From contig NZ_JAVHLD010000005.1 in assembly GCF_031082295.1 (NCBI RefSeq), forward strand, positions 117,075-181,074: DNA of 64,000 nucleotides. The letters run 5' to 3'. The notes below the pieces were generated by a model, which was not told where the DNA came from, did not search any database, and saw only the letters and a program-made list of their open reading frames with translations. Within the stretch, counting starts at the first letter, position 1. Every line of letters starts with the position of its first letter. The position numbers were made by a program, and so were the translations under genes. This document shows positions 1 through 64,000 of this stretch, piece after piece. The stretch comes from Humidesulfovibrio sp. GTDB taxonomy: Bacteria > Desulfobacterota > Desulfovibrionia > Desulfovibrionales > Desulfovibrionaceae.

Positions 1-866
1 GCGCCACCATGGCGCCGAGCAGCCAGGCCTGGAAGGGCAGCTGGGCGGCCTTGACGCAGGCGGCCATGGCGATGAGCGCCAGGGGCAGCAGCGTGGTGCC
101 GGTCCACAGGGCCGGGCTCACCAGCGCCTGGATGTCGGCGATGCCGTGCTGCTTCTGGATGAGCAGGATGCCCGCGTGCAGGAACACGCCGCCCATGCTG
201 TTCATCCACAGGGCGCGCAGGCCGCTCTTCTTGGCGTCAGCGGTCTGGTCGTGCCCGATGAGCAGGAAGGAGCACAGGGTGGTGGCCTCGTAGAAGGCCG
301 AGAAGACGTGCAGGTTGTTGGACAGGGCCAGGCCGTTCATGAAGCCCAGGAAAGCCAGGAGGATCATGAAGAACTGCGGCTGGCGCGAGGTCTTCAGGTG
401 CAGGTGCTCCTCGTGGTGCTTCATGTAGGGCAGGGCGAAGATGCTGATGAGCGAGCCCACGAGGGACACCACCAGCACGAGCGCCAGGGACAGGCCGTCG
501 CAGACCACGGCGGTCTTGACCTCTGCCGGCGCGGCCAGGCCGAACTCGCCAAAGGCGGCCAGGCCGAGCTGCAGCAGCGCGAAGACGATGACGAGCGGGT
601 GCTTCTCTTTCAGGCCCATCAGCAGGAAATAGACCGGGAAGAGGAAGGACGCCGCCTGCGCCACGTGCAGCGCAGTGGCGGAAGCCAGGAACGCGGGGCT
701 CGCCGTGAGCGGCGCCTGGGTGGCAAGACCCACGGCGGCCGCGGCCAGAACCGCAGCGGTGGCCATGACCAGCATGGACCGCAAGGCTGGTGCCCGAAGC
801 ACCAGACAGGCGAGTCCCGCGGCCACGGGCCAGAGAACCAGAAGCCCGATGTACGCATCTATCATG
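1..866 (-). CDS. NADH-quinone oxidoreductase subunit L-like proton-translocating membrane protein (5' part, truncated by window edge)
   Basis: Reverse-strand reading from ATG at 864-866: MIDAYIGLLVLWPVAAGLACLVLR...FHVFSAFYEATTLCSFLLIGHD...LWMNSMGGVFLHAGILLIQKQHGI...AACVKAAQLPFQAWLLGAMVAP; KAAQLPFQAWLLGAM is the NuoL/MrpA-type signature. Not in the ORF track because it has no stop in the window. Confidence 0.85.
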
Positions 867-1060
867 TGATGAAACCCCCTCAAAAACATGATGAACTTAT
901 AGGAACGCAGCCCTTTACCCGAATTTTATTTTCAGGGGAAGAGGGGGAAAGGCTGCCTCGCGCCAAATGGAGTAGTTTTTGGGGTGGGGAAAAGGGTGTG
1001 GAAATTCGAGCCGATCCAGAAATGCCAAGGGCTGCGGTATGAGAATAAATTTGTTGGAAT

Positions 1061-1906
1061 TTATGTGGCGGCAGGTCGGCGGATCAACGAGCCGGGGCGC
1101 ACCTGCACACCGTTTTGCATGCTGGCGACAACGTTATTGTCGACGGAATCGACAATTTTTGCCTGGCCGAGGACAGAGTGGGCGCGTTCGTCCAGCACGT
1201 CCACCAGCATGCCGGCCTTCAGGCCGTGAACCGGTCCGGGGCTGAAGAAAATGCGCTGGCCGTCGTCGGCATCACGGTCGTCCTCTGGAGCGTCGTCCAG
1301 CGGGCTGTCCTTTGGCGGGGCCATGGCGCGGAAGATTTCGGCCATGCCAGCCGCGCGCAGGGCCTGCGCAATCTTGCGGGTGAGCACGAAGCTGGCGGCC
1401 ATCGGGAGAAGGGCCAGCCCCAGCAGGCACAGCACAAGGACGTAGGGCGAGATCCCGAGGGTGCGCATGGTCAGAGAGCTCGAGGCGGCCCTGATGGCGC
1501 CTGCGTCCGGGTGCACGCTGATGGTGAAGGCCTGGCGCTCTCCTGCGTCGGTGCCGTTGTGGTAGAACATGGCTACCCGGTGCACGCCCACGGGCAGGTC
1601 CGGGGCCAGTTCGGCCTCCGCCCGCCAGATGGAGCCGCCCATCCAGAAGCCGGAGTACTGCTCCTTGACCTTGACGGAAATTCGCGCGTCGGAGGGGCGC
1701 GGCTCGATGTCGTGCATGTCCTTCGCGCCGCGCGGCAACTGCTCGCTCAGGCTGACCGTCTGCCCCGCCAGCGCGTCCAGGCGGTTCGGGTCCTTGAGCC
1801 CGCCAGCGATCACGCCGTCAAACAGCGCGGCCAGGATCAGCAGCATGAGGACGCAGCCGACCTGCCCGCAGAGCCTGCGCTGGGCGTAGAGCGCGGCGTA
1901 GCTCAT
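1061..1906 (-). CDS. hypothetical membrane protein
   Basis: 281-aa ORF with an N-terminal TM and a second TM near residue 155; overlaps the next gene by 1 nt. Confidence 0.75.
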   Translation of the reverse strand: MSYAALYAQRRLCGQVGCVLMLLILAALFDGVIAGGLKDPNRLDALAGQTVSLSEQLPRGAKDMHDIEPRPSDARISVKVKEQYSGFWMGGSIWRAEAELAPDLPVGVHRVAMFYHNGTDAGERQAFTISVHPDAGAIRAASSSLTMRTLGISPYVLVLCLLGLALLPMAASFVLTRKIAQALRAAGMAEIFRAMAPPKDSPLDDAPEDDRDADDGQRIFFSPGPVHGLKAGMLVDVLDERAHSVLGQAKIVDSVDNNVVASMQNGVQVRPGSLIRRPAAT

Positions 1907-2154
1907 CAGCCTGCGCTCTGCTGGACGCGGTCGCGCAGCTTGCGGAAGCCCACGAACCCGATGACCATGGTGGGGATGAACATCAGGAAGAACGGCTTCA
2001 TGAAGGACGGGGTGAAGGTCTCCGGGTTGGCGCTGGCGCTGGCCATGGCGATGCAGAGTTCGACGAGGATGGCCAGGTCGAGGACCACGATGAAGAACTT
2101 CTGACGCCAGTTCATGCTGATTCTGGGGTTTTCGGATTCGTCGCGGAAGATCAT
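1906..2154 (-). CDS. small hypothetical membrane protein
   Basis: 82-aa ORF with two hydrophobic segments, coupled to the downstream 281-aa gene. Confidence 0.7.
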   Translation of the reverse strand: MIFRDESENPRISMNWRQKFFIVVLDLAILVELCIAMASASANPETFTPSFMKPFFLMFIPTMVIGFVGFRKLRDRVQQSAG

Positions 2155-2227
2155 GGTCTGGCTCCTTCTGTTTCTTGTGTGGCGGCGGGCCGGGTTGGAA
2201 GTCCCCGACCCACCGGCCGTTCGCCGT

Positions 2228-2839
2228 CTACTTCTTGAAGATGTTGGTCTTGGTGATGTTCATGTAGCGCAGGGCCTTGCCGTCTTCCTTGTAGTACACG
2301 CGGGCTTCGTCGCCGGCGTCCCAGGTGCTCTCGGGCATGGCGAAGTACTCCTCGGGCAGCTGGATGACCGAGAGGGTCTTCTGGCGGCCGGAGTAGATGG
2401 TCACGGTCTTCTTGTCCTTGTCGACCACGGGGAACTTCTTGGCCTTGTCCGCTTCCTTGTCGTAGACAAGCGGATGGTTCTTGTCGATGTTCTCCTTGAA
2501 GTCGACCATGACGAAGTCGATGGTCTTGAAGTTCTGCGTGGCCGGATCATAGATGGTGATCTGGTTCTTCTTGTTGTCGATCTTCATGCGCCCGCCGGCC
2601 TTGGGGTCCGGGCCGTTCTCGGCCGGGTCCGTGGGCAGCACGTAGGTGATGGGCGGCAGATACGTGTAGTCCGGGTTCTGGGTGTCGTTGGCCTTGTCCC
2701 GGATGAAGGTCATGGTCCTGGTCGCGGGATCAAACTTGACCACACGGCCCTGATCGACCTTGCCGTAGTCCGTGCAGCCGAGGAGCAGCATCAGGGGCAG
2801 GGCCACGAGGATGGTGCGCCACATGCTTTTGCCGTTCAT
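2228..2839 (-). CDS. hypothetical lipoprotein (DUF4881-like)
   Basis: Lipobox MLLLGC near N-terminus (MWRTILVALPLMLLLGCTDYGKVDQG); 203 aa. Confidence 0.75.
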   Translation of the reverse strand: MNGKSMWRTILVALPLMLLLGCTDYGKVDQGRVVKFDPATRTMTFIRDKANDTQNPDYTYLPPITYVLPTDPAENGPDPKAGGRMKIDNKKNQITIYDPATQNFKTIDFVMVDFKENIDKNHPLVYDKEADKAKKFPVVDKDKKTVTIYSGRQKTLSVIQLPEEYFAMPESTWDAGDEARVYYKEDGKALRYMNITKTNIFKK

Positions 2840-2896
2840 ATCGAGTCTCCTTCGTTTTCTAGGTCGCGTTGATGTTCTGCGCAGCGTGCGGTGCGC

Positions 2897-3943
2897 CTAG
2901 CCCCTGGCCGCGATCATGGCCAGTTCCCTCTTGCAGCCGGCGATGAACCTGACGAGGATGTACAGGGACAGCGTGGACACGACGCCGAGGACGAAGAAGG
3001 TGGAAACGTCGTCCAGGATCGGCATGTTGTACTGCTTGGCGGCAAGCTTCAGGATGATGGAGACCATGCAGCCCACGACCGCGAGGCCGAAGGCGTAACG
3101 GATGCCGTAACCCTTGATGTACTTGGTGGCCACAGCGCCCACCTGGGCACCCATGGAGGCGCCGATGAGCATGATGACGGCGGCCACGAGCTCGGTGCGG
3201 CCCTTGTAGGTATAGGTGCCAGCGCCGTACAGGCCGGAGATGGCGACTTCGAACAGGTCGGTGCCGACGGCCACGTGGGTCGGGCAGCCGACGAGGTAGA
3301 TGAGCGAAGGCATGCGGATGAGGCCGCCGCCGATGCCCAGGATGCCGGCCAGCCAGCCGGTGAAGAAGCTCACGGCCACGGGCAGCCACATGGAGCAGTA
3401 GATGCCGGCCTCGTTGAAGTGCATCATGGGCGGGATCTTGATGGCGTGGAAGGTCTTGTGCCACTCGACGCCCTTGGCGTCCTTGATGTCGCCGCCGGAG
3501 GCGAGCATCTCGGCTTCCTTGCGCTTCTTCACGTTGATGTCGTGGAAGACCATCCAGGCGATGCAGGCCAGCAGCACCACGTACAGGTAGCGCACGACCT
3601 TCTCGACGCTGCCCAGGCGCTCCAGCCACATGATCATTTGCGCGCCGATTTCAAAGCCCACCACGGTTCCGATGAGCATGACGATGCCGAGCTTGTAGTC
3701 GACGTTGCCGAACTTGCCGTGGCGCATGGTGGAGATGAGGGACTTGCCCGCCATGTGGGCGATGTCCGTGCCGATGGCGAAGGCCATGGGGAAGCCCAGG
3801 ATGTTCAGGCCGGGAGTCACCATCCACGCGCCGCCCATGCCGAAGAACCCGCCGATGATGCCAACGCCCACGCCAAGGATGATGAGGCCAGGCCAGAAGA
3901 TTTTCACGCCCGCGATGGGCATGAGCACGTACAACCATTCCAT
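2897..3943 (-). CDS. TSUP family (TauE/SafE) sulfite/anion exporter
   Basis: 348-aa polytopic protein with GVGVGIIGGFFGMGGAWMVTP and GWLAGILGIGGGLIRMP repeats typical of TSUP. Confidence 0.9.
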   Translation of the reverse strand: MEWLYVLMPIAGVKIFWPGLIILGVGVGIIGGFFGMGGAWMVTPGLNILGFPMAFAIGTDIAHMAGKSLISTMRHGKFGNVDYKLGIVMLIGTVVGFEIGAQMIMWLERLGSVEKVVRYLYVVLLACIAWMVFHDINVKKRKEAEMLASGGDIKDAKGVEWHKTFHAIKIPPMMHFNEAGIYCSMWLPVAVSFFTGWLAGILGIGGGLIRMPSLIYLVGCPTHVAVGTDLFEVAISGLYGAGTYTYKGRTELVAAVIMLIGASMGAQVGAVATKYIKGYGIRYAFGLAVVGCMVSIILKLAAKQYNMPILDDVSTFFVLGVVSTLSLYILVRFIAGCKRELAMIAARG

Positions 3944-3971
3944 ATCGCACTCTCCTCTTGTTTGGCCTTGG

Positions 3972-4268
3972 TTAGTGGTCCGCGATCTCGCGGGACTTCA
4001 GGTCGATGCCGATGAAGCTCATGAGGAAGTCGGCAAAGGTGCCGAAGAGCACGCCGATGGTCGGGATGAGAGCCATGGTCAGCAGCGCGAAATACAGATG
4101 GCTCTCGTTGTACAGGTTGGTCCACCAGGCTTCCCAGCCGGAGAACTTGCGAGTGTCGGCCACGATGACGATGTTTGAAACCTTGGCCGCTGCGGCCAGT
4201 GCGAACTCCGGCAGCGCCAGACCCACGAACAGGCACCATGTGAACAGCTTCGTGAAGCGGATTTTCAT
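3972..4268 (-). CDS. small membrane protein encoded upstream of TSUP transporter
   Basis: 98-aa ORF with N-terminal hydrophobic segment and second TM; 28 nt upstream of the TSUP gene. Confidence 0.75.
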   Translation of the reverse strand: MKIRFTKLFTWCLFVGLALPEFALAAAAKVSNIVIVADTRKFSGWEAWWTNLYNESHLYFALLTMALIPTIGVLFGTFADFLMSFIGIDLKSREIADH

Positions 4269-4383
4269 TGGGCTCCTCCTTCCAAAATGACGTTTCTACT
4301 AGACCCCTGCCACTGTTCCGGCCACCGTGGTGCGGACTTGAACCCACTTGGCCGGCATTGTCCGTCTTTCGTGATTATTCCTT

Positions 4384-4400
4384 GAGCAAGGCCTGTGCCA
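4384..4400 (-). promoter_or_regulatory. sigma-54 (-24/-12) promoter for the TSUP operon
   Basis: Reverse complement reads TGGCACAGGCCTTGCTC, an exact match to TGGCACRNNNNTTGCW, ~115 nt upstream of the 4268 start and divergent from a sigma-54 activator gene. Confidence 0.85.
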
Positions 4401-4453
4401 CGCGAAAAAGCTTGACGGAATCATTGGAAATGTTTTAGTCGTGCAAAACTGGT

Positions 4454-4516
4454 GTGCGCGACTTGCGGCATTGCGCAAGGTTGTTTTGCGGTTGAAAACG
4501 TTCATTTTTGCGCGAA
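4454..4516. promoter_or_regulatory. candidate upstream activator sites (TTGCGC-type repeats)
   Basis: TGTGCGCGAC, CTTGCGGCA, ATTGCGCAAG, TTTTGCGGTT and TTTTGCGCGAAT within ~65 bp upstream of the sigma-54 promoter. Confidence 0.5.
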
Positions 4517-4545
4517 TCGGCGCCTGTGATGGCGGAGGGGGATTG

Positions 4546-7086
4546 ATGGCGTGGAGTCCCAATCGTGCGAAGGCGGAGGCCGATGCGAGGCAGCATTTCT
4601 TCGCCACCTGGAGCGTGCAGAAAAAGCTCCTTGTGTCGCTTATTCCTTCCATCGCCTTGATTCTGGTGTTCACCGGCTATGTGACCAACCTCTATTCCAC
4701 CCGTTACCTGAACCAGTCCCTGCATCGCACGGCGCAGACCCAGAACCTGGCGCAGGCGATGGACTTCGAGGCGCTGCTGGAGTTCTTCCGCAAGGGGATT
4801 GTGGTGGTAGCGGAGTCAGGGCAGGTGGGGCGCGATTCCCTCACCGCCGCGTACAGGCAGTGGTCGGTGTATCGTCCCGGCATAGTGGCGGAACTGGCCT
4901 TCGTGGGGTTGAACGAGGCGGACACGCTGCTGCTGGTCCCGGTGGATGGCAAGCTGGCCGAAATCAGCCAAGGCCAGTACCAGTTCATCAAGAACAGCCC
5001 CATGGTGCTGGCGCAGAAGGCCCATGAGATCCGCCCCGGCTGCACGCAGCTCTCTGAGCTGACCGAGGTCGCCTATCCGCCTTCAGCATTTCCCGAGGCT
5101 CCCCGCGCCCGCAGCATGGACGTCTACCGCATGCTCACGCCGGTGTTCGATGCCCAGTCCAAGCTGCGCGGGCACCTCATCGTCTCCATCGACGCCTTGG
5201 CCCTGCGCAACATCCTGTCCCTGTACAACTCCCCGAAATCGCCCCTTTTCTCGTTCGCGCGGTCCAGTGAGAACCGCTTCAGCTTCTTCTTCGACGCGGA
5301 AGGCTGGATGCTCTTCCAGTCTGAAAACCACGAGGACCGCGGCAAGGAGCTGTCCGTCGAAATCGCCCGGTTGGGCATGACGGGCGACTACGGCATGCCC
5401 GAGTACCACAAGGCGTTTCGTCCGTCGACACGGCACGAGTCTTACTGGCGCATGATCGTGGAGACACAGGCCGGGCAGCAGGGGCTCATGGAGGCGGAGG
5501 CGCTGCCCACCGCGGCGGGCATTCTGAGCGACCAGCACTTCCTCGTCTATGCGCCGGTTCGCTTCCGCGCCCAGCCGGACAAGGACGCCGAAATCATCGG
5601 CGGCCTGGCCTATGTCGACCGCAGCCGCCTGGCCGACGCGGCAGAGTTCCGGCACATGGACGTCATGGCCGTCATCACCGTCGTCGTGGTCGCGCTCATC
5701 GTGCTGCTGGTGATCTTCATCAGCAGGGTGATCACCCGGCCCGTGCTGACGCTGGCCGCGGAGATCAGCGCCATCTTTGAGGAAAACTCGCTGCGGCCAG
5801 TGCGGCTGGCCAGCTACGACCGCGAGTCAATGGTGCTGAAGGATGCGCTGAACAAGATGATCAAGGCCATCCAGGACAAGCAGGAGCAGATTCGCCAGCG
5901 TGATGAGCACATCCAGATGGTCTCGCAGCGGCAGAAGGTGTCCTTTGACGGTGAGCTTCCGGCGAGCCTTGGCTGGCAGCTGGTGGGCGAGATACCGGAC
6001 CTGATCGGCCAGAGCCCGCTCATGAACTCCTTGCAGAGCATGATCCGCAAGGCCGCGGGCTCGGAGGCGGATGTGCTGGTGGTGGGCGAGACCGGCACAG
6101 GCAAGGAGCTGACGGCCGAGGGCATCCACAAGTTCAGCTCGCGTTCGACCAAGCCGTTCATATCCATCAATTGCGGCGGGTTGGACGAGAACCTGCTCCT
6201 CGACGCGCTCTTCGGCCACGTCAAGGGCGCCTTCACCGAGGCCAATGCCGACCGCAAGGGCGCGTTCCTGGCGGCCAACGAGGGAACCCTGTTCCTGGAC
6301 GAGATCGGCACCGCCTCGGACAAGGTCCAGAAGGCGTTGCTGCGCGCGCTGTCCGTGCGCCGCATCCGGCCTCTGGGCAGCGACCAGGAGATCGACTTCA
6401 ACGTGCGCGTGGTGGCCGCCACCAACGTGGACCTCATGGAACTGGTGCAGCGGGGCGAGTTCCGCGAAGACCTCTACTACCGCCTCAAGGTCATCACCAT
6501 CCAGACCCCGGCGCTGCGCCAGCGCAAGGAGGACATACCCCTGCTGGCCAACCACTTCCTGAAGGAGTCGGCTTTGCATTCGCGTCGCGGCGAGATGGGG
6601 CTGTCGCGGGGGGCGCTGGAAAAGCTCATGGCCCATGACTGGCCCGGCAACGTGCGCGAGCTCAAGAACTGCATCACGCGGGCCATGGCCTTTGCAGACG
6701 GCGAGGTGCTCTACGCCGAGGATCTCGTGTTCGATGACACCATGCTCTCGCCCCAGGTGCATTGGGACTCCGCCGAGGCGCGTGCCTTTGCCCCCAGGCC
6801 GCATGAATTGCCGCCCAGGGGAGTCGCGCAAGATCAGCCCCAGTCCTCGCCGCGCCCTCCGCAGATTGCGCAATCGTCTGGGAAGAGCGGAAACCCGCGA
6901 CACGACATTGCCATCGGTCTGGCAAAAGCCGGGGGCAGCTTCACCCGCCTGGACTACCAGAACGCCCTGGGCGCGGACGTCTCGCAGCGCACGGCCCAGT
7001 ATGATCTGCAGACGCTTGTCAAGGGCGGCGTGCTGCGCAAGACGGGAAAGGGACCGGCTACGCAGTACTCCTTGGGCGAGGTGTAG
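4546..7086 (+). CDS. membrane-bound sigma-54-dependent transcriptional activator
   Basis: N-terminal TM, extracytoplasmic sensor, second TM/HAMP-like region, AAA+ domain (GETGTGKE Walker A, GAFTEA loop, LFLDEIG Walker B), C-terminal helix-turn-helix; ATG 4546 follows GGAGGGGG. Confidence 0.9.
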   Translation: MAWSPNRAKAEADARQHFFATWSVQKKLLVSLIPSIALILVFTGYVTNLYSTRYLNQSLHRTAQTQNLAQAMDFEALLEFFRKGIVVVAESGQVGRDSLTAAYRQWSVYRPGIVAELAFVGLNEADTLLLVPVDGKLAEISQGQYQFIKNSPMVLAQKAHEIRPGCTQLSELTEVAYPPSAFPEAPRARSMDVYRMLTPVFDAQSKLRGHLIVSIDALALRNILSLYNSPKSPLFSFARSSENRFSFFFDAEGWMLFQSENHEDRGKELSVEIARLGMTGDYGMPEYHKAFRPSTRHESYWRMIVETQAGQQGLMEAEALPTAAGILSDQHFLVYAPVRFRAQPDKDAEIIGGLAYVDRSRLADAAEFRHMDVMAVITVVVVALIVLLVIFISRVITRPVLTLAAEISAIFEENSLRPVRLASYDRESMVLKDALNKMIKAIQDKQEQIRQRDEHIQMVSQRQKVSFDGELPASLGWQLVGEIPDLIGQSPLMNSLQSMIRKAAGSEADVLVVGETGTGKELTAEGIHKFSSRSTKPFISINCGGLDENLLLDALFGHVKGAFTEANADRKGAFLAANEGTLFLDEIGTASDKVQKALLRALSVRRIRPLGSDQEIDFNVRVVAATNVDLMELVQRGEFREDLYYRLKVITIQTPALRQRKEDIPLLANHFLKESALHSRRGEMGLSRGALEKLMAHDWPGNVRELKNCITRAMAFADGEVLYAEDLVFDDTMLSPQVHWDSAEARAFAPRPHELPPRGVAQDQPQSSPRPPQIAQSSGKSGNPRHDIAIGLAKAGGSFTRLDYQNALGADVSQRTAQYDLQTLVKGGVLRKTGKGPATQYSLGEV

Positions 7087-7104
7087 CGTGTCTATTTCTG
7101 GCGG

Positions 7105-7176
7105 TTGCGCGAAGGCGTCATCTACGGATTGCGCGATCTTGCTGCGCGCGATTTTGTGTTGCGTTCGTTGCGCGAA
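7105..7176. promoter_or_regulatory. cluster of TTGCGCGA repeats upstream of PEP-synthase-like gene
   Basis: TTGCGCGAA at 7105, TTGCGCGAT at 7129, TGCGCGCGA near 7143, TTGCG at 7159, TTGCGCGAA at 7168. Confidence 0.5.
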
Positions 7177-7196
7177 ATTCTCTGGGAGCGCGCGGC

Positions 7197-9863
7197 ATGC
7201 ATAGCGAAATCCTTGAGAACTTGAAGCGCTTCTTATGCTTCCTGTTCGGCAGTGGCAGGGCCTGCGTTGACGACCTGGCTGTGCAGGAGCTTTTCCGAAA
7301 GAAGTACAGGCACTTCCAGGAGCTTCTTGAGTCCAACTCCGAGTTGTTGAAAATCGTCTCGGACATGGAACTCAAGCTCCAGGGCGGCCAGCTCTTCGGA
7401 ATGTCCTACGTGCGCAGCCAGGCCACACGGGCCGTGTTCCATGCCTTGCGCCTGGCGGCGAGCTTCGAGAGCCTCTCGGGCAAGCCGAACCCGAACCTCC
7501 GGGCAAAGGTTGAGGAATTGCAGGAGCGCATCAAGGCCGAGCTCGAATCACGCAAGGAACTCCAGGACCAGGAACGTGTCCTGTCGTATTCTCAGATAAC
7601 ACGAGAGATGGTCGACGCCGTTGGCGGCAAGAGCGCCAACCTGGGCGAGGTGAAGAATCGCGTGGGGCTGCCGGTGCCGCGCGGGTTCGCCATCACCACG
7701 AGCGCCTTTCGGCTCCTGTTCGAGCAGGCGGGCTTGTGGGACGAGATCAAGCGCATCAAGCTCGGCATCATCCCGGATGCCCCGAATTCCCTGGAAGAAG
7801 CCAGCGAGGACATCCAGCGCGCCATCCTGAGCGCGGCCATGCCCGCGGACCTCGAACAGGAACTGCTTGACGCGCACTCGCGGCTTGCGAGGGAATGCGG
7901 CCTGGAGCCGGACGAACTCCGCGTGGCCCTGCGCTCTAGCGCCTTGGGTGAGGACAGCGAGCTCTCCTTCGCCGGGCAGTACCTGTCTGTGCTGAACGTC
8001 CCGCGCCAGCGCCTGCTGACCAACTATCGCTACGTGCTGGCCAGCCTGTACACCCCGCGCGCCATCTCCTACCGCCTGCTCAAGGGCATCGTGGACGAGG
8101 ACATGGCAATGAGCGTGGCCTGCCTGGAGATGATCGACTCGGTGGCCAGCGGCGTCATGTACACGCGACACCCCTTCCACGCCAGCGACGACCGCATCCT
8201 TATCAACGCGGTCTGGGGGCTTGGCCCTTACGCAGTGGATGGAGTCATCACGCCGGACAGCCTTTCGGTGGACCGCAAGGATTTGTCCATAAAGGACTGG
8301 CGCGTTGCCGAGAAGCCTGTCCGGCTTGTCTGCGCGCAGGGCGGAAAACTTGTCGAAGAGCCGGTGCCGCAGGAGGACCAGGCGCGCCCCTGCCTGAGCG
8401 AGGCCCAGGTCGGCGTTCTGGCCGACTATGCGCTCAAGCTGGAGAAGCACTACGGCCTGGCCCAGGACATCGAGTGGGCGCTGACTCCCGGCGGCGAGCT
8501 GCTGGTGCTGCAGTCGAGACCGCTTGGGGTGGTGCCGGGGGTCCAGGGAGTCCCGGCGGGCATGCCGACCATTGAGGGACGCGACATTCTGGTTCAGGGC
8601 GGCGAGGTTGCGCAGCCCGGCGTCGGCTCCGGCCCGGCCTTCCACGTCACCTGCGACGACGACCTTCCGGCGTTTCCGGAGGGCGGCGTGCTTGTGGCGG
8701 CGCACTCCTCGCCAAAGTTCATGGTGGTGATGCAGAAGGCCCAGGCCATCCTGGCGGATTCCGGCAGCATCACCGGGCACATGGCCTCGCTCACGCGGGA
8801 GTTCGGCGTGCCGACCATCCTTGGGCTCAAGACAGCCACCCGCGACATCCCCCCCGGGGCCATGGTCACGGTGGACGCCTACACCGGCAGGGTCTACGCC
8901 GGGGCGGTGGACGAGCTGCTGGCCTTCAAGGCCGAGAAGACCACCCTCATGGCCGGAACTCCCGTTTATGAGGTGCTGACCCGCGTGGCCCGGCACATCG
9001 TGCCCTTGCGCCTCACCGATCCCAAGTCGCCGGATTTCAAGGTGGCATCCTGCGCGACCCTGCACGATCTCATGCGCCTGCTGCACGAGCGCTCCTACGG
9101 CGAGATGTTCACCCTGAGCGACATGGCCTCGGGCGAGACCGGCGTGTCCCGGCGCCTGCGCGCCCAGACCGGGCTCGACCTGCACGTCATCGACCTGGGC
9201 GGCGGCGTGGACCCGGAGGCGCCGCTCGGGCGCAACCTTCGGCCCGAGGACGTCATCTCCAAGCCTTTCGCGGCGCTCTTGGGTGGGCTGGTGCTGGACC
9301 AGGAGCAGCTCTCAACGCCCAGACCCGTGCAGGTGGGCGGGCTTTTGTCGGTCATGGGCCAGCAAATGATCCAGAACCCGGCGGCCGATGGTCAGCGCTT
9401 CGGCGACCGCAGCTACGCCATCATCTCAGACAAGTACCTGAACTTCAGCTCGCGCGTGGGGTACCATTACGGCGTGCTCGACTGCTACTGCGGCCGCACC
9501 GAGAGCAAGAACTACATCACCTTCTCCTTCAAGGGCGGCGCGGCGGACGACGTGAAGCGCGCGCGCAGGGCGCGGGCCATCGGGCTGATCCTGGAAGGCC
9601 TGGGCTTTTCCGTGGACGTGACCGGCGACCGCGTGGTGGGCCGCCTGCACAAGCGCGATACCGAGGAGACCCTTGAGAAGCTCTGGCTCATGGGCAAGCT
9701 TCTTCAGTTCACCCGCCAGACGGACATGCTCATGACCGACGAGAAGAGCGTGCACGCCCTGGCCGACTGCTTCCTGACCGGGCGCTACGTGCTGGACGGG
9801 TCCTGCCCCCTTACGGAACAGGCCCAAAAAATGCGGAAAACGAAGGACAACCAGGCCTCGTAG
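7197..9863 (+). CDS. PEP/pyruvate-binding domain protein, PEP synthase-like with phosphohistidine swivel domain
   Basis: GGKSANLGEVK and ALRSSALGEDS (PPDK N-terminal ATP-grasp), ITGHMASLTREFGVPTIL (swivelling His), then an unassigned C-terminal region instead of the PEP/pyruvate TIM barrel. Confidence 0.85.
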   Translation: MHSEILENLKRFLCFLFGSGRACVDDLAVQELFRKKYRHFQELLESNSELLKIVSDMELKLQGGQLFGMSYVRSQATRAVFHALRLAASFESLSGKPNPNLRAKVEELQERIKAELESRKELQDQERVLSYSQITREMVDAVGGKSANLGEVKNRVGLPVPRGFAITTSAFRLLFEQAGLWDEIKRIKLGIIPDAPNSLEEASEDIQRAILSAAMPADLEQELLDAHSRLARECGLEPDELRVALRSSALGEDSELSFAGQYLSVLNVPRQRLLTNYRYVLASLYTPRAISYRLLKGIVDEDMAMSVACLEMIDSVASGVMYTRHPFHASDDRILINAVWGLGPYAVDGVITPDSLSVDRKDLSIKDWRVAEKPVRLVCAQGGKLVEEPVPQEDQARPCLSEAQVGVLADYALKLEKHYGLAQDIEWALTPGGELLVLQSRPLGVVPGVQGVPAGMPTIEGRDILVQGGEVAQPGVGSGPAFHVTCDDDLPAFPEGGVLVAAHSSPKFMVVMQKAQAILADSGSITGHMASLTREFGVPTILGLKTATRDIPPGAMVTVDAYTGRVYAGAVDELLAFKAEKTTLMAGTPVYEVLTRVARHIVPLRLTDPKSPDFKVASCATLHDLMRLLHERSYGEMFTLSDMASGETGVSRRLRAQTGLDLHVIDLGGGVDPEAPLGRNLRPEDVISKPFAALLGGLVLDQEQLSTPRPVQVGGLLSVMGQQMIQNPAADGQRFGDRSYAIISDKYLNFSSRVGYHYGVLDCYCGRTESKNYITFSFKGGAADDVKRARRARAIGLILEGLGFSVDVTGDRVVGRLHKRDTEETLEKLWLMGKLLQFTRQTDMLMTDEKSVHALADCFLTGRYVLDGSCPLTEQAQKMRKTKDNQAS

Positions 9864-9940
9864 CCCAACAGCTGGTTTGCAGTCATGCCAGGAACGCAAA
9901 GGCGCGCGGCTGTGCGTGGCGGCGTGGCGCCGCGGGGCGG

Positions 9941-10981
9941 CTAAAGCGCTGTGACGGTGGAACCGGCGGCGCGTTCCAGGGTGTGGAAGAGCCGCGCCGC
10001 CACCTCGTCTGGCTCGATGGAGGTGAGACATTCCCGGCCGCGCTTGCAGGCGGTGCTGCCGTGCAGGGAGCAGGGGCGGCATTGCAGGGGCTGCTCGAGC
10101 ACCGTGTCGTAGCGCCCGCTGGGGTAGAAGCCCCAGGCCCTGGACGTGGGGCCGAAGAGGGCCACCACGGGGGTGCCCACGGCGGTGCCAAGGTGCATCG
10201 GGCCGGAGTCCGCCGTGACCAGGGCCTTGGCCTGGGCGATGAGCGCGCAGGTTTCGCGCAGAGACGTGCGGCCCGTCAGGTTGCGCGGGTCGTCCAGGGC
10301 TTCCAGGTGGTCCGGGTTCTTGCCGATGATGATCCAGTCAAGCCCGGCGCGTTCAATGAGAGGGATGAGCGAGAGCCAGTAGCCCATGGGCCAGGCCTTG
10401 TCCGGGTGCGTGGCGAAGGGGTGCAGGGCCACAAAGGGCTTTGTCAGGCCGATGTGCGAGAGGTGTGTCCGGGCTGCTTGGGTCTCGGCCTCGGACAGGT
10501 AGATGACAGGCCTGAGCTCCTCCACCGGGGGCGGCGTCGCATCCAGCGCCAGGGCGTAGCGCTGAGGAACGTTCAGCGCGCTCAAGCGGCGTTCAAGGTA
10601 ACCGAAGGAAAAGTGGCGGTACAGGCGCCTTGTCATGCCGAACTTGGGATAGTCCCTGGTGTGGCCGTCCCAGTGCAGGTTCAGCGCCATGGAGCGCAGG
10701 CTGCGGTGCAGGTCGAGAAAGCCCATGCCGGAGCAGTCCGTGGCGATGCGCCGGGCCTTGCGCCACCAGTCGTGCCCGTCGATCTCGTCCAGGGCCACGG
10801 GGATGACCTCGTCCACGGCGGGATGCCCGGCCAGGATGGGAGCCAGCGCGCTCCTGGTGATGAAGGTGAAGCGCAGCCCCTGTGTGCGGTGCCACCAGTC
10901 GAGCACCCCCGTGGTCAGGGTGACGTCGCCGAGGGCGCTGGCGCGAAAGACCGCCCATCTGTCAGGAAAATCCCTGGCCAT
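9941..10981 (-). CDS. glycosyltransferase family 9 (heptosyltransferase-like)
   Basis: FRASALGDVTLTTGVL, VTADSGPMHLGTAVGTPVVALFGPT, C-terminal Cys cluster; start likely internal Met (MARDFPDRWAVFR). Confidence 0.88.
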   Translation of the reverse strand: MARDFPDRWAVFRASALGDVTLTTGVLDWWHRTQGLRFTFITRSALAPILAGHPAVDEVIPVALDEIDGHDWWRKARRIATDCSGMGFLDLHRSLRSMALNLHWDGHTRDYPKFGMTRRLYRHFSFGYLERRLSALNVPQRYALALDATPPPVEELRPVIYLSEAETQAARTHLSHIGLTKPFVALHPFATHPDKAWPMGYWLSLIPLIERAGLDWIIIGKNPDHLEALDDPRNLTGRTSLRETCALIAQAKALVTADSGPMHLGTAVGTPVVALFGPTSRAWGFYPSGRYDTVLEQPLQCRPCSLHGSTACKRGRECLTSIEPDEVAARLFHTLERAAGSTVTAL

Positions 10982-11152
10982 GCGTGAAAACTCCAAGCAA
11001 TAACGATGTCGGGCATATGCGCCCCGATCTAAAATCATGGCCGGGAATGCGCGCCAAGTCAAGAATTATGGCTGTTGCGCTGCTGGGGGGAAGCTGGTAG
11101 TGGATTTCCAGGTCGGCGCACGGCATACCTGCCTGGACCGGTCATAAAAATT

Positions 11153-12229
11153 ATGTTTGAACTCATCCTCGCGGTTGCGCTGGCCACAGCGGTGTCCTTC
11201 CTCTGTTCCATCACCGAGGCCGCCTTCTATTCCATTCCCTTGAGCCGCATCGAGCGCATGCGCAAGGAAGGCAGGAAGGCTGGCGAGATTCTTTACGCGC
11301 TGCGCATGGACGTGGAAAAGCCCATCACCGCCATCCTGACGCTGAACACCGTGGCGGCCACCGCCGGGGCGGCCGTGGCGGGCGCGGCGGCCGTGCATGT
11401 CTTCGGCGACCAGCACCTTGTGCTGTTCACGGCGGGCTTCACTCTGTTGATACTGCTCCTGGGCGAGATTGTGCCCAAGACCACCGGCGTGGCCTATGCC
11501 CGGCAGCTGGCCCCGGCCCTAGCCAAGCCGCTGCTGGTCATGGTCTGGGTCAGCATGCCCGTGATCTGGCTTTTCGGTCGGCTGGTGCGGCTCATTCGCA
11601 GCCGCCAGACCGAGCCCGACGCCGACGAGGACGACATCCGGGCGCTGGTGACCCTCACGCGGCGCCAGGGCACCCTCAAGCCCTACGAGGAGTCGGCCAT
11701 CCGCAACATCCTGGCGCTGGACGACAAGCACGTGGAGCAGATCATGACGCCGCGCACCGTGGTGTTCTCGCTCCCGGCGACCATGACCGTGGGCGAGGCC
11801 ATGGAGGTCAACAAGACCTGGCCGCACACGCGCATTCCGGTCTACGAGGGCGAGGACGCCGAGGAGATCGTGGGAGTGGTCTACCGCAGGCAGGTGTTCG
11901 AGGCCGCGGCCAACGACCACCTGGACATGCCGCTTTCCTCCCTCATGCGGCCCGTGCGCTTCGTGCTGGAGAACCTGACGCTGGACCGGCTGCTGCGCAA
12001 GTTCCTGGAGAGCCGCATGCACCTCTTCGTGGTGCTCGACGAATACGGCGGCATGGCCGGCGTGGTGAGCCTGGAGGACGTGCTTGAGGAAATGCTCGGC
12101 AGCGAGATAGTGGACGAGACCGACCAGTTCGTGGACATGCGCGAGCTTGCGCGGATGCGCCGCAGTGAACTGGTTCCCGGCGCGAAGGCCCCGCAGGCCG
12201 GTGGCCCGGGTGGACAATCGCAGCGATAA
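11153..12229 (+). CDS. CNNM/DUF21 and CBS-domain protein (hemolysin C-like)
   Basis: N-terminal DUF21 TM region, MTPRTVVFSLPATMTVGEA and LFVVLDEYGGMAGVVSLEDVLEEMLG CBS motifs. Confidence 0.9.
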   Translation: MFELILAVALATAVSFLCSITEAAFYSIPLSRIERMRKEGRKAGEILYALRMDVEKPITAILTLNTVAATAGAAVAGAAAVHVFGDQHLVLFTAGFTLLILLLGEIVPKTTGVAYARQLAPALAKPLLVMVWVSMPVIWLFGRLVRLIRSRQTEPDADEDDIRALVTLTRRQGTLKPYEESAIRNILALDDKHVEQIMTPRTVVFSLPATMTVGEAMEVNKTWPHTRIPVYEGEDAEEIVGVVYRRQVFEAAANDHLDMPLSSLMRPVRFVLENLTLDRLLRKFLESRMHLFVVLDEYGGMAGVVSLEDVLEEMLGSEIVDETDQFVDMRELARMRRSELVPGAKAPQAGGPGGQSQR

Positions 12230-12294
12230 CACGTAAGAACAGGTGCACGTTGTACGGAAGTGAAGAGCCAACAACGCACACAAACGGGAAGACT

Positions 12295-12708
12295 ATGGCC
12301 ACCAAAGGTGGAAAAGGCATTTACATCGCAGCCCTTGTGCTGTTTTTGGGCGGGGTGGGCTATCTCGTCACCTCCGGCGTGACCAAGGACAGCGTCTATT
12401 TTCTGAACGTGGGCGAGGCCCTGGCCACGGACGCCACCCAGCTCAAGCAGGCCCGCCTGTTCGGCAACGTTGCCGCGGAGGGCATCGAGTCCCTGCAGCC
12501 CGGCCCTGGCGTCAGTTTTGTCCTGCTGGACAAGGAAACGCCCGGCAAGACCCTGCACGTCAGCTATCGTGGCGCGGTGCCCGACACCTTCAAGGCCGGG
12601 GCCGAGGTCATCGTCGAGGGCGGCATGGACACGGCAACCGGCGTGTTCAAGGCCAGCACCCTCATCACCAAGTGTCCCTCCAAGTACCAGAAGCAGAACA
12701 GGAGCTAG
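12295..12708 (+). CDS. ccmE: cytochrome c maturation protein CcmE, Cys-type
   Basis: N-terminal TM, OB-fold VSYRGAVPDTFKAGAEVIVEG and C-terminal TKCPSKYQ. Confidence 0.92.
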   Translation: MATKGGKGIYIAALVLFLGGVGYLVTSGVTKDSVYFLNVGEALATDATQLKQARLFGNVAAEGIESLQPGPGVSFVLLDKETPGKTLHVSYRGAVPDTFKAGAEVIVEGGMDTATGVFKASTLITKCPSKYQKQNRS

Positions 12709-12777
12709 GCCGCAGGGCGGGGGCGTAACGCACCCGGCCCTCCGTCTCACGCGTCCTGCACACCGGAGCATCGCGCC

Positions 12778-14661
<1,884 letters not shown>

Positions 14662-14666
14662 CACCC

Positions 14667-15374
14667 GTGAGCGCCAGCGCCAGCACACAGGCTTCGCCGA
14701 AGCGGTCAGAGCTTCGCCTTGAGGCGCGCCGCGTGGGCAAGTTCTTCGGCTCCAAGCTGGTGCTGCGCGATGTGTCGGCCCAGGTGACGGCGGGGGAGGC
14801 CCTGCTGGTGGTGGGCGGCAACGGCGCGGGCAAGACCACGCTGCTCAAGATCATGGCGGGCCTGAGCCGTCCCACGGCCGGAGAGGTCGCCCTCGGCGTC
14901 GAACCCGAGGACTGCGCCTACCTGGGGCACGCCACGTTCCAGTATCCGCGCCTGTCGGCCTGCGCCAACCTGACCTTCTGGGGCCGCATGTACGGCCGCT
15001 CGCCCAGCCGCGACGAGGTGGAGGCGGTGCTTGAGCGCGTGGGCCTCTCCCGCGTCGCCGACGAGCCCGCCGGGACCTTCTCGCGCGGGATGGCCCAGCG
15101 CCTGAATTTGGCGCGGGTGTTCCTCATCAAGCCGAAGCTGGTGTTTCTGGACGAGCCGGGCACCGGGCTTGATCCGGCCTCGCAGGAGCTGCTGCGCCGC
15201 GAGATCGAGACCCTGAAAGGCACGGGCGCCGGCGTGGTCTGGGTCAGCCACCATCTGGCGGCGGATCTGCCCTTTGCCGAGAGCGTGCTCTATTTGAAGG
15301 ACTCCGGCGCGGCCTATTGCGGTCCGGCCAGCGGCTTCGACCCCGCATCGAACGGGGGGGGGCTCACGTGCTGA
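14667..15374 (+). CDS. ccmA: heme exporter ATP-binding protein CcmA
   Basis: Walker A GGNGAGKTT, signature FSRGMAQRLNLAR, FLDEPGTGLD; between ccmF and ccmB. Confidence 0.92.
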   Translation: MSASASTQASPKRSELRLEARRVGKFFGSKLVLRDVSAQVTAGEALLVVGGNGAGKTTLLKIMAGLSRPTAGEVALGVEPEDCAYLGHATFQYPRLSACANLTFWGRMYGRSPSRDEVEAVLERVGLSRVADEPAGTFSRGMAQRLNLARVFLIKPKLVFLDEPGTGLDPASQELLRREIETLKGTGAGVVWVSHHLAADLPFAESVLYLKDSGAAYCGPASGFDPASNGGGLTC

Positions 15375-16045
15375 GGCGCGCCGGGTATATCGCGGCCAAG
15401 GACCTGCGGCTTTCCGTGGGCGGCGGGCAGGGCCTGGTGCAGGCCATGCTGCTCGGGCTGCTGCTGATTTTCCTGTTCTCGCTGTCCCGGCCCACGGGTG
15501 AGCTGGTCTCGGGCCAGGCCGCGGCGGCCATCTTCTGGCTGGCCTCGGCCTTCGGGCTGGTGCTGGTGTTCAACGACCTGTTCAGCCTGGAGGAGCACCA
15601 GGGCTGCCGCCTGGGGCTTTTGTCCTCGCCGGTGCCGGAGCATTCCGTGTGGCTGGGCAAGGGGCTTGCCGGGCTGGGGCTGCTGCTCTTGTCCCAGGCC
15701 GTGTTCCTGCCCGCGGCGGCGGTGTTCCTTGGCCAGGACGTGCAGGGCTCCTGGGGCGTGCTGCTTTTGGCGATCCTCGGTGTGGACTGGGGCCTGGTGG
15801 CCCTGGGCGCGCTTTTGGGGGCGCTGGCGCAGGGGCAGGGCGCGCGGGAGTCGCTGTTCTCGGTGATTCTTTTCCCGCTGCTTCTGCCGGTGCTCCTGGG
15901 CGGCATCCGCATCTTCGCCGGGGTCTTCACCGGCGACGTGGCCCAGGACCAGGGGCTGTGGGCGGGCATCATCGTGGCCTTCGACGCCGTGTTCACCGCG
16001 GCGGGTGCGTTTTTGTTCCCGTTCCTGTATACGGGCGAAGAGTAG
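15368..16045 (+). CDS. ccmB: heme exporter protein CcmB
   Basis: Polytopic; operon position; GTG start overlapping ccmA stop. Confidence 0.88.
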   Translation: MLRRAGYIAAKDLRLSVGGGQGLVQAMLLGLLLIFLFSLSRPTGELVSGQAAAAIFWLASAFGLVLVFNDLFSLEEHQGCRLGLLSSPVPEHSVWLGKGLAGLGLLLLSQAVFLPAAAVFLGQDVQGSWGVLLLAILGVDWGLVALGALLGALAQGQGARESLFSVILFPLLLPVLLGGIRIFAGVFTGDVAQDQGLWAGIIVAFDAVFTAAGAFLFPFLYTGEE

Positions 16046-16066
16046 CGGCTTTAAGCCGCGCGGAGT

Positions 16067-16741
16067 GTGACCATGCCGAGCATACGAATCCTTGCAGCCC
16101 TTTCCGTGGTGGCCCTGGCCGTGGGCCAGTGGTTCATCTGGGCCTACGCGCCCGTGGAAGAGACCATGGGCCTGGTGCAGAAGATCTTCTACATCCACAT
16201 GCCCCTGGCCTGGTGGGCGCTGGTGAGCTTCTTCGTGGTGTTTTGCGCAAGCATCCGCCACCTCATGACCAGAAGCGCCGCCTCGGACATCCTGGCGGGC
16301 TCCGCAGCGGAGCTTGGCGTGCTGTTCTCCGGCCTGGCGCTCATCTCGGGCTCCATCTGGGGGCGCGCGGCCTGGAACGTCTGGTGGACCTGGGACCCCC
16401 GGCTCACCACGACGCTCATCATGTGGTTCGTGTACGCCGGCTATCTGGTGCTGCGCGGGGCGAATATGGGCGGCGAGCGCCGGGCCATGGTCTGCGCTGT
16501 CCTGGGCGTGGTGGCCTTCCTCGATGTGCCGCTGGTGTTCTACTCGGCGCGCATCTGGCGCAGCGTGCACCCCGCGGTGCTGGCCAGCCAGGGCGGCGGC
16601 ATGGAGCCGGAGATGTGGCACGCTGTGCTGGCGAATTTGTTGGCCTTCGGCCTCTTGTGGCTCACGATGCTTGTGCTGCGCTTCGGCGTGGGCCGGGCCG
16701 AGGAGCGCGCGCAGGCCTTGCTGCAAGGCCGGGAGGTGTAG
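16067..16741 (+). CDS. ccmC: heme exporter protein CcmC
   Basis: RAAWNVWWTWDPRLTTTLIMWFVYAGY tryptophan-rich signature. Confidence 0.94.
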   Translation: MTMPSIRILAALSVVALAVGQWFIWAYAPVEETMGLVQKIFYIHMPLAWWALVSFFVVFCASIRHLMTRSAASDILAGSAAELGVLFSGLALISGSIWGRAAWNVWWTWDPRLTTTLIMWFVYAGYLVLRGANMGGERRAMVCAVLGVVAFLDVPLVFYSARIWRSVHPAVLASQGGGMEPEMWHAVLANLLAFGLLWLTMLVLRFGVGRAEERAQALLQGREV

Positions 16742-16743
16742 CG

Positions 16744-16869
16744 ATGAACGGATATCTTGTGGCGGCCAATGTCGCCGTGTGGTTCTTACTGGCGGCCTAC
16801 GGGGCCTGGCTGGTCCTGCGTGGACGGGCTGTGGACAGACGCCTTAAACAACTGGAGATGCTTAAGTGA
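16744..16869 (+). CDS. ccmD: CcmD-like small membrane protein
   Basis: 41-aa ORF MNGYLVAANVAVWFLLAAYGAWLVLRGRAVDRRLKQLEMLK directly after ccmC. Confidence 0.8.
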   Translation: MNGYLVAANVAVWFLLAAYGAWLVLRGRAVDRRLKQLEMLK

Positions 16870-17489
16870 GCGCAACGACGAGTCATCTTAATTCCCCCGC
16901 GCCCCTGGGCGCAGGCCGCAAGTTCGTGCTGGCGGCGCTTCTGGCGGCGCTGTTCGCCATGTTCGTCGGCTCCTTCGTGTACCGCATGCAGGGCGCCGGG
17001 CTGGTGGTCGAGATCAAGCAGGAGCGTGGCCCGATGGGCGGCAAGGGCGGCATGGGCGGCGTCATGGGCGGCATCGACATGGAGCACCTGCGCGAGCTCA
17101 TGCAGGAAGTTGATAAGAACCCGAACGATCCGAGGGTGTTGCTTGAGCTCGGCAATACCTTCATGATGATGCAGGCCTGGGACAAGGCCCTGGAGTATCT
17201 GGACAAGGCCGTAAAGACCTCGCCGGACGACCCCCAGGTGCACCGGGCCATGGGCATGGTGCGTTTCGAGCGCAAGGAGTACCCCCAGGCCCGCAAGTCT
17301 TTCGAGACCGTGCTGAAGAAGGAGCCCGGCGACGTGATGGCCCATTACAACATGGGCATCCTGCTCAAGCATTATTTGAAGCTCCCGGCCGAGGGCGACG
17401 CGCACTTCCGCAAGGTGGTGCAGCTCGGCTCCGCAAGCCCGGAGATTACCAAGAGCGCCGAGCAGGAGCTGGCGGCGGCGGCCAAATAG
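16866..17489 (+). CDS. TPR-repeat protein of cytochrome c maturation cluster
   Basis: N-terminal TM and TPR motifs (DPRVLLELGNTFMMMQAWDKALEYLDKAV). Confidence 0.85.
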   Translation: MSATTSHLNSPAPLGAGRKFVLAALLAALFAMFVGSFVYRMQGAGLVVEIKQERGPMGGKGGMGGVMGGIDMEHLRELMQEVDKNPNDPRVLLELGNTFMMMQAWDKALEYLDKAVKTSPDDPQVHRAMGMVRFERKEYPQARKSFETVLKKEPGDVMAHYNMGILLKHYLKLPAEGDAHFRKVVQLGSASPEITKSAEQELAAAAK

Positions 17490-17518
17490 CAGGGAGTCCA
17501 GATGGTTGCGAGTGCGCC

Positions 17519-17546
17519 TTGACATGGGCGGATAACTCTCTAAAAT
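17519..17546 (+). promoter_or_regulatory. sigma-70-type promoter upstream of livK
   Basis: TTGACA, 16-nt spacer, TAAAAT. Confidence 0.6.
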
Positions 17547-17646
17547 ACCCGGCTTCAAGGTTGTTGCGGCGGGAAAACGCGTGTTTTTCGCGCCTGGATC
17601 ATATGTGGTGAATGTAGTTAAAAGAACTCATCTGGAGGAACTCGCG

Positions 17647-18816
17647 ATGAAGTCGAAATGGATCATGACGGTTCTTGGTGTCGCCTTGGCTGGCATGCTG
17701 GCCGTTGGTTGCGGCGGCGAGAAAAAGGAAGAGACAAAGGCCGAGGCTCCCAAGCAGGAAGCCCCCGCCGCCAAGAAGCTGGTGCTCGGCGTTGCCGGCG
17801 CCCAGTCGGGCGATCTGGCCTCCTACGGCCTGCCCTCCGTCAATGCCGCCAAGCTGGTGGCCAAGGAATTGAACGCCAAGGGTGGCGTGAACGGCATGAT
17901 GGTCGAAGTGCTGCCCATGGACGACCAGTGCAAGCCTGAACTGGCCACCAACGCCGCCACCAAGCTCGTGAGCGAGAAGGTCAGCATCGTCATCGGCCAC
18001 ATCTGCTCCGGCGCCACCAAGGCCGCCCTGCCCATCTACAAGGACGCCAAGGTCGTGGTCATGAGCCCCTCTGCCACCAGCACCGAGCTGACCCAGAGCG
18101 GCAACTACCCCAACTTTTTCCGCACCATCTCCTATGACCTGATCCAGGGCAACGCCGCCGCCGGCTTCGCCACTGCCGAGCTCAAGGTCAAGAAGATCGC
18201 CGTCATCCACGACAAGGGCGACTACGGCAAGGGTTTTGCCGAGAGCGCCAAGAAGGCCATCGAGGACGGCAAGGTCGCCAAGGTCGTGCTGTTCGAGGGC
18301 ATCACCCCCGGCGGCGTGGACTACTCCGCCGTCATCCAGAAGATCAAGGCCGCCGGCGCGGACTGCGTGCTCTTCGGCGGCTACCACCCCGAGGCCTCCA
18401 AGATCGTCACCCAGATGCACAAGAAGGGCATGAAGATCGCCTTCGTGTCTGACGACGGCGTGAAGGACGACACCTTCATCAAGACCGCCGGTCCCGACGC
18501 CGAGGGCGTGTACGCCACCGGTCCCCAGATCCTGGCCGACAACGAGGTCTTCAAGAAGGCCCTGGCCGACCACCAGAAGGAATTCGGCTCCGAGCCGGGC
18601 GCCTTCTACTCCCAGGCCTACGCCGCCGCCCAAGCCCTGCTGAACGCCGTGGCCAAGGCCGGCAGCACCGACTACGACAAGGTCGTGGCCGCCCTGCGCA
18701 GCGAGTACATCGAGACCCCGGTCGGCAAGATCAAGTTCGACGCCAAGGGCGACGCCGAGGGCGTGAGCTTCTCCGTCTACCAGGTGAAAGACGGCAAGTA
18801 CGTACTGGTGAAGTAG
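17647..18816 (+). CDS. livK: branched-chain amino acid ABC transporter substrate-binding lipoprotein
   Basis: Lipobox AVGCGG and periplasmic binding protein family sequence; upstream of livHMGF. Confidence 0.92.
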   Translation: MKSKWIMTVLGVALAGMLAVGCGGEKKEETKAEAPKQEAPAAKKLVLGVAGAQSGDLASYGLPSVNAAKLVAKELNAKGGVNGMMVEVLPMDDQCKPELATNAATKLVSEKVSIVIGHICSGATKAALPIYKDAKVVVMSPSATSTELTQSGNYPNFFRTISYDLIQGNAAAGFATAELKVKKIAVIHDKGDYGKGFAESAKKAIEDGKVAKVVLFEGITPGGVDYSAVIQKIKAAGADCVLFGGYHPEASKIVTQMHKKGMKIAFVSDDGVKDDTFIKTAGPDAEGVYATGPQILADNEVFKKALADHQKEFGSEPGAFYSQAYAAAQALLNAVAKAGSTDYDKVVAALRSEYIETPVGKIKFDAKGDAEGVSFSVYQVKDGKYVLVK

Positions 18817-18852
18817 CCTCCGCCGCCCGGCATCCGGGTGAGCGATAATCTG

Positions 18853-18887
18853 CCAGGGGGCGGGGGCGTTTGGCGCCCGTCCCCTGG
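18853..18887 (+). terminator. intercistronic hairpin between livK and livH (attenuator/processing structure)
   Basis: CCAGGGG...CCCCTGG arms, no U-tract. Confidence 0.55.
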
Positions 18888-18940
18888 TTCTGTAAGGCCG
18901 CCCCCGGGTCCCCCCCCGATCGGCCAGGTGGTTTTTTGAA

Positions 18941-19843
18941 ATGGAATATTTCCTACAGCTATTTTTCGGCGGCCTGAGCCGGGGCAGCGTCTACGCGCTC
19001 ATCGCGCTGGGCTACACCATGGTTTACGGCATCATCGAGCTCATTAATTTCGCCCACGGCGAGATCTACATGATCGGCGCCTTCATGGGCCTCATCGTGG
19101 CCGGGGTGCTGACCGCGCTCGGCTGGCCCGCGCTGTCCATCCTGGCCATCGCGCTGGTGGTCTCGGTCCTGTACTCCGCCGCCTACGGCTACACGGTGGA
19201 GAAGATCGCCTACAAGCCGCTGCGCAACGCACCGCGCCTGGCCCCGCTCATCTCGGCCATCGGCATGTCGATCCTGCTCCAGAACTACATCATGCTCGCC
19301 CAGACCCCGGACTTTCTGCCTTTCCCCCGCCTCATCCCCGAGCTTGAGTTCATGGACCGCTTCAGCAACTACCTCGGCACGTCGGACATGTTCATCATCG
19401 TCACCTCGCTGGTGGTCATGATCGCGCTGACCTTCTTCATCAAGTTCACCCGCATGGGCAAGGCCATGCGCGCCACCGCCCAGAACAGGAAGATGGCCAT
19501 GCTCGTCGGCGTCAACGTCGACCAGGTCATCAGCGCCACGTTCGTCATCGGGTCGAGCCTGGCGGCGGTCGGCGGCGTGCTCATCGGCGCGCACGTGGGC
19601 CAGATCAACTTCGCCATCGGCTTCCTGGCGGGCATCAAGGCCTTCACTGCGGCGGTGCTTGGCGGCATCGGCAGCATTCCCGGCGCCGTGCTGGGCGGGC
19701 TGGTGCTGGGCTGGGCCGAGAGCTTCGCCACAGGCTATGTTTCGAGCGACTACGAAGACGTTTTCGCCTTTCTGCTGCTCGTGGTCATCCTGATCTTCCG
19801 CCCCGCTGGCCTGCTCGGCAAGCAGCGGGCGCAAAAGGTGTAG
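18941..19843 (+). CDS. livH: branched-chain amino acid ABC transporter permease LivH
   Basis: GYTMVYGIIELINFAHGEIYMIGAF signature. Confidence 0.95.
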   Translation: MEYFLQLFFGGLSRGSVYALIALGYTMVYGIIELINFAHGEIYMIGAFMGLIVAGVLTALGWPALSILAIALVVSVLYSAAYGYTVEKIAYKPLRNAPRLAPLISAIGMSILLQNYIMLAQTPDFLPFPRLIPELEFMDRFSNYLGTSDMFIIVTSLVVMIALTFFIKFTRMGKAMRATAQNRKMAMLVGVNVDQVISATFVIGSSLAAVGGVLIGAHVGQINFAIGFLAGIKAFTAAVLGGIGSIPGAVLGGLVLGWAESFATGYVSSDYEDVFAFLLLVVILIFRPAGLLGKQRAQKV

Positions 19844-19847
19844 CGCC

Positions 19848-21071
19848 ATGGTTGCCGCAAACATCATCAAACACCTCAAGGGCGCGCTCATCGCCTCGAT
19901 CTGGCTGGCGTTTCTGACCCTGCCCATCATGGTCATCCGCGTGGACACGGTTGAGAAGACCGTGACCTGGCGCTGGATGCACCTGGCCTACATGGCCGTT
20001 GGCAGCTTCGTGCTGGCCTTCATCTGGAACATCTTCCTGGAGCGGCGCGACCGCGGCCAGGCCAAGAAAGCCCTGGAGACCGTGGAGCGTGTCTCGGCCC
20101 TCTCCCAGTTCCTGTCCGATCCGCGCTTCGCCCGTCCGCTCATGGCCTTCGGGTTCCTTGTGGCGGCGGCCTTCCCCTGGTTCTTCTCCATGTACCAGAC
20201 GAACATCCTGGTCAGCGCGCTGATCTACGTGGTGCTCGGCCTGGGCTTGAACATCACGGTGGGCCTGGCCGGTCTGCTGGACCTGGGCTACGTGGCCTTC
20301 TACGCCGTGGGCGCCTACACCTACGCGCTTTTGAACTACCACTTCCACCTGGGGTTCTGGGCCGTGCTGCCCATGGGCGCGGTCATGGGCGCGTTCTTCG
20401 GCATCCTGCTGGGCTTCCCGGTGCTGCGCCTGCGCGGCGACTACCTCGCCATCGTGACGCTCGGCTTCGGGCAGATCATCCGCCTGGTGCTGGAAAACTG
20501 GAGCGCGTTCTCCTTCGGCCCGAGCGGCATCTCCAACATCGACAGGCCTGGGCTCTTCGGCATCACCTACTCGGTTGAGCAGGCCACCACCTACATGTAC
20601 TACATCATGCTGGCGCTGGTGGTCCTGACCATCTTCGTCACGGCCCGCCTGAAGGATTCTCGCATCGGGCGGGCCTGGCTGGCCCTGCGCGAGGACGAGA
20701 TCGCCTGCCAGGCCATGGGCATCGACAACACCCGCGCCAAGCTCATGGCGTTCGCCCTGGGCGCGACCCTGGCCTCGCTCATGGGCGTTGTCTTCGCGGC
20801 CAAGACCACCTTCATCAACCCCGCGAGCTTCACCTTCATGGAGTCGGCCATGATCCTGGCCATCGTGGTGCTGGGCGGCATGGGCTCGGTCCTGGGCGTC
20901 ATCCTGGGCGCGTTCATGCTCATGCTGCTGCCCGAGTACCTGCGCGCCTTCTCCGAGTACCGCATGCTCATCTTCGGGGCCACCATGGTGCTGATCATGG
21001 TCTTCAGACCCCAGGGGCTGGTTCGCGCCAAGCGCAAGGTCTACAAAATCAACACGGAAGCGGCGGGCTAG
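19848..21071 (+). CDS. livM: branched-chain amino acid ABC transporter permease LivM
   Basis: GLNITVGLAGLLDLGYVAFYAVGAY, GSVLGVILGAF. Confidence 0.94.
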   Translation: MVAANIIKHLKGALIASIWLAFLTLPIMVIRVDTVEKTVTWRWMHLAYMAVGSFVLAFIWNIFLERRDRGQAKKALETVERVSALSQFLSDPRFARPLMAFGFLVAAAFPWFFSMYQTNILVSALIYVVLGLGLNITVGLAGLLDLGYVAFYAVGAYTYALLNYHFHLGFWAVLPMGAVMGAFFGILLGFPVLRLRGDYLAIVTLGFGQIIRLVLENWSAFSFGPSGISNIDRPGLFGITYSVEQATTYMYYIMLALVVLTIFVTARLKDSRIGRAWLALREDEIACQAMGIDNTRAKLMAFALGATLASLMGVVFAAKTTFINPASFTFMESAMILAIVVLGGMGSVLGVILGAFMLMLLPEYLRAFSEYRMLIFGATMVLIMVFRPQGLVRAKRKVYKINTEAAG

Positions 21072-21074
21072 GCC

Positions 21075-21893
21075 ATGGCGCAGAACATGAACGAACTGAA
21101 CAACCAGAACACCGTGCTCTCGGTGCGCAACGTGAGCATGAACTTCGGCGGCCTGCGCGCGCTTTCCGAGGTCGACCTGGACGTGCACCCCGGCGAAGTG
21201 GTGGCGCTCATCGGCCCAAACGGCGCTGGCAAGACCACCTTCTTCAACTGCATCACCGGCATCTACACCCCCACCGAGGGCGTGGTGACGGCCTACCCCA
21301 AGACCGGCAAGCCCCGTCGCATCAACGGCATGCGCACCAACCTGGTGTGCGAGCTTGGCATGGCGCGCACCTTCCAGAACATCCGCCTGTTCCCGTCCAT
21401 GACGGCGCTTGAGAACGTCATGATCGGGCGGCACTGCCGCACCAAGACCGGCATTCTGGGCGCGGTGCTGCGCGGTTCGGGCACCCGGCGGGAGGAGCAG
21501 GAGGTCGTCGACAAGAGCTACGAGATGCTGACCAAGGTCGGCCTGGAAAAGCTCGCCAACGAGTACTCGCGCAACCTGCCCTACGGCGCCCAGCGCAGGC
21601 TGGAGATAGCCCGCGCCCTGGCCACGGAGCCCTTCCTGCTGCTGCTGGACGAGCCCGCCGCGGGCATGAACCCGCAGGAGACCGAGGAACTCAAGCAGAT
21701 GGTCATCCGCATCCGCGAGGAGTTCAAGGTGTCCGTGCTTCTGATCGAGCACGACATGAAGATGGTCATGAGCCTGTCCGACCGCATCTACGTCATGGAA
21801 TACGGCCGCATCATCTCCACCGGCACCCCGAAGGAAGTGAGCGAAGACCCGCAGGTCATCCGGGCCTATCTGGGGGAGGACGACGATGCTTGA
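21075..21893 (+). CDS. livG: branched-chain amino acid ABC transporter ATP-binding protein LivG
   Basis: GPNGAGKTT, LPYGAQRRLEIARALA, LLLDEPAAGMNP. Confidence 0.94.
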   Translation: MAQNMNELNNQNTVLSVRNVSMNFGGLRALSEVDLDVHPGEVVALIGPNGAGKTTFFNCITGIYTPTEGVVTAYPKTGKPRRINGMRTNLVCELGMARTFQNIRLFPSMTALENVMIGRHCRTKTGILGAVLRGSGTRREEQEVVDKSYEMLTKVGLEKLANEYSRNLPYGAQRRLEIARALATEPFLLLLDEPAAGMNPQETEELKQMVIRIREEFKVSVLLIEHDMKMVMSLSDRIYVMEYGRIISTGTPKEVSEDPQVIRAYLGEDDDA

Positions 21894-22593
21894 GCTTAAG
21901 AATATCGACACCTTCTACGGCAACATCCAGGCCCTGCGCGATGTGAGCATAAAGATCGGCGAGGGCGAGATCATCACGCTCATCGGGGCCAACGGCGCGG
22001 GCAAGAGCACCACGCTCATGACCATCTGCGGCGTGGTGCCGCCGAGAAACGGCGAGGTGCTGTTCCAGGGCCAGTCGCTCGGCGGCGTGTCCCCGGACAA
22101 GGTCGTGGCGCGCGGCATTTGCCAGGTGCCCGAGGGCCGTCTCATCTTCCCCGACCTGACCGTGCAGGAGAACCTGGACATGGGCGCCTTTCTGCGCTCG
22201 GACAAGGCCGGCATCAGGACCGACCTGGACCAGGTCTTCGCGCTGTTCCCCATCCTGAAGGAACGGCGCGGGCAGCTGGGCGGCACGCTTTCCGGCGGCG
22301 AGCAGCAGATGCTGGCCATCAGCCGCGCGCTCATGGCCCGGCCCAAGCTGCTCCTGCTCGACGAGCCCTCCCTTGGCCTAGCGCCGCTCATCATCCGGCA
22401 GATTTTCGACATCATCAAGCAGATCAACAGGGAGTCGAACACCACGATCTTTCTGGTGGAGCAGAACGCCAACCAGGCGCTCAAGGTGGCGCACAGGGGC
22501 TACGTCATGGAGAACGGGCGCATAACGCTCGAAGATTCCTGCGACAAGCTTCTTGCCAACGACGAGGTCAAGAAGGCATATCTGGGTCTCTAA
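21886..22593 (+). CDS. livF: branched-chain amino acid ABC transporter ATP-binding protein LivF
   Basis: GANGAGKST, LSGGEQQMLAISRALM; overlaps livG by 8 nt. Confidence 0.94.
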   Translation: MLELKNIDTFYGNIQALRDVSIKIGEGEIITLIGANGAGKSTTLMTICGVVPPRNGEVLFQGQSLGGVSPDKVVARGICQVPEGRLIFPDLTVQENLDMGAFLRSDKAGIRTDLDQVFALFPILKERRGQLGGTLSGGEQQMLAISRALMARPKLLLLDEPSLGLAPLIIRQIFDIIKQINRESNTTIFLVEQNANQALKVAHRGYVMENGRITLEDSCDKLLANDEVKKAYLGL

Positions 22594-24111
<1,518 letters not shown>

Positions 24112-24134
24112 AGCGCGCGAAGCAGGCTAGCCAT

Positions 24135-25682
<1,548 letters not shown>

Positions 25683-25723
25683 CGGCGTGACGAACACGCG
25701 CTCGCACCAGGGGAACTAAGGGT

Positions 25724-27148
25724 ATGCTCGGAACCACGGAATTGCTTGTCGTCGCCATTGTGGGGCTCATTGTTGTGGACCCCAAGAAGCTGCCGGACCT
25801 GATGAAGGGCCTGGGCAGGGCGCTTAGCGAATTCAAGCAGATGAGCGGCGACGTGAAGCGCACCTTTGAGCGCGAGGCCGAAATGGCCGACTTCGAGAAA
25901 CGCAAGGCCGAGGCGCATGAGCAGCTCTATGGCGACAAGGCCACTCAGGCCGAGGCCGCCGCGGAGCCGGAGCCGCTCATCGAGACCATGGAGCCCGTGG
26001 TCGTCCCCACCGCAGAGCCTGTTGCCGAAAGCGTTGCCGAACCCGTTGCCGACCCCGTCGCAGAGCCCGTCGCAGAACCCGTTGCCGAACCCGCGCCAGC
26101 AGCCGCAGAGCCGGTTGCTGATGCCGTTGCAGAGAGCGTTGAAGAAGCCGTTGGCGGGAGCGTTGCCGAGAGCGTTGCCGAACCCGTTGCCAAGAGCGAC
26201 GAGGCCGCGCCAGCTCCCGAGTCCGTTCCGGCCCCCGCGGAGTCTGCTCCGTTGCCCGCGCCCGCCGCTGAGGCCGGGCTCCCCGCCGAGGCCGAGCCGG
26301 TTCAGACCCCGGCGGAGGCCGCGCCGCCGCCACCTCCGCCACCGCCACCTCCGCCTGTCGGCGATGAGGCCGTTGGCGAGGGCCAGAGCGCCCGCATGAC
26401 GTTCATCGGCCACCTGCAGGACCTGCGCAAGGGCGTCACGCGCTCCCTCGTGGCCATCCTGGTGGGCTTCCTGGCCAGCTACGCCTTTGCCGGGCAGATG
26501 CTCAAGATCCTCATGCAGCCCATGCTCACGGCGCTGAAGCAGAGCCATTTCATCTACACCATCCCCACCGAGGCCTTCTTCGCCGAGATGTGGATCGCCT
26601 TCATCGCAGGCATGTTCCTGGCCAGCCCGTACATCTTCTACCAGATCTGGAGTTTTGTGGCGCCGGGGCTGTATTCCCACGAGCGGCGCTGGATCATTCC
26701 CATCGCCCTGTGCTCCGCCATCTTCTTTACCTTTGGCGCGATGTTCGGCTACTTCGTGGTCTTCCCCTTCGGGTTCGAGTTCTTCGCCAGCTACGCCAGC
26801 GACATTCTGTTCTTCACGCCGAAGCTCGACGAGTACCTGAGCTTCGCGCTCAAGCTCCTGTTCGCCTTCGGCATCGTGTTCGAACTGCCGCTGTTCATGT
26901 TCTTCCTGGCGCGGCTTGGCATCGTGAGCCATGTGGGCCTGCGGGCCAAGCGCAAGTACGCCATCCTCGGTTCGTTCATCGTGGCCGCGGCGCTCACCCC
27001 GCCCGACGCCCTCAGCCAGACCATGATGGCTGTGCCCCTGTGCCTGTTGTACGAGGTGGGCATATGGGGAGCGTACTTCTTCGGCAAAAAGAAGAAGGAA
27101 GCCCCGGCCGAGGATGCCGCCACCCCGCCGGGCGAGGCAGCCGCCTAG
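25724..27148 (+). CDS. fused TatA/B-TatC twin-arginine translocase protein
   Basis: N-term MLGTTELLVVAIVGLIVVDPKKLPDLMKGLGRALSEFKQ (TatA/B), repetitive Ala/Glu/Pro/Val linker, C-term MTFIGHLQDLRKGVTRSLVAILVGF...TALTPPDALSQ-type TatC, one continuous frame. Confidence 0.9.
   Translation: MLGTTELLVVAIVGLIVVDPKKLPDLMKGLGRALSEFKQMSGDVKRTFEREAEMADFEKRKAEAHEQLYGDKATQAEAAAEPEPLIETMEPVVVPTAEPVAESVAEPVADPVAEPVAEPVAEPAPAAAEPVADAVAESVEEAVGGSVAESVAEPVAKSDEAAPAPESVPAPAESAPLPAPAAEAGLPAEAEPVQTPAEAAPPPPPPPPPPPVGDEAVGEGQSARMTFIGHLQDLRKGVTRSLVAILVGFLASYAFAGQMLKILMQPMLTALKQSHFIYTIPTEAFFAEMWIAFIAGMFLASPYIFYQIWSFVAPGLYSHERRWIIPIALCSAIFFTFGAMFGYFVVFPFGFEFFASYASDILFFTPKLDEYLSFALKLLFAFGIVFELPLFMFFLARLGIVSHVGLRAKRKYAILGSFIVAAALTPPDALSQTMMAVPLCLLYEVGIWGAYFFGKKKKEAPAEDAATPPGEAAA
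26010..26210 (+). repeat. degenerate tandem GA(A/G)CCCGTTGCCG/GCAGAGCC repeat encoding EPVA(E/D) linker units
   Basis: Repeated gttgccgaacccgttgccgaccccgtcgcagagcccgtcgcagaacccgttgccgaa. Confidence 0.8.
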
Positions 27149-27316
27149 GGTCTAATGAACCGCGCCAGCCCGCCGATGAGTCGTTGTCGTGCGGGCCGGG
27201 GGCAGGGAAAAGCGGCTCGCGTCTTGACAACAGCCGCCGCCTCTGATCTTGGGTTGGGAGCGTCGCAACCTTTTGACTTGCATGGCGGCTAGTTGCGGCG
27301 CAAAGGAGATTCATCC

Positions 27317-27904
27317 GTGGCACAACGCGCGTCCAGTCTTTCGCGGACGACCAAGGAAACCGACATCCGGGTGGCCATCGCCGTGGACGGCGCAGGCGTC
27401 TGCGACATCCAGACCGGCATCGGCTTTGCCGACCACATGCTGACCCTCATGGCCTTCTGGGCCGGGTTCGACCTCACGGTGTCCTGCAAGGGCGACCTGC
27501 ACATCGACGCCCACCACAGCCTGGAGGACATCGGCCTCTCGCTCGGCCAGGCCCTGGCCGAGGCCTTGGGCGACAAGTTCGGCATCGCCCGCGTGGCGTC
27601 CGCCAAGGTCCCCATGGACGAGGCCCTGGCCGAAGTGGTGCTGGACCTGTCCGGCCGTCCCTACCTGGTCTATTGCGACGACCTCCTGCCAGCCATCATC
27701 GCGGGCGAGGAAAAGGACGTCTGGCGCGAATTCTTCAAGTCCCTGGCGCAGCGGGCCGGGATGAACCTGCACATACACTTTGCGTACGGAAAAAATGGCC
27801 ACCATCTGCTGGAAGCTGCCTTCAAGGCCCTGGGTCTGGCTCTGCGCCAGGCTGTCCAGGTTTGCCGGACGGGCGCGCCCAGCACCAAGGGGAGCGTAGA
27901 CTGA
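27317..27904 (+). CDS. hisB: imidazoleglycerol-phosphate dehydratase
   Basis: [26 protein letters not shown]-type [39 protein letters not shown]. Confidence 0.96.
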
Positions 27905-28548
27905 TGCATAAGCGCACCATCGTTCATGTTTTGGCGATCCTAAGCCTTCTGGCGCTCGCGTCGCTGACGGGCTGCGCGCCCAAGCCCATCACCCCGCAGA
28001 TTCGGCCCATGGGCAACATCGCCGTGGCTGCCTTCACCGCGCCCAAGTACAACTGGGAACTGCTGGCCGGCTACCTGCCCGAGGAGGGCAAGGGCGTGAA
28101 GCCCGAGATACTCGCCCGCCTGGACGCGAACCTGGACCAGACCTTGCGCGCCCACGGCGTGAAGGTGTCGGCCACGCCAGCGGCCACGCGCCAGTGCCAG
28201 GAGATCGTGGTCTTCGAGCGCGCCGGCAAGTCCCGCGAGTCCGCCTGGTCCTACTGGCTGAACGTGGGCAAGTGCCTGCCCGCGGACTTCATCCTGGTGC
28301 CCCAGGTTTTGTACTGGCGCGAGCTTGAGGGCGGCGGCAGCCCGGCCTCGGTGGTCATGGACCTGTTCCTGCTGGACGTGAAGGCCGAGCGCGTGGTCAG
28401 CCGCTACCATTTCGACGAGACCCAGAAGGCCCTCTCCGACAACCTGCTCGACATGGGCAAGTTTGTGCGCCGCAAGGGCGAGTGGGTTTCGGCCGACGTG
28501 CTGGCCTCGGAAGGCATCGAGGCGGGCCTGCGGGAGATGGGGCTGTGA
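27904..28548 (+). CDS. hypothetical lipoprotein coupled between hisB and hisA
   Basis: Signal peptide with lipobox LTGC; start overlaps hisB stop (TGATG) and stop overlaps hisA start (GTGA). Confidence 0.85.
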
Positions 28549-29282
28549 TCCTGTTCCCGGCTGTCGACATCAAGGACGGTCGTTGCGTGCGCCTGGAGCA
28601 GGGCCGCGCCGACGCCGTCACCGTGTTCGGCGAGGACCCGGCCGCCAGCGCCATGCACTGGGTGGCCCTGGGCGCGGAGTGGCTGCACATCGTCGACCTG
28701 GACGGGGCCTTCAGCGGGCTGCCGCGCAACGCCGAGCTGGTGGGGCGCATCTGCGCCGAGGCCAAGATCCCCGTGCAACTGGGCGGCGGCATCCGCGACC
28801 TGGCCACGGCCAAGGCCTACATCCAGGCCGGGGTGAGCAGGCTCATCATCGGCACCATCGCGCTGGAGGAGCCGGACCTCTTCGCCGAGCTCTGCGCCGC
28901 GCTGCCGGGCAAGGTCGGCGTCTCCCTCGACGCCGTGGACGGCAAGCTCAAGAGCCGCGGCTGGGTGACCGACGCGGGCCTGAGCGTGTCCGACGTGCTG
29001 CCGCGCATCGAGGCAGCGGGAGCCGCGTTCATCATCTACACCGACATCGCCCGCGACGGCATGCAGAGCGGGGTGAACATCCCGGCGCTGACGGCCCTGT
29101 GCGAGAGCACGAAGCTGCCCGTTGTGGCGGCTGGCGGCGTGACCAACCTGCAGGACCTGAAGAACCTGGCGCCGCTGTGCGCCAAGGGCCTGCAGGGAGC
29201 CATCACGGGGCGCGCCATCTACGCGGGCACGCTGAACTTCATCGACGGCCTGGCCTTCACCAAGGAGTGCCGCGCGGCGTAG
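28545..29282 (+). CDS. hisA: phosphoribosylformimino-5-aminoimidazole carboxamide ribotide isomerase
   Basis: [38 protein letters not shown]. Confidence 0.96.
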
Positions 29283-29312
29283 CCGGTTTACGAACATGTT
29301 GTGGAAAAGGAA

Positions 29313-29335
29313 GGGGGCCGCGCGGCCCCCTTTTT
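29313..29335 (+). terminator. rho-independent terminator after hisA
   Basis: GGGGGCCGCGCGGCCCCC followed by TTTTT. Confidence 0.9.
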
Positions 29336-29509
29336 CATTGGTCGTGCCGACCATCAAGCACCGACCGGTCATGCCTCCCCGCGCGCCATCCGCAGAATTC
29401 ACGTTGACACGGCAAAAATGTGGCGTAAGTATGCGCCCCTGGTGGGGGAAAACCTTCCATTCCGAGCCATTTCCCCGGGACCAACGGCCTCCGGGCAGGG
29501 GGAGAGCGC

Positions 29510-31204
29510 ATGATCGCCTGGATCGAGGCCCAACGGGCCGGACTCATCAATTCAAAGAACATCACCAACAACATCCTCTCCGGCTTCGTGGTCGGCGTCG
29601 TGGCCATCCCGCTGGCCATGGCCTTCGCCATCGCCTCCGGGGCCAAGCCGGAGCAGGGGCTTTACACGGCCATCGTTTCCGGGGCGGTGGTGTCCATCCT
29701 GGGCGGCTGCCGCCTGCAGATCGCCGGGCCCACCGGCGCCTTCATCGTCATCCTGGCGGCCATCACCGCCAAGTTTGGCGTCAGCGGGCTCATGATAGCC
29801 ACCCTGATGGCGGGTGTCATCCTGGTGCTGCTAGGCGCCATGCGCCTGGGCGCGGTGCTCAAGTTCATCCCCAGGCCGGTCATCGTCGGCTTCACCAGCG
29901 GCATCGCGGTGATCATCTGGGTGGGGCAGTGGAAGGATTTCTTCGGTCTGCCCAAACCCCACGGCGAGCTGTTCCACGAGAAGTTTTTGTCCCTGGTGGC
30001 GGCCTTTCCACACCTGAGCCTGAACACCACCATGCTGGGCTGCCTGAGCCTCGCGGTGCTGCTGCTCAGCCCCAGGGTGCTGAAGCGCATCCCCTCGCCC
30101 CTGGTGGCCATGGTGGTGGTGACGGCGCTGCAGGCGGCCTTCCAGTTCGAGGGCGTGGCCACCATCGGCACTGCCTTCGGCGGCATCCCCAGCACCCTGC
30201 CCACGCCCGGCCTGCCGGAAACCAGCCTGAATCAGGTGGTGCGGCTCATCGGCCCGGCCTTCACCATCGCCTTCCTGGGGGCCATCGAGTCCCTGCTCTC
30301 GGCCGTGGTGGCCGACGGCATGGCTGGCACGCGCCACAACTCCAACCAGGAGCTCATCGGCCAGGGCATCGCCAACATCCTTTGCCCGTTCTTCGGCGGG
30401 TTCGCGGCCACCGGGGCCATCGCCCGCACGGCCACCAACATCAAGAACGGCGCCACCAGCCCGCTGTCCGGCGTGGTGCACTCGGCGGTGGTGCTGCTGA
30501 CGGTACTGTTCCTGGCGCCCCTGGCCTCGAACATTCCGCTGTGCGCCCTGGCCGCCATCCTCTTCGTCGTGTCCTACAACATGTGCGAGGCCAGGCACTT
30601 CGCGGACCTGGTGCGCACCGGCCCCAAGGCCGACATCTTCATCCTGATCCTGACCTTTGGCCTGACGGTCTTCACGGACCTTGTGGTGGCGGTGAACGTG
30701 GGCGTGGGCATCGCCTCGCTGATCTTCATGGCGCGCATGGCCAACAGCGTGCAGGTGGTGGAGGACGACGCGGCCACCCGGCTGATCTACGGCGCGCCCG
30801 AAGGCGACGGGCATATCCACATCCACACGCCCGAGGAGATCGCCGAGTTCGACACCTGCTGCGAGACCGACGTCATGGTCTACACCATCAGCGGGCCGTT
30901 CTTCTTCGGCGCGGCGGAGCGCATCGAGAGCATCCTCTCCTCCATCAACGTGCCGGTGACGACCATCGTGCTGCGCTTCGGCAACGTGCCCTTCGTGGAC
31001 GCCACGGGAGTCAACGCCTTCCGCAACATCATCAAGCGCATGGAAGGCCACGGCATGCGCGTGGTTTTGTGCAACCTGCAGCCCTATGTGTTTGAGAAGT
31101 TCGACCGCGGCGGGATCCTGGACATGGTGGGCCGTGAGAACATCATCTCCAACATCCGCGACCTGCGGACCGTGTGCCCCTGCAAGCTGCCCCAGACCTC
31201 GTGA
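29510..31204 (+). CDS. SulP family inorganic anion transporter with STAS domain
   Basis: SGFVVGVVAIPLAMAFAIASG, IAGPTGAFIVIL, C-terminal STAS (VPFVDATGVNAFRNI). Confidence 0.93.
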   Translation: MIAWIEAQRAGLINSKNITNNILSGFVVGVVAIPLAMAFAIASGAKPEQGLYTAIVSGAVVSILGGCRLQIAGPTGAFIVILAAITAKFGVSGLMIATLMAGVILVLLGAMRLGAVLKFIPRPVIVGFTSGIAVIIWVGQWKDFFGLPKPHGELFHEKFLSLVAAFPHLSLNTTMLGCLSLAVLLLSPRVLKRIPSPLVAMVVVTALQAAFQFEGVATIGTAFGGIPSTLPTPGLPETSLNQVVRLIGPAFTIAFLGAIESLLSAVVADGMAGTRHNSNQELIGQGIANILCPFFGGFAATGAIARTATNIKNGATSPLSGVVHSAVVLLTVLFLAPLASNIPLCALAAILFVVSYNMCEARHFADLVRTGPKADIFILILTFGLTVFTDLVVAVNVGVGIASLIFMARMANSVQVVEDDAATRLIYGAPEGDGHIHIHTPEEIAEFDTCCETDVMVYTISGPFFFGAAERIESILSSINVPVTTIVLRFGNVPFVDATGVNAFRNIIKRMEGHGMRVVLCNLQPYVFEKFDRGGILDMVGRENIISNIRDLRTVCPCKLPQTS

Positions 31205-31234
31205 GCGCCCGGGCCGCGCATCGGCAAAAGAGAA

Positions 31235-31257
31235 GGGGGGCCAAGGCCCCCCTTTTT
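31235..31257 (+). terminator. rho-independent terminator after SulP gene
   Basis: GGGGGGCCAAGGCCCCCC followed by TTTTT. Confidence 0.9.
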
Positions 31258-31298
31258 CGTTGCGCCAGGCGCTGATGATCAAAACCGGTGCGGGGCGG

Positions 31299-31595
31299 CT
31301 AGCACTCGCCGTCGAGCAGGATGGCCAGGGCCTTGCCCGCGCGGGTGGCCTTGAACTCGATGATCTCGCAGGTGGCCGCGCCCTGGCTCACGAAGGGGTC
31401 CTGGGCCAGGATGGCGGCCAGTTCCTCGCGGGTGCCGGCGCGGGCCAGGATGACGCCGCCGTCGCGCGGTTCGCGCGGGCCGGAGACGAGGAAGAATCCG
31501 GCGCGGTAGTTGGCTTCCAGGAATTCGCGGTGGGCGGGCAGAAGCTCGTCGATGACGGCGAGCGGCTTCACGTAGTTGACGAGCACGAGGTACAT
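31299..31595 (-). CDS. YciI family protein
   Basis: 98 aa, MYLVLVNYVKPLAVIDELLPAHREFLEANYRAGFFLVSGP...DPFVSQGAATCEIIEF. Confidence 0.88.
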   Translation of the reverse strand: MYLVLVNYVKPLAVIDELLPAHREFLEANYRAGFFLVSGPREPRDGGVILARAGTREELAAILAQDPFVSQGAATCEIIEFKATRAGKALAILLDGEC

Positions 31596-32830
31596 GGGGT
31601 CTCCTTGTTGGCTTGAGGCCGCGCGGTGGGGATGCTGGCCTGCGCCGCCAGTTTCTTCTTCAGCTTCTGGATGCGCGCGAAGGACTGCCGCAGCCGCTCG
31701 TGGCTCACCTTGCCCTCGGCCACCAGCTCCATGAGCGCATCCAGGGTCTTGTCCGCGATGTTGGCGTCGAAATCAAGGTTGTTGCCGATGAGCAGAACAT
31801 CGGCACCGGCGTTCACGATGAGCCGCACCGATTCCTTCAGCCCGTAGCGTCCGGCCACGGCGCGCATCTGCAGGTCGTCGGTCACCACCACGCCCTCGAA
31901 GCCCAGGCCGCGCCGCAGCACGCCGTCGATGACGCGGCCCGAGAGCGTGGCCGGATAGTCCGGGTCCAGGCGCGCGTCGAACACATGGGCGGTCATGACC
32001 ATGTCCGCCAGGCCCTTGCGCGTCAGCTCGGCAAAGGGGACGAGTTCGGCTTCGGTCCAGGTGTCCGTAACGTCGGTGAAGCCCAGGTGGCTGTCCGCGC
32101 GGCTGGAGCCGTGGCCGGGGAAATGCTTGGCCGCGGTGAGCACGCCCTGGCCCTGGAGCCCCCAGGCAAAGGCACCGGCGCAGTCCGCGACGGCCTTGGG
32201 GTCGGCGGAGAAGCTGCGGCCCAGGCCGCCGATGACCGGGTTCGCCGTGTTCACGTTGACGTCCGCCACGGGGGCGAAGTCCAGGTTGATGCCGACGCCC
32301 ATCAGGGTGCGGCCAACGGTTTCGCCCGCGGCAAGGGCCAGGGTGGTGTCGGCGCCGGCTTGGCCGACAGGGCAGAGCTCGGCTGCGGCGGGCGTCTCGG
32401 CAAAGCCGCGCGCGGCCTTGAGGCGTTGCACCCGCCCGCCCTCCTGGTCCACGGCGATGAACAGCGGCGGTGAGCCTGCGGCCTTTGCCGCGGCCTGCAA
32501 GGCGCTGGTGAGCCGGGCGAGCTGCTGCGGGCTCTCGACGTTCCGGTCCGGGCTTTTCAGCGCCACGTCGCGGTCGAAGAGGATGACCCCGCCAAGATTC
32601 AGCCGCGCGATCTGCCCCAGGATAGGCAGCGCTTCCGGCGTGCCGAGGCCGGGCTCCGCGCCGCGAAAGCCCACCAGGAGCATCTGCCCGGCCATGCGCC
32701 TGAGCTCAGGGGTGGGCTCTTGCGGGCGCATGAGGGCGCAGCCGTCCAGAAGAGACAGGCACAGGGCCAGGACCGCCAGCAGGCGGCCTCGGCCAGGCGT
32801 GCGGCGCGGAATGCGCGCGGTAAAGGACAT
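31568..32830 (-). CDS. beta-N-acetylhexosaminidase-like glycoside hydrolase family 3 lipoprotein
   Basis: FIAVDQEGGRVQRL, KHFPGHGSSRADSHLG, VVTDDLQMRAV. Confidence 0.93.
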   Translation of the reverse strand: MSFTARIPRRTPGRGRLLAVLALCLSLLDGCALMRPQEPTPELRRMAGQMLLVGFRGAEPGLGTPEALPILGQIARLNLGGVILFDRDVALKSPDRNVESPQQLARLTSALQAAAKAAGSPPLFIAVDQEGGRVQRLKAARGFAETPAAAELCPVGQAGADTTLALAAGETVGRTLMGVGINLDFAPVADVNVNTANPVIGGLGRSFSADPKAVADCAGAFAWGLQGQGVLTAAKHFPGHGSSRADSHLGFTDVTDTWTEAELVPFAELTRKGLADMVMTAHVFDARLDPDYPATLSGRVIDGVLRRGLGFEGVVVTDDLQMRAVAGRYGLKESVRLIVNAGADVLLIGNNLDFDANIADKTLDALMELVAEGKVSHERLRQSFARIQKLKKKLAAQASIPTARPQANKETPCTSCSSTT

Positions 32831-32843
32831 GGGCCTTCGCCGC

Positions 32844-33128
32844 TTAGGCCCCTTCGGCGCCGAGGGAGAAGGTGCTCTCCATGTCGTAGCTGGAGATGAC
32901 CCGGTAGGAGATGAGGGTCTCCGAGCTGGTGATGCCGAGGATCTTGAGCATGTGGTCGGTGACGATGGAGGCCAGGTCGTCGTTGTCGCGGGCGCGGATG
33001 ATGGCCACCAGGTCGAAGCGTCCGCCCACGGAGTGGACTTCGCTGATGCCTCTGATCTCGACGAGCTTCTGGGCCACCACGTTGATGGCGTCGGGCTGAA
33101 CGTGCAGCAGTACGATTGCGTTGGTCAT
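32844..33128 (-). CDS. Lrp/AsnC ligand-binding (RAM) domain protein
   Basis: 94-aa stand-alone RAM domain: VAQKLVEIRGISEVHSVGGRFDLVAIIRARDNDDLASIV. Confidence 0.85.
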   Translation of the reverse strand: MTNAIVLLHVQPDAINVVAQKLVEIRGISEVHSVGGRFDLVAIIRARDNDDLASIVTDHMLKILGITSSETLISYRVISSYDMESTFSLGAEGA

Positions 33129-33191
33129 GACGATCCTCCGTTGTTTGTGTCTTTACCCCTTTGCCTCCCGCTGGTCAAAGGGAGAGGGGCG

Positions 33192-33222
33192 AAAAAAAGC
33201 CCCCGGAGCGAAATCCGGAGGC
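33192..33222 (-). terminator. rho-independent terminator downstream of RNA methyltransferase gene
   Basis: Minus strand: AGCCTCCGGATTTCGCTCCGGGGGCTTTTTTTC. Confidence 0.75.
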
Positions 33223-33294
33223 TGGTCGTCGGGGGCTTGCGCGGGGCTGCTCCAGGCCGGGGCGGCGAGGAAGGCCCGGCCCGGCGCTGTGCCG

Positions 33295-34467
33295 TCATCC
33301 CTCCCGGGGCGGCCTTCTGCTGCCCTGGTAGAGCTCGAACTCCAGCAGGCGGCATTCGATCTTGGCGTTGTAGAAGGGGATGCGCCGCTTGGGCTTGAGC
33401 CCCACGCGCTTGGCGAGTTCCGCGTTGCCGGTGAACACGTAGCCGCGCCAGCCGGGCAGGCGCTGCTTGAAGAAGTCGCCGATGGCGGCGTACGTCTCGG
33501 CCAGCTGCGCGATGTCGCCCAGGCGCTCGCCGTATTCCGGGTTCAGCACGCACACGCCGGGGCCTTCTGGAACCTCCGTCTCGCGGAAGTCGGCCACGGA
33601 GAACTCGATGTGGTCCTCCACGCCCGCGGTGCGGGCGTTCTGGCGCGCGGCCTCCACGGCCTGGGGGTCGTTGTCGCTGGCCAGGATGCGGCAGGGCAGG
33701 GTCTTTTTCGCCTGGGCGTGCAGCTCGCGGCGCAGGGCGTCGTAGGCCGCCTCGTCAAAGTCGATGAGGTGGCGGAAGGCGAAGTCGGGCCGGAGCAGGC
33801 CCGGCGCGCGGCCAAGGCCCAAAAGCGCGGCCTCGATGGCCAGGGTGCCGCTGCCGCACATGGGTGAGAGAAAATGTTCGGTTTGCGCGTCAAAGCGTGT
33901 GGCGAGGATGATTCCGGCGGCCAGGGACTCCTGCAGCGGAGCCTTGTGGGGCATCTTGCGATAGCCGCGCCGGGGCAGGGGGTAGCCGGTGGTGTCCAGG
34001 TACACGGTCACGTCCGAGCCGCGCCAGTGCAGGAACACGCACGCGCCCACCGGGTCCGGGCCGGAGTTGGGCCGCCTGCCCTCCTGCTCCTGGATGCGGT
34101 CCACGATGGCGTCCTTGGCCTTCTGGTTGGCGAAGCGCCCGTCCGTGACGAAATCGTTTTGCACCGAGGAGTCCACGGTGAGGTGCCCGTCCACGGGGAT
34201 GATGTCCTCCCAGGGCAGGCGGAACAGCTCGCGGCCCAGGGCGGTGGGATCGTCGGCACGGAAGCGCTCCAGCTCGTACAAGACGCGGTGCCCGGTGCGC
34301 AGGCTCAAGTTCAGGCGCATGCAGGTGTGCATGTCTCCCCGGGTCTCCACCGCGGCGGTGAGCTCCCGGGCGGGCAGGCCAAGGGCTTCAAGCTCGGCGC
34401 GCAGGAAGGGCGGCAGGGCCTTGGGACAGGTGACGAGGATGGGGCGTTGCCCGGCGGTGATTGTCAT
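33295..34467 (-). CDS. THUMP-domain class I SAM-dependent RNA methyltransferase (RlmL/YpsC-like)
   Basis: DPVGACVFLHWRGSDVTVYLDTTGYPLPRRGYR, SPMCGSGTLAIEAALLG, CVLNPEYGERL (NPPYGERL-like). Confidence 0.92.
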   Translation of the reverse strand: MTITAGQRPILVTCPKALPPFLRAELEALGLPARELTAAVETRGDMHTCMRLNLSLRTGHRVLYELERFRADDPTALGRELFRLPWEDIIPVDGHLTVDSSVQNDFVTDGRFANQKAKDAIVDRIQEQEGRRPNSGPDPVGACVFLHWRGSDVTVYLDTTGYPLPRRGYRKMPHKAPLQESLAAGIILATRFDAQTEHFLSPMCGSGTLAIEAALLGLGRAPGLLRPDFAFRHLIDFDEAAYDALRRELHAQAKKTLPCRILASDNDPQAVEAARQNARTAGVEDHIEFSVADFRETEVPEGPGVCVLNPEYGERLGDIAQLAETYAAIGDFFKQRLPGWRGYVFTGNAELAKRVGLKPKRRIPFYNAKIECRLLEFELYQGSRRPPREG

Positions 34468-34498
34468 GGGCGAGGTGAATCACGCCTTGTCGGCTGCG

Positions 34499-37400
34499 TC
34501 AAGCCCGGCGAGGATCCTGCCCCCCGGTTCTGGCTGCCGCCTTGGCGAAAGGCTCGGGCGCTTCCAGCAGGGCGGTCATCTCCTCCGCCGGCACCGGACG
34601 GCTGAAGTAATAGCCCTGGAACTCGCGGCAACCCAGGTTTGTCAGGAACCAGAGCTGCTCGGCGGTTTCCACGCCCTCGGCCACCACGCGCAGCTCCAGG
34701 TTGCGGGCCATGGTCAGGATGGTCTGGACGATGGCCGCGTCGTCCTCGTCCGTCGGCAGGTCGCTGACGAAGGAGCGGTCGATCTTGATGGCATCGATGG
34801 GCATCTTCTTGATGTAGCCCAGCGACGAGTATTCCTTGCCGAAGTCGTCGAGCACGATGGCCGCGCCCATCTTGGTCAGCTCGTTGAGGGCCTCGATGGT
34901 GGTTGGCAGGCTGCTCATGAGGGTGGTCTCGGTGATTTCGAGCTCCAGGGCGCTGGCGGGCAGGCCGACCTCCTCCAGGATGGACCGGATGCGCGCGGCC
35001 AGGCCCGGATGCAGGAATTGGCGCGGGGAGAGGTTCACGGCGAGGGTGAAGTTCTGTTGCCCGGCCTGGCGCCATTGCAGGGCCTGGGTGCAGGCAGTGC
35101 GCAGCACGATGTCCGACAGGGGCATGATGAGGCCCGTGTCCTCGGCCACGGAGATGAACTCGGCGGGCGCAACCAGGGTGCCGTCCTCCCTGCGCCAGCG
35201 CACCAGCGCCTCGGCCCCGCTGATGATGTTGCCGGGTTCCAGCACCTTGGGCTGGTAGAAGACCTCAAGGCCGCCGGAGGCCAGGGCGCGGCGCAGGCCG
35301 GTGGCGATCATGAGCCTGCGCACAACCTGGTCGTTCAGCTCGTTGGTGAAGAAATCGAAGGTGTTGCGCCCGCGTTCCTTGGCCCGGTACATGGCCAGGT
35401 CGGCGTTCTTCAGCAGGTCCTCGGGCGTGTCGCCGTAGGCGGGGAACATGGCCAGGCCGATGGACAGGCCCATGTGCAGGTTGTGCTCGTCCAGCTCGAA
35501 GGGTGCGGCGAAGGTGTCCAGAATGTGGCTGGCCACGCTGGCCACGGCCTCGGCGCTGGTCGGGCCGTCCATGACCACCACGAACTCGTCGCCGCCCAGG
35601 CGGGCCACGGTGTCCCGGCGGCGGACAACGCCGCTCAGGCGTTGGGCCACCATGGTCAGCAGCCTGTCGCCCAGGGAGTGCCCGAGGGAGTCGTTGATGT
35701 CCTTGAAGCGGTCCAGGTCCATGAGCAGCACGGCGAGGTTTTGGCTGTCGCGCCGGGCCGACTCCACCGAGCGCTCCAGGCGGTCGTGCAGCAGCAGGCG
35801 GTTGGGCAGGCCGGTGAGGGCGTCGTGGAAGGCCTGGTGGCGCAATTGTTTCTCGGCGCGCTTCTGCTCGGTGATGTCTTCCAGGGCCGCCACGCTGGTC
35901 TTGGTGCCCGGCAGCATGGCCACGGTGAGCCGTACGATCCGGTGCTCGCCGCTGGAGTTGACGAATTCCGTCTCGTAGTTGCGCGGGGCCAGTTCCGGGG
36001 AGACGCGGCGCTTCACGTGGTGGCGCAGCATCATCTCCACGCTCTCGGGCGAGAAGAACTCGGTCCAGCTCATGCGCCCTTCCACCATCTGCCGCTGCAG
36101 GCCGGAGAGCTTCTCGAACTCCTGGTTGGCCCGGGAGATGGTGGTGTCCTCCTCGATGAGCACTGTGGCCGTTCCGGTGTTCATGAACAGGGTGCGGTAG
36201 GTCTCCTCGGAGCGCTCCAGGGCTTCCTTGGCCTTGAGCAGGTCGTCCACGTCGATGAAGGTCTCGAGCAGGATGATCTTGCCGCCGCGGTCGATGCGCG
36301 AGACGGACTTCAGGATGGCCCGTGTGCTGCCATCCGCGCGCAGCAGCTTGCGCACGGCCTGCTCGCCGTTCTGGCCCAGGTCGACGATGGGGCACTGGTC
36401 CTGGGCGTTGGGGCAGACGAATCCGTGGCAGATGCGGCCGATGATCTCCTCGCGGGTGCGGCCGGCCAGGGTGGCGGCGAAGGCGTTGACCTCCACGATG
36501 CGGCGGCTCTGCGGATCGACCAGCATGACTCCGGCGTGGATGGAGTCGAGAATGTGCTGGAGGAACTGCTCCTGGGCCTCGGTGGCGGCGCACTGGGTGG
36601 CCAGCCCCTGGCGGGAGAACTGCAGCTCGCTCAGCATGTCGTTGATGCGCTTGGCCAGGGCGGCCAGCTCGTCCGTGCCGGGCATGTCCACCTGGCCGAG
36701 CACAGTGCCGCTGGCGTTGACCGCTTCCACCTGTTCGCGCAGGCGCAGCACGCGCCGCAGCACGCGCAGCTCAAGGAAAAGGAACAGGGCGCCCAGGAAC
36801 AGCAGGCCGAAGCCGCTCATCCAGAGCTGGCTGTGGGTCAGGGCCAGGTCTCCCTGTTCCATGATCTCGCGCCGTTCGCGCACGACGAGCCTCAGGGCGG
36901 GGTAGCCCCAAATGTCCGTCATGACAGTGGCCCCGGCCACGATGTCGTCGTTCAGCGGGGCCACGGCGATATCGCCCACGGGCACCCGGATGCGGTCCGC
37001 CAGGTCTGGCGGCAGGGGAGTGTCGGCGGGTTCCAGGGTGAGCGGCAGGCGAACGCGTTCGGAGATTTGTGCGGCCTCCTGGCTGCCCAGGGGGCGGGCC
37101 ATCACCAGGGTGCCGGCGGCTGGGCCGGTGGCCTCGCTGGTGAGGATGGGGCTGGCCGCCACCAGCAGAACCCCCTGGGGCAGCTGCACCAGGCCCTTGA
37201 CGCGGTCCTCGGCATGCTTCCCGGCCAGCAGGGCGGAGCCGGGGTGCAGGCGCTCCATGAACCCCTCGGGCAGAGGCGCCTTGGCCCCCTTGGCCGGGTC
37301 CACGCCCATGGCCAGCTTCACCGCGCCCTTGGCGTCGAGGAAGACGATGGCCGAGAGGCGCAGGGAGGCCAGGGTGCGGTCGTTCAAATTGGAGCTGATG

Positions 37401-37651
37401 AAGTCCGGGCTCTTGTCCTGCATGAACAGCACGGTGTCGTCCCACACCGCCCAGTCCACAAGCAGGTCGTCGAGTTTTTGGAGATCGTCCTTGATGGCGT
37501 TCTTGGCGCGCTCGACGTTCTTTCTCGTTTGCGACTGCTCAAGCGCCAGGAAGCTGGTGTCGATGATGGTGTGGGTGGACGCAAGCAACACCGCGAGCAG
37601 GGTCAAGGTGCCCAGGCCCGTCAGTAGAAGTGTTGCCTTGCGCAGTGTCAT
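34499..37651 (-). CDS. CHASE4-PAS-GGDEF-EAL cyclic-di-GMP protein
   Basis: Two TM segments flanking CHASE4-like region, PAS domains, RLGGDEFVVVM, GAEALVRW; intact GGDEF and EAL motifs. Confidence 0.93.
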   Translation of the reverse strand: MTLRKATLLLTGLGTLTLLAVLLASTHTIIDTSFLALEQSQTRKNVERAKNAIKDDLQKLDDLLVDWAVWDDTVLFMQDKSPDFISSNLNDRTLASLRLSAIVFLDAKGAVKLAMGVDPAKGAKAPLPEGFMERLHPGSALLAGKHAEDRVKGLVQLPQGVLLVAASPILTSEATGPAAGTLVMARPLGSQEAAQISERVRLPLTLEPADTPLPPDLADRIRVPVGDIAVAPLNDDIVAGATVMTDIWGYPALRLVVRERREIMEQGDLALTHSQLWMSGFGLLFLGALFLFLELRVLRRVLRLREQVEAVNASGTVLGQVDMPGTDELAALAKRINDMLSELQFSRQGLATQCAATEAQEQFLQHILDSIHAGVMLVDPQSRRIVEVNAFAATLAGRTREEIIGRICHGFVCPNAQDQCPIVDLGQNGEQAVRKLLRADGSTRAILKSVSRIDRGGKIILLETFIDVDDLLKAKEALERSEETYRTLFMNTGTATVLIEEDTTISRANQEFEKLSGLQRQMVEGRMSWTEFFSPESVEMMLRHHVKRRVSPELAPRNYETEFVNSSGEHRIVRLTVAMLPGTKTSVAALEDITEQKRAEKQLRHQAFHDALTGLPNRLLLHDRLERSVESARRDSQNLAVLLMDLDRFKDINDSLGHSLGDRLLTMVAQRLSGVVRRRDTVARLGGDEFVVVMDGPTSAEAVASVASHILDTFAAPFELDEHNLHMGLSIGLAMFPAYGDTPEDLLKNADLAMYRAKERGRNTFDFFTNELNDQVVRRLMIATGLRRALASGGLEVFYQPKVLEPGNIISGAEALVRWRREDGTLVAPAEFISVAEDTGLIMPLSDIVLRTACTQALQWRQAGQQNFTLAVNLSPRQFLHPGLAARIRSILEEVGLPASALELEITETTLMSSLPTTIEALNELTKMGAAIVLDDFGKEYSSLGYIKKMPIDAIKIDRSFVSDLPTDEDDAAIVQTILTMARNLELRVVAEGVETAEQLWFLTNLGCREFQGYYFSRPVPAEEMTALLEAPEPFAKAAARTGGQDPRRA

Positions 37652-37849
37652 GCAGCCTCGCCTGTAAGCTCTCTGCTCCCTCGACGAATTTCGAAGGAAT
37701 GCCGCCTTCATGGATACTTAGCAAAAAGAAAGTTGCATGAACAGAAAAAATAGCTGCCGCGATGAATTTTCGCAAAAGGTGTGGGGAGCTTAACCGCCTG
37801 TGTTGTATCGAATGTTTATTCTCTGGGGCGTGCGGCGTCCTTGGCGGCG

Positions 37850-38041
37850 GCGAGGGTCCGGGGTGCGCAGGCGATCCTCCTGTGCTGGCGCCTCCACAGG
37901 GTCGATCGGGTTGGCCCTGGTCCACCAGCCCTCCAGGGGGGCCTCGGTGAATTCCACCCGGTGCACGAACTTGATGCTCTTGTAGGCCAGGTCGAAGGGG
38001 CTCACCACGCGGGCCGGGGCGCCGCGGGAAGTCTTGCCTTG
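37850..38041 (-). pseudogene. C-terminal remnant of a sulfite-oxidase-like molybdopterin oxidoreductase
   Basis: Minus frame: GKTSRGAPARVVSPFDLAYKSIKFVHRVEFTEAPLEGWWTRANPIDPVEAPAQEDRLRTPDPR; resembles the end of SUOX-fold proteins, no upstream portion present. Confidence 0.5.
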
Positions 38042-38102
38042 CGTGCACAGCCCGGCTACTCTGGATGGCACAAACGCTCAATTCTTCGCGGAGGCCACGT
38101 TC

Positions 38103-38729
38103 ATGCACATCGAATCGTTCAACCTGGGACCGCTTGAGACCAACTGCCACGTGCTCTCCCACCTGGGTCAGGCCGTGGTCGTGGACCCCGGCGGAGACCC
38201 GGCCCAGGTCCTTGATTATCTGAGCGCCGAGAAGCTCGCGCTGACGCACATCCTGGTCACGCACCTGCACTTCGACCATATCTATGGATGCGCCAGGCTC
38301 GCCCGCGCGACCAAGGCGCCCGTGCTCGCCCCGGAGGGCGACGCCGCGCTCATGCAGACCGAGCTTGGCAACGGCGGCCTGTACGGCTTTCCGAGGGTGG
38401 AGCCCTTCGAAAGCTCGCCCGCGCCCACTGGCCCGGCCACCTTCGCCGGGCTGGAATGCCTGTGCCTGCCCACGCCGGGGCATTCGCCCGGCAGCACGAC
38501 CTACTACTTCCCCCAGGCTGGCGCGGCCTTTGTCGGCGACCTCATCTTCTACCGCTCCGTGGGCCGCACCGACTTCCCCGGCGGCAGTTCCGCCACGCTG
38601 AAGCAATCCGTGCAGGAAAAGATCTTCACCCTGCCGGGAGACACCGTGCTGTATTCCGGCCACGGCCTGGAAACCACCGTGGACTCCGAACGCACCCACA
38701 ACCCGTTCTTCATGGACGACATGCTGTAA
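38103..38729 (+). CDS. MBL-fold metallo-hydrolase (glyoxalase II-like)
   Basis: THLHFDHIYGCARL, PTPGHSPGSTTYYF, FVGDLIF, SGHGLETTVDSERTHNPF. Confidence 0.93.
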   Translation: MHIESFNLGPLETNCHVLSHLGQAVVVDPGGDPAQVLDYLSAEKLALTHILVTHLHFDHIYGCARLARATKAPVLAPEGDAALMQTELGNGGLYGFPRVEPFESSPAPTGPATFAGLECLCLPTPGHSPGSTTYYFPQAGAAFVGDLIFYRSVGRTDFPGGSSATLKQSVQEKIFTLPGDTVLYSGHGLETTVDSERTHNPFFMDDML

Positions 38730-38822
38730 AATGTGAAAAATCCCAGGTAACGCGGTTGTTGCTATGTCTGCCAAGCTCAAGCCGACGTGGTGCCTTCAAC
38801 TTGTAATGTACGAGGAAATAGT

Positions 38823-39113
38823 ATGCGACTCATGCTTGTTGCTACTTCTCTGTGTTTCTTGCTGTTCTCTGGCTCCCTGGCCCTGGCTCAACAGCCCCAG
38901 GCAAGAAAGAGTGCGCCGATACTAAGTCAAGCTGAGAGGGACAGCATTTGCGCAAAGGCTAGAAAGCAGGCCCTGGCTAACAGAATGGGTGAACTAAGCG
39001 AGGAAACTTGTAAGCTACTGGTCGAGGAAGAAGAGATGACGAGGAGGAGGAAGGCGGGGGTGCCGGACAACGAACCCATTGGCATGGGCATGTCCCAGAA
39101 ATATAAGTTTTAG
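38823..39113 (+). CDS. small secreted hypothetical protein
   Basis: 96 aa with signal peptide MRLMLVATSLCFLLFSGSLALAQ; lower GC than surroundings. Confidence 0.55.
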   Translation: MRLMLVATSLCFLLFSGSLALAQQPQARKSAPILSQAERDSICAKARKQALANRMGELSEETCKLLVEEEEMTRRRKAGVPDNEPIGMGMSQKYKF

Positions 39114-39190
39114 GAGACCGTTGCGTTCAAGGCCGTGCGGGGTATGCCATGACGACCATCGATTTGCGCGACAAGTGTTGAGGGCTGGGC

Positions 39191-39385
39191 ATGGAGGTCG
39201 GGTGGCACCTCCGTTTCAGCCGCGAGGACGAGCTCGTGTTTCTGGTGCGCGCCGGGCTTTTGCCCAATGTCGAGGACGCGGTGTTCGTGGCCGGTGACTG
39301 GCTGCTGAGCTGGGAGCCGGACCCCGGGGACCCGGACCACGCGGCCGCGCGGGTGACGCGCAAGGTTCCGCGCGGCGGATCGTAG
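39191..39385 (+). CDS. hypothetical protein
   Basis: 64-aa ORF MEVGWHLRFSREDELVFLVRAGLLPNVEDAV; plausible length and composition but no recognised family. Confidence 0.35.
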   Translation: MEVGWHLRFSREDELVFLVRAGLLPNVEDAVFVAGDWLLSWEPDPGDPDHAAARVTRKVPRGGS

Positions 39386-39456
39386 CCGCCCGAATCCGGC
39401 CCAAGCCGCCGGTTCACGCGCAATGAAGCGCCGAGAACGCTGGAGGAGGACCCGCC

Positions 39457-40074
39457 ATGCCTGAGCTGGACACGTCCGTGCTGATCCTTGAGTGCAGCCA
39501 CAGGGCCGGCGGCAATTCCGACGCCGCGGCGGAGCTGGTGGCGCGCGGCGTGCGCGAGGCCGGCGGCTCGGCCCGGGTGGTGGCCGTGCGCGACTATTCG
39601 GTGCTGGCCTGCCTGGCCTGCCGGGCCTGCGCCAAGCACAAGGACTCTGCCTGCGTGCTGCGCAGGAAGGACCAGGCCGAGGAGCTGTTCGCGCTGCTGC
39701 TGGCAGCGCCCAGCGTGGTCTTCTGCTCGCCCGTCTATTTCTACGCGCTGCCGTCGTTGTGCAAGACCTGGATCGACCGCTCCCAGCGCTTCTGGGAGGC
39801 GAAACGAAAGGGCGACGCCTGGCTGCTCGCGTATCCGGAGCGCCAGGGCTTCGCCTGTCTGGTGGGCGGCCAGCCCATGGGGCAGAAGCTTTTCGAGGGC
39901 GCGCGCCTGACGCTCAAGTACTTCCTGGTGAATTTCGCCGTGGCCCTGGCCGAGCCGGTGGGGCTGCGCGGCAAGGACGAGCCCGGCGATCTCTTGGCCG
40001 ACCCCCTGGCCGTGGACCGCGCCCTGGCCCTGGGGCGAGAGGCCTGGGCCGCCGCGCAGGGCGCGTTGAAATGA
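39457..40074 (+). CDS. flavodoxin/NADPH-dependent FMN reductase family protein
   Basis: ILECSHRAGGNSDAAAELVARG, FCSPVYFYALPSLCKTWIDRSQRFW. Confidence 0.9.
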   Translation: MPELDTSVLILECSHRAGGNSDAAAELVARGVREAGGSARVVAVRDYSVLACLACRACAKHKDSACVLRRKDQAEELFALLLAAPSVVFCSPVYFYALPSLCKTWIDRSQRFWEAKRKGDAWLLAYPERQGFACLVGGQPMGQKLFEGARLTLKYFLVNFAVALAEPVGLRGKDEPGDLLADPLAVDRALALGREAWAAAQGALK

Positions 40075-40859
40075 TCCGCCGGGGACTGGAGCGCGTCTCC
40101 GCAACCCTGGCCGGACTGGCCGGACCCCTGCTGGCGCCTCTGCTGCTGGACGACGCCCGCTGCCCCGGTTGCGGAGGCGTGGCCCCGCGTCAGCCCAGGC
40201 AGGACGTGGGGCTGTGCGCGGATTGCCGCCAGGCCCTGGCCCCGCAGGAGGCGGCGGCCTGCTCCGGTTGCGGCCAGCCGCTTTGCACGGACGAGGCGGC
40301 ACCGCAGGCGGCGGCGCCGCTCTGTCCGGCCTGCCAGGACTCTCCGCGCCCGTGGGGGCGCCTGGTGTGCTGGGGGGAATACGATGGCCGCCTGCGCGAG
40401 CTGGTCCTGGGCTACAAGTTCGAGGCGCGCCTCGGGCTCGGGCGCCAGTTGCAGGAATGCCTGGCAGCGGCTTTCGAGAGCGCCGCCGCGCGGCACCCGG
40501 AGCTGGCGGGGTGCGAGCTCGTGGTGCCGGTGCCGCTGCATCCGGCGCGGCTGTTGCGGCGCGGGTTCAACCAGAGCCGGGAGTTGGCGAGGCTTCTGGC
40601 GCGCCGCCGGGGTCTGCCCATCCGCCAGGAGGCGCTCTTGCGCGTGCGGCGCACCAAACCGCAGATGGAGCTCGACCGCTCCGCCCGGGCGGAGAACATC
40701 CGCGGGGCCTTTGCGGCCGATGCCGGGCTTTTGGCGGGCCGCACCGCGCTTTTGGTGGACGACATCATGACAACGGGCTCGACATTGGAAGAATGTTCGC
40801 GCATGATGCTTGCCGCCGGTGCGGCGCAGGTGCACGTGCTGGTTTTGTGCCGGGCTTGA
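40071..40859 (+). CDS. ComF family phosphoribosyltransferase-like protein
   Basis: Cys motifs CPGC/CADC/CSGC/CPAC and PRPP-binding TALLVDDIMTTGSTLEEC. Confidence 0.92.
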   Translation: MIRRGLERVSATLAGLAGPLLAPLLLDDARCPGCGGVAPRQPRQDVGLCADCRQALAPQEAAACSGCGQPLCTDEAAPQAAAPLCPACQDSPRPWGRLVCWGEYDGRLRELVLGYKFEARLGLGRQLQECLAAAFESAAARHPELAGCELVVPVPLHPARLLRRGFNQSRELARLLARRRGLPIRQEALLRVRRTKPQMELDRSARAENIRGAFAADAGLLAGRTALLVDDIMTTGSTLEECSRMMLAAGAAQVHVLVLCRA

Positions 40860-40899
40860 GGCCAGTCTGCGGAGGCGAAAAATAATCGTCACGCGGCGC

Positions 40900-40929
40900 T
40901 TGACTTTTCCCGGCAGTTGAAGCTAAAAG
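40900..40929 (+). promoter_or_regulatory. sigma-70-type promoter upstream of rplU
   Basis: TTGACT, 18-nt spacer, TAAAAG. Confidence 0.5.
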
Positions 40930-40959
40930 ACCCCCTCTTACGCGATGGAGGTATTCGCA

Positions 40960-41271
40960 ATGTTCGCAATCATCGAGACCGGCGGTAAGCAGTACCGCGT
41001 GGAACAGGGACTCGAGTTCAAGGTGGAGCTGCTTCAGGCTGAGGCCGGCAGCGAATTGGCCCTGGACAAGGTTCTGCTGGTGTCCGCCAATGGCGACACC
41101 AAGATCGGCGCTCCCTACCTGGAAGGCGCCAAAGTGTCCTGTGAAGTCCTTGGCCATGGCCGCGGCGAGAAGATCTTCGTGTTCAAGAAGAAGCGCCGCA
41201 ACGACTTCCACAAGAAGACCGGACACCGTCAGGACTACACCAGCCTGAAGGTCAAATCCATCCAGGCTTAA
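40960..41271 (+). CDS. rplU: 50S ribosomal protein L21
   Basis: MFAIIETGGKQYRVEQG...KKRRNDFHKKTGHRQDYTSLKV. Confidence 0.97.
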   Translation: MFAIIETGGKQYRVEQGLEFKVELLQAEAGSELALDKVLLVSANGDTKIGAPYLEGAKVSCEVLGHGRGEKIFVFKKKRRNDFHKKTGHRQDYTSLKVKSIQA

Positions 41272-41292
41272 GCCCCCTGAAGGAGAACTGAT

Positions 41293-41562
41293 ATGGCTCA
41301 CAAGAAAGCGGGCGGCAGCTCCAGAAACGGCCGCGACAGCGCCGGACAGCGCCGGGGCGTCAAGCGTTACGGTGGTCAGAAGGTCCTGGCCGGCAACATC
41401 CTCGTTCGCCAGGTTGGAACTTCCATTCACCCCGGCAAGAACGTCGGCCTTGGCAAGGACTTCACCCTGTTCGCCCTGGTGGACGGAGAGGTCAAGTACG
41501 AGAAGTACATGCGCAACAACAAGGTCAAGACCCGGGTGCACATTCTGCCCGTGAGCGCCTAG
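41293..41562 (+). CDS. rpmA: 50S ribosomal protein L27
   Basis: [40 protein letters not shown]. Confidence 0.97.
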
Positions 41563-41603
41563 GCACAAGGCTCTAGCACCCAACTCTCTACAGATCCGAA
41601 CGG

Positions 41604-41641
41604 CGGGCAGGAGCGGCAGCATGCGGCTCCTGCCCGTTTTT
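41604..41641 (+). terminator. rho-independent terminator after rpmA
   Basis: CGGGCAGGAGC...GCTCCTGCCCG followed by TTTTTC. Confidence 0.85.
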
Positions 41642-41667
41642 CTTCGGTTCAGGCGGTTAACCAGCCC

Positions 41668-42735
41668 ATGCGATTCGTCGACGAAGCCAGCATCATCGTG
41701 CGCTCCGGCAAGGGCGGCAACGGCAGCGCCTCCCTCAAACGCGCCAAGAACCTGCCTAAGGGCGGACCCGACGGCGGCGACGGCGGCAAGGGCGGCGATG
41801 TCATCTTCCGCGCCAGCAACCGCCTTTTGACCCTGTACGACTTCCGCGTGCGCAGCATGTTCGAGGCCGAGAACGGCGTCAACGGCAAGGGCCAGGACAA
41901 ATACGGCCGCAACGGCGAGGACCTCGTCATCGAGGTGCCTGTGGGCACCATGCTCTGGGACATGACCGAGGACGAGGACGAGCCCGTGCTCCTCGCCGAC
42001 CTCGCGCGCGCCGACCAGGAGTTCGTCGTCTGCCCCGGCGGCATCGGCGGGCGCGGCAATCTGCACTTCAAGACCTCCACCAACCGCGCGCCCAAATACG
42101 CCGAGCCCGGCAAGCCCGCCACGGAGAAGCGGCTCATGCTGCGGCTCAAGGTGCTGGCCGACGCGGGCCTGCTGGGCCTGCCCAACGCGGGCAAGTCCAC
42201 CTTTCTCTCCGCCGTGTCCGCGGCGCGGCCCAAGATCGCGGCCTATCCCTTCACCACCCTGGTGCCCAACCTGGGCGTGGTGGAGGACCAGAACTCGCGC
42301 CGCCTGGTCATCGCCGACATTCCCGGCCTCATCGAGGGCGCCAGCCAGGGAGCGGGCCTGGGCTACCAGTTTCTGAAGCACGTGGAGCGCACGCGCTTTC
42401 TCGTGCACATCCTCTCCGGCGAGGATGCCGACCCGGAGAACCCGGAGGCCGGCTACGCCATGCTGAACGAGGAGCTGCGCGCGTTCGACGCCGACCTCGC
42501 GGCCAAGCCGCAGATTCGCGTCATCAACAAGATCGACGTGCTGGACCCGGAGCGGCTGGCCGCCCTGCGCAAGAACGCGCCAGGCGACATCCTTTTCGTC
42601 TCGGCACTCACCGGCGAGGGCCTGGACAAGCTTTTGGCCGAGATGTGGGCGCGCTTCGACGCGCTGAGCCCGGCTGCGGAACTGAACGAGGACGGCTCCG
42701 AGATCGAGGCGCCCGACTGGGCGGGGGAGAGCTAG
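41668..42735 (+). CDS. obgE: GTPase ObgE
   Basis: MRFVDEASIIVRSGKGGNGSASLKR, LGLPNAGKSTFLSAVSAARPKIAAYPFTTL. Confidence 0.96.
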   Translation: MRFVDEASIIVRSGKGGNGSASLKRAKNLPKGGPDGGDGGKGGDVIFRASNRLLTLYDFRVRSMFEAENGVNGKGQDKYGRNGEDLVIEVPVGTMLWDMTEDEDEPVLLADLARADQEFVVCPGGIGGRGNLHFKTSTNRAPKYAEPGKPATEKRLMLRLKVLADAGLLGLPNAGKSTFLSAVSAARPKIAAYPFTTLVPNLGVVEDQNSRRLVIADIPGLIEGASQGAGLGYQFLKHVERTRFLVHILSGEDADPENPEAGYAMLNEELRAFDADLAAKPQIRVINKIDVLDPERLAALRKNAPGDILFVSALTGEGLDKLLAEMWARFDALSPAAELNEDGSEIEAPDWAGES

Positions 42736-42738
42736 GGC

Positions 42739-43935
42739 ATGAGCGGAAAGTCCGGACACCCTGACGCGGGCGCCATGCGTCGTGAGAACCTGGGCCGCGA
42801 GATCCTTGGCCGCGCGAAATGCGTGGTGGTCAAGGTGGGCAGCGCGGTGCTGACCTCTGATAAGGGCCTGGACACGAGCGTCGTGGGACGCCTGGTCGAC
42901 CAGATCGCCGCGCTGCGCGACCGTGGCCTGGAGGTGGTGCTCGTGAGCTCCGGGGCCGTGGCCGCCGGACGCATGCGCATCCGCCAGAGCCTGTCGGACG
43001 CCTCCAAGATCGATTTCGCCGAGCTGCCCTCGCGCCAGGCCGCCTCAAGCATCGGCCAGAGCCGGTTGATGCACGCCTACGACGAGGCCTTCAGCCGCTA
43101 CGGAAAGACCGTGGCCCAGATCCTGCTCACCCGCGAGGACCTGAAGAGCCGCGCGCGCTTCCGCAACGCCCGCAACACCCTCCGCAGGCTGCTGGACTGG
43201 GGCGTCATCCCCATCGTCAACGAGAACGACACCGTGGCCGTGGCCGAGCTCAAGTTCGGCGACAACGACACCCTGGCGAGCCTCATGGTGGACCTGGTGG
43301 GCGCGGACCTGTTCGTGAATCTGACCAGCGCAGACGGCGTGTTCGACAAGAACCCGGACAAGCATCCTGACGCGGCCTGCGTGCCCATGATCGAGGACAT
43401 CGAGAGCCTGGACATCGAGGTCATGTGCGACGGCAAGACAAGCGTCGGCTCCGGGGGCATGTACTCCAAGCTCCGGGCCGCGCGGCGCGCCGCCCAGCTC
43501 GGCGTGCCCACGCTCATTGTCTCGGGCAAGAGCCAGCTCGCGCTGGAGCGGATTTTCGCCGGGGAGGCCCTGGGCACCCTGGTGCTGCCCTGTGGGCGGC
43601 TGGTGTCGCACCGCAAGTTCTGGGTGGCCTACCACGATGACCCCGTGGGCACCGTGAGCGTCGATGCCGGGGCCGCCAAGGCCCTGCGCGAGAACGGCAA
43701 AAGCCTCCTGCCCGCGGGCATCCGCAAGGTGGAGGGCGGCTTCGAGCGCGGCGCGCTGGTGCGCATCGTCGACCTGGAAGGCCGCCACGTGGGCGTGGGC
43801 CTGTCCAACTATTCCGGCGCGGAGCTGGCCCGCATCCAGGGGCTCAAGAGCGCGGAGCTGGCCGAAGTGCTGGGCTCGGCCCCGTACCCCGAGGCCGTGC
43901 ACCGCGACAACCTTCTCCTCGACGCCGCGTTGTAG
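42739..43935 (+). CDS. proB: glutamate 5-kinase with PUA domain
   Basis: VVVKVGSAVLTSDKGLD, NENDTVAVAELKFGDNDTLAS, C-terminal PUA. Confidence 0.95.
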   Translation: MSGKSGHPDAGAMRRENLGREILGRAKCVVVKVGSAVLTSDKGLDTSVVGRLVDQIAALRDRGLEVVLVSSGAVAAGRMRIRQSLSDASKIDFAELPSRQAASSIGQSRLMHAYDEAFSRYGKTVAQILLTREDLKSRARFRNARNTLRRLLDWGVIPIVNENDTVAVAELKFGDNDTLASLMVDLVGADLFVNLTSADGVFDKNPDKHPDAACVPMIEDIESLDIEVMCDGKTSVGSGGMYSKLRAARRAAQLGVPTLIVSGKSQLALERIFAGEALGTLVLPCGRLVSHRKFWVAYHDDPVGTVSVDAGAAKALRENGKSLLPAGIRKVEGGFERGALVRIVDLEGRHVGVGLSNYSGAELARIQGLKSAELAEVLGSAPYPEAVHRDNLLLDAAL

Positions 43936-43938
43936 CCG

Positions 43939-44084
43939 GGGCCTGCCGCGAGGCGTGTCCTGCGCCCCCTGGCTTTGTCGCGCGCCTGTCCGGGGCCGTG
44001 GCTGTACCGCCAGAGTACTATCCCCGGCCCCGGACAACCCCGCTCCTCGCCAGGAAACGCAATCCATCGCCTGGCGGCAGGCCC
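43939..44084. repeat. multi-arm inverted-repeat element, copy 1
   Basis: Outer arms GGGCCTGCCGCGAGGCG/CGCCTGGCGGCAGGCCC; inner arms GTCCGGGGCCG/CGGCCCCGGAC; core GGCTGTACCGCCAGAGTACTATCCC shared with copy 2. Confidence 0.8.
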
Positions 44085-44130
44085 CAACGCCTGGCGTTGT
44101 TTCGGTACTCCCTTCGCATCCCCAAGAAAG

Positions 44131-44173
44131 CCGAAAGGGCTGTCTCTGGTTCCTCCTGAGACAGCCCTTTCGG
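44131..44173 (-). terminator. long perfect inverted repeat (terminator-like) downstream of SGNH gene
   Basis: CCGAAAGGGCTGTCTC-11 nt-GAGACAGCCCTTTCGG, 16-bp perfect stem; minus-strand tail GGCTTTCTTGG. Confidence 0.55.
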
Positions 44174-44186
44174 TGTACTGTGGGGT

Positions 44187-44207
44187 CCGGGGGCCTCAGG
44201 CCCCCGG
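44187..44207. repeat. short GC-rich REP-like hairpin
   Basis: CCGGGGGCCTCAGGCCCCCGG. Confidence 0.6.
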
Positions 44208-44243
44208 CGGGGTGCCAGGGGCGGAGCCCCAGCCTCGCTGGCC

Positions 44244-45359
44244 TTAGTACATGGGGTACACGCCGCCCACGGCTGCGCGGATGTGCTGGGTGGTGTCCAG
44301 GCCCGGCAGCACGCGGTCGCGCACGTAGCGGGCGATGAGTTCGCAGCCCTTGGCGTTGGGGTGGCCGCTGCGGGAATCCTGGGGGAAGATTCTGCCGCCG
44401 ACGAAGTGCCGCAGGTAGCCGGAAAGATCGAAGCAGGGCAGCTCCAGGTCCGCGCAGGAGGCGCGCAGCTCGGCGAGCATGGTGGCCTCGGTCACGCCCA
44501 GGGTTTCCAGGCTGTCGCGGTCGCGCACATCGGCCTCGTCCAGGCGCGTGGCCACGAGGTATTCGCGGGTGGGGATGAGCATGACGCCAAGCGAAAAGCC
44601 GTAGTTCAGCGACAGGTCGCGCAGGTGGCCCAGTACCTTGCGTGTGATCATGAGCCCGGCGGCGATGGCCGGGTGGGAGAGGTCCTGCACGGCGTTGCGG
44701 AAGTTCTCGGCGAGGTAGAAACGGCTGGCATCGATGACGCAGGGGTTCACGTCCTTTTCGCCACGCCGGCCCAGTTCGGCCAGAATCTCGTCCGGGCCAA
44801 GGTCCTGGCGCTCCGCCGAGAGCTGGGCGACGGCACGCTCCGCGCGGCCCTTCGCCGTGAGGTCGGCCAGGGGCAGGGCGGCCCAGCTGGGGTTCCAGAA
44901 ACTTTTTGCCAGGGGCGAGGTGCTGGCCCGCGCGCACTGGAAGGCCTCGGCGATGTCGTTGCCCGTGTGCAGGCAGACGACGACACGGCGCGGCGACAGG
45001 CAGAGCAGCTCCTCCATGGCCAGGGCGTATTGCACGCTGCCCCAGCCTTCGACCCCGGCGTTGTAGACCGGCTGTCCGGTCTCCGCCTGCAGGCGGAAGG
45101 GCCAGCACTGGTCTGCGCGCACGCAGGTCCCGTAGGCCTGGGAGTCGCCGATGATGGTGAGTTCGGCCTGGGAGGGCACCTCGCGGTTGCGCATGCCCAG
45201 CATGTCGTGCTCGGGATGCTCCGGGTTGCCGCGCATGAGCATCACCGGGTCATGGATGCTGCGGGGAATGTCCAGGGGCGACTCGCCGCAGGCGGCCTTG
45301 CCCAGGTAGCCCTGGAGCAGTTCGAATTGACGGAGCGTGGTCGTAATCTGTGCGCGCAT
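44244..45359 (-). CDS. SGNH/GDSL hydrolase-like protein
   Basis: AELTIIGDSQAYGTCV (block I), HTGNDIAEAFQ, GHPNAKGCELIARYV (block V); start likely internal Met MRAQITTTLRQF. Confidence 0.75.
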   Translation of the reverse strand: MRAQITTTLRQFELLQGYLGKAACGESPLDIPRSIHDPVMLMRGNPEHPEHDMLGMRNREVPSQAELTIIGDSQAYGTCVRADQCWPFRLQAETGQPVYNAGVEGWGSVQYALAMEELLCLSPRRVVVCLHTGNDIAEAFQCARASTSPLAKSFWNPSWAALPLADLTAKGRAERAVAQLSAERQDLGPDEILAELGRRGEKDVNPCVIDASRFYLAENFRNAVQDLSHPAIAAGLMITRKVLGHLRDLSLNYGFSLGVMLIPTREYLVATRLDEADVRDRDSLETLGVTEATMLAELRASCADLELPCFDLSGYLRHFVGGRIFPQDSRSGHPNAKGCELIARYVRDRVLPGLDTTQHIRAAVGGVYPMY

Positions 45360-45490
45360 GAAAACCCCCCTGAGCATGTTCGTGGCGCGGGGTAATTTCT
45401 TCCCGCGCCACGAGTTGTGCAAGGGGTGTGCCGGGGGCTAGCCGATTGGGCTGGGCGATATGGAATGCCGACAGGATCGGCGTCAAGTGG

Positions 45491-46510
45491 CTAGATGGAT
45501 TCGAGAAAGGCGTCCAGGCAGGTCGGGCAGAAGTGGCTGCCGCGCCCTTTCTTGATGATCGCCAACGCCTGCTGCTTGCCCATGCCTTGGCGGTATGGCC
45601 GGTCGCTCGTCAGGGCGTCGTAGGCGTCGGCCAGGGCCAGCACGCGCGCCAGGAAGGGGATCTGCTCCCCCGTAAGGCCGCGCGGATAGCCGCTGCCGTC
45701 GTACTTCTCGTGGTGGGCATGGATGATGGTCGCCACCTCAAACAGGCTTGGAATGGGCTCCAGGATCCTTGCGCCGATGCCGGGGTGGGTCTTGATGATG
45801 TTGAATTCATCCTCGGTGAGCTTGCCCGGCTTCTGCAAAACGCTGTCAGGGATGCCGACCTTGCCGATGTCGTGCAGGCGCCCCGCGATGTGCGCCGTTT
45901 CCACCATGGTCGCACCGCAGGCCATGTGCCGGGCTATTCTGGTTGCGGTCTCGGCAACGCTGTCGGAGTGGCTGCGGGTGTAGGCGTCGCGTGCGTCCAG
46001 CGCCTGGGCCAGGCTCATGATGCTCGACAGGAGCATCACCTTTTCCTGGTTCGCCATCTCCTGCTGGGCGCTGATCAAGAGGTTCGTGTAGTCAAGAATC
46101 CTCTCGACCAGGATGATCATCTGGTCCGCCTTGAAGGGCTTGCTCAGGAAGGCCGAGACGCGCAGCTCGCGCATGATCTTGACGTTCTCTTCGGTGTCCT
46201 GGGTGCTCATGACCAGGAACGGAAGGGTGGCGTATTCCGGCTCTTCGAGCATCTTGGCGCGGAAGGCCTTGCCGTTCAAAACGGGCATGTCTATGTCTGA
46301 GATGACCATGTCCACATGGCGCTTGGCAAGAACCTTCAGCGCCTCGCGGCCATTCTCCGCGCAGTGCACGGTGTACCCGGCCTTGCCCAGGTTCTCTTCC
46401 ATGAAGGTGCGGATGGCCCTGGAATCATCCACCACCAGGATGTGTGGAGGGTGGGGCTCTTGGACTGTCGCCTGCGCGGCGAAAGATTTGGCGGCAGCGT
46501 TCTTTGCCAT
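45491..46510 (-). CDS. response regulator with HD-GYP domain
   Basis: REC domain (ILVVDDSRAIRTFMEENL, MVISDIDMPVLNG) and HD-GYP (GRLHDIGKVGIPD, HHEKYDGSGYPRGL). Confidence 0.95.
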   Translation of the reverse strand: MAKNAAAKSFAAQATVQEPHPPHILVVDDSRAIRTFMEENLGKAGYTVHCAENGREALKVLAKRHVDMVISDIDMPVLNGKAFRAKMLEEPEYATLPFLVMSTQDTEENVKIMRELRVSAFLSKPFKADQMIILVERILDYTNLLISAQQEMANQEKVMLLSSIMSLAQALDARDAYTRSHSDSVAETATRIARHMACGATMVETAHIAGRLHDIGKVGIPDSVLQKPGKLTEDEFNIIKTHPGIGARILEPIPSLFEVATIIHAHHEKYDGSGYPRGLTGEQIPFLARVLALADAYDALTSDRPYRQGMGKQQALAIIKKGRGSHFCPTCLDAFLESI

Positions 46511-47051
46511 AGACTATTCATGACCTCTCTTTCTGCATGCTGGGGGGGGCGCCTTCTTGGCAAAAGGCGCCGACATGAGCGGGAGAGCGAGCAACAGTCC
46601 TGGTCATCGGCCGGCCAGGAGGTGTAAATAGAAGAATATTCCATAGCCATTAATCACGACTGAACGCAAGCAGTTGTTTGAATTCAGACCATTCTCCGAG
46701 GTATTTGTCGGAAAGAAGTGTCCTCATGGGCTATGGGCTTGCGGCTGTCGAAAACTTTCCCTGGGCGAGGCTGCGAAAAAACTTCTAAACCCACTCTAGA
46801 AAAAATTGTGATTTTACTCGCCACAGGATTACTCAGTCTTGTGGAAAACAATTTATATTCATTTAGAATCACCTGTAGATCGGCGTAATCGTCAAATTTA
46901 CAGAATTGTACCTCATGCTGCTTTCTGGCGCCCTGTACAGAAGTTGGCCGTTGGTGTATGTTCAGATCCAAGGCTCCGGGTTGTTTCGGAGCCCTTGTGC
47001 CGGGCCGCTTTGGCCTGGCGGGATTGTTTTGGCATCGGAGCTGCTGTCGAC

Positions 47052-47726
47052 GTGAACCCGGAAAACGCCTGGCGACACCTGCGGGGGCTGACCCCCTTGA
47101 GCCTCTGCGACTGGCCCGGGCGGCCGTGCTGCGTGGTCTTCCTGGGCGGCTGCAACCTGCGCTGCCCCACCTGCCACAACGCCGCGCTCGCCTGGGACAT
47201 GGAGAGCCAGCCCCAGTTGCCGCAGGCCCGCCTGAAAGCCTTCCTCTCCAGCCGCGCGCGCTGGCTGTCCGGGGTAACCGTCAGCGGCGGCGAGCCCACC
47301 AACGTCCCCGGCATCGGCATGATCCTGCACGAAATTTCCGCCTCCGGGCTGCCCATCAAGCTCGACACCAACGCCATGCGCCCCGACGTGGTGGAGGCCC
47401 TGCTGACCGAGGGCCTGGTGGAGTTCTTTTCCGTGGATGTCAAAGGCCCCTTCGACCAGTACCCGGCCCTCACCGGCGGCGCGGTGACCGAAGAGGACGC
47501 GCGCAGAAACCTCTCGCGCATCTTCGCCCTGGCCGAAGCCCGGCCCGAGGCCTTCGCCTTCCGCACCACGCTGGTGCCCCAGCTTTCCGACCGTGACCTG
47601 ACCACCGTGCGCGGCATGCTGCCCGCCGGGTTCACCCTTGCCACCCAGGACTACAAGACCCCAAGGAGGCCGCATGCCCTCGCAGATTCTGAAGCGCGAC
47701 GGACGACTGGAAACATGGTCCAATGA
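47052..47726 (+). CDS. nrdG: anaerobic ribonucleoside-triphosphate reductase activating protein (radical SAM)
   Basis: LCDWPGRPCCVVFLGGCNLRCPTCHNAAL; CX3CX2C motif; likely GTG start (VNPENAWRHLRGLTPLS). Confidence 0.92.
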   Translation: MNPENAWRHLRGLTPLSLCDWPGRPCCVVFLGGCNLRCPTCHNAALAWDMESQPQLPQARLKAFLSSRARWLSGVTVSGGEPTNVPGIGMILHEISASGLPIKLDTNAMRPDVVEALLTEGLVEFFSVDVKGPFDQYPALTGGAVTEEDARRNLSRIFALAEARPEAFAFRTTLVPQLSDRDLTTVRGMLPAGFTLATQDYKTPRRPHALADSEARRTTGNMVQ

Positions 47727-49734
47727 CCGCATCGCCCAGGCCATCTTCAAGGCCCTCTCCGCCAGCGGCATAAAGGACCCGCTTCTTGGACGCCGCCTGG
47801 CGCTGAAGGTCGAGGCCAAGCTCAAGGATGTGGACATCCCCGAGCAGGAGCACGTGCAGGACATGGTGGAGCTGGTGCTCATGGAGATGCGCCAGTTCGC
47901 GGTGGCGCGCAAATACATCCTGTACCGCGAGAAGCGCAGGGCGCTCAGGAATCAGCGCGAGGCCTTCCTCGACATCACCGAGACCATCGACGAGTACCTG
48001 GCCAAGAGCGACTGGCGCGTGAGCGAGAACGCCAACATGAGCCACAGCTTCCAGGGGCTCATGCTGCACCTTTCCGGCACGGTGCAGGCGCGCTACGCCC
48101 TGGAGAAATATCCGGAGGAGGTGCGCCTGGCCCACGAGCACGGCTACTTCCACATCCACGACCTGTCCTTCGGCCTGGCCGGGTACTGCGCGGGCTGGAG
48201 CCTGCGCGACCTGCTGCTCGAGGGCTTCAACCTGGAGGGCCGCTCCTGCGCCGGTCCGGCCCGGCACTTCGACTCCGCCCTGGGGCAGATGGTGAACTTC
48301 CTGGGCACGCTGCAAAACGAGTGGGCGGGCGCCCAGGCCTTCAACAACGTGGACACCTACCTCGCGCCCTTCATCCGCCACGACGGCCTGAACTACAAGA
48401 AGGTGCGCCAGGCGGTGCAGAAGTTCGTGTTCAACGTCAACACCACCAGCCGCTGGGGCGGGCAGAGCCCCTTCACCAACCTGACCTTCGACCTGACCCC
48501 GCCCAAGCACATCGCCGGGGAGGCCATCATCATCGGCGGCGAGCTTCAGGACTCCACCTACGGCGAGTATGCGGCGGAAATGGAGATGTTCAATCGGGCG
48601 TTTCTGGAGGTCATGCTGGACGGCGACTACGCCGGGCAGATTTTCTCGTTCCCCATCCCCACCTACAACGTCACCGAGGACTTCCCCTGGGAGTCCGAGA
48701 TCGGCGAGCTGCTCTTGAAGCTCACGGCCAAGTACGGCGCGCCCTATTTCCAGAACTTCATCAACTCCGACCTGCAGCCCGAGGACGTGCGCAGCATGTG
48801 CTGCCGCCTGAAGATGGACCTGCGCGAGCTGCGCAACAAGGTGGGCGGGCTGTTCGGCGCTGGCGACCTCACCGGCTCCATCGGCGTTGTCACGCTGAAC
48901 CTGCCCAAGCTGGCGTATCTCTCCCAGGGCGAGGACGAGTTCCTGGGCCTGGTGGAGGAGTACGCGACCCTGGCCAAGGACTGCCTGGAGTTCAAGCGCA
49001 AACTCATCTCCGACAACCTTGAGCGCGGCATGTTCCCGTGGACCAAGCGCTACCTGAAGAACGGCTTCCGGGGGCACTTCTCCACCATCGGCCTGCTCGG
49101 CGGGCACGAGGCCTGCCTGAACCTCATCGGCAAGGGCATCGAGACCGAGAACGGCATGCGCCTGATGCGCCGCACCCTGAACCGCCTGCGCGACATCACC
49201 AGCCGCTTCCAGGAGGAGACGGGCACCCTGTACAACCTGGAGGCCACCCCGGCCGAGGGCACCAGCTACCGCCTGGCGAAGATCGACAAGAACCTTTACT
49301 CGGACATCATCACCAGCGGCAACGGCACGCCGTACTACACCAACTCCACCTGCCTGCCCGTGGGCCACTCGGAGGACGTGGTGGCCTGCCTGGAGCACCA
49401 GGACCAGCTGCAGCCGCTGTACACCGGCGGCACGGTGTTCCACACCTTCCTGGGCGAGTCCGTGGCCGACCTGGCGAGCCTGCGCGAGTTCATCGTGCGG
49501 AGCTTCCGCAACACCAAGCTGCCGTTCCTGTCCATCACGCCGACGTTCTCGGTGTGCAAGGGCCACGGCTACATCCACGGCGAGCACGAGGCCTGCCCCA
49601 CCTGCGGCGAGGAGACCGAGGTCTACACGCGCATCGTGGGCTACTACCGGCCCGTGTCGCGCTGGAACAAGGGCAAGCAGGCCGAGTACGTGGACCGCAA
49701 GGTGTACGCGGGGGTGTGCGGCTGCGACCACTAG
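47674..49734 (+). CDS. nrdD: anaerobic ribonucleoside-triphosphate reductase
   Basis: N-terminal ATP-cone MPSQILKRDGRLETWSNDRIAQAIFKAL, C-terminal CPTCGEETEVYTRIVGYYRPVSRWN (Zn site and glycyl-radical motif). Confidence 0.95.
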   Translation: MPSQILKRDGRLETWSNDRIAQAIFKALSASGIKDPLLGRRLALKVEAKLKDVDIPEQEHVQDMVELVLMEMRQFAVARKYILYREKRRALRNQREAFLDITETIDEYLAKSDWRVSENANMSHSFQGLMLHLSGTVQARYALEKYPEEVRLAHEHGYFHIHDLSFGLAGYCAGWSLRDLLLEGFNLEGRSCAGPARHFDSALGQMVNFLGTLQNEWAGAQAFNNVDTYLAPFIRHDGLNYKKVRQAVQKFVFNVNTTSRWGGQSPFTNLTFDLTPPKHIAGEAIIIGGELQDSTYGEYAAEMEMFNRAFLEVMLDGDYAGQIFSFPIPTYNVTEDFPWESEIGELLLKLTAKYGAPYFQNFINSDLQPEDVRSMCCRLKMDLRELRNKVGGLFGAGDLTGSIGVVTLNLPKLAYLSQGEDEFLGLVEEYATLAKDCLEFKRKLISDNLERGMFPWTKRYLKNGFRGHFSTIGLLGGHEACLNLIGKGIETENGMRLMRRTLNRLRDITSRFQEETGTLYNLEATPAEGTSYRLAKIDKNLYSDIITSGNGTPYYTNSTCLPVGHSEDVVACLEHQDQLQPLYTGGTVFHTFLGESVADLASLREFIVRSFRNTKLPFLSITPTFSVCKGHGYIHGEHEACPTCGEETEVYTRIVGYYRPVSRWNKGKQAEYVDRKVYAGVCGCDH

Positions 49735-49840
49735 CCGCAGGCGTTTGCTGACCACGAAACCACCGCCGGGGCGTGCTGCTCCGGCGGTTCTGTTTTGCGG
49801 GGTAGGGCGGGGGAAGCGCTGGTGTATTTCGCCCGCCACG

Positions 49841-49904
49841 TTGACAGGACGCCCGAAGCGTGGAATCGTTGGCGCATCTGCAAATATGTGGTTGCGGGTG
49901 CGCC
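49841..49904 (+). promoter_or_regulatory. promoter and inverted repeat upstream of LivK paralogue 1
   Basis: TTGACA-17 nt-AATCGT then GGCGCATCTGCA...TGCGGGTGCGCC. Confidence 0.5.
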
Positions 49905-49944
49905 TGACCCAGCGCCCTGCGCCTCCAGACGGTGGGGTGCCTGC

Positions 49945-51084
49945 ATGCACATGGCGCGCGTTCTCGCAATCCTCCTGGCGTTGTCCGCCTGCCTCGGCTG
50001 CACCCGCGAGCCGGAGCCGCTCAAGATCGGCGCGGTGCTCTCCATCACCGGCCCTGCCGCCTACCTGGGCGAGCCGGAAAAAAACACCCTGCTCATGCTC
50101 CAAGAGGAGGCCAACGCCAGGGGCGGGGTGGGCGGCCACAAGGTCGAGCTGGTCATCTACGACGACGGCTCCGACGTGAGCAGCGCCATCCAGTCCGCCA
50201 CCCGCCTCATCGAGGAGGACCGCGTGGCCGTGGTCATCGGCCCCAGCACCTCCGGCAACACCCTGGCAGTGCGCCAGCTCTTCGCCCCGGCCAGGATTCC
50301 GCTGGTGTCGTGCGCGGCCTCGGAGCGGATCGTCAAGCCAGTGGACCCGTGGGTGTTCAGCACCCCGCAGCTGGACCGCGCCGCTGTGACAAAGATTCTC
50401 GCCGACGCCCGGCGCAAGGGCTACGCCAAGCTGGCCAGCATCTCCTCCGCGGACGGCTTCGGCCAGTCCGGACGCGCCGTGCTGCAGGAGCTGGTGCGCG
50501 CCCAGGAGCTGGCCCTGGTGGCGGACGAAGTCTACGGCCCCAGCGATACTGACGTGTCCGTGCAGCTCGGCAGGATCAGGGACGCCGCGCCCGACGCCCT
50601 CATCTGCTGGGGCATCGGCCCCGGTCCGGTGACCGTGGCCCGAACCCGGGCGCAGATGGGGCTCGCCATCCCGCTCTACATGAGCCACGGCGTGGCCTCC
50701 CCGAAGTTCATCGAGCAGGCGGGGGAGAGCGCCGAGGGCGTCATGCTCCCCGCGGGGCGGCTGGCTGTGGTGGACCAGGTGCCGTCCGGGCACCCCCAGA
50801 AGGCCCTGCTTGCCGCGTACTCCCAGCGCTATGCGCAGAAGTACGGCACGCCCCCCACCACCTTCGGCGGCTACGCCTTTGACGCGTTCATGCTCGTGGC
50901 CACGGCGGTGCAGGCGGGCAAGTCGGTCAAACCCCAGGACATCCGCGACAATCTGGAGCGCACCAAGGGCCTTGCCGGGACCTCGGGCATCTTCACCATG
51001 AGCACCGCCGACCACAACGGCCTGGACGAGGGCGCGTTCCTGCTGGTGGCCGTTGCCGGGGGCCAGTGGAAGGTGCTCGACTGA
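49945..51084 (+). CDS. branched-chain amino acid ABC transporter substrate-binding lipoprotein, paralogue 1
   Basis: LGCTREPEPLKIGAVLSITGPAAYLGEPEKNTLLMLQEEANARGGVGG. Confidence 0.92.
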   Translation: MHMARVLAILLALSACLGCTREPEPLKIGAVLSITGPAAYLGEPEKNTLLMLQEEANARGGVGGHKVELVIYDDGSDVSSAIQSATRLIEEDRVAVVIGPSTSGNTLAVRQLFAPARIPLVSCAASERIVKPVDPWVFSTPQLDRAAVTKILADARRKGYAKLASISSADGFGQSGRAVLQELVRAQELALVADEVYGPSDTDVSVQLGRIRDAAPDALICWGIGPGPVTVARTRAQMGLAIPLYMSHGVASPKFIEQAGESAEGVMLPAGRLAVVDQVPSGHPQKALLAAYSQRYAQKYGTPPTTFGGYAFDAFMLVATAVQAGKSVKPQDIRDNLERTKGLAGTSGIFTMSTADHNGLDEGAFLLVAVAGGQWKVLD

Positions 51085-51136
51085 CCCGCCGGGCCAGCAG
51101 GCGTGGCGCGGCGGCGCTTAAAACGCTTGCAACACA

Positions 51137-51212
51137 TTGACAGCAGAAGCGAAATGTGGAACTGAGCATTTACTCACGGGGAGACGTGTGGCCCCCTGCG
51201 AGTGAGTGCTCA
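51137..51212 (+). promoter_or_regulatory. promoter and inverted repeat upstream of LivK paralogue 2
   Basis: TTGACA-17 nt-AACTGA overlapping TGAGCA(TTTA)CTCAC...GTGAGTGCTCA. Confidence 0.55.
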
Positions 51213-51244
51213 TTCCTTCACCAACCATCATACGAGGCATTCCC

Positions 51245-52384
51245 ATGAAAATGGCGCGCGCTGTTGTGATCGCTTTGGCCCTGATGACCTTCCTCGGCTG
51301 CTCCAAGGAGTCCGACTCCCTCAAGATCGGCGCGGTGCTTTCCGTCACCGGCCCGGCGTCGTTTTTGGGCGAGCCCGAGAAGAACACCCTGCTTCTGCTC
51401 CAGGACGAGATCAACGCCAAGGGCGGCGTGGAAGGCCGCAAGGTCCAGGTCATTGTCTATGACGACGAGTCCGACGTGAACAAGTGCGTCATGGCCGCCA
51501 AGAAGCTCATCGAGCAGGACAAGGTGGCCGTGGTTCTCGGCCCCAGCATCTCCGGCAACACGCTCGCCATCTCCAAGTTCTTCGCCCCGGCCAAGATTCC
51601 GCTGGTTTCCTGCTCCGCGGCCGAGAAGATCGTCAAGCCCGTGGACCCGTGGGTCTTCAACACCCCGCAGCTGGACCGCCACGCCGTGGGCAAGATCCTG
51701 GCCGACGCCAAGAAGAAGGGCTTCGCCAAGATCGCCATCCTCACCGTGTCCGACGGCTACGGCCAGGCCGGACGCGCCGTGCTGCAGGAGCTCGTCCCGG
51801 CCCAGGGCCTGACCCTGGTGGCCGACGAGGTCTTCGGTCCCAAGGACACCGACATGTCCGCCCAGCTCACCAAGATCAAGGGTTCCGCGCCGGACGCCAT
51901 CATCTGCTGGGGCACCAACCCCGGCCCGGCCGTGGTGGCCCGCAACCGCGCCCAGCTGGGCATCACCACGCCGCTGTACATGAGCCACGGCGTGGCCTCC
52001 AAGAAGTTCATCGAGCTTGCTGGCGAAAGCGCCGAAGGCATCATCCTGCCCGCTGGCCGCCTGGTGGCCGTGAGCCAGGTGCCCGACGGACACCCGCAGA
52101 AGGCCCTGTTGACCAAGTACGTGGACGACTACACCAAGAAGTACGGCACCCCGCCTTCCACCTTCGGCGGCCACGCCTACGACGCCTTCGCCCTGGTCAT
52201 CGAGGCGGTGAAGCTCGGCAAGTCCATCAAGTCCGAGGACATCCGCGCCAACCTGGAGAAGATCACGAACATGCCGGGAACCGCGGGCGTGTACACCATG
52301 ACCCCGGAGAACCACAACGGCCTGAACGAGGACGCCTTCCTCATGGTCGTCATCGAGAAGGGCGACTGGAAGGTCGTCGACTAG
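51245..52384 (+). CDS. branched-chain amino acid ABC transporter substrate-binding lipoprotein, paralogue 2
   Basis: MKMARAVVIALALMTFLGCSKESDSLKIGAVLSVTGPASFLGEPEKNTLLLLQDE. Confidence 0.93.
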   Translation: MKMARAVVIALALMTFLGCSKESDSLKIGAVLSVTGPASFLGEPEKNTLLLLQDEINAKGGVEGRKVQVIVYDDESDVNKCVMAAKKLIEQDKVAVVLGPSISGNTLAISKFFAPAKIPLVSCSAAEKIVKPVDPWVFNTPQLDRHAVGKILADAKKKGFAKIAILTVSDGYGQAGRAVLQELVPAQGLTLVADEVFGPKDTDMSAQLTKIKGSAPDAIICWGTNPGPAVVARNRAQLGITTPLYMSHGVASKKFIELAGESAEGIILPAGRLVAVSQVPDGHPQKALLTKYVDDYTKKYGTPPSTFGGHAYDAFALVIEAVKLGKSIKSEDIRANLEKITNMPGTAGVYTMTPENHNGLNEDAFLMVVIEKGDWKVVD

Positions 52385-52436
52385 CCTGACGGGATGAAAA
52401 TACTGGCGCGGGCTTGCGGGTGAAAAGGGCCGCGCA

Positions 52437-52509
52437 TTGACAGCCCGCGCCAAGTGTGGATATGAGCACTTACTTTTGGCCACTGCGTAGTGACTGGGGT
52501 AATTGCTCA
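52437..52509 (+). promoter_or_regulatory. promoter and inverted repeat upstream of LivK paralogue 3
   Basis: TTGACA-17 nt-ATATGA overlapping TGAGCA(C)TTAC...GTAA(T)TGCTCA. Confidence 0.55.
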
Positions 52510-52540
52510 TTCACTTTTCAACATCCGGTGAGGCTTTCTC

Positions 52541-53680
52541 ATGAAAATGGCTCGCGCTGCCGCAATAGTTCTGGCCCTGCTCACTTTCCTCGGCTGCTCC
52601 AAGGAGTCCGACACCCTGAAGGTCGGCGCGGTGCTTTCCGTCACCGGCCCGGCGTCGTTTTTGGGCGAGCCCGAGAAAAACACCCTGCTCATGCTGCAGG
52701 ATGAGATCAACGCCGCCGGTGGCGTTGACGGCCGCAAGCTCGAGGTCATCATCTACGACGACGAGACCGACGTGAACAAGTGCGTCATGGCCGCCAAGAA
52801 GCTCATCGAAAAGGACAAGGTCGTGGCGGTCTTCGGCCCCAGCACCTCGGGCAACACGCTGGCCATCACCAAGTTCTTCGCCCCGGCCAAGATTCCCCTG
52901 ATCTCCTGCGCCGCGGCCGAGAAGATCGTCAAGCCCGTGGACCCGTGGGTGTTCAACACGCCGTCGCTCGACCGCCATGCCGCGGGCAAGATCCTGGCCG
53001 ACGCCAAGAAGAAGGGCTACACCAAGCTCGCCATCCTCACCGTGTCCGACGGCTTCGGCCAGGCCGGCCGCGCCGTGCTGCAGGAGCTCATCCCGGCCCA
53101 GGGCCTGACCCTGCTGGCCGACGAGGTCTACGGCCCCAAGGACACGGACATGTCCGCCCAGCTCACCAAGATCAAGGCCCTGGCGCCCGACGCCATCATC
53201 TGCTGGGGCACCAACCCCGGCCCGGCCGTGGTGGCCCGCAACCGCACCCAGCTGGGCATCACCACGCCGCTGTACATGAGCCACGGCGTGGCCTCCAAGA
53301 AGTTCATCGAGCTGGCGGGCGAGAGCGCCGAGGGCCTCGTGCTGCCCGCGGGCCGCCTGCTGGCGGCGGACCAGGTGCCCGACGGACACCCCCAGAAGGC
53401 TTTGCTGACCAAGTACGTGGCCGACTACACCAAGAGGTTCGGCGCGGCCCCGGCCACCTTCGGCGGCCACACCTATGACGCGCTGCAACTGCTCATCACG
53501 GCGGTGAAGGCCGGTAAGTCCATCAAGCCCCAGGACATCCGCGACAATCTGGAGAAGATCAAGGGCATGCCCGGAGCTGGCGGCGTCTATACCATGAGCC
53601 CGGAGAACCACAACGGCCTTGACGAGAGCGCCTTCTTTATGGTGACCATCGAGAAGGGCGAGTGGAAGGTCGTCGACTAG
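52541..53680 (+). CDS. branched-chain amino acid ABC transporter substrate-binding lipoprotein, paralogue 3
   Basis: MKMARAAAIVLALLTFLGCSKESDTLKVGAVLSVTGPASFLGEPEKNTLLMLQDE. Confidence 0.93.
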   Translation: MKMARAAAIVLALLTFLGCSKESDTLKVGAVLSVTGPASFLGEPEKNTLLMLQDEINAAGGVDGRKLEVIIYDDETDVNKCVMAAKKLIEKDKVVAVFGPSTSGNTLAITKFFAPAKIPLISCAAAEKIVKPVDPWVFNTPSLDRHAAGKILADAKKKGYTKLAILTVSDGFGQAGRAVLQELIPAQGLTLLADEVYGPKDTDMSAQLTKIKALAPDAIICWGTNPGPAVVARNRTQLGITTPLYMSHGVASKKFIELAGESAEGLVLPAGRLLAADQVPDGHPQKALLTKYVADYTKRFGAAPATFGGHTYDALQLLITAVKAGKSIKPQDIRDNLEKIKGMPGAGGVYTMSPENHNGLDESAFFMVTIEKGEWKVVD

Positions 53681-53703
53681 CCTGAACGAAAAAACGTGCA
53701 ACA

Positions 53704-53744
53704 CGGTCGACGGGCCTGATGGGTTCGTCGACCGTCTTGTGTTT
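53704..53744 (+). terminator. intercistronic hairpin between binding protein 3 and livH
   Basis: CGGTCGACG-13 nt-CGTCGACCG followed by TCTTGTGTTT. Confidence 0.6.
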
Positions 53745-53752
53745 GGAAACGC

Positions 53753-54634
53753 ATGGATCTGCCGAGCCTGCTGCAATACCTCATCACCGGGTTGACCGTG
53801 GGCGCCACCTACGGCCTTACGGCGCTGGGGTTCACCATCATCTTCAACACCACCGGCATCATCAACTTCGCCCAGGGCGAGTTCGTGATGCTCGGCGGCA
53901 TGATGAGCGTGTTCTTCATGCGCGCCCTCGGCCTGCCGGAGCCCTTGGCCATCGTCATGGCCGTGGCCGGGACCACGCTCCTGGGCGCCGTGGTGGAGCG
54001 CCTGGCCATCCGCCCCGTGCGCGACGCCTCGCCCATCAACCTCATCATCATCACCATCGGAGTCTCCATCCTCATCCGTGGCGCGGCCATGCTGCTCTGG
54101 GGCAAGGACACCTTCGCCCTGCCCGCGTTCACCGGCAGCGAGCCGGTGTCGTTCTTCGGCGCGGCGCTGATGCCCCAGACCCTGTGGGTGCTGGCCATCA
54201 GCCTGCTGATCCTGGCCGGGCTCAAGACGTTCTTCTCGCGCTCCATCCACGGCAAGGCCATGCTGGCCTGCTCCTACGACCCCAAGGCCGCGGCCCTGGT
54301 GGGCATCGGCGTGGACCGCATGATCCTGCTCTCGTTCATGATTTCCGCCCTGGTGGGGGCCATCGGCGGGGCCATCCTGGCGCCCATCACCCTGACCTCC
54401 TTTGACGTGGGCGTGATGCTGGGCTTGAAGGGCTTCGCCGCCTGCATCCTGGGCGGCCTGGGCAATCCCTTTGGCGCGGCGGCCGGCGGGCTTGTCCTTG
54501 GCGTGCTGGAGTCCCTGGGCGCCGGGCTCATCTCCTCGGCCTACAAGGACGCCATCGCCTTCGTGATTCTCTTGGTCCTCTTGTTCGTGCGGCCCACCGG
54601 GCTGTTCGGGCAAAAGGACGGGAAGCGGGTGTGA
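53753..54634 (+). CDS. livH: branched-chain amino acid ABC transporter permease LivH
   Basis: TALGFTIIFNTTGIINFAQGEFVMLGGM signature. Confidence 0.94.
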   Translation: MDLPSLLQYLITGLTVGATYGLTALGFTIIFNTTGIINFAQGEFVMLGGMMSVFFMRALGLPEPLAIVMAVAGTTLLGAVVERLAIRPVRDASPINLIIITIGVSILIRGAAMLLWGKDTFALPAFTGSEPVSFFGAALMPQTLWVLAISLLILAGLKTFFSRSIHGKAMLACSYDPKAAALVGIGVDRMILLSFMISALVGAIGGAILAPITLTSFDVGVMLGLKGFAACILGGLGNPFGAAAGGLVLGVLESLGAGLISSAYKDAIAFVILLVLLFVRPTGLFGQKDGKRV

Positions 54635-55638
54635 GCGTGGGATACCGTCGCGACATGCGCTGGCTGTGCGGCCTCTTGGCGGTGCTTGTGGTTCTGCCGC
54701 CGCTTCTTGGCAACAACTACTACCTGACCGTGCTGACCATGTGCTGCCTGAACGCCATGATCGCCGTGGGCCTGAACCTGCTGGTGGGCCACGCCGGTCA
54801 GATTTCGCTCGGCCACGCCGGGTTCTACGGCTTGGCGGCCTACACCACCTCCACGCTCGCCACCCGGTTCGGCGTGCCCGTGGGGCTGTCCATGCTCTCG
54901 GGCGTGGGGCTGACCTCCGGCGTTGCGGCGCTGATCGGCCTGCCCGCGCTCAAGCTCAAGGGCCACTACCTGGCCATGGCCACTCTGGGCTTCGGCGTCA
55001 TCCTCTCCATCCTGTTCAACGAGACCGTTGAGCTGACCGGCGGGCCGTCCGGCTTCACGGACATCCCGCGCCTGTCGCTGTTCGGCGTGGAGTTCACAAG
55101 CGACCTGTCGGTGTACTACCTCATCGTCGCCGTCCTGGGCGGGGTGATCTGGCTGGCCTTCAACATCCTGCACTCGCGCGTGGGCCGCGCGCTGCGCGCC
55201 CTGCACACCTCCGAGAAGGCGGCCCAGGCCATGGGCATCGACATCGCCCGGTACAAGCTGTTCATCTTCGTGGTGTCGGCGGCCTTCGCGGGCCTGGCCG
55301 GGGTGCTCTACGCCCACTACCTGACCTTCATCGCCCCGGCGTCCTTCGGCTTTTTGTTCTCGGTGCAGCTCATCGTCATGGTGGTGCTGGGCGGCATGAC
55401 GAGCATCCCCGGCACCATCACCGGCGCGTTCTTCCTCACCCTGCTGCCGGAATTCTTGCGGGCGTTCGAGAACATCGAGATTCTGCTCTTCGGCGGCATA
55501 TTGGTGCTGTGCATGATGTTCCTGCCCGACGGCCTGGCAGGCGGCTCCCGCCGTCTGAGCCGCCTGCTGTGGCGGAAGATGGTCGTGCGCGCCTCAAAGG
55601 ATGACGACGCCGAGGCGGGGGAGGGCGGCAATGGCTGA
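54631..55638 (+). CDS. livM: branched-chain amino acid ABC transporter permease LivM
   Basis: AVGLNLLVGHAGQISLGHAGFYGLAAY. Confidence 0.94.
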   Translation: MSVGYRRDMRWLCGLLAVLVVLPPLLGNNYYLTVLTMCCLNAMIAVGLNLLVGHAGQISLGHAGFYGLAAYTTSTLATRFGVPVGLSMLSGVGLTSGVAALIGLPALKLKGHYLAMATLGFGVILSILFNETVELTGGPSGFTDIPRLSLFGVEFTSDLSVYYLIVAVLGGVIWLAFNILHSRVGRALRALHTSEKAAQAMGIDIARYKLFIFVVSAAFAGLAGVLYAHYLTFIAPASFGFLFSVQLIVMVVLGGMTSIPGTITGAFFLTLLPEFLRAFENIEILLFGGILVLCMMFLPDGLAGGSRRLSRLLWRKMVVRASKDDDAEAGEGGNG

Positions 55639-56404
55639 ACCGCTGCTGCTCTGCCAGGATGTCGGGGTGCGCTTCGGCGGCCTGCAGGCGCTCTCGGGCG
55701 TTGAATTCAAGGCCGCCCCGGGCGAGATCACGGCCATCATCGGCCCCAACGGCGCGGGAAAGACCACGCTCCTGAACGCCATCTCCGGCATGGTGCAGGC
55801 CCAGCGAGGCACCTTCCGCCTCGGGGCCGACGACATCACCCGCGCCCAGGCGCATGAGCGCAGCCGCCTGGGGCTGGTGCGCACCTTCCAGAACCTGGAA
55901 ATTTTCTCCAACATGACGGTGCTTGAGAACGTCATGACCGGCTGCCACAGCCGCTTCCGCGTGCCGGCCTGGTCCAGCCTGCTGCGCACGCGCCATTCTA
56001 GGGCCCAGGAAAAGGCCATCCTGAACGCCGCCCTTGAGGTGCTCGACTTCGTGGGGCTGTTTGAGCTGGCCAAGTACCGCGCGAGCGATCTGCCCTTTGG
56101 CAAGCAGCGCCTGCTGGAGCTGGCCCGGGCGCTGGCCTCCGGCCCGCGCCTGCTGCTGCTCGACGAGCCCGCCGCCGGGCTCAACATGTCCGAGACCCAG
56201 GTGCTGGCCGACCTGATCCTGCGCGTGCGCGAGCATTTCCGCCTGGGCATCGTGCTGGTGGAGCACGACATGGACCTGGTCATGCGCATCAGCGACCAGG
56301 TCATGGTGCTCTGCTTCGGCCAGGTCATCAGCTGCGGTACCCCGGCCCAGGTCCAGCGGGACCCGCACGTCATCAGCGCCTATCTGGGCGACGACGAGGA
56401 TTAG
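55631..56404 (+). CDS. livG: branched-chain amino acid ABC transporter ATP-binding protein LivG
   Basis: GPNGAGKTTLLNAISG, LPFGKQRLLELARALA, LLLDEPAAGLN. Confidence 0.93.
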   Translation: MAEPLLLCQDVGVRFGGLQALSGVEFKAAPGEITAIIGPNGAGKTTLLNAISGMVQAQRGTFRLGADDITRAQAHERSRLGLVRTFQNLEIFSNMTVLENVMTGCHSRFRVPAWSSLLRTRHSRAQEKAILNAALEVLDFVGLFELAKYRASDLPFGKQRLLELARALASGPRLLLLDEPAAGLNMSETQVLADLILRVREHFRLGIVLVEHDMDLVMRISDQVMVLCFGQVISCGTPAQVQRDPHVISAYLGDDED

Positions 56405-56551
56405 GACCTGTTTCGAAAAGCGTCTTTTGCCCCCTGGACGTCGTCACGAGTCGATTCGGCGCCAGGGCTGTACCGCAGGAGTACTATCCCTGGCCCCAAA
56501 GCGCCTCTTTCCTCGCCAGGGAGACAAGATCCATCTTTTGGAAACAGGCCC
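56404..56551. repeat. multi-arm inverted-repeat element, copy 2
   Basis: Outer arms GGACCTGTTTCGAAAAG/CTTTTGGAAACAGGCCC; inner GCCAGGG/CCCTGGC; core GGCTGTACCGCAGGAGTACTATCCC. Confidence 0.8.
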
Positions 56552-56567
56552 TGAAGTAGAGAACGAC

Positions 56568-57320
56568 ATGAATGCGCCACTGCTCGAAATAGCCAACCTG
56601 GACGTCTTCTACGGGAAGATCCACGCCCTGCGCGACGTGAGCCTGAACGTGCGGCCCGGCGAGATCGTCTCGCTCATCGGCGGCAACGGCGCGGGCAAGA
56701 CCACGCTCTTGTGCACCATCTCCGGGCTCATCCGGCCCAGCGCCGGGGCGATCGCCTTCGCCGGAGAGAACATCGTCCGCCGCGCGCCGGAGCGCATCGT
56801 GCAGGACGGCTGCTCCCACGTGCCCGAAGGGCGCCTGGTGTTCAGCCCGCTGTCCGTGGCCGACAACCTGCGCCTGGGGGCCTATGGCCGCCGTGGAGCC
56901 GGTGGACGGGCCGAAGTCCGCGAGCAGGCGGCGGAGGACCTGGAGCGCATGTACGAGATGTTCCCGGTGCTGCGCGAGCGCAAGAGGCAGGCGGCGGGCA
57001 CCCTGTCCGGCGGGGAGCAGCAGATGCTCGCCATCGGCCGCGCGCTCATGGCCCGGCCCCGGCTGCTGCTGCTGGACGAACCCGGCATGGGTCTGGCCCC
57101 GCTGGTGACGCGTGAAATCTTCCGCCTCATCGTGACCCTGCGCGACAGCCTGGGCCTCACCGTGCTCCTGGTGGAGCAGAACGCCCGGCGCGCGCTCAAG
57201 ATCGCCGACAGGGGCTACGTGCTGGAGACGGGCCGCGTGACCCTGGAAGGACCAAGCCACGAACTGCTCGCCAACCCCGACGTGCAGCACGCCTACCTCG
57301 GCCACGACATCAACGGCTAG
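56568..57320 (+). CDS. livF: branched-chain amino acid ABC transporter ATP-binding protein LivF
   Basis: GGNGAGKTTLLCTISG, LSGGEQQMLAIGRALM; start set at MNAPLLEIANLDVFYGK. Confidence 0.93.
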   Translation: MNAPLLEIANLDVFYGKIHALRDVSLNVRPGEIVSLIGGNGAGKTTLLCTISGLIRPSAGAIAFAGENIVRRAPERIVQDGCSHVPEGRLVFSPLSVADNLRLGAYGRRGAGGRAEVREQAAEDLERMYEMFPVLRERKRQAAGTLSGGEQQMLAIGRALMARPRLLLLDEPGMGLAPLVTREIFRLIVTLRDSLGLTVLLVEQNARRALKIADRGYVLETGRVTLEGPSHELLANPDVQHAYLGHDING

Positions 57321-57384
57321 CCTCCGATTTCCCCCCGCTTCCAAAACGCCGTACGCCCTTCATCCGGGCTGCGCTGGTCCCCCG

Positions 57385-59016
57385 CTATTTGCCGAAGGGG
57401 CACTTGGGATACACGCAGGTGCGGCAGTTCAGGCAGAAGCCGCCCTCGGCCATCTGGGCCAGGTCGCGCCGGGTGAGCTCCACCCCCGCCAGCACGCTCG
57501 GCAGCAGGATGTCCAGGCTGGTGGCCTTGTGGAACAGGGCGCAGGCGGGCACGCCCATGACCGTGGCCGCGCCTGCCGGAGAGGTGATGCGGCCCAGCAG
57601 GGTCATGGCGCCGGGCAGCAGCGGCGCGCCGTAGAGCATGTCCGTCAGCCCCGCCGCCACCAGCCCCTTGCGGGTCACGTCGTCGGGATCGACGGAAAGC
57701 CCCGCGGTGGTGACGATGAGGTCCGCGCCCTGGGCCAGCAGCCCGGCCACGGCCGCTGCGATCTGCTCTGCGTCGTCGGGCACGATGGTCTCGGCCACCA
57801 CGCGTGAGCCCAAGCGCTCCACTTTCTCACGGATAATGGGCGCGAACTTGTCCTCGATGAGCCCCTGGAAGACTTCGCTGCCCGTCACCAGCACGCCCAC
57901 CTGGGCGGGCCTGAGCGGGATGACCCGGAACAGCGGCCCGGCGGCCAGCACGGCCTGGGCCTTGCGGAAGTTCTCAGCCGACAGGTAGAGCGGGATGGCG
58001 CGCGCCCCGGCCAGGCCCTTGCCTTCCTCCACCAGCACGCCGAGGTGGCGGCAGGCGCACATGACGTCCGGCACGAGGTTAAAGGCTTCCAGGCGCTCCT
58101 TGTCGATGTCGAGCACGCCGGTGACGCTCGCGCGGAAGTTGATCTTGCCCTCGCGCGGGGTCTCGTCGAAGGCCACGTTTTCGCCCGCCATGAGCCTGGC
58201 GAAGGCCAGGGCCGCGTCGTTCTCGTGCACAAAGCCGTCGGGCGAGTCCTGCTCCAGGTACACGTGGGCGCGGCCCATCTGCTGCAAACGACAGACGTCG
58301 CCGCCGGTGAGGGTCTGCCCGGCCTCGAACTCGACGCCTTTTGATTCGCCGGGCACGATGCGCGTCATGTCGTGCAGGGCGCGGTGTCCCACGGCCTCGG
58401 CCACGGGCACGGCTGTAAGGCTCGGGCCATAGTCTTCCTCGGCCACGGGCGCGCACAGGTAGGGGGCCTCGCCCTGGCAGCCCCGGCAGATGGCGCCGTC
58501 CGGCGCGGGATAAGGCTCGGTGCAGATGGGGCACAGGGCCACGCGGCCCATGCCCTTGTGCTTGCGCGAGCGGTCGTTCATCTGGATGGGCGCGATGGAG
58601 CAGATGCTCTCGCCCGCGGCCTCGATCTCCGCGAACAGGCGGTCGGTGTCCTGGTCGGCCTTTTTCTTGAGCTTCAGGAACCAGGAACTGATCTCGGGGT
58701 AGGCGGCCATCTTGTCCACGTCGATCCAGACGCGAAAGCCCGCGCCGGTGTGCTTGTCGTACAGGGCCACGGCGTAGCGGCCCAGGTTCAGCACGCGCAC
58801 CCAGCCGTTGCCGATGGTGCAGGGGGTCAGGATCTGCACGGCGTCGGGCAGGCATTTGGGCGTCTCCACCACGGCCTCGAACAGCGTTCCCTCGGGCAGG
58901 CCACGGCGCGCCAGTTCCACCATGTACCCGCCGATGAGCAGTCCCGGGGCCGGATAGCCGTGGAAGGCCGCGGCCTTGTCCTTGAATTCCTGAAAGCTGT
59001 ATGGGCCGATGTTCAT
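57385..59016 (-). CDS. FmdE family N-terminal domain fused to molybdopterin-binding (MoaB/MoeA-like) domain
   Basis: FmdE-like FHGYPAPGLLIGGYMVELARRGL, zinc-ribbon CPICTEP..CRGC, MoCF-like VGVLVTGSEVFQGLIEDKFAPIIREKVE...LIVTTAGLSVDPDDVTRKG, C-terminal CLNCRTCVYPKCPFG. Confidence 0.88.
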   Translation of the reverse strand: MNIGPYSFQEFKDKAAAFHGYPAPGLLIGGYMVELARRGLPEGTLFEAVVETPKCLPDAVQILTPCTIGNGWVRVLNLGRYAVALYDKHTGAGFRVWIDVDKMAAYPEISSWFLKLKKKADQDTDRLFAEIEAAGESICSIAPIQMNDRSRKHKGMGRVALCPICTEPYPAPDGAICRGCQGEAPYLCAPVAEEDYGPSLTAVPVAEAVGHRALHDMTRIVPGESKGVEFEAGQTLTGGDVCRLQQMGRAHVYLEQDSPDGFVHENDAALAFARLMAGENVAFDETPREGKINFRASVTGVLDIDKERLEAFNLVPDVMCACRHLGVLVEEGKGLAGARAIPLYLSAENFRKAQAVLAAGPLFRVIPLRPAQVGVLVTGSEVFQGLIEDKFAPIIREKVERLGSRVVAETIVPDDAEQIAAAVAGLLAQGADLIVTTAGLSVDPDDVTRKGLVAAGLTDMLYGAPLLPGAMTLLGRITSPAGAATVMGVPACALFHKATSLDILLPSVLAGVELTRRDLAQMAEGGFCLNCRTCVYPKCPFGK

Positions 59017-59106
59017 GAACGCCTCGCTCGGTGCAGCATGGTGCGGGTGGTGCGGTGACAGGCTTCTTCAGTTCGACGGCTGTGGCCGATGTGCGGACGT
59101 CGTGGA

Positions 59107-59556
59107 CTACCCGGCTTTCAGGAAATCCCGGCGCCGCACGGCGGAAATTTCGACTAGGACGCCGCCATAGCCCTTGCAGGCCACACCGGCATCCAGGCAT
59201 TGGACCTGACGCATGAAGTGGAAGCCGCCTGGCGGCAGGCCTGCGCAGAAGCGCTCGTTGATCAGCGCCACGGGCAGGGCCAACTGGCTCACGAGGTACA
59301 CGCACAATCGCGCCGGGCAGCGCTTGGCGATGAAGTTGCCCGCAGCGTCCAGGACGAAGCGGTCGCCGGGGGCATAGCCGGAGTTGCAGTTGGCGGCCCG
59401 CAGCACTTCGGCCACAATGAGGTATTCGACGCTTGCAGCACCAAGGGCTTCTGCAAACCGCATCCTTGGTTCGTCTTCCGCGAGCATGTTCGACTCGTCC
59501 TTGGAGTAGCCAAGGTGAGCGGAGAATTGTTGAAGAATCTCTTCTCGTCCCATCAA
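59107..59556 (-). CDS. TIGR04076-like protein
   Basis: 149 aa with CNSGYAPGDRFVLDAAGNFIAKRCPARLCVYLVSQLALPV and CLDAGVACKGYGGVLVEI. Confidence 0.6.
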   Translation of the reverse strand: MMGREEILQQFSAHLGYSKDESNMLAEDEPRMRFAEALGAASVEYLIVAEVLRAANCNSGYAPGDRFVLDAAGNFIAKRCPARLCVYLVSQLALPVALINERFCAGLPPGGFHFMRQVQCLDAGVACKGYGGVLVEISAVRRRDFLKAG

Positions 59557-59909
59557 ATACTCCCCATCGTATGAGTGCTGTGCGAAATAATCTCCGCAGG
59601 TTGCCTAGCGCGCACCGCGCGGCGCAGATGTGGTTGCCAAATACCTGTCTGGCCCGGTCCTGCGTTGCAAGCATGAAACAATAGCGCGTCTGGGAGCGCA
59701 GGGTCAACCCAGTCGTGGGGCAGGCCATTAGGCCGGTCATCAGGCCGGGCAGGGTCAATCCGCCGCGCCAGCGCCGACGCAAGGCGGCACGGACGCTCGC
59801 AAAGAAGGGGCGCGAGGAAGGACTTGTCCCCGGCCCGCCTGATGCGCTACAAGCCCGGCTGGGGCTGGCGTCCTGCCCGGCCCCGAGAATCTTCGCTGGA
59901 GGCAAACCC

Positions 59910-61013
59910 ATGTCCTTGAACAAACTTTCCGCCGTGTTCCTGGCCCTGTGTCTGGCGGTCCTGTGCGCACTGCCCGTGGAGGCCGAGGCCGCCAAGGTCC
60001 GCGCCGCCTTCGTGCTGCTGGAAGGCATCGGCGACCAGGGCTGGACCACGGCCCATTACGACGGCATCGAGCACCTGAAGAAGCAGCTGGGCGACAAGGT
60101 GGAGGTGTCCTACACCGAGAACGTGCTCTCCGCCGCGGACGCCGAGCGCGTCATCCGCAACTACGCGCGCCAGGGCTATGACGTGATCTTCGGCACCACC
60201 TTCACCTACATGGAGGCCATGTACAAGGTGGCGGGAGAGTTTCCCAAGGTCAAGTTCATGCACTGCTCCGGCTTCAAGACCCGGCCCAACATGGGCACCT
60301 ACATGGTGCGCGTGGAGCAGGGCGAGTACCTGGCGGGCTACATGGCCGGGCTCATGGGCTTCAAGAACGTGGGCACCGTGGCCACCCAGCCCATCCCCGA
60401 GGTGGTGCGCGGCATCGACGCCTTCACCCTGGGCCTGGTGCGCGGCCTCACCGAGTCCAAGGCCAAGTTCGACGCCGACAAGGTCAACACCGTGGTCTGG
60501 CTCAAGTCCTGGCGCGACGCGGTGAACGAGACCGCCCTGGCCGAGGTGCTGGCCGCCAAGAAGCATGACCTGATCCGCCAGATGGCCGACACCGCCGACT
60601 CCTCCAAGGCCGCCTGCCTGAAGGGCGTGCCCGCCATCGGCTACGGCACCGACGCCGCCAAGTACGGCGCGGCCTGCGCGCTGACCTCCACCACCTTCCA
60701 GTGGGGGCCGGTGTATGTCGACATCATGAAGAAGATCATCGCCGGGACCTGGAAGAACGACCAGGTGTTCGTCGGCTTCGAGGCCGGCGGCGTTGGCTTG
60801 GCCCCCTTCGGCAAGGCCGTGCCCAAGGCCGTCGCGGCAAAAGTGCTGGCGCTCAAGGCCAAGATGGAGAAGGGCGAGGACATGAGCTTCAGCGGACCCA
60901 TCGTCGACCAGGCCGGGACCGAGCGCGTGAAGAAGGGCGAGAAGGCCCCGGACAAGGAGCTTCTGTCCATGCGCTGGTTCGTCCGTGGCGTGTCCGGCAA
61001 GCTGCCGGAATAG
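59910..61013 (+). CDS. BMP family ABC transporter substrate-binding protein
   Basis: KVRAAFVLLEGIGDQGWTTAHYDGIEHLKKQ, IFGTTFTYMEAMYKVA, AIGYGTDAAKYGA. Confidence 0.92.
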   Translation: MSLNKLSAVFLALCLAVLCALPVEAEAAKVRAAFVLLEGIGDQGWTTAHYDGIEHLKKQLGDKVEVSYTENVLSAADAERVIRNYARQGYDVIFGTTFTYMEAMYKVAGEFPKVKFMHCSGFKTRPNMGTYMVRVEQGEYLAGYMAGLMGFKNVGTVATQPIPEVVRGIDAFTLGLVRGLTESKAKFDADKVNTVVWLKSWRDAVNETALAEVLAAKKHDLIRQMADTADSSKAACLKGVPAIGYGTDAAKYGAACALTSTTFQWGPVYVDIMKKIIAGTWKNDQVFVGFEAGGVGLAPFGKAVPKAVAAKVLALKAKMEKGEDMSFSGPIVDQAGTERVKKGEKAPDKELLSMRWFVRGVSGKLPE

Positions 61014-61042
61014 GCCCGCGTCCCGTCGCGACCGCCGAATGA

Positions 61043-61081
61043 AACGGGGGACCGGGGCGACCCGGTCCCTCCGCCGTTTTT
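61043..61081 (+). terminator. intercistronic terminator-like hairpin after BMP gene
   Basis: AACGG-GGGACCGGGGCGACCCGGTCCC-TCCG-CCGTTTTT. Confidence 0.7.
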
Positions 61082-61094
61082 CAAGGCCGAAACC

Positions 61095-62657
61095 ATGCGC
61101 CACGACACGATCCCACCCCTTTTGTCCTGCCGGGGCCTGACGAAGCGATTCATCGGGCCGGAGGGCGTGGTGCTGGCCAACGACAGCGTGGACCTGGACC
61201 TCCACGCCGGGAGCATCCACGCGCTGCTGGGCGAGAACGGCGCGGGCAAGAGCACGCTCATGTCCATGCTCTCGGGCTGGCACCGGCCCGACGCGGGCAC
61301 GCTCGCGATCTCCGGAGCGGAGCTGGCGCTGCGCTCCCCGGCGGCGGCCATGCGCGCGGGCATCGGCATGGTGCACCAGCGCTTCTCCCTGGTGGAGGCC
61401 CTGACCGGGGCCGAGAACCTGGCCCTGGCCGCTGGCGGCGCGCCGGACCCCAAGGCGGCCTCCGAACTGGCCGAGCGCTTCGGCCTGGCCCTGGACCCCC
61501 GCAGGCGCGTGGCCGAGCTGTCCATGGGCGAGCGCCAGCGCCTGGAGATCCTGAAGCTTCTGTCGCGCGACGCGCGCATCCTGATCCTTGACGAGCCCAC
61601 CAGCGTGCTGGCCCCGGCAGAGATCAGCGGGCTCATCGGCACCCTGCGCCGCCTGGCCGACGAGGGCCGGGCCGTGGTGCTCATCACCCACAAGCTCTCC
61701 GAGGTCGCGGGCGCTGCGGACGAGGTCTCTGTGCTGCGCCGGGGCCGCATGGTGGCGCGCAACCTGCCGCGCGAGGCGGGCAGCCCCGCCGGCTGGGACA
61801 TGGCGCGGCTCTCCGGTCTCATGGTCGGGCAGGAGCTGGCCGAAGACGCGCCCAGGCCAGCGCGGACGCGCGGCGAGACGGTGCTCTCCGTGCGCGGGCT
61901 GACGGCCAAGGCCGCGCCGGGGCAGCTCCCGGCCTTTGCGGACGTGGATTTCGAGGTGGCCCGCGGCGAGGTGCTGGCCATCGTCGGCGTGGCGGGAAAT
62001 GGCCAGGAGGCGCTGGCCGCCACCCTGGGCGGCATGGAGCGCCCTGGGCGGGGAAGCGCCCAGGTGCTGGGCCGGGACATCGGCACCCGCACGGGCGGCT
62101 TTCGCACAGGGCGCGATCTGGTGGCCTACGTGCCCGAGGACCGCCACGGCGCGGCCACGGTGCCGGGGTTGAGCCTGGCCGAGAACCTGCTGCTCTCCAC
62201 CACCGCCGCGCGCGGGGCGCTGTTCTCCAGCCGGGCCGGAAGAAACGCCGCCGAGGCCGCCATCCAGGCCCTGAACGTCACCGCCTCCGGCCCCGGCGCC
62301 CTGGCCCGGGAGCTCTCCGGCGGCAACCTGCAGAAGTTCATCCTGGCGCGGGAGCTGGCCAAGGGCGCGCCCCTGCTCCTTGTGGAGCAGCCCACCCAGG
62401 GGCTGGACGTGCTGGCCGTGTCCGAGGTCCACGAGGCCATCCGGCGGGCCGCCGAGTCCGCCGCCGTGCTGCTCGTCACCGGGGACCCGGCGGAAGCCTT
62501 GGCCCTGGCCGAGCGCGTGGCCGTGATCTACCGGGGGCGCATCCTCGGCGTGGTGGACGCGGCCGAGCGTGGCGCCTTCGATCGCGTGGGGCGGCTCATG
62601 GCCGGGCTGGACACGGCGCCCGAGATGGTCGCGACGGTGGCGGAGGGCGCGCCATGA
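61095..62657 (+). CDS. ABC transporter ATP-binding protein (sugar/nucleoside type, two NBDs)
   Basis: GENGAGKSTLMSMLSGWHRPD, SMGERQRLEILKLL, second NBD with LSGGNLQKFILARELA. Confidence 0.94.
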   Translation: MRHDTIPPLLSCRGLTKRFIGPEGVVLANDSVDLDLHAGSIHALLGENGAGKSTLMSMLSGWHRPDAGTLAISGAELALRSPAAAMRAGIGMVHQRFSLVEALTGAENLALAAGGAPDPKAASELAERFGLALDPRRRVAELSMGERQRLEILKLLSRDARILILDEPTSVLAPAEISGLIGTLRRLADEGRAVVLITHKLSEVAGAADEVSVLRRGRMVARNLPREAGSPAGWDMARLSGLMVGQELAEDAPRPARTRGETVLSVRGLTAKAAPGQLPAFADVDFEVARGEVLAIVGVAGNGQEALAATLGGMERPGRGSAQVLGRDIGTRTGGFRTGRDLVAYVPEDRHGAATVPGLSLAENLLLSTTAARGALFSSRAGRNAAEAAIQALNVTASGPGALARELSGGNLQKFILARELAKGAPLLLVEQPTQGLDVLAVSEVHEAIRRAAESAAVLLVTGDPAEALALAERVAVIYRGRILGVVDAAERGAFDRVGRLMAGLDTAPEMVATVAEGAP

Positions 62658-63757
62658 CATCCGTGCGGCTGAAGCTGGAACCCCGGCAGACCACCCCGCC
62701 GGTGCGGGCGCTGGTCTCGCTCTGCACGGCGCTGGGCCTGGCCTGGGGGCTGGGCTCGCTGGTCTTCGCCCTTTCCGGCGCGGACCCGGCGCTGGCCTGG
62801 CGCGCCATGTGGCAGGGGGCGCTTGGCAGCGGCTACAGCGTCAGCGAAATCCTGGTCAAGGCAGCGCCCCTGACCCTGACCGGCCTGGCCGTGGCCCTGT
62901 GCTGCCGCCTGAATCTCTGGAACATCGGCGCGGAGGGGCAGTTCGTGTGCGGCGCGCTGGCCGCGTGCTGGGTGGGCCTGTTCCCGCCGCCGGTGGTGTC
63001 GCAGTCTCTGCCGCCGCACCTGCTGCCGTGGCTGGCGCTCCTTGCCGGCATGGCCGGGGGCGCGGCCTGGGCGTTTGTTCCGGCCCTGCTCAAGGCGCGG
63101 CTGGGCGTCAGCGAGATTCTGTCCACGCTGCTGCTCAACTACGTGGCCGTGCTGTTCATGGAGCATCTGTACTACGGCCCCTGGCGCGACCCGGCGGGCA
63201 TGGGCTTTCCCGGCACGGCGGAACTGGCCGAGGCCTTCTGGCTGCCCACCTTCGCCGAGACGCGGGTGCACGCCGGGTTGGCGCTGGCCCTGGTCCTGGC
63301 GGGACTTTTGTGGTGGCTGCTGGCGCGCACGCGCTGGGGCTTCCGGGCGCGGGTGCTGGGCCTGAGCCCCAAGGCCGCGGCCTACGCCGGGTTCCGGGCC
63401 GCGCGCATCACCGTGACGGCAATGTGCCTGTCCGGTGCGCTGGCCGGGCTGGCCGGGGCCGGGGAGCTGCTCGGCGTGCAGCACCGCATCCAGGACGGCC
63501 TGGCCTCGGGCTTCGGCTTCGCGGGCATCATCGTGGCCTTCCTGGCCCGGCTGAACCTGCTGGCAGTGCCTTTCGCGGCGCTGTTCCTCGGCGCGCTGCT
63601 GGTGGGCGCGGACCAGTTGCAGACCGAGCTGCGCCTGCCCGGCGCCACCGTGCTGGCCCTGGAAGCGGCGCTCCTGTTTGGCGCGCTGCTGGGCGAATTT
63701 TTGGCCGCCAACCGTCTGCGGCTTGTGCGCCGGGAGGAGGCCAGCCATGCCGGTTGA
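62654..63757 (+). CDS. ABC transporter permease (nucleoside/sugar type, first subunit)
   Basis: [44 protein letters not shown]. Confidence 0.93.
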
Positions 63758-64000
63758 GGCAGCGAACATGCTGTGGGGCGTGGACCTGGGCAACCTCGGG
63801 CTCTTGGCGCAGATAGCGGTGAAGTCCGCCACGGCGGTGCTGCTGGCGGCTTACGGCGAGATCGTGGCCGAGCGTTCCGGGGTGCTCAACCTGGGGCTGG
63901 AGGGGCTGCTGCTGCTCGGGGCGCTGGCGGGCTTCGCCGCCGGGGCCGCCACGGGCTCGGGGCGCCGAATCGGGCCGCCTGAAAGCAGCGCCTGGGGGTT
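63747..64000 (+). CDS. ABC transporter permease (second subunit), truncated by window edge
   Basis: [63 protein letters not shown]. Confidence 0.85.

Follow-up and report, generated by a model that had tools for sequence, protein, structure and literature searches.

Several bacterial MITEs have folding interiors, among them ERIC, NEMIS, YPAL and RUP (PMC3733652). The repeat described here resembles these elements in size (about 70–300 bp), in its terminal inverted repeats, in being non-coding, in often adjoining genes, and in folding into hairpins. It differs from them in that no sequence relation was found, the fold lies clearly on one strand, the core is conserved while the paired outer stem changes freely across genera, and the orientation is fixed at TAG stop codons. 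Several MITEs of the ERIC/NEMIS/YPAL/RUP group are associated with a TA duplication. Palindromic MITEs are common; the repeat described here combines a one-strand fold maintained across many genera, an insertion that would rebuild stop codons, and a rule of orientation.

Elements of the IS5 family offer a second comparison. IS5-type relics and one full-size element recovered in this analysis share with the repeat ends of the form GGGnCTGTyTC, TA duplication, and CTAG targets. Unlike an IS5-family element, the repeat is non-coding, with no DDE transposase gene inside its 146 bp, and its internal core is unrelated to the insertion sequence.

REP and REPIN sequences, which are associated with RAYT, are also multi-copy extragenic palindromes, although the present element is longer and TA-flanked. 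Integron attC sites are likewise imperfect palindromes located 3' of a stop codon, with the folded strand antisense to the gene, but the copies described here are dispersed rather than arrayed. No integron integrase scored above the TIGR02249 cut-off in any of nine carrier genomes, and a search of five copy-bearing genomes of the genus (G000, G002, G003, G005, and G012) found no RAYT/Y1 transposase. Both candidates were rejected on these grounds. That the repeat is an integron attC site, or a REP/REPIN-type element mobilised by a transposase of the tyrosine or HUH type, is extremely improbable, notwithstanding the attC-like strand and position and the REPIN-like intergenic palindrome.

Copies in the host genome

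The window, meaning the whole 64,000-nucleotide stretch of Humidesulfovibrio sp. DNA that was analysed, contains two copies of the repeat (Table 1). The initial annotation had proposed this pair, and a covariance model returns both copies with exactly the same boundaries. The sequences also agree with its account of six paired arm changes between the copies (CCG/CGG versus TTT/AAA, and GGC/GCC versus AAA/TTT), of an internal mismatch retained in both, and of a GTAC...GTAC pairing. A refinement concerns the strand. In both copies, minus is the strand predicted to fold better, with energies of -113 kcal/mol on minus versus -94.6 on plus for copy 1, and -76.6 versus -63.3 kcal/mol for copy 2. The RNA-fold z-scores (minus strand, -11.7 for copy 1 and -6.4 for copy 2; plus strand, -7.6 and -4.3, respectively) lie far beyond those of shuffled sequence on both strands, and the two folds are therefore not due to chance.

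Table 1. Positions of the two repeat copies, their internal parts, and neighbouring features in the window
Feature	Position	Strand	Remarks
Element copy 1	43939..44084	minus (folding strand)	146 bp; covariance model, E 2.5e-31 in host genome
Element copy 2	56404..56551	minus	148 bp; sits between livG and livF
Apical core of copy 1	44000..44024	minus	GGGATAGTACTC-loop-GGTACAGCC as read on minus
Apical core of copy 2	56465..56490	minus	
Copy 2 outer conserved internal loop, 5' side GGA	56530..56532	minus	Proposed tandem G-A/A-G
Copy 2 outer conserved internal loop, 3' side GAC	56422..56424	minus	
proB, glutamate 5-kinase	42739..43935	plus	NCBIfam TIGR01027, 1e-121
livG-type ABC ATPase	55601..56404	plus	Best NCBIfam match PRK11300 LivG, 5.7e-77, under its curated cut-off
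livF-type ABC ATPase, downstream of copy 2	56568..57320	plus	Best NCBIfam match PRK11614 LivF, 5.2e-78, under its curated cut-off
Short inverted repeat AAAGCCGAAAGGGCTGTCTC...GAGACAGCCCTTTCGG, terminator-like	44128..44176	.	Between copy 1 and convergent gene

Copy 1 begins 3 bp after the stop codon of proB and is followed by the terminator-like hairpin and then by a convergent gene. This hairpin lies outside the element family, and a similar one is found in relatives. At copy 2, the G of the livG TAG stop is shared with the edge of the element. Past copy 1, the window also carries a GC-rich, repeat-like stretch at 44180-44232 (GGGGTCCGGGGGCC...GGGGCGGAGCCCC), which is present at the proB locus of relatives as well and looks like a separate REP-like repeat.

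The host genome carries at least three copies of the element, and its matches to the covariance model have E values of about 1e-27 to 1e-37. The third clear copy (G000:C71:97253-97398) is located 3' of cmk, between the convergent genes cmk and cobT. It adjoins a cobalamin riboswitch upstream of cobT (L002:2908-3112, minus strand; Rfam RF00174, 58.7 bits).

Distribution across Desulfovibrionaceae

Copies were detected by BLAST in 11 of 40 relatives and by covariance model in 11 of 15 genomes of the genus, the output of the latter also containing reverse-strand matches because the element is palindromic. Copy number varies widely among congeners: G003 has about 70 unique copies, and none were found by the model in G001, G004, G008, and G009. 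A second covariance model, applied to 288 genomes of Desulfovibrionaceae, detected the element in 62 genomes and 12 of 44 genera, with copy counts that are minima, as ten candidates were scored per genome. Named carriers include Desulfovibrionales bacterium GWA2_65_9, HGW-Deltaproteobacteria-8, and Desulfovibrio sp. OttesenSCG-928-C06. One match of this family-wide scan lies on an Alistipes contig (L207).

The initial annotation, working from two copies, had made its reading depend on the existence of others in the genome and had recognised no named family. Dozens of further copies were found, and comparison with Rfam, plasmids, phages, viral contigs, and the literature gave no described family. 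At the Rfam gathering threshold there was no match on the element, a permissive Rfam search returned chance-level matches only, and plasmids, phages, and viral contigs held no match to it. The element family comprises previously unnamed mobile DNA repeats of about 146 bases in Desulfovibrionaceae, a family of sulfate reducers.

Some copies depart from the general form. A subset of genus copies, 156-170 bp in length (L083, L061, and L099-L118), forms a subfamily with an extra 10-23 nt on the 3' arm, and in some of these the additional nucleotides fold as a small side hairpin. Neighbouring tandem copies occur at L179:1486-1860 and L180:2271-2528 (three in G087 and two in G296). In another carrier, G022, a second long, near-perfect palindrome (L025:1346-1438) lies beside an element copy; its weak miRNA-type Rfam matches reflect hairpin likeness only.

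Folding strand and covariation

Across genera, the folding strand exceeds its complement in stability in 138 of 144 copies. On this strand, G-T cells outnumber A-C cells by 437 to 96 in a count of cells from related sequences, which are not independent, and among single changes at fixed sites the ratio of G-U to A-C is only 26 to 14. Conservation extends to bases that are unpaired in the model. In the genus, an internal loop is conserved as GGA facing GAC, with G, A, G, and A retained in 74, 70, 77, and 71 of 80 sequences, and positions G21, A22, G168, and A169 are all intact in 62 of the 80 (column counts). A second GGA/GAC loop is located further inside the element. Both loops may form tandem G-A/A-G pairs; the complementary strand would be unable to do so, which fits the strand preference.

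Covariation was assessed with 81 distinct genus-level sequences and 54 proposed pairs. These positions hold standard pairs in 93.6% of cases, and 29 of the pairs have changed on both sides. There were 102 double-changed cells compared with a shuffled mean of 26 (none of 500 shuffles reached the observed value), and slid controls gave 29 to 42. Because the alignment was fitted to the model, it is biased towards the structure, and relatedness among the sequences makes the shuffle test too favourable. Both biases are guarded against by the slid control and by a test at fixed orthologous sites. At such sites in congeners, 17 compensated pairs were found where 4.3 were expected by permutation. The proB site (copy 1 versus its ortholog in G005) had 9 compensated pairs versus 1.7 expected, and the cmk site 5 versus 1.1. 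Seven ortholog sites were tested, and five of them lacked significant compensation. Fixed sites other than proB and cmk, including livG (copy 2), showed little compensation, near-neutral change, or some decay. Two slightly different alignments of the livG element between G002 and G005 both lacked significant compensation, and uncompensated changes have built up in other old copies, for example at livG in one relative.

Shuffles, slid controls, fixed sites, and stabilities together give covariation beyond phylogeny and a strand preference, as would be looked for in a structured RNA. The initial annotation had taken compensating arm differences as a sign of selection on a folded structure. Compensation across copies is borne out overall, and selection on the fold is upheld for the element family and for some fixed copies (proB and cmk), where the excess of compensation was found, but not for every fixed copy. 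Pairing is therefore maintained by covarying mutations in the family and in some, not all, of its fixed copies. The earlier reading lacked two things. One was the unevenness of compensation among fixed sites. The other was a further possible source of symmetry: with IS5-type inverted repeats and TA duplications at the ends of many copies, shared recognition by a transposase could account for some of the symmetry of the outer arms.

Ends, stop codons and orientation

Genus copies have the ends CTA-GGGYCTGTTTC...GAAACAGGCCC-TAG. Most genus copies and most copies of a recent burst have TA on both sides, and where the outer bases differ, TA alone is shared. Like MITEs, most copies thus combine terminal inverted repeats with a target-site duplication, and the element is short, dispersed, multi-copy, and without coding capacity. 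Movement has been recent in at least one genome, as about 31 copies of 145 bp, nearly identical to one another, are scattered over different sites of G078. In the same genome, no gene-bearing element with the exact 16-nt ends was found, every end pair being about 120-147 bp apart. In G022, outer stems are wholly different among the copies of one genome and yet paired, and several of these copies are without TA flanks. The conserved unit is therefore the core and not the ends, and no simple, fixed terminal repeat accounts for the family in its entirety.

IS5-type relics with the element's ends were found at two loci (L120 and L124). The host relic (L120) is degraded, with a weak DDE_Tnp_1_2 match, and terminates in TTTGGAAACAGGCCC-TAG right after its transposase-like frame. 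In another genus (G090, L219), a full-size IS5-type element with a DDE_Tnp_1 match has CTA/TAG flanks and TA-flanked ends of similar style. It is these shared ends that suggest a link between the repeat and an IS5-family transposase. A 37-bp end-to-end derivative, consisting of two ends only and flanked by CTA and TAA, was also observed in G002 (L125:1817-1853).

The placement of copies relative to genes relies mostly on our own gene calls, made with a gene finder seeded with recognised genes. This was chosen over a composition-based finder because long antisense ORFs dominate in the GC-rich DNA studied here and lead such a finder to wrong strands. Edge genes were checked by Pfam, and 18 of 19 had Pfam domains, including pheS, ftsK, aroC, and moeA types; the genes ahead of the host's own copies are proB, cmk, and a livG-type gene. 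Among genus copies that abut a stop codon, the folding strand is antisense to the gene in 59 and sense in 5. In other genera and among diverged copies at stops, the corresponding numbers are 52 and 0, giving 111:5 outside the recent burst. Within the burst, 10 copies at stops are antisense and 2 are sense (P 0.04), a ratio that does not separate selection from insertion bias, while 20 of 32 copies are at neither. Recent G078 copies also lie 23:9 with the folding strand against the inferred replication fork, with ori/ter guessed from a patchy skew; being weaker than the bias in gene orientation, this effect of replication direction is treated as secondary.

Target choice accounts for only part of this pattern. 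In genus loci, CTAG sites outside elements are distributed as 46 at stops, 44 intergenic, and 17 coding. Stop codons are the location of 86% of genus elements versus about 51% of non-coding CTAGs, and target choice alone is thus insufficient. Nor does CTAG targeting, which explains position, explain orientation, as both ends of the element start with G and CTAG is symmetric. The orientation and the extra stop enrichment of older copies point to post-insertion selection or to insertion bias.

The explanation we favour, with a probability of roughly 0.6, is a MITE mobilised by IS5, with a conserved, strand-specific folded core, that survives where mRNA is spared the strong fold. The element, about 146 bp long, would be mobile but non-autonomous, of MITE type, and an IS5-family (DDE) transposase acting in trans would recognise its outer arms as terminal inverted repeats. 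Insertion would occur with TA duplication, preferably at CTAG. Where the CTAG forms a TAG stop, as is the case for about half of the non-coding CTAGs, the stop would be rebuilt because the element starts with G, leaving the gene intact. The interior is a conserved core with a good fold on one strand only, by way of the GGA/GAC internal loops and G-U pairs, and covarying mutations maintain this single-strand fold. The acting form may be RNA rather than single-stranded DNA. Copies have survived almost exclusively with the strongly folding strand antisense to the gene ahead of them, which leaves the weaker complement in the mRNA, and those in the opposite orientation would be lost or selected against. 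Keeping a strong fold out of mRNA may be the reason for the orientation bias, although the mobile-element part of this explanation is firmer than the part that concerns orientation.

A bolder and less likely possibility is a mobile nucleic acid with a structured form, either RNA or single-stranded DNA, spread across the taxonomic family, in which the core is the selected unit, swaps transposon ends between genera, lands antisense on stops, and is then retained next to certain housekeeping genes, where it functions as a 3'-end element. Such a mobile and strand-specific hairpin with a regulatory role would, if real, define a new class.

The main rival is use by the host. Here, the element would be a structured RNA or 3'-end element whose antisense-strand fold serves the preceding gene, with mobility only spreading it. 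The 52:0 orientation of old copies at gene ends, many of them of housekeeping genes, the compensated evolution at the proB and cmk sites, and the constancy of the core across genera despite changing outer stems all favour such a use. Its presence, however, is patchy, with congeners ranging from 0 to about 70 copies, proB and livG are without the element in the sister species G012 and G013, and some old copies decay, which leaves this explanation rather doubtful. The same doubt applies to its candidate roles, such as stopping or trapping antisense transcripts or processing within operons. Terminator action was rejected: A/T tracts flank the inner stem in other genera, but U-tracts beside it are absent in the host genus, and simple terminator action is therefore not conserved.

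Arm symmetry could also arise by mutation rather than selection if one arm is overwritten with a copy of the other during hairpin-templated repair or template switching. Changes do fall in short blocks (CCG/CGG, GGC/GCC) and are shifted to G+C, but copying of this kind would not be expected to produce a one-strand preference for G-T over A-C pairs or to conserve the unpaired GGA/GAC bases. Strand asymmetry and conserved loop bases consequently make it unlikely. It is much less probable still that the fold is irrelevant and that a single transposase's need for two matching ends is the sole cause of covariation in the outer arms. Such an explanation would suit the match of the genus-level ends to IS5-type relics, but it is contradicted for the inner stem (helix 3), which covaries far from the ends, with 7 of 8 pairs changed on both sides, and it sits poorly with the mutually unrelated, paired outer stems in G022.

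With its combination of one-strand fold, stop-codon insertion, and orientation rule, the repeat offers a natural experiment in how a mobile element turns harmless or useful at gene ends. The orthologous copies at proB, livG, and cmk, together with the recent burst, provide material for experiment and comparison. Many of the recent G078 copies (L222, L232, L236, and L239) are directly flanked by another dispersed repeat, AGAGCAnnTTnnnnTTGAAAT, the CTAG end of which seems to be a preferred insertion target.
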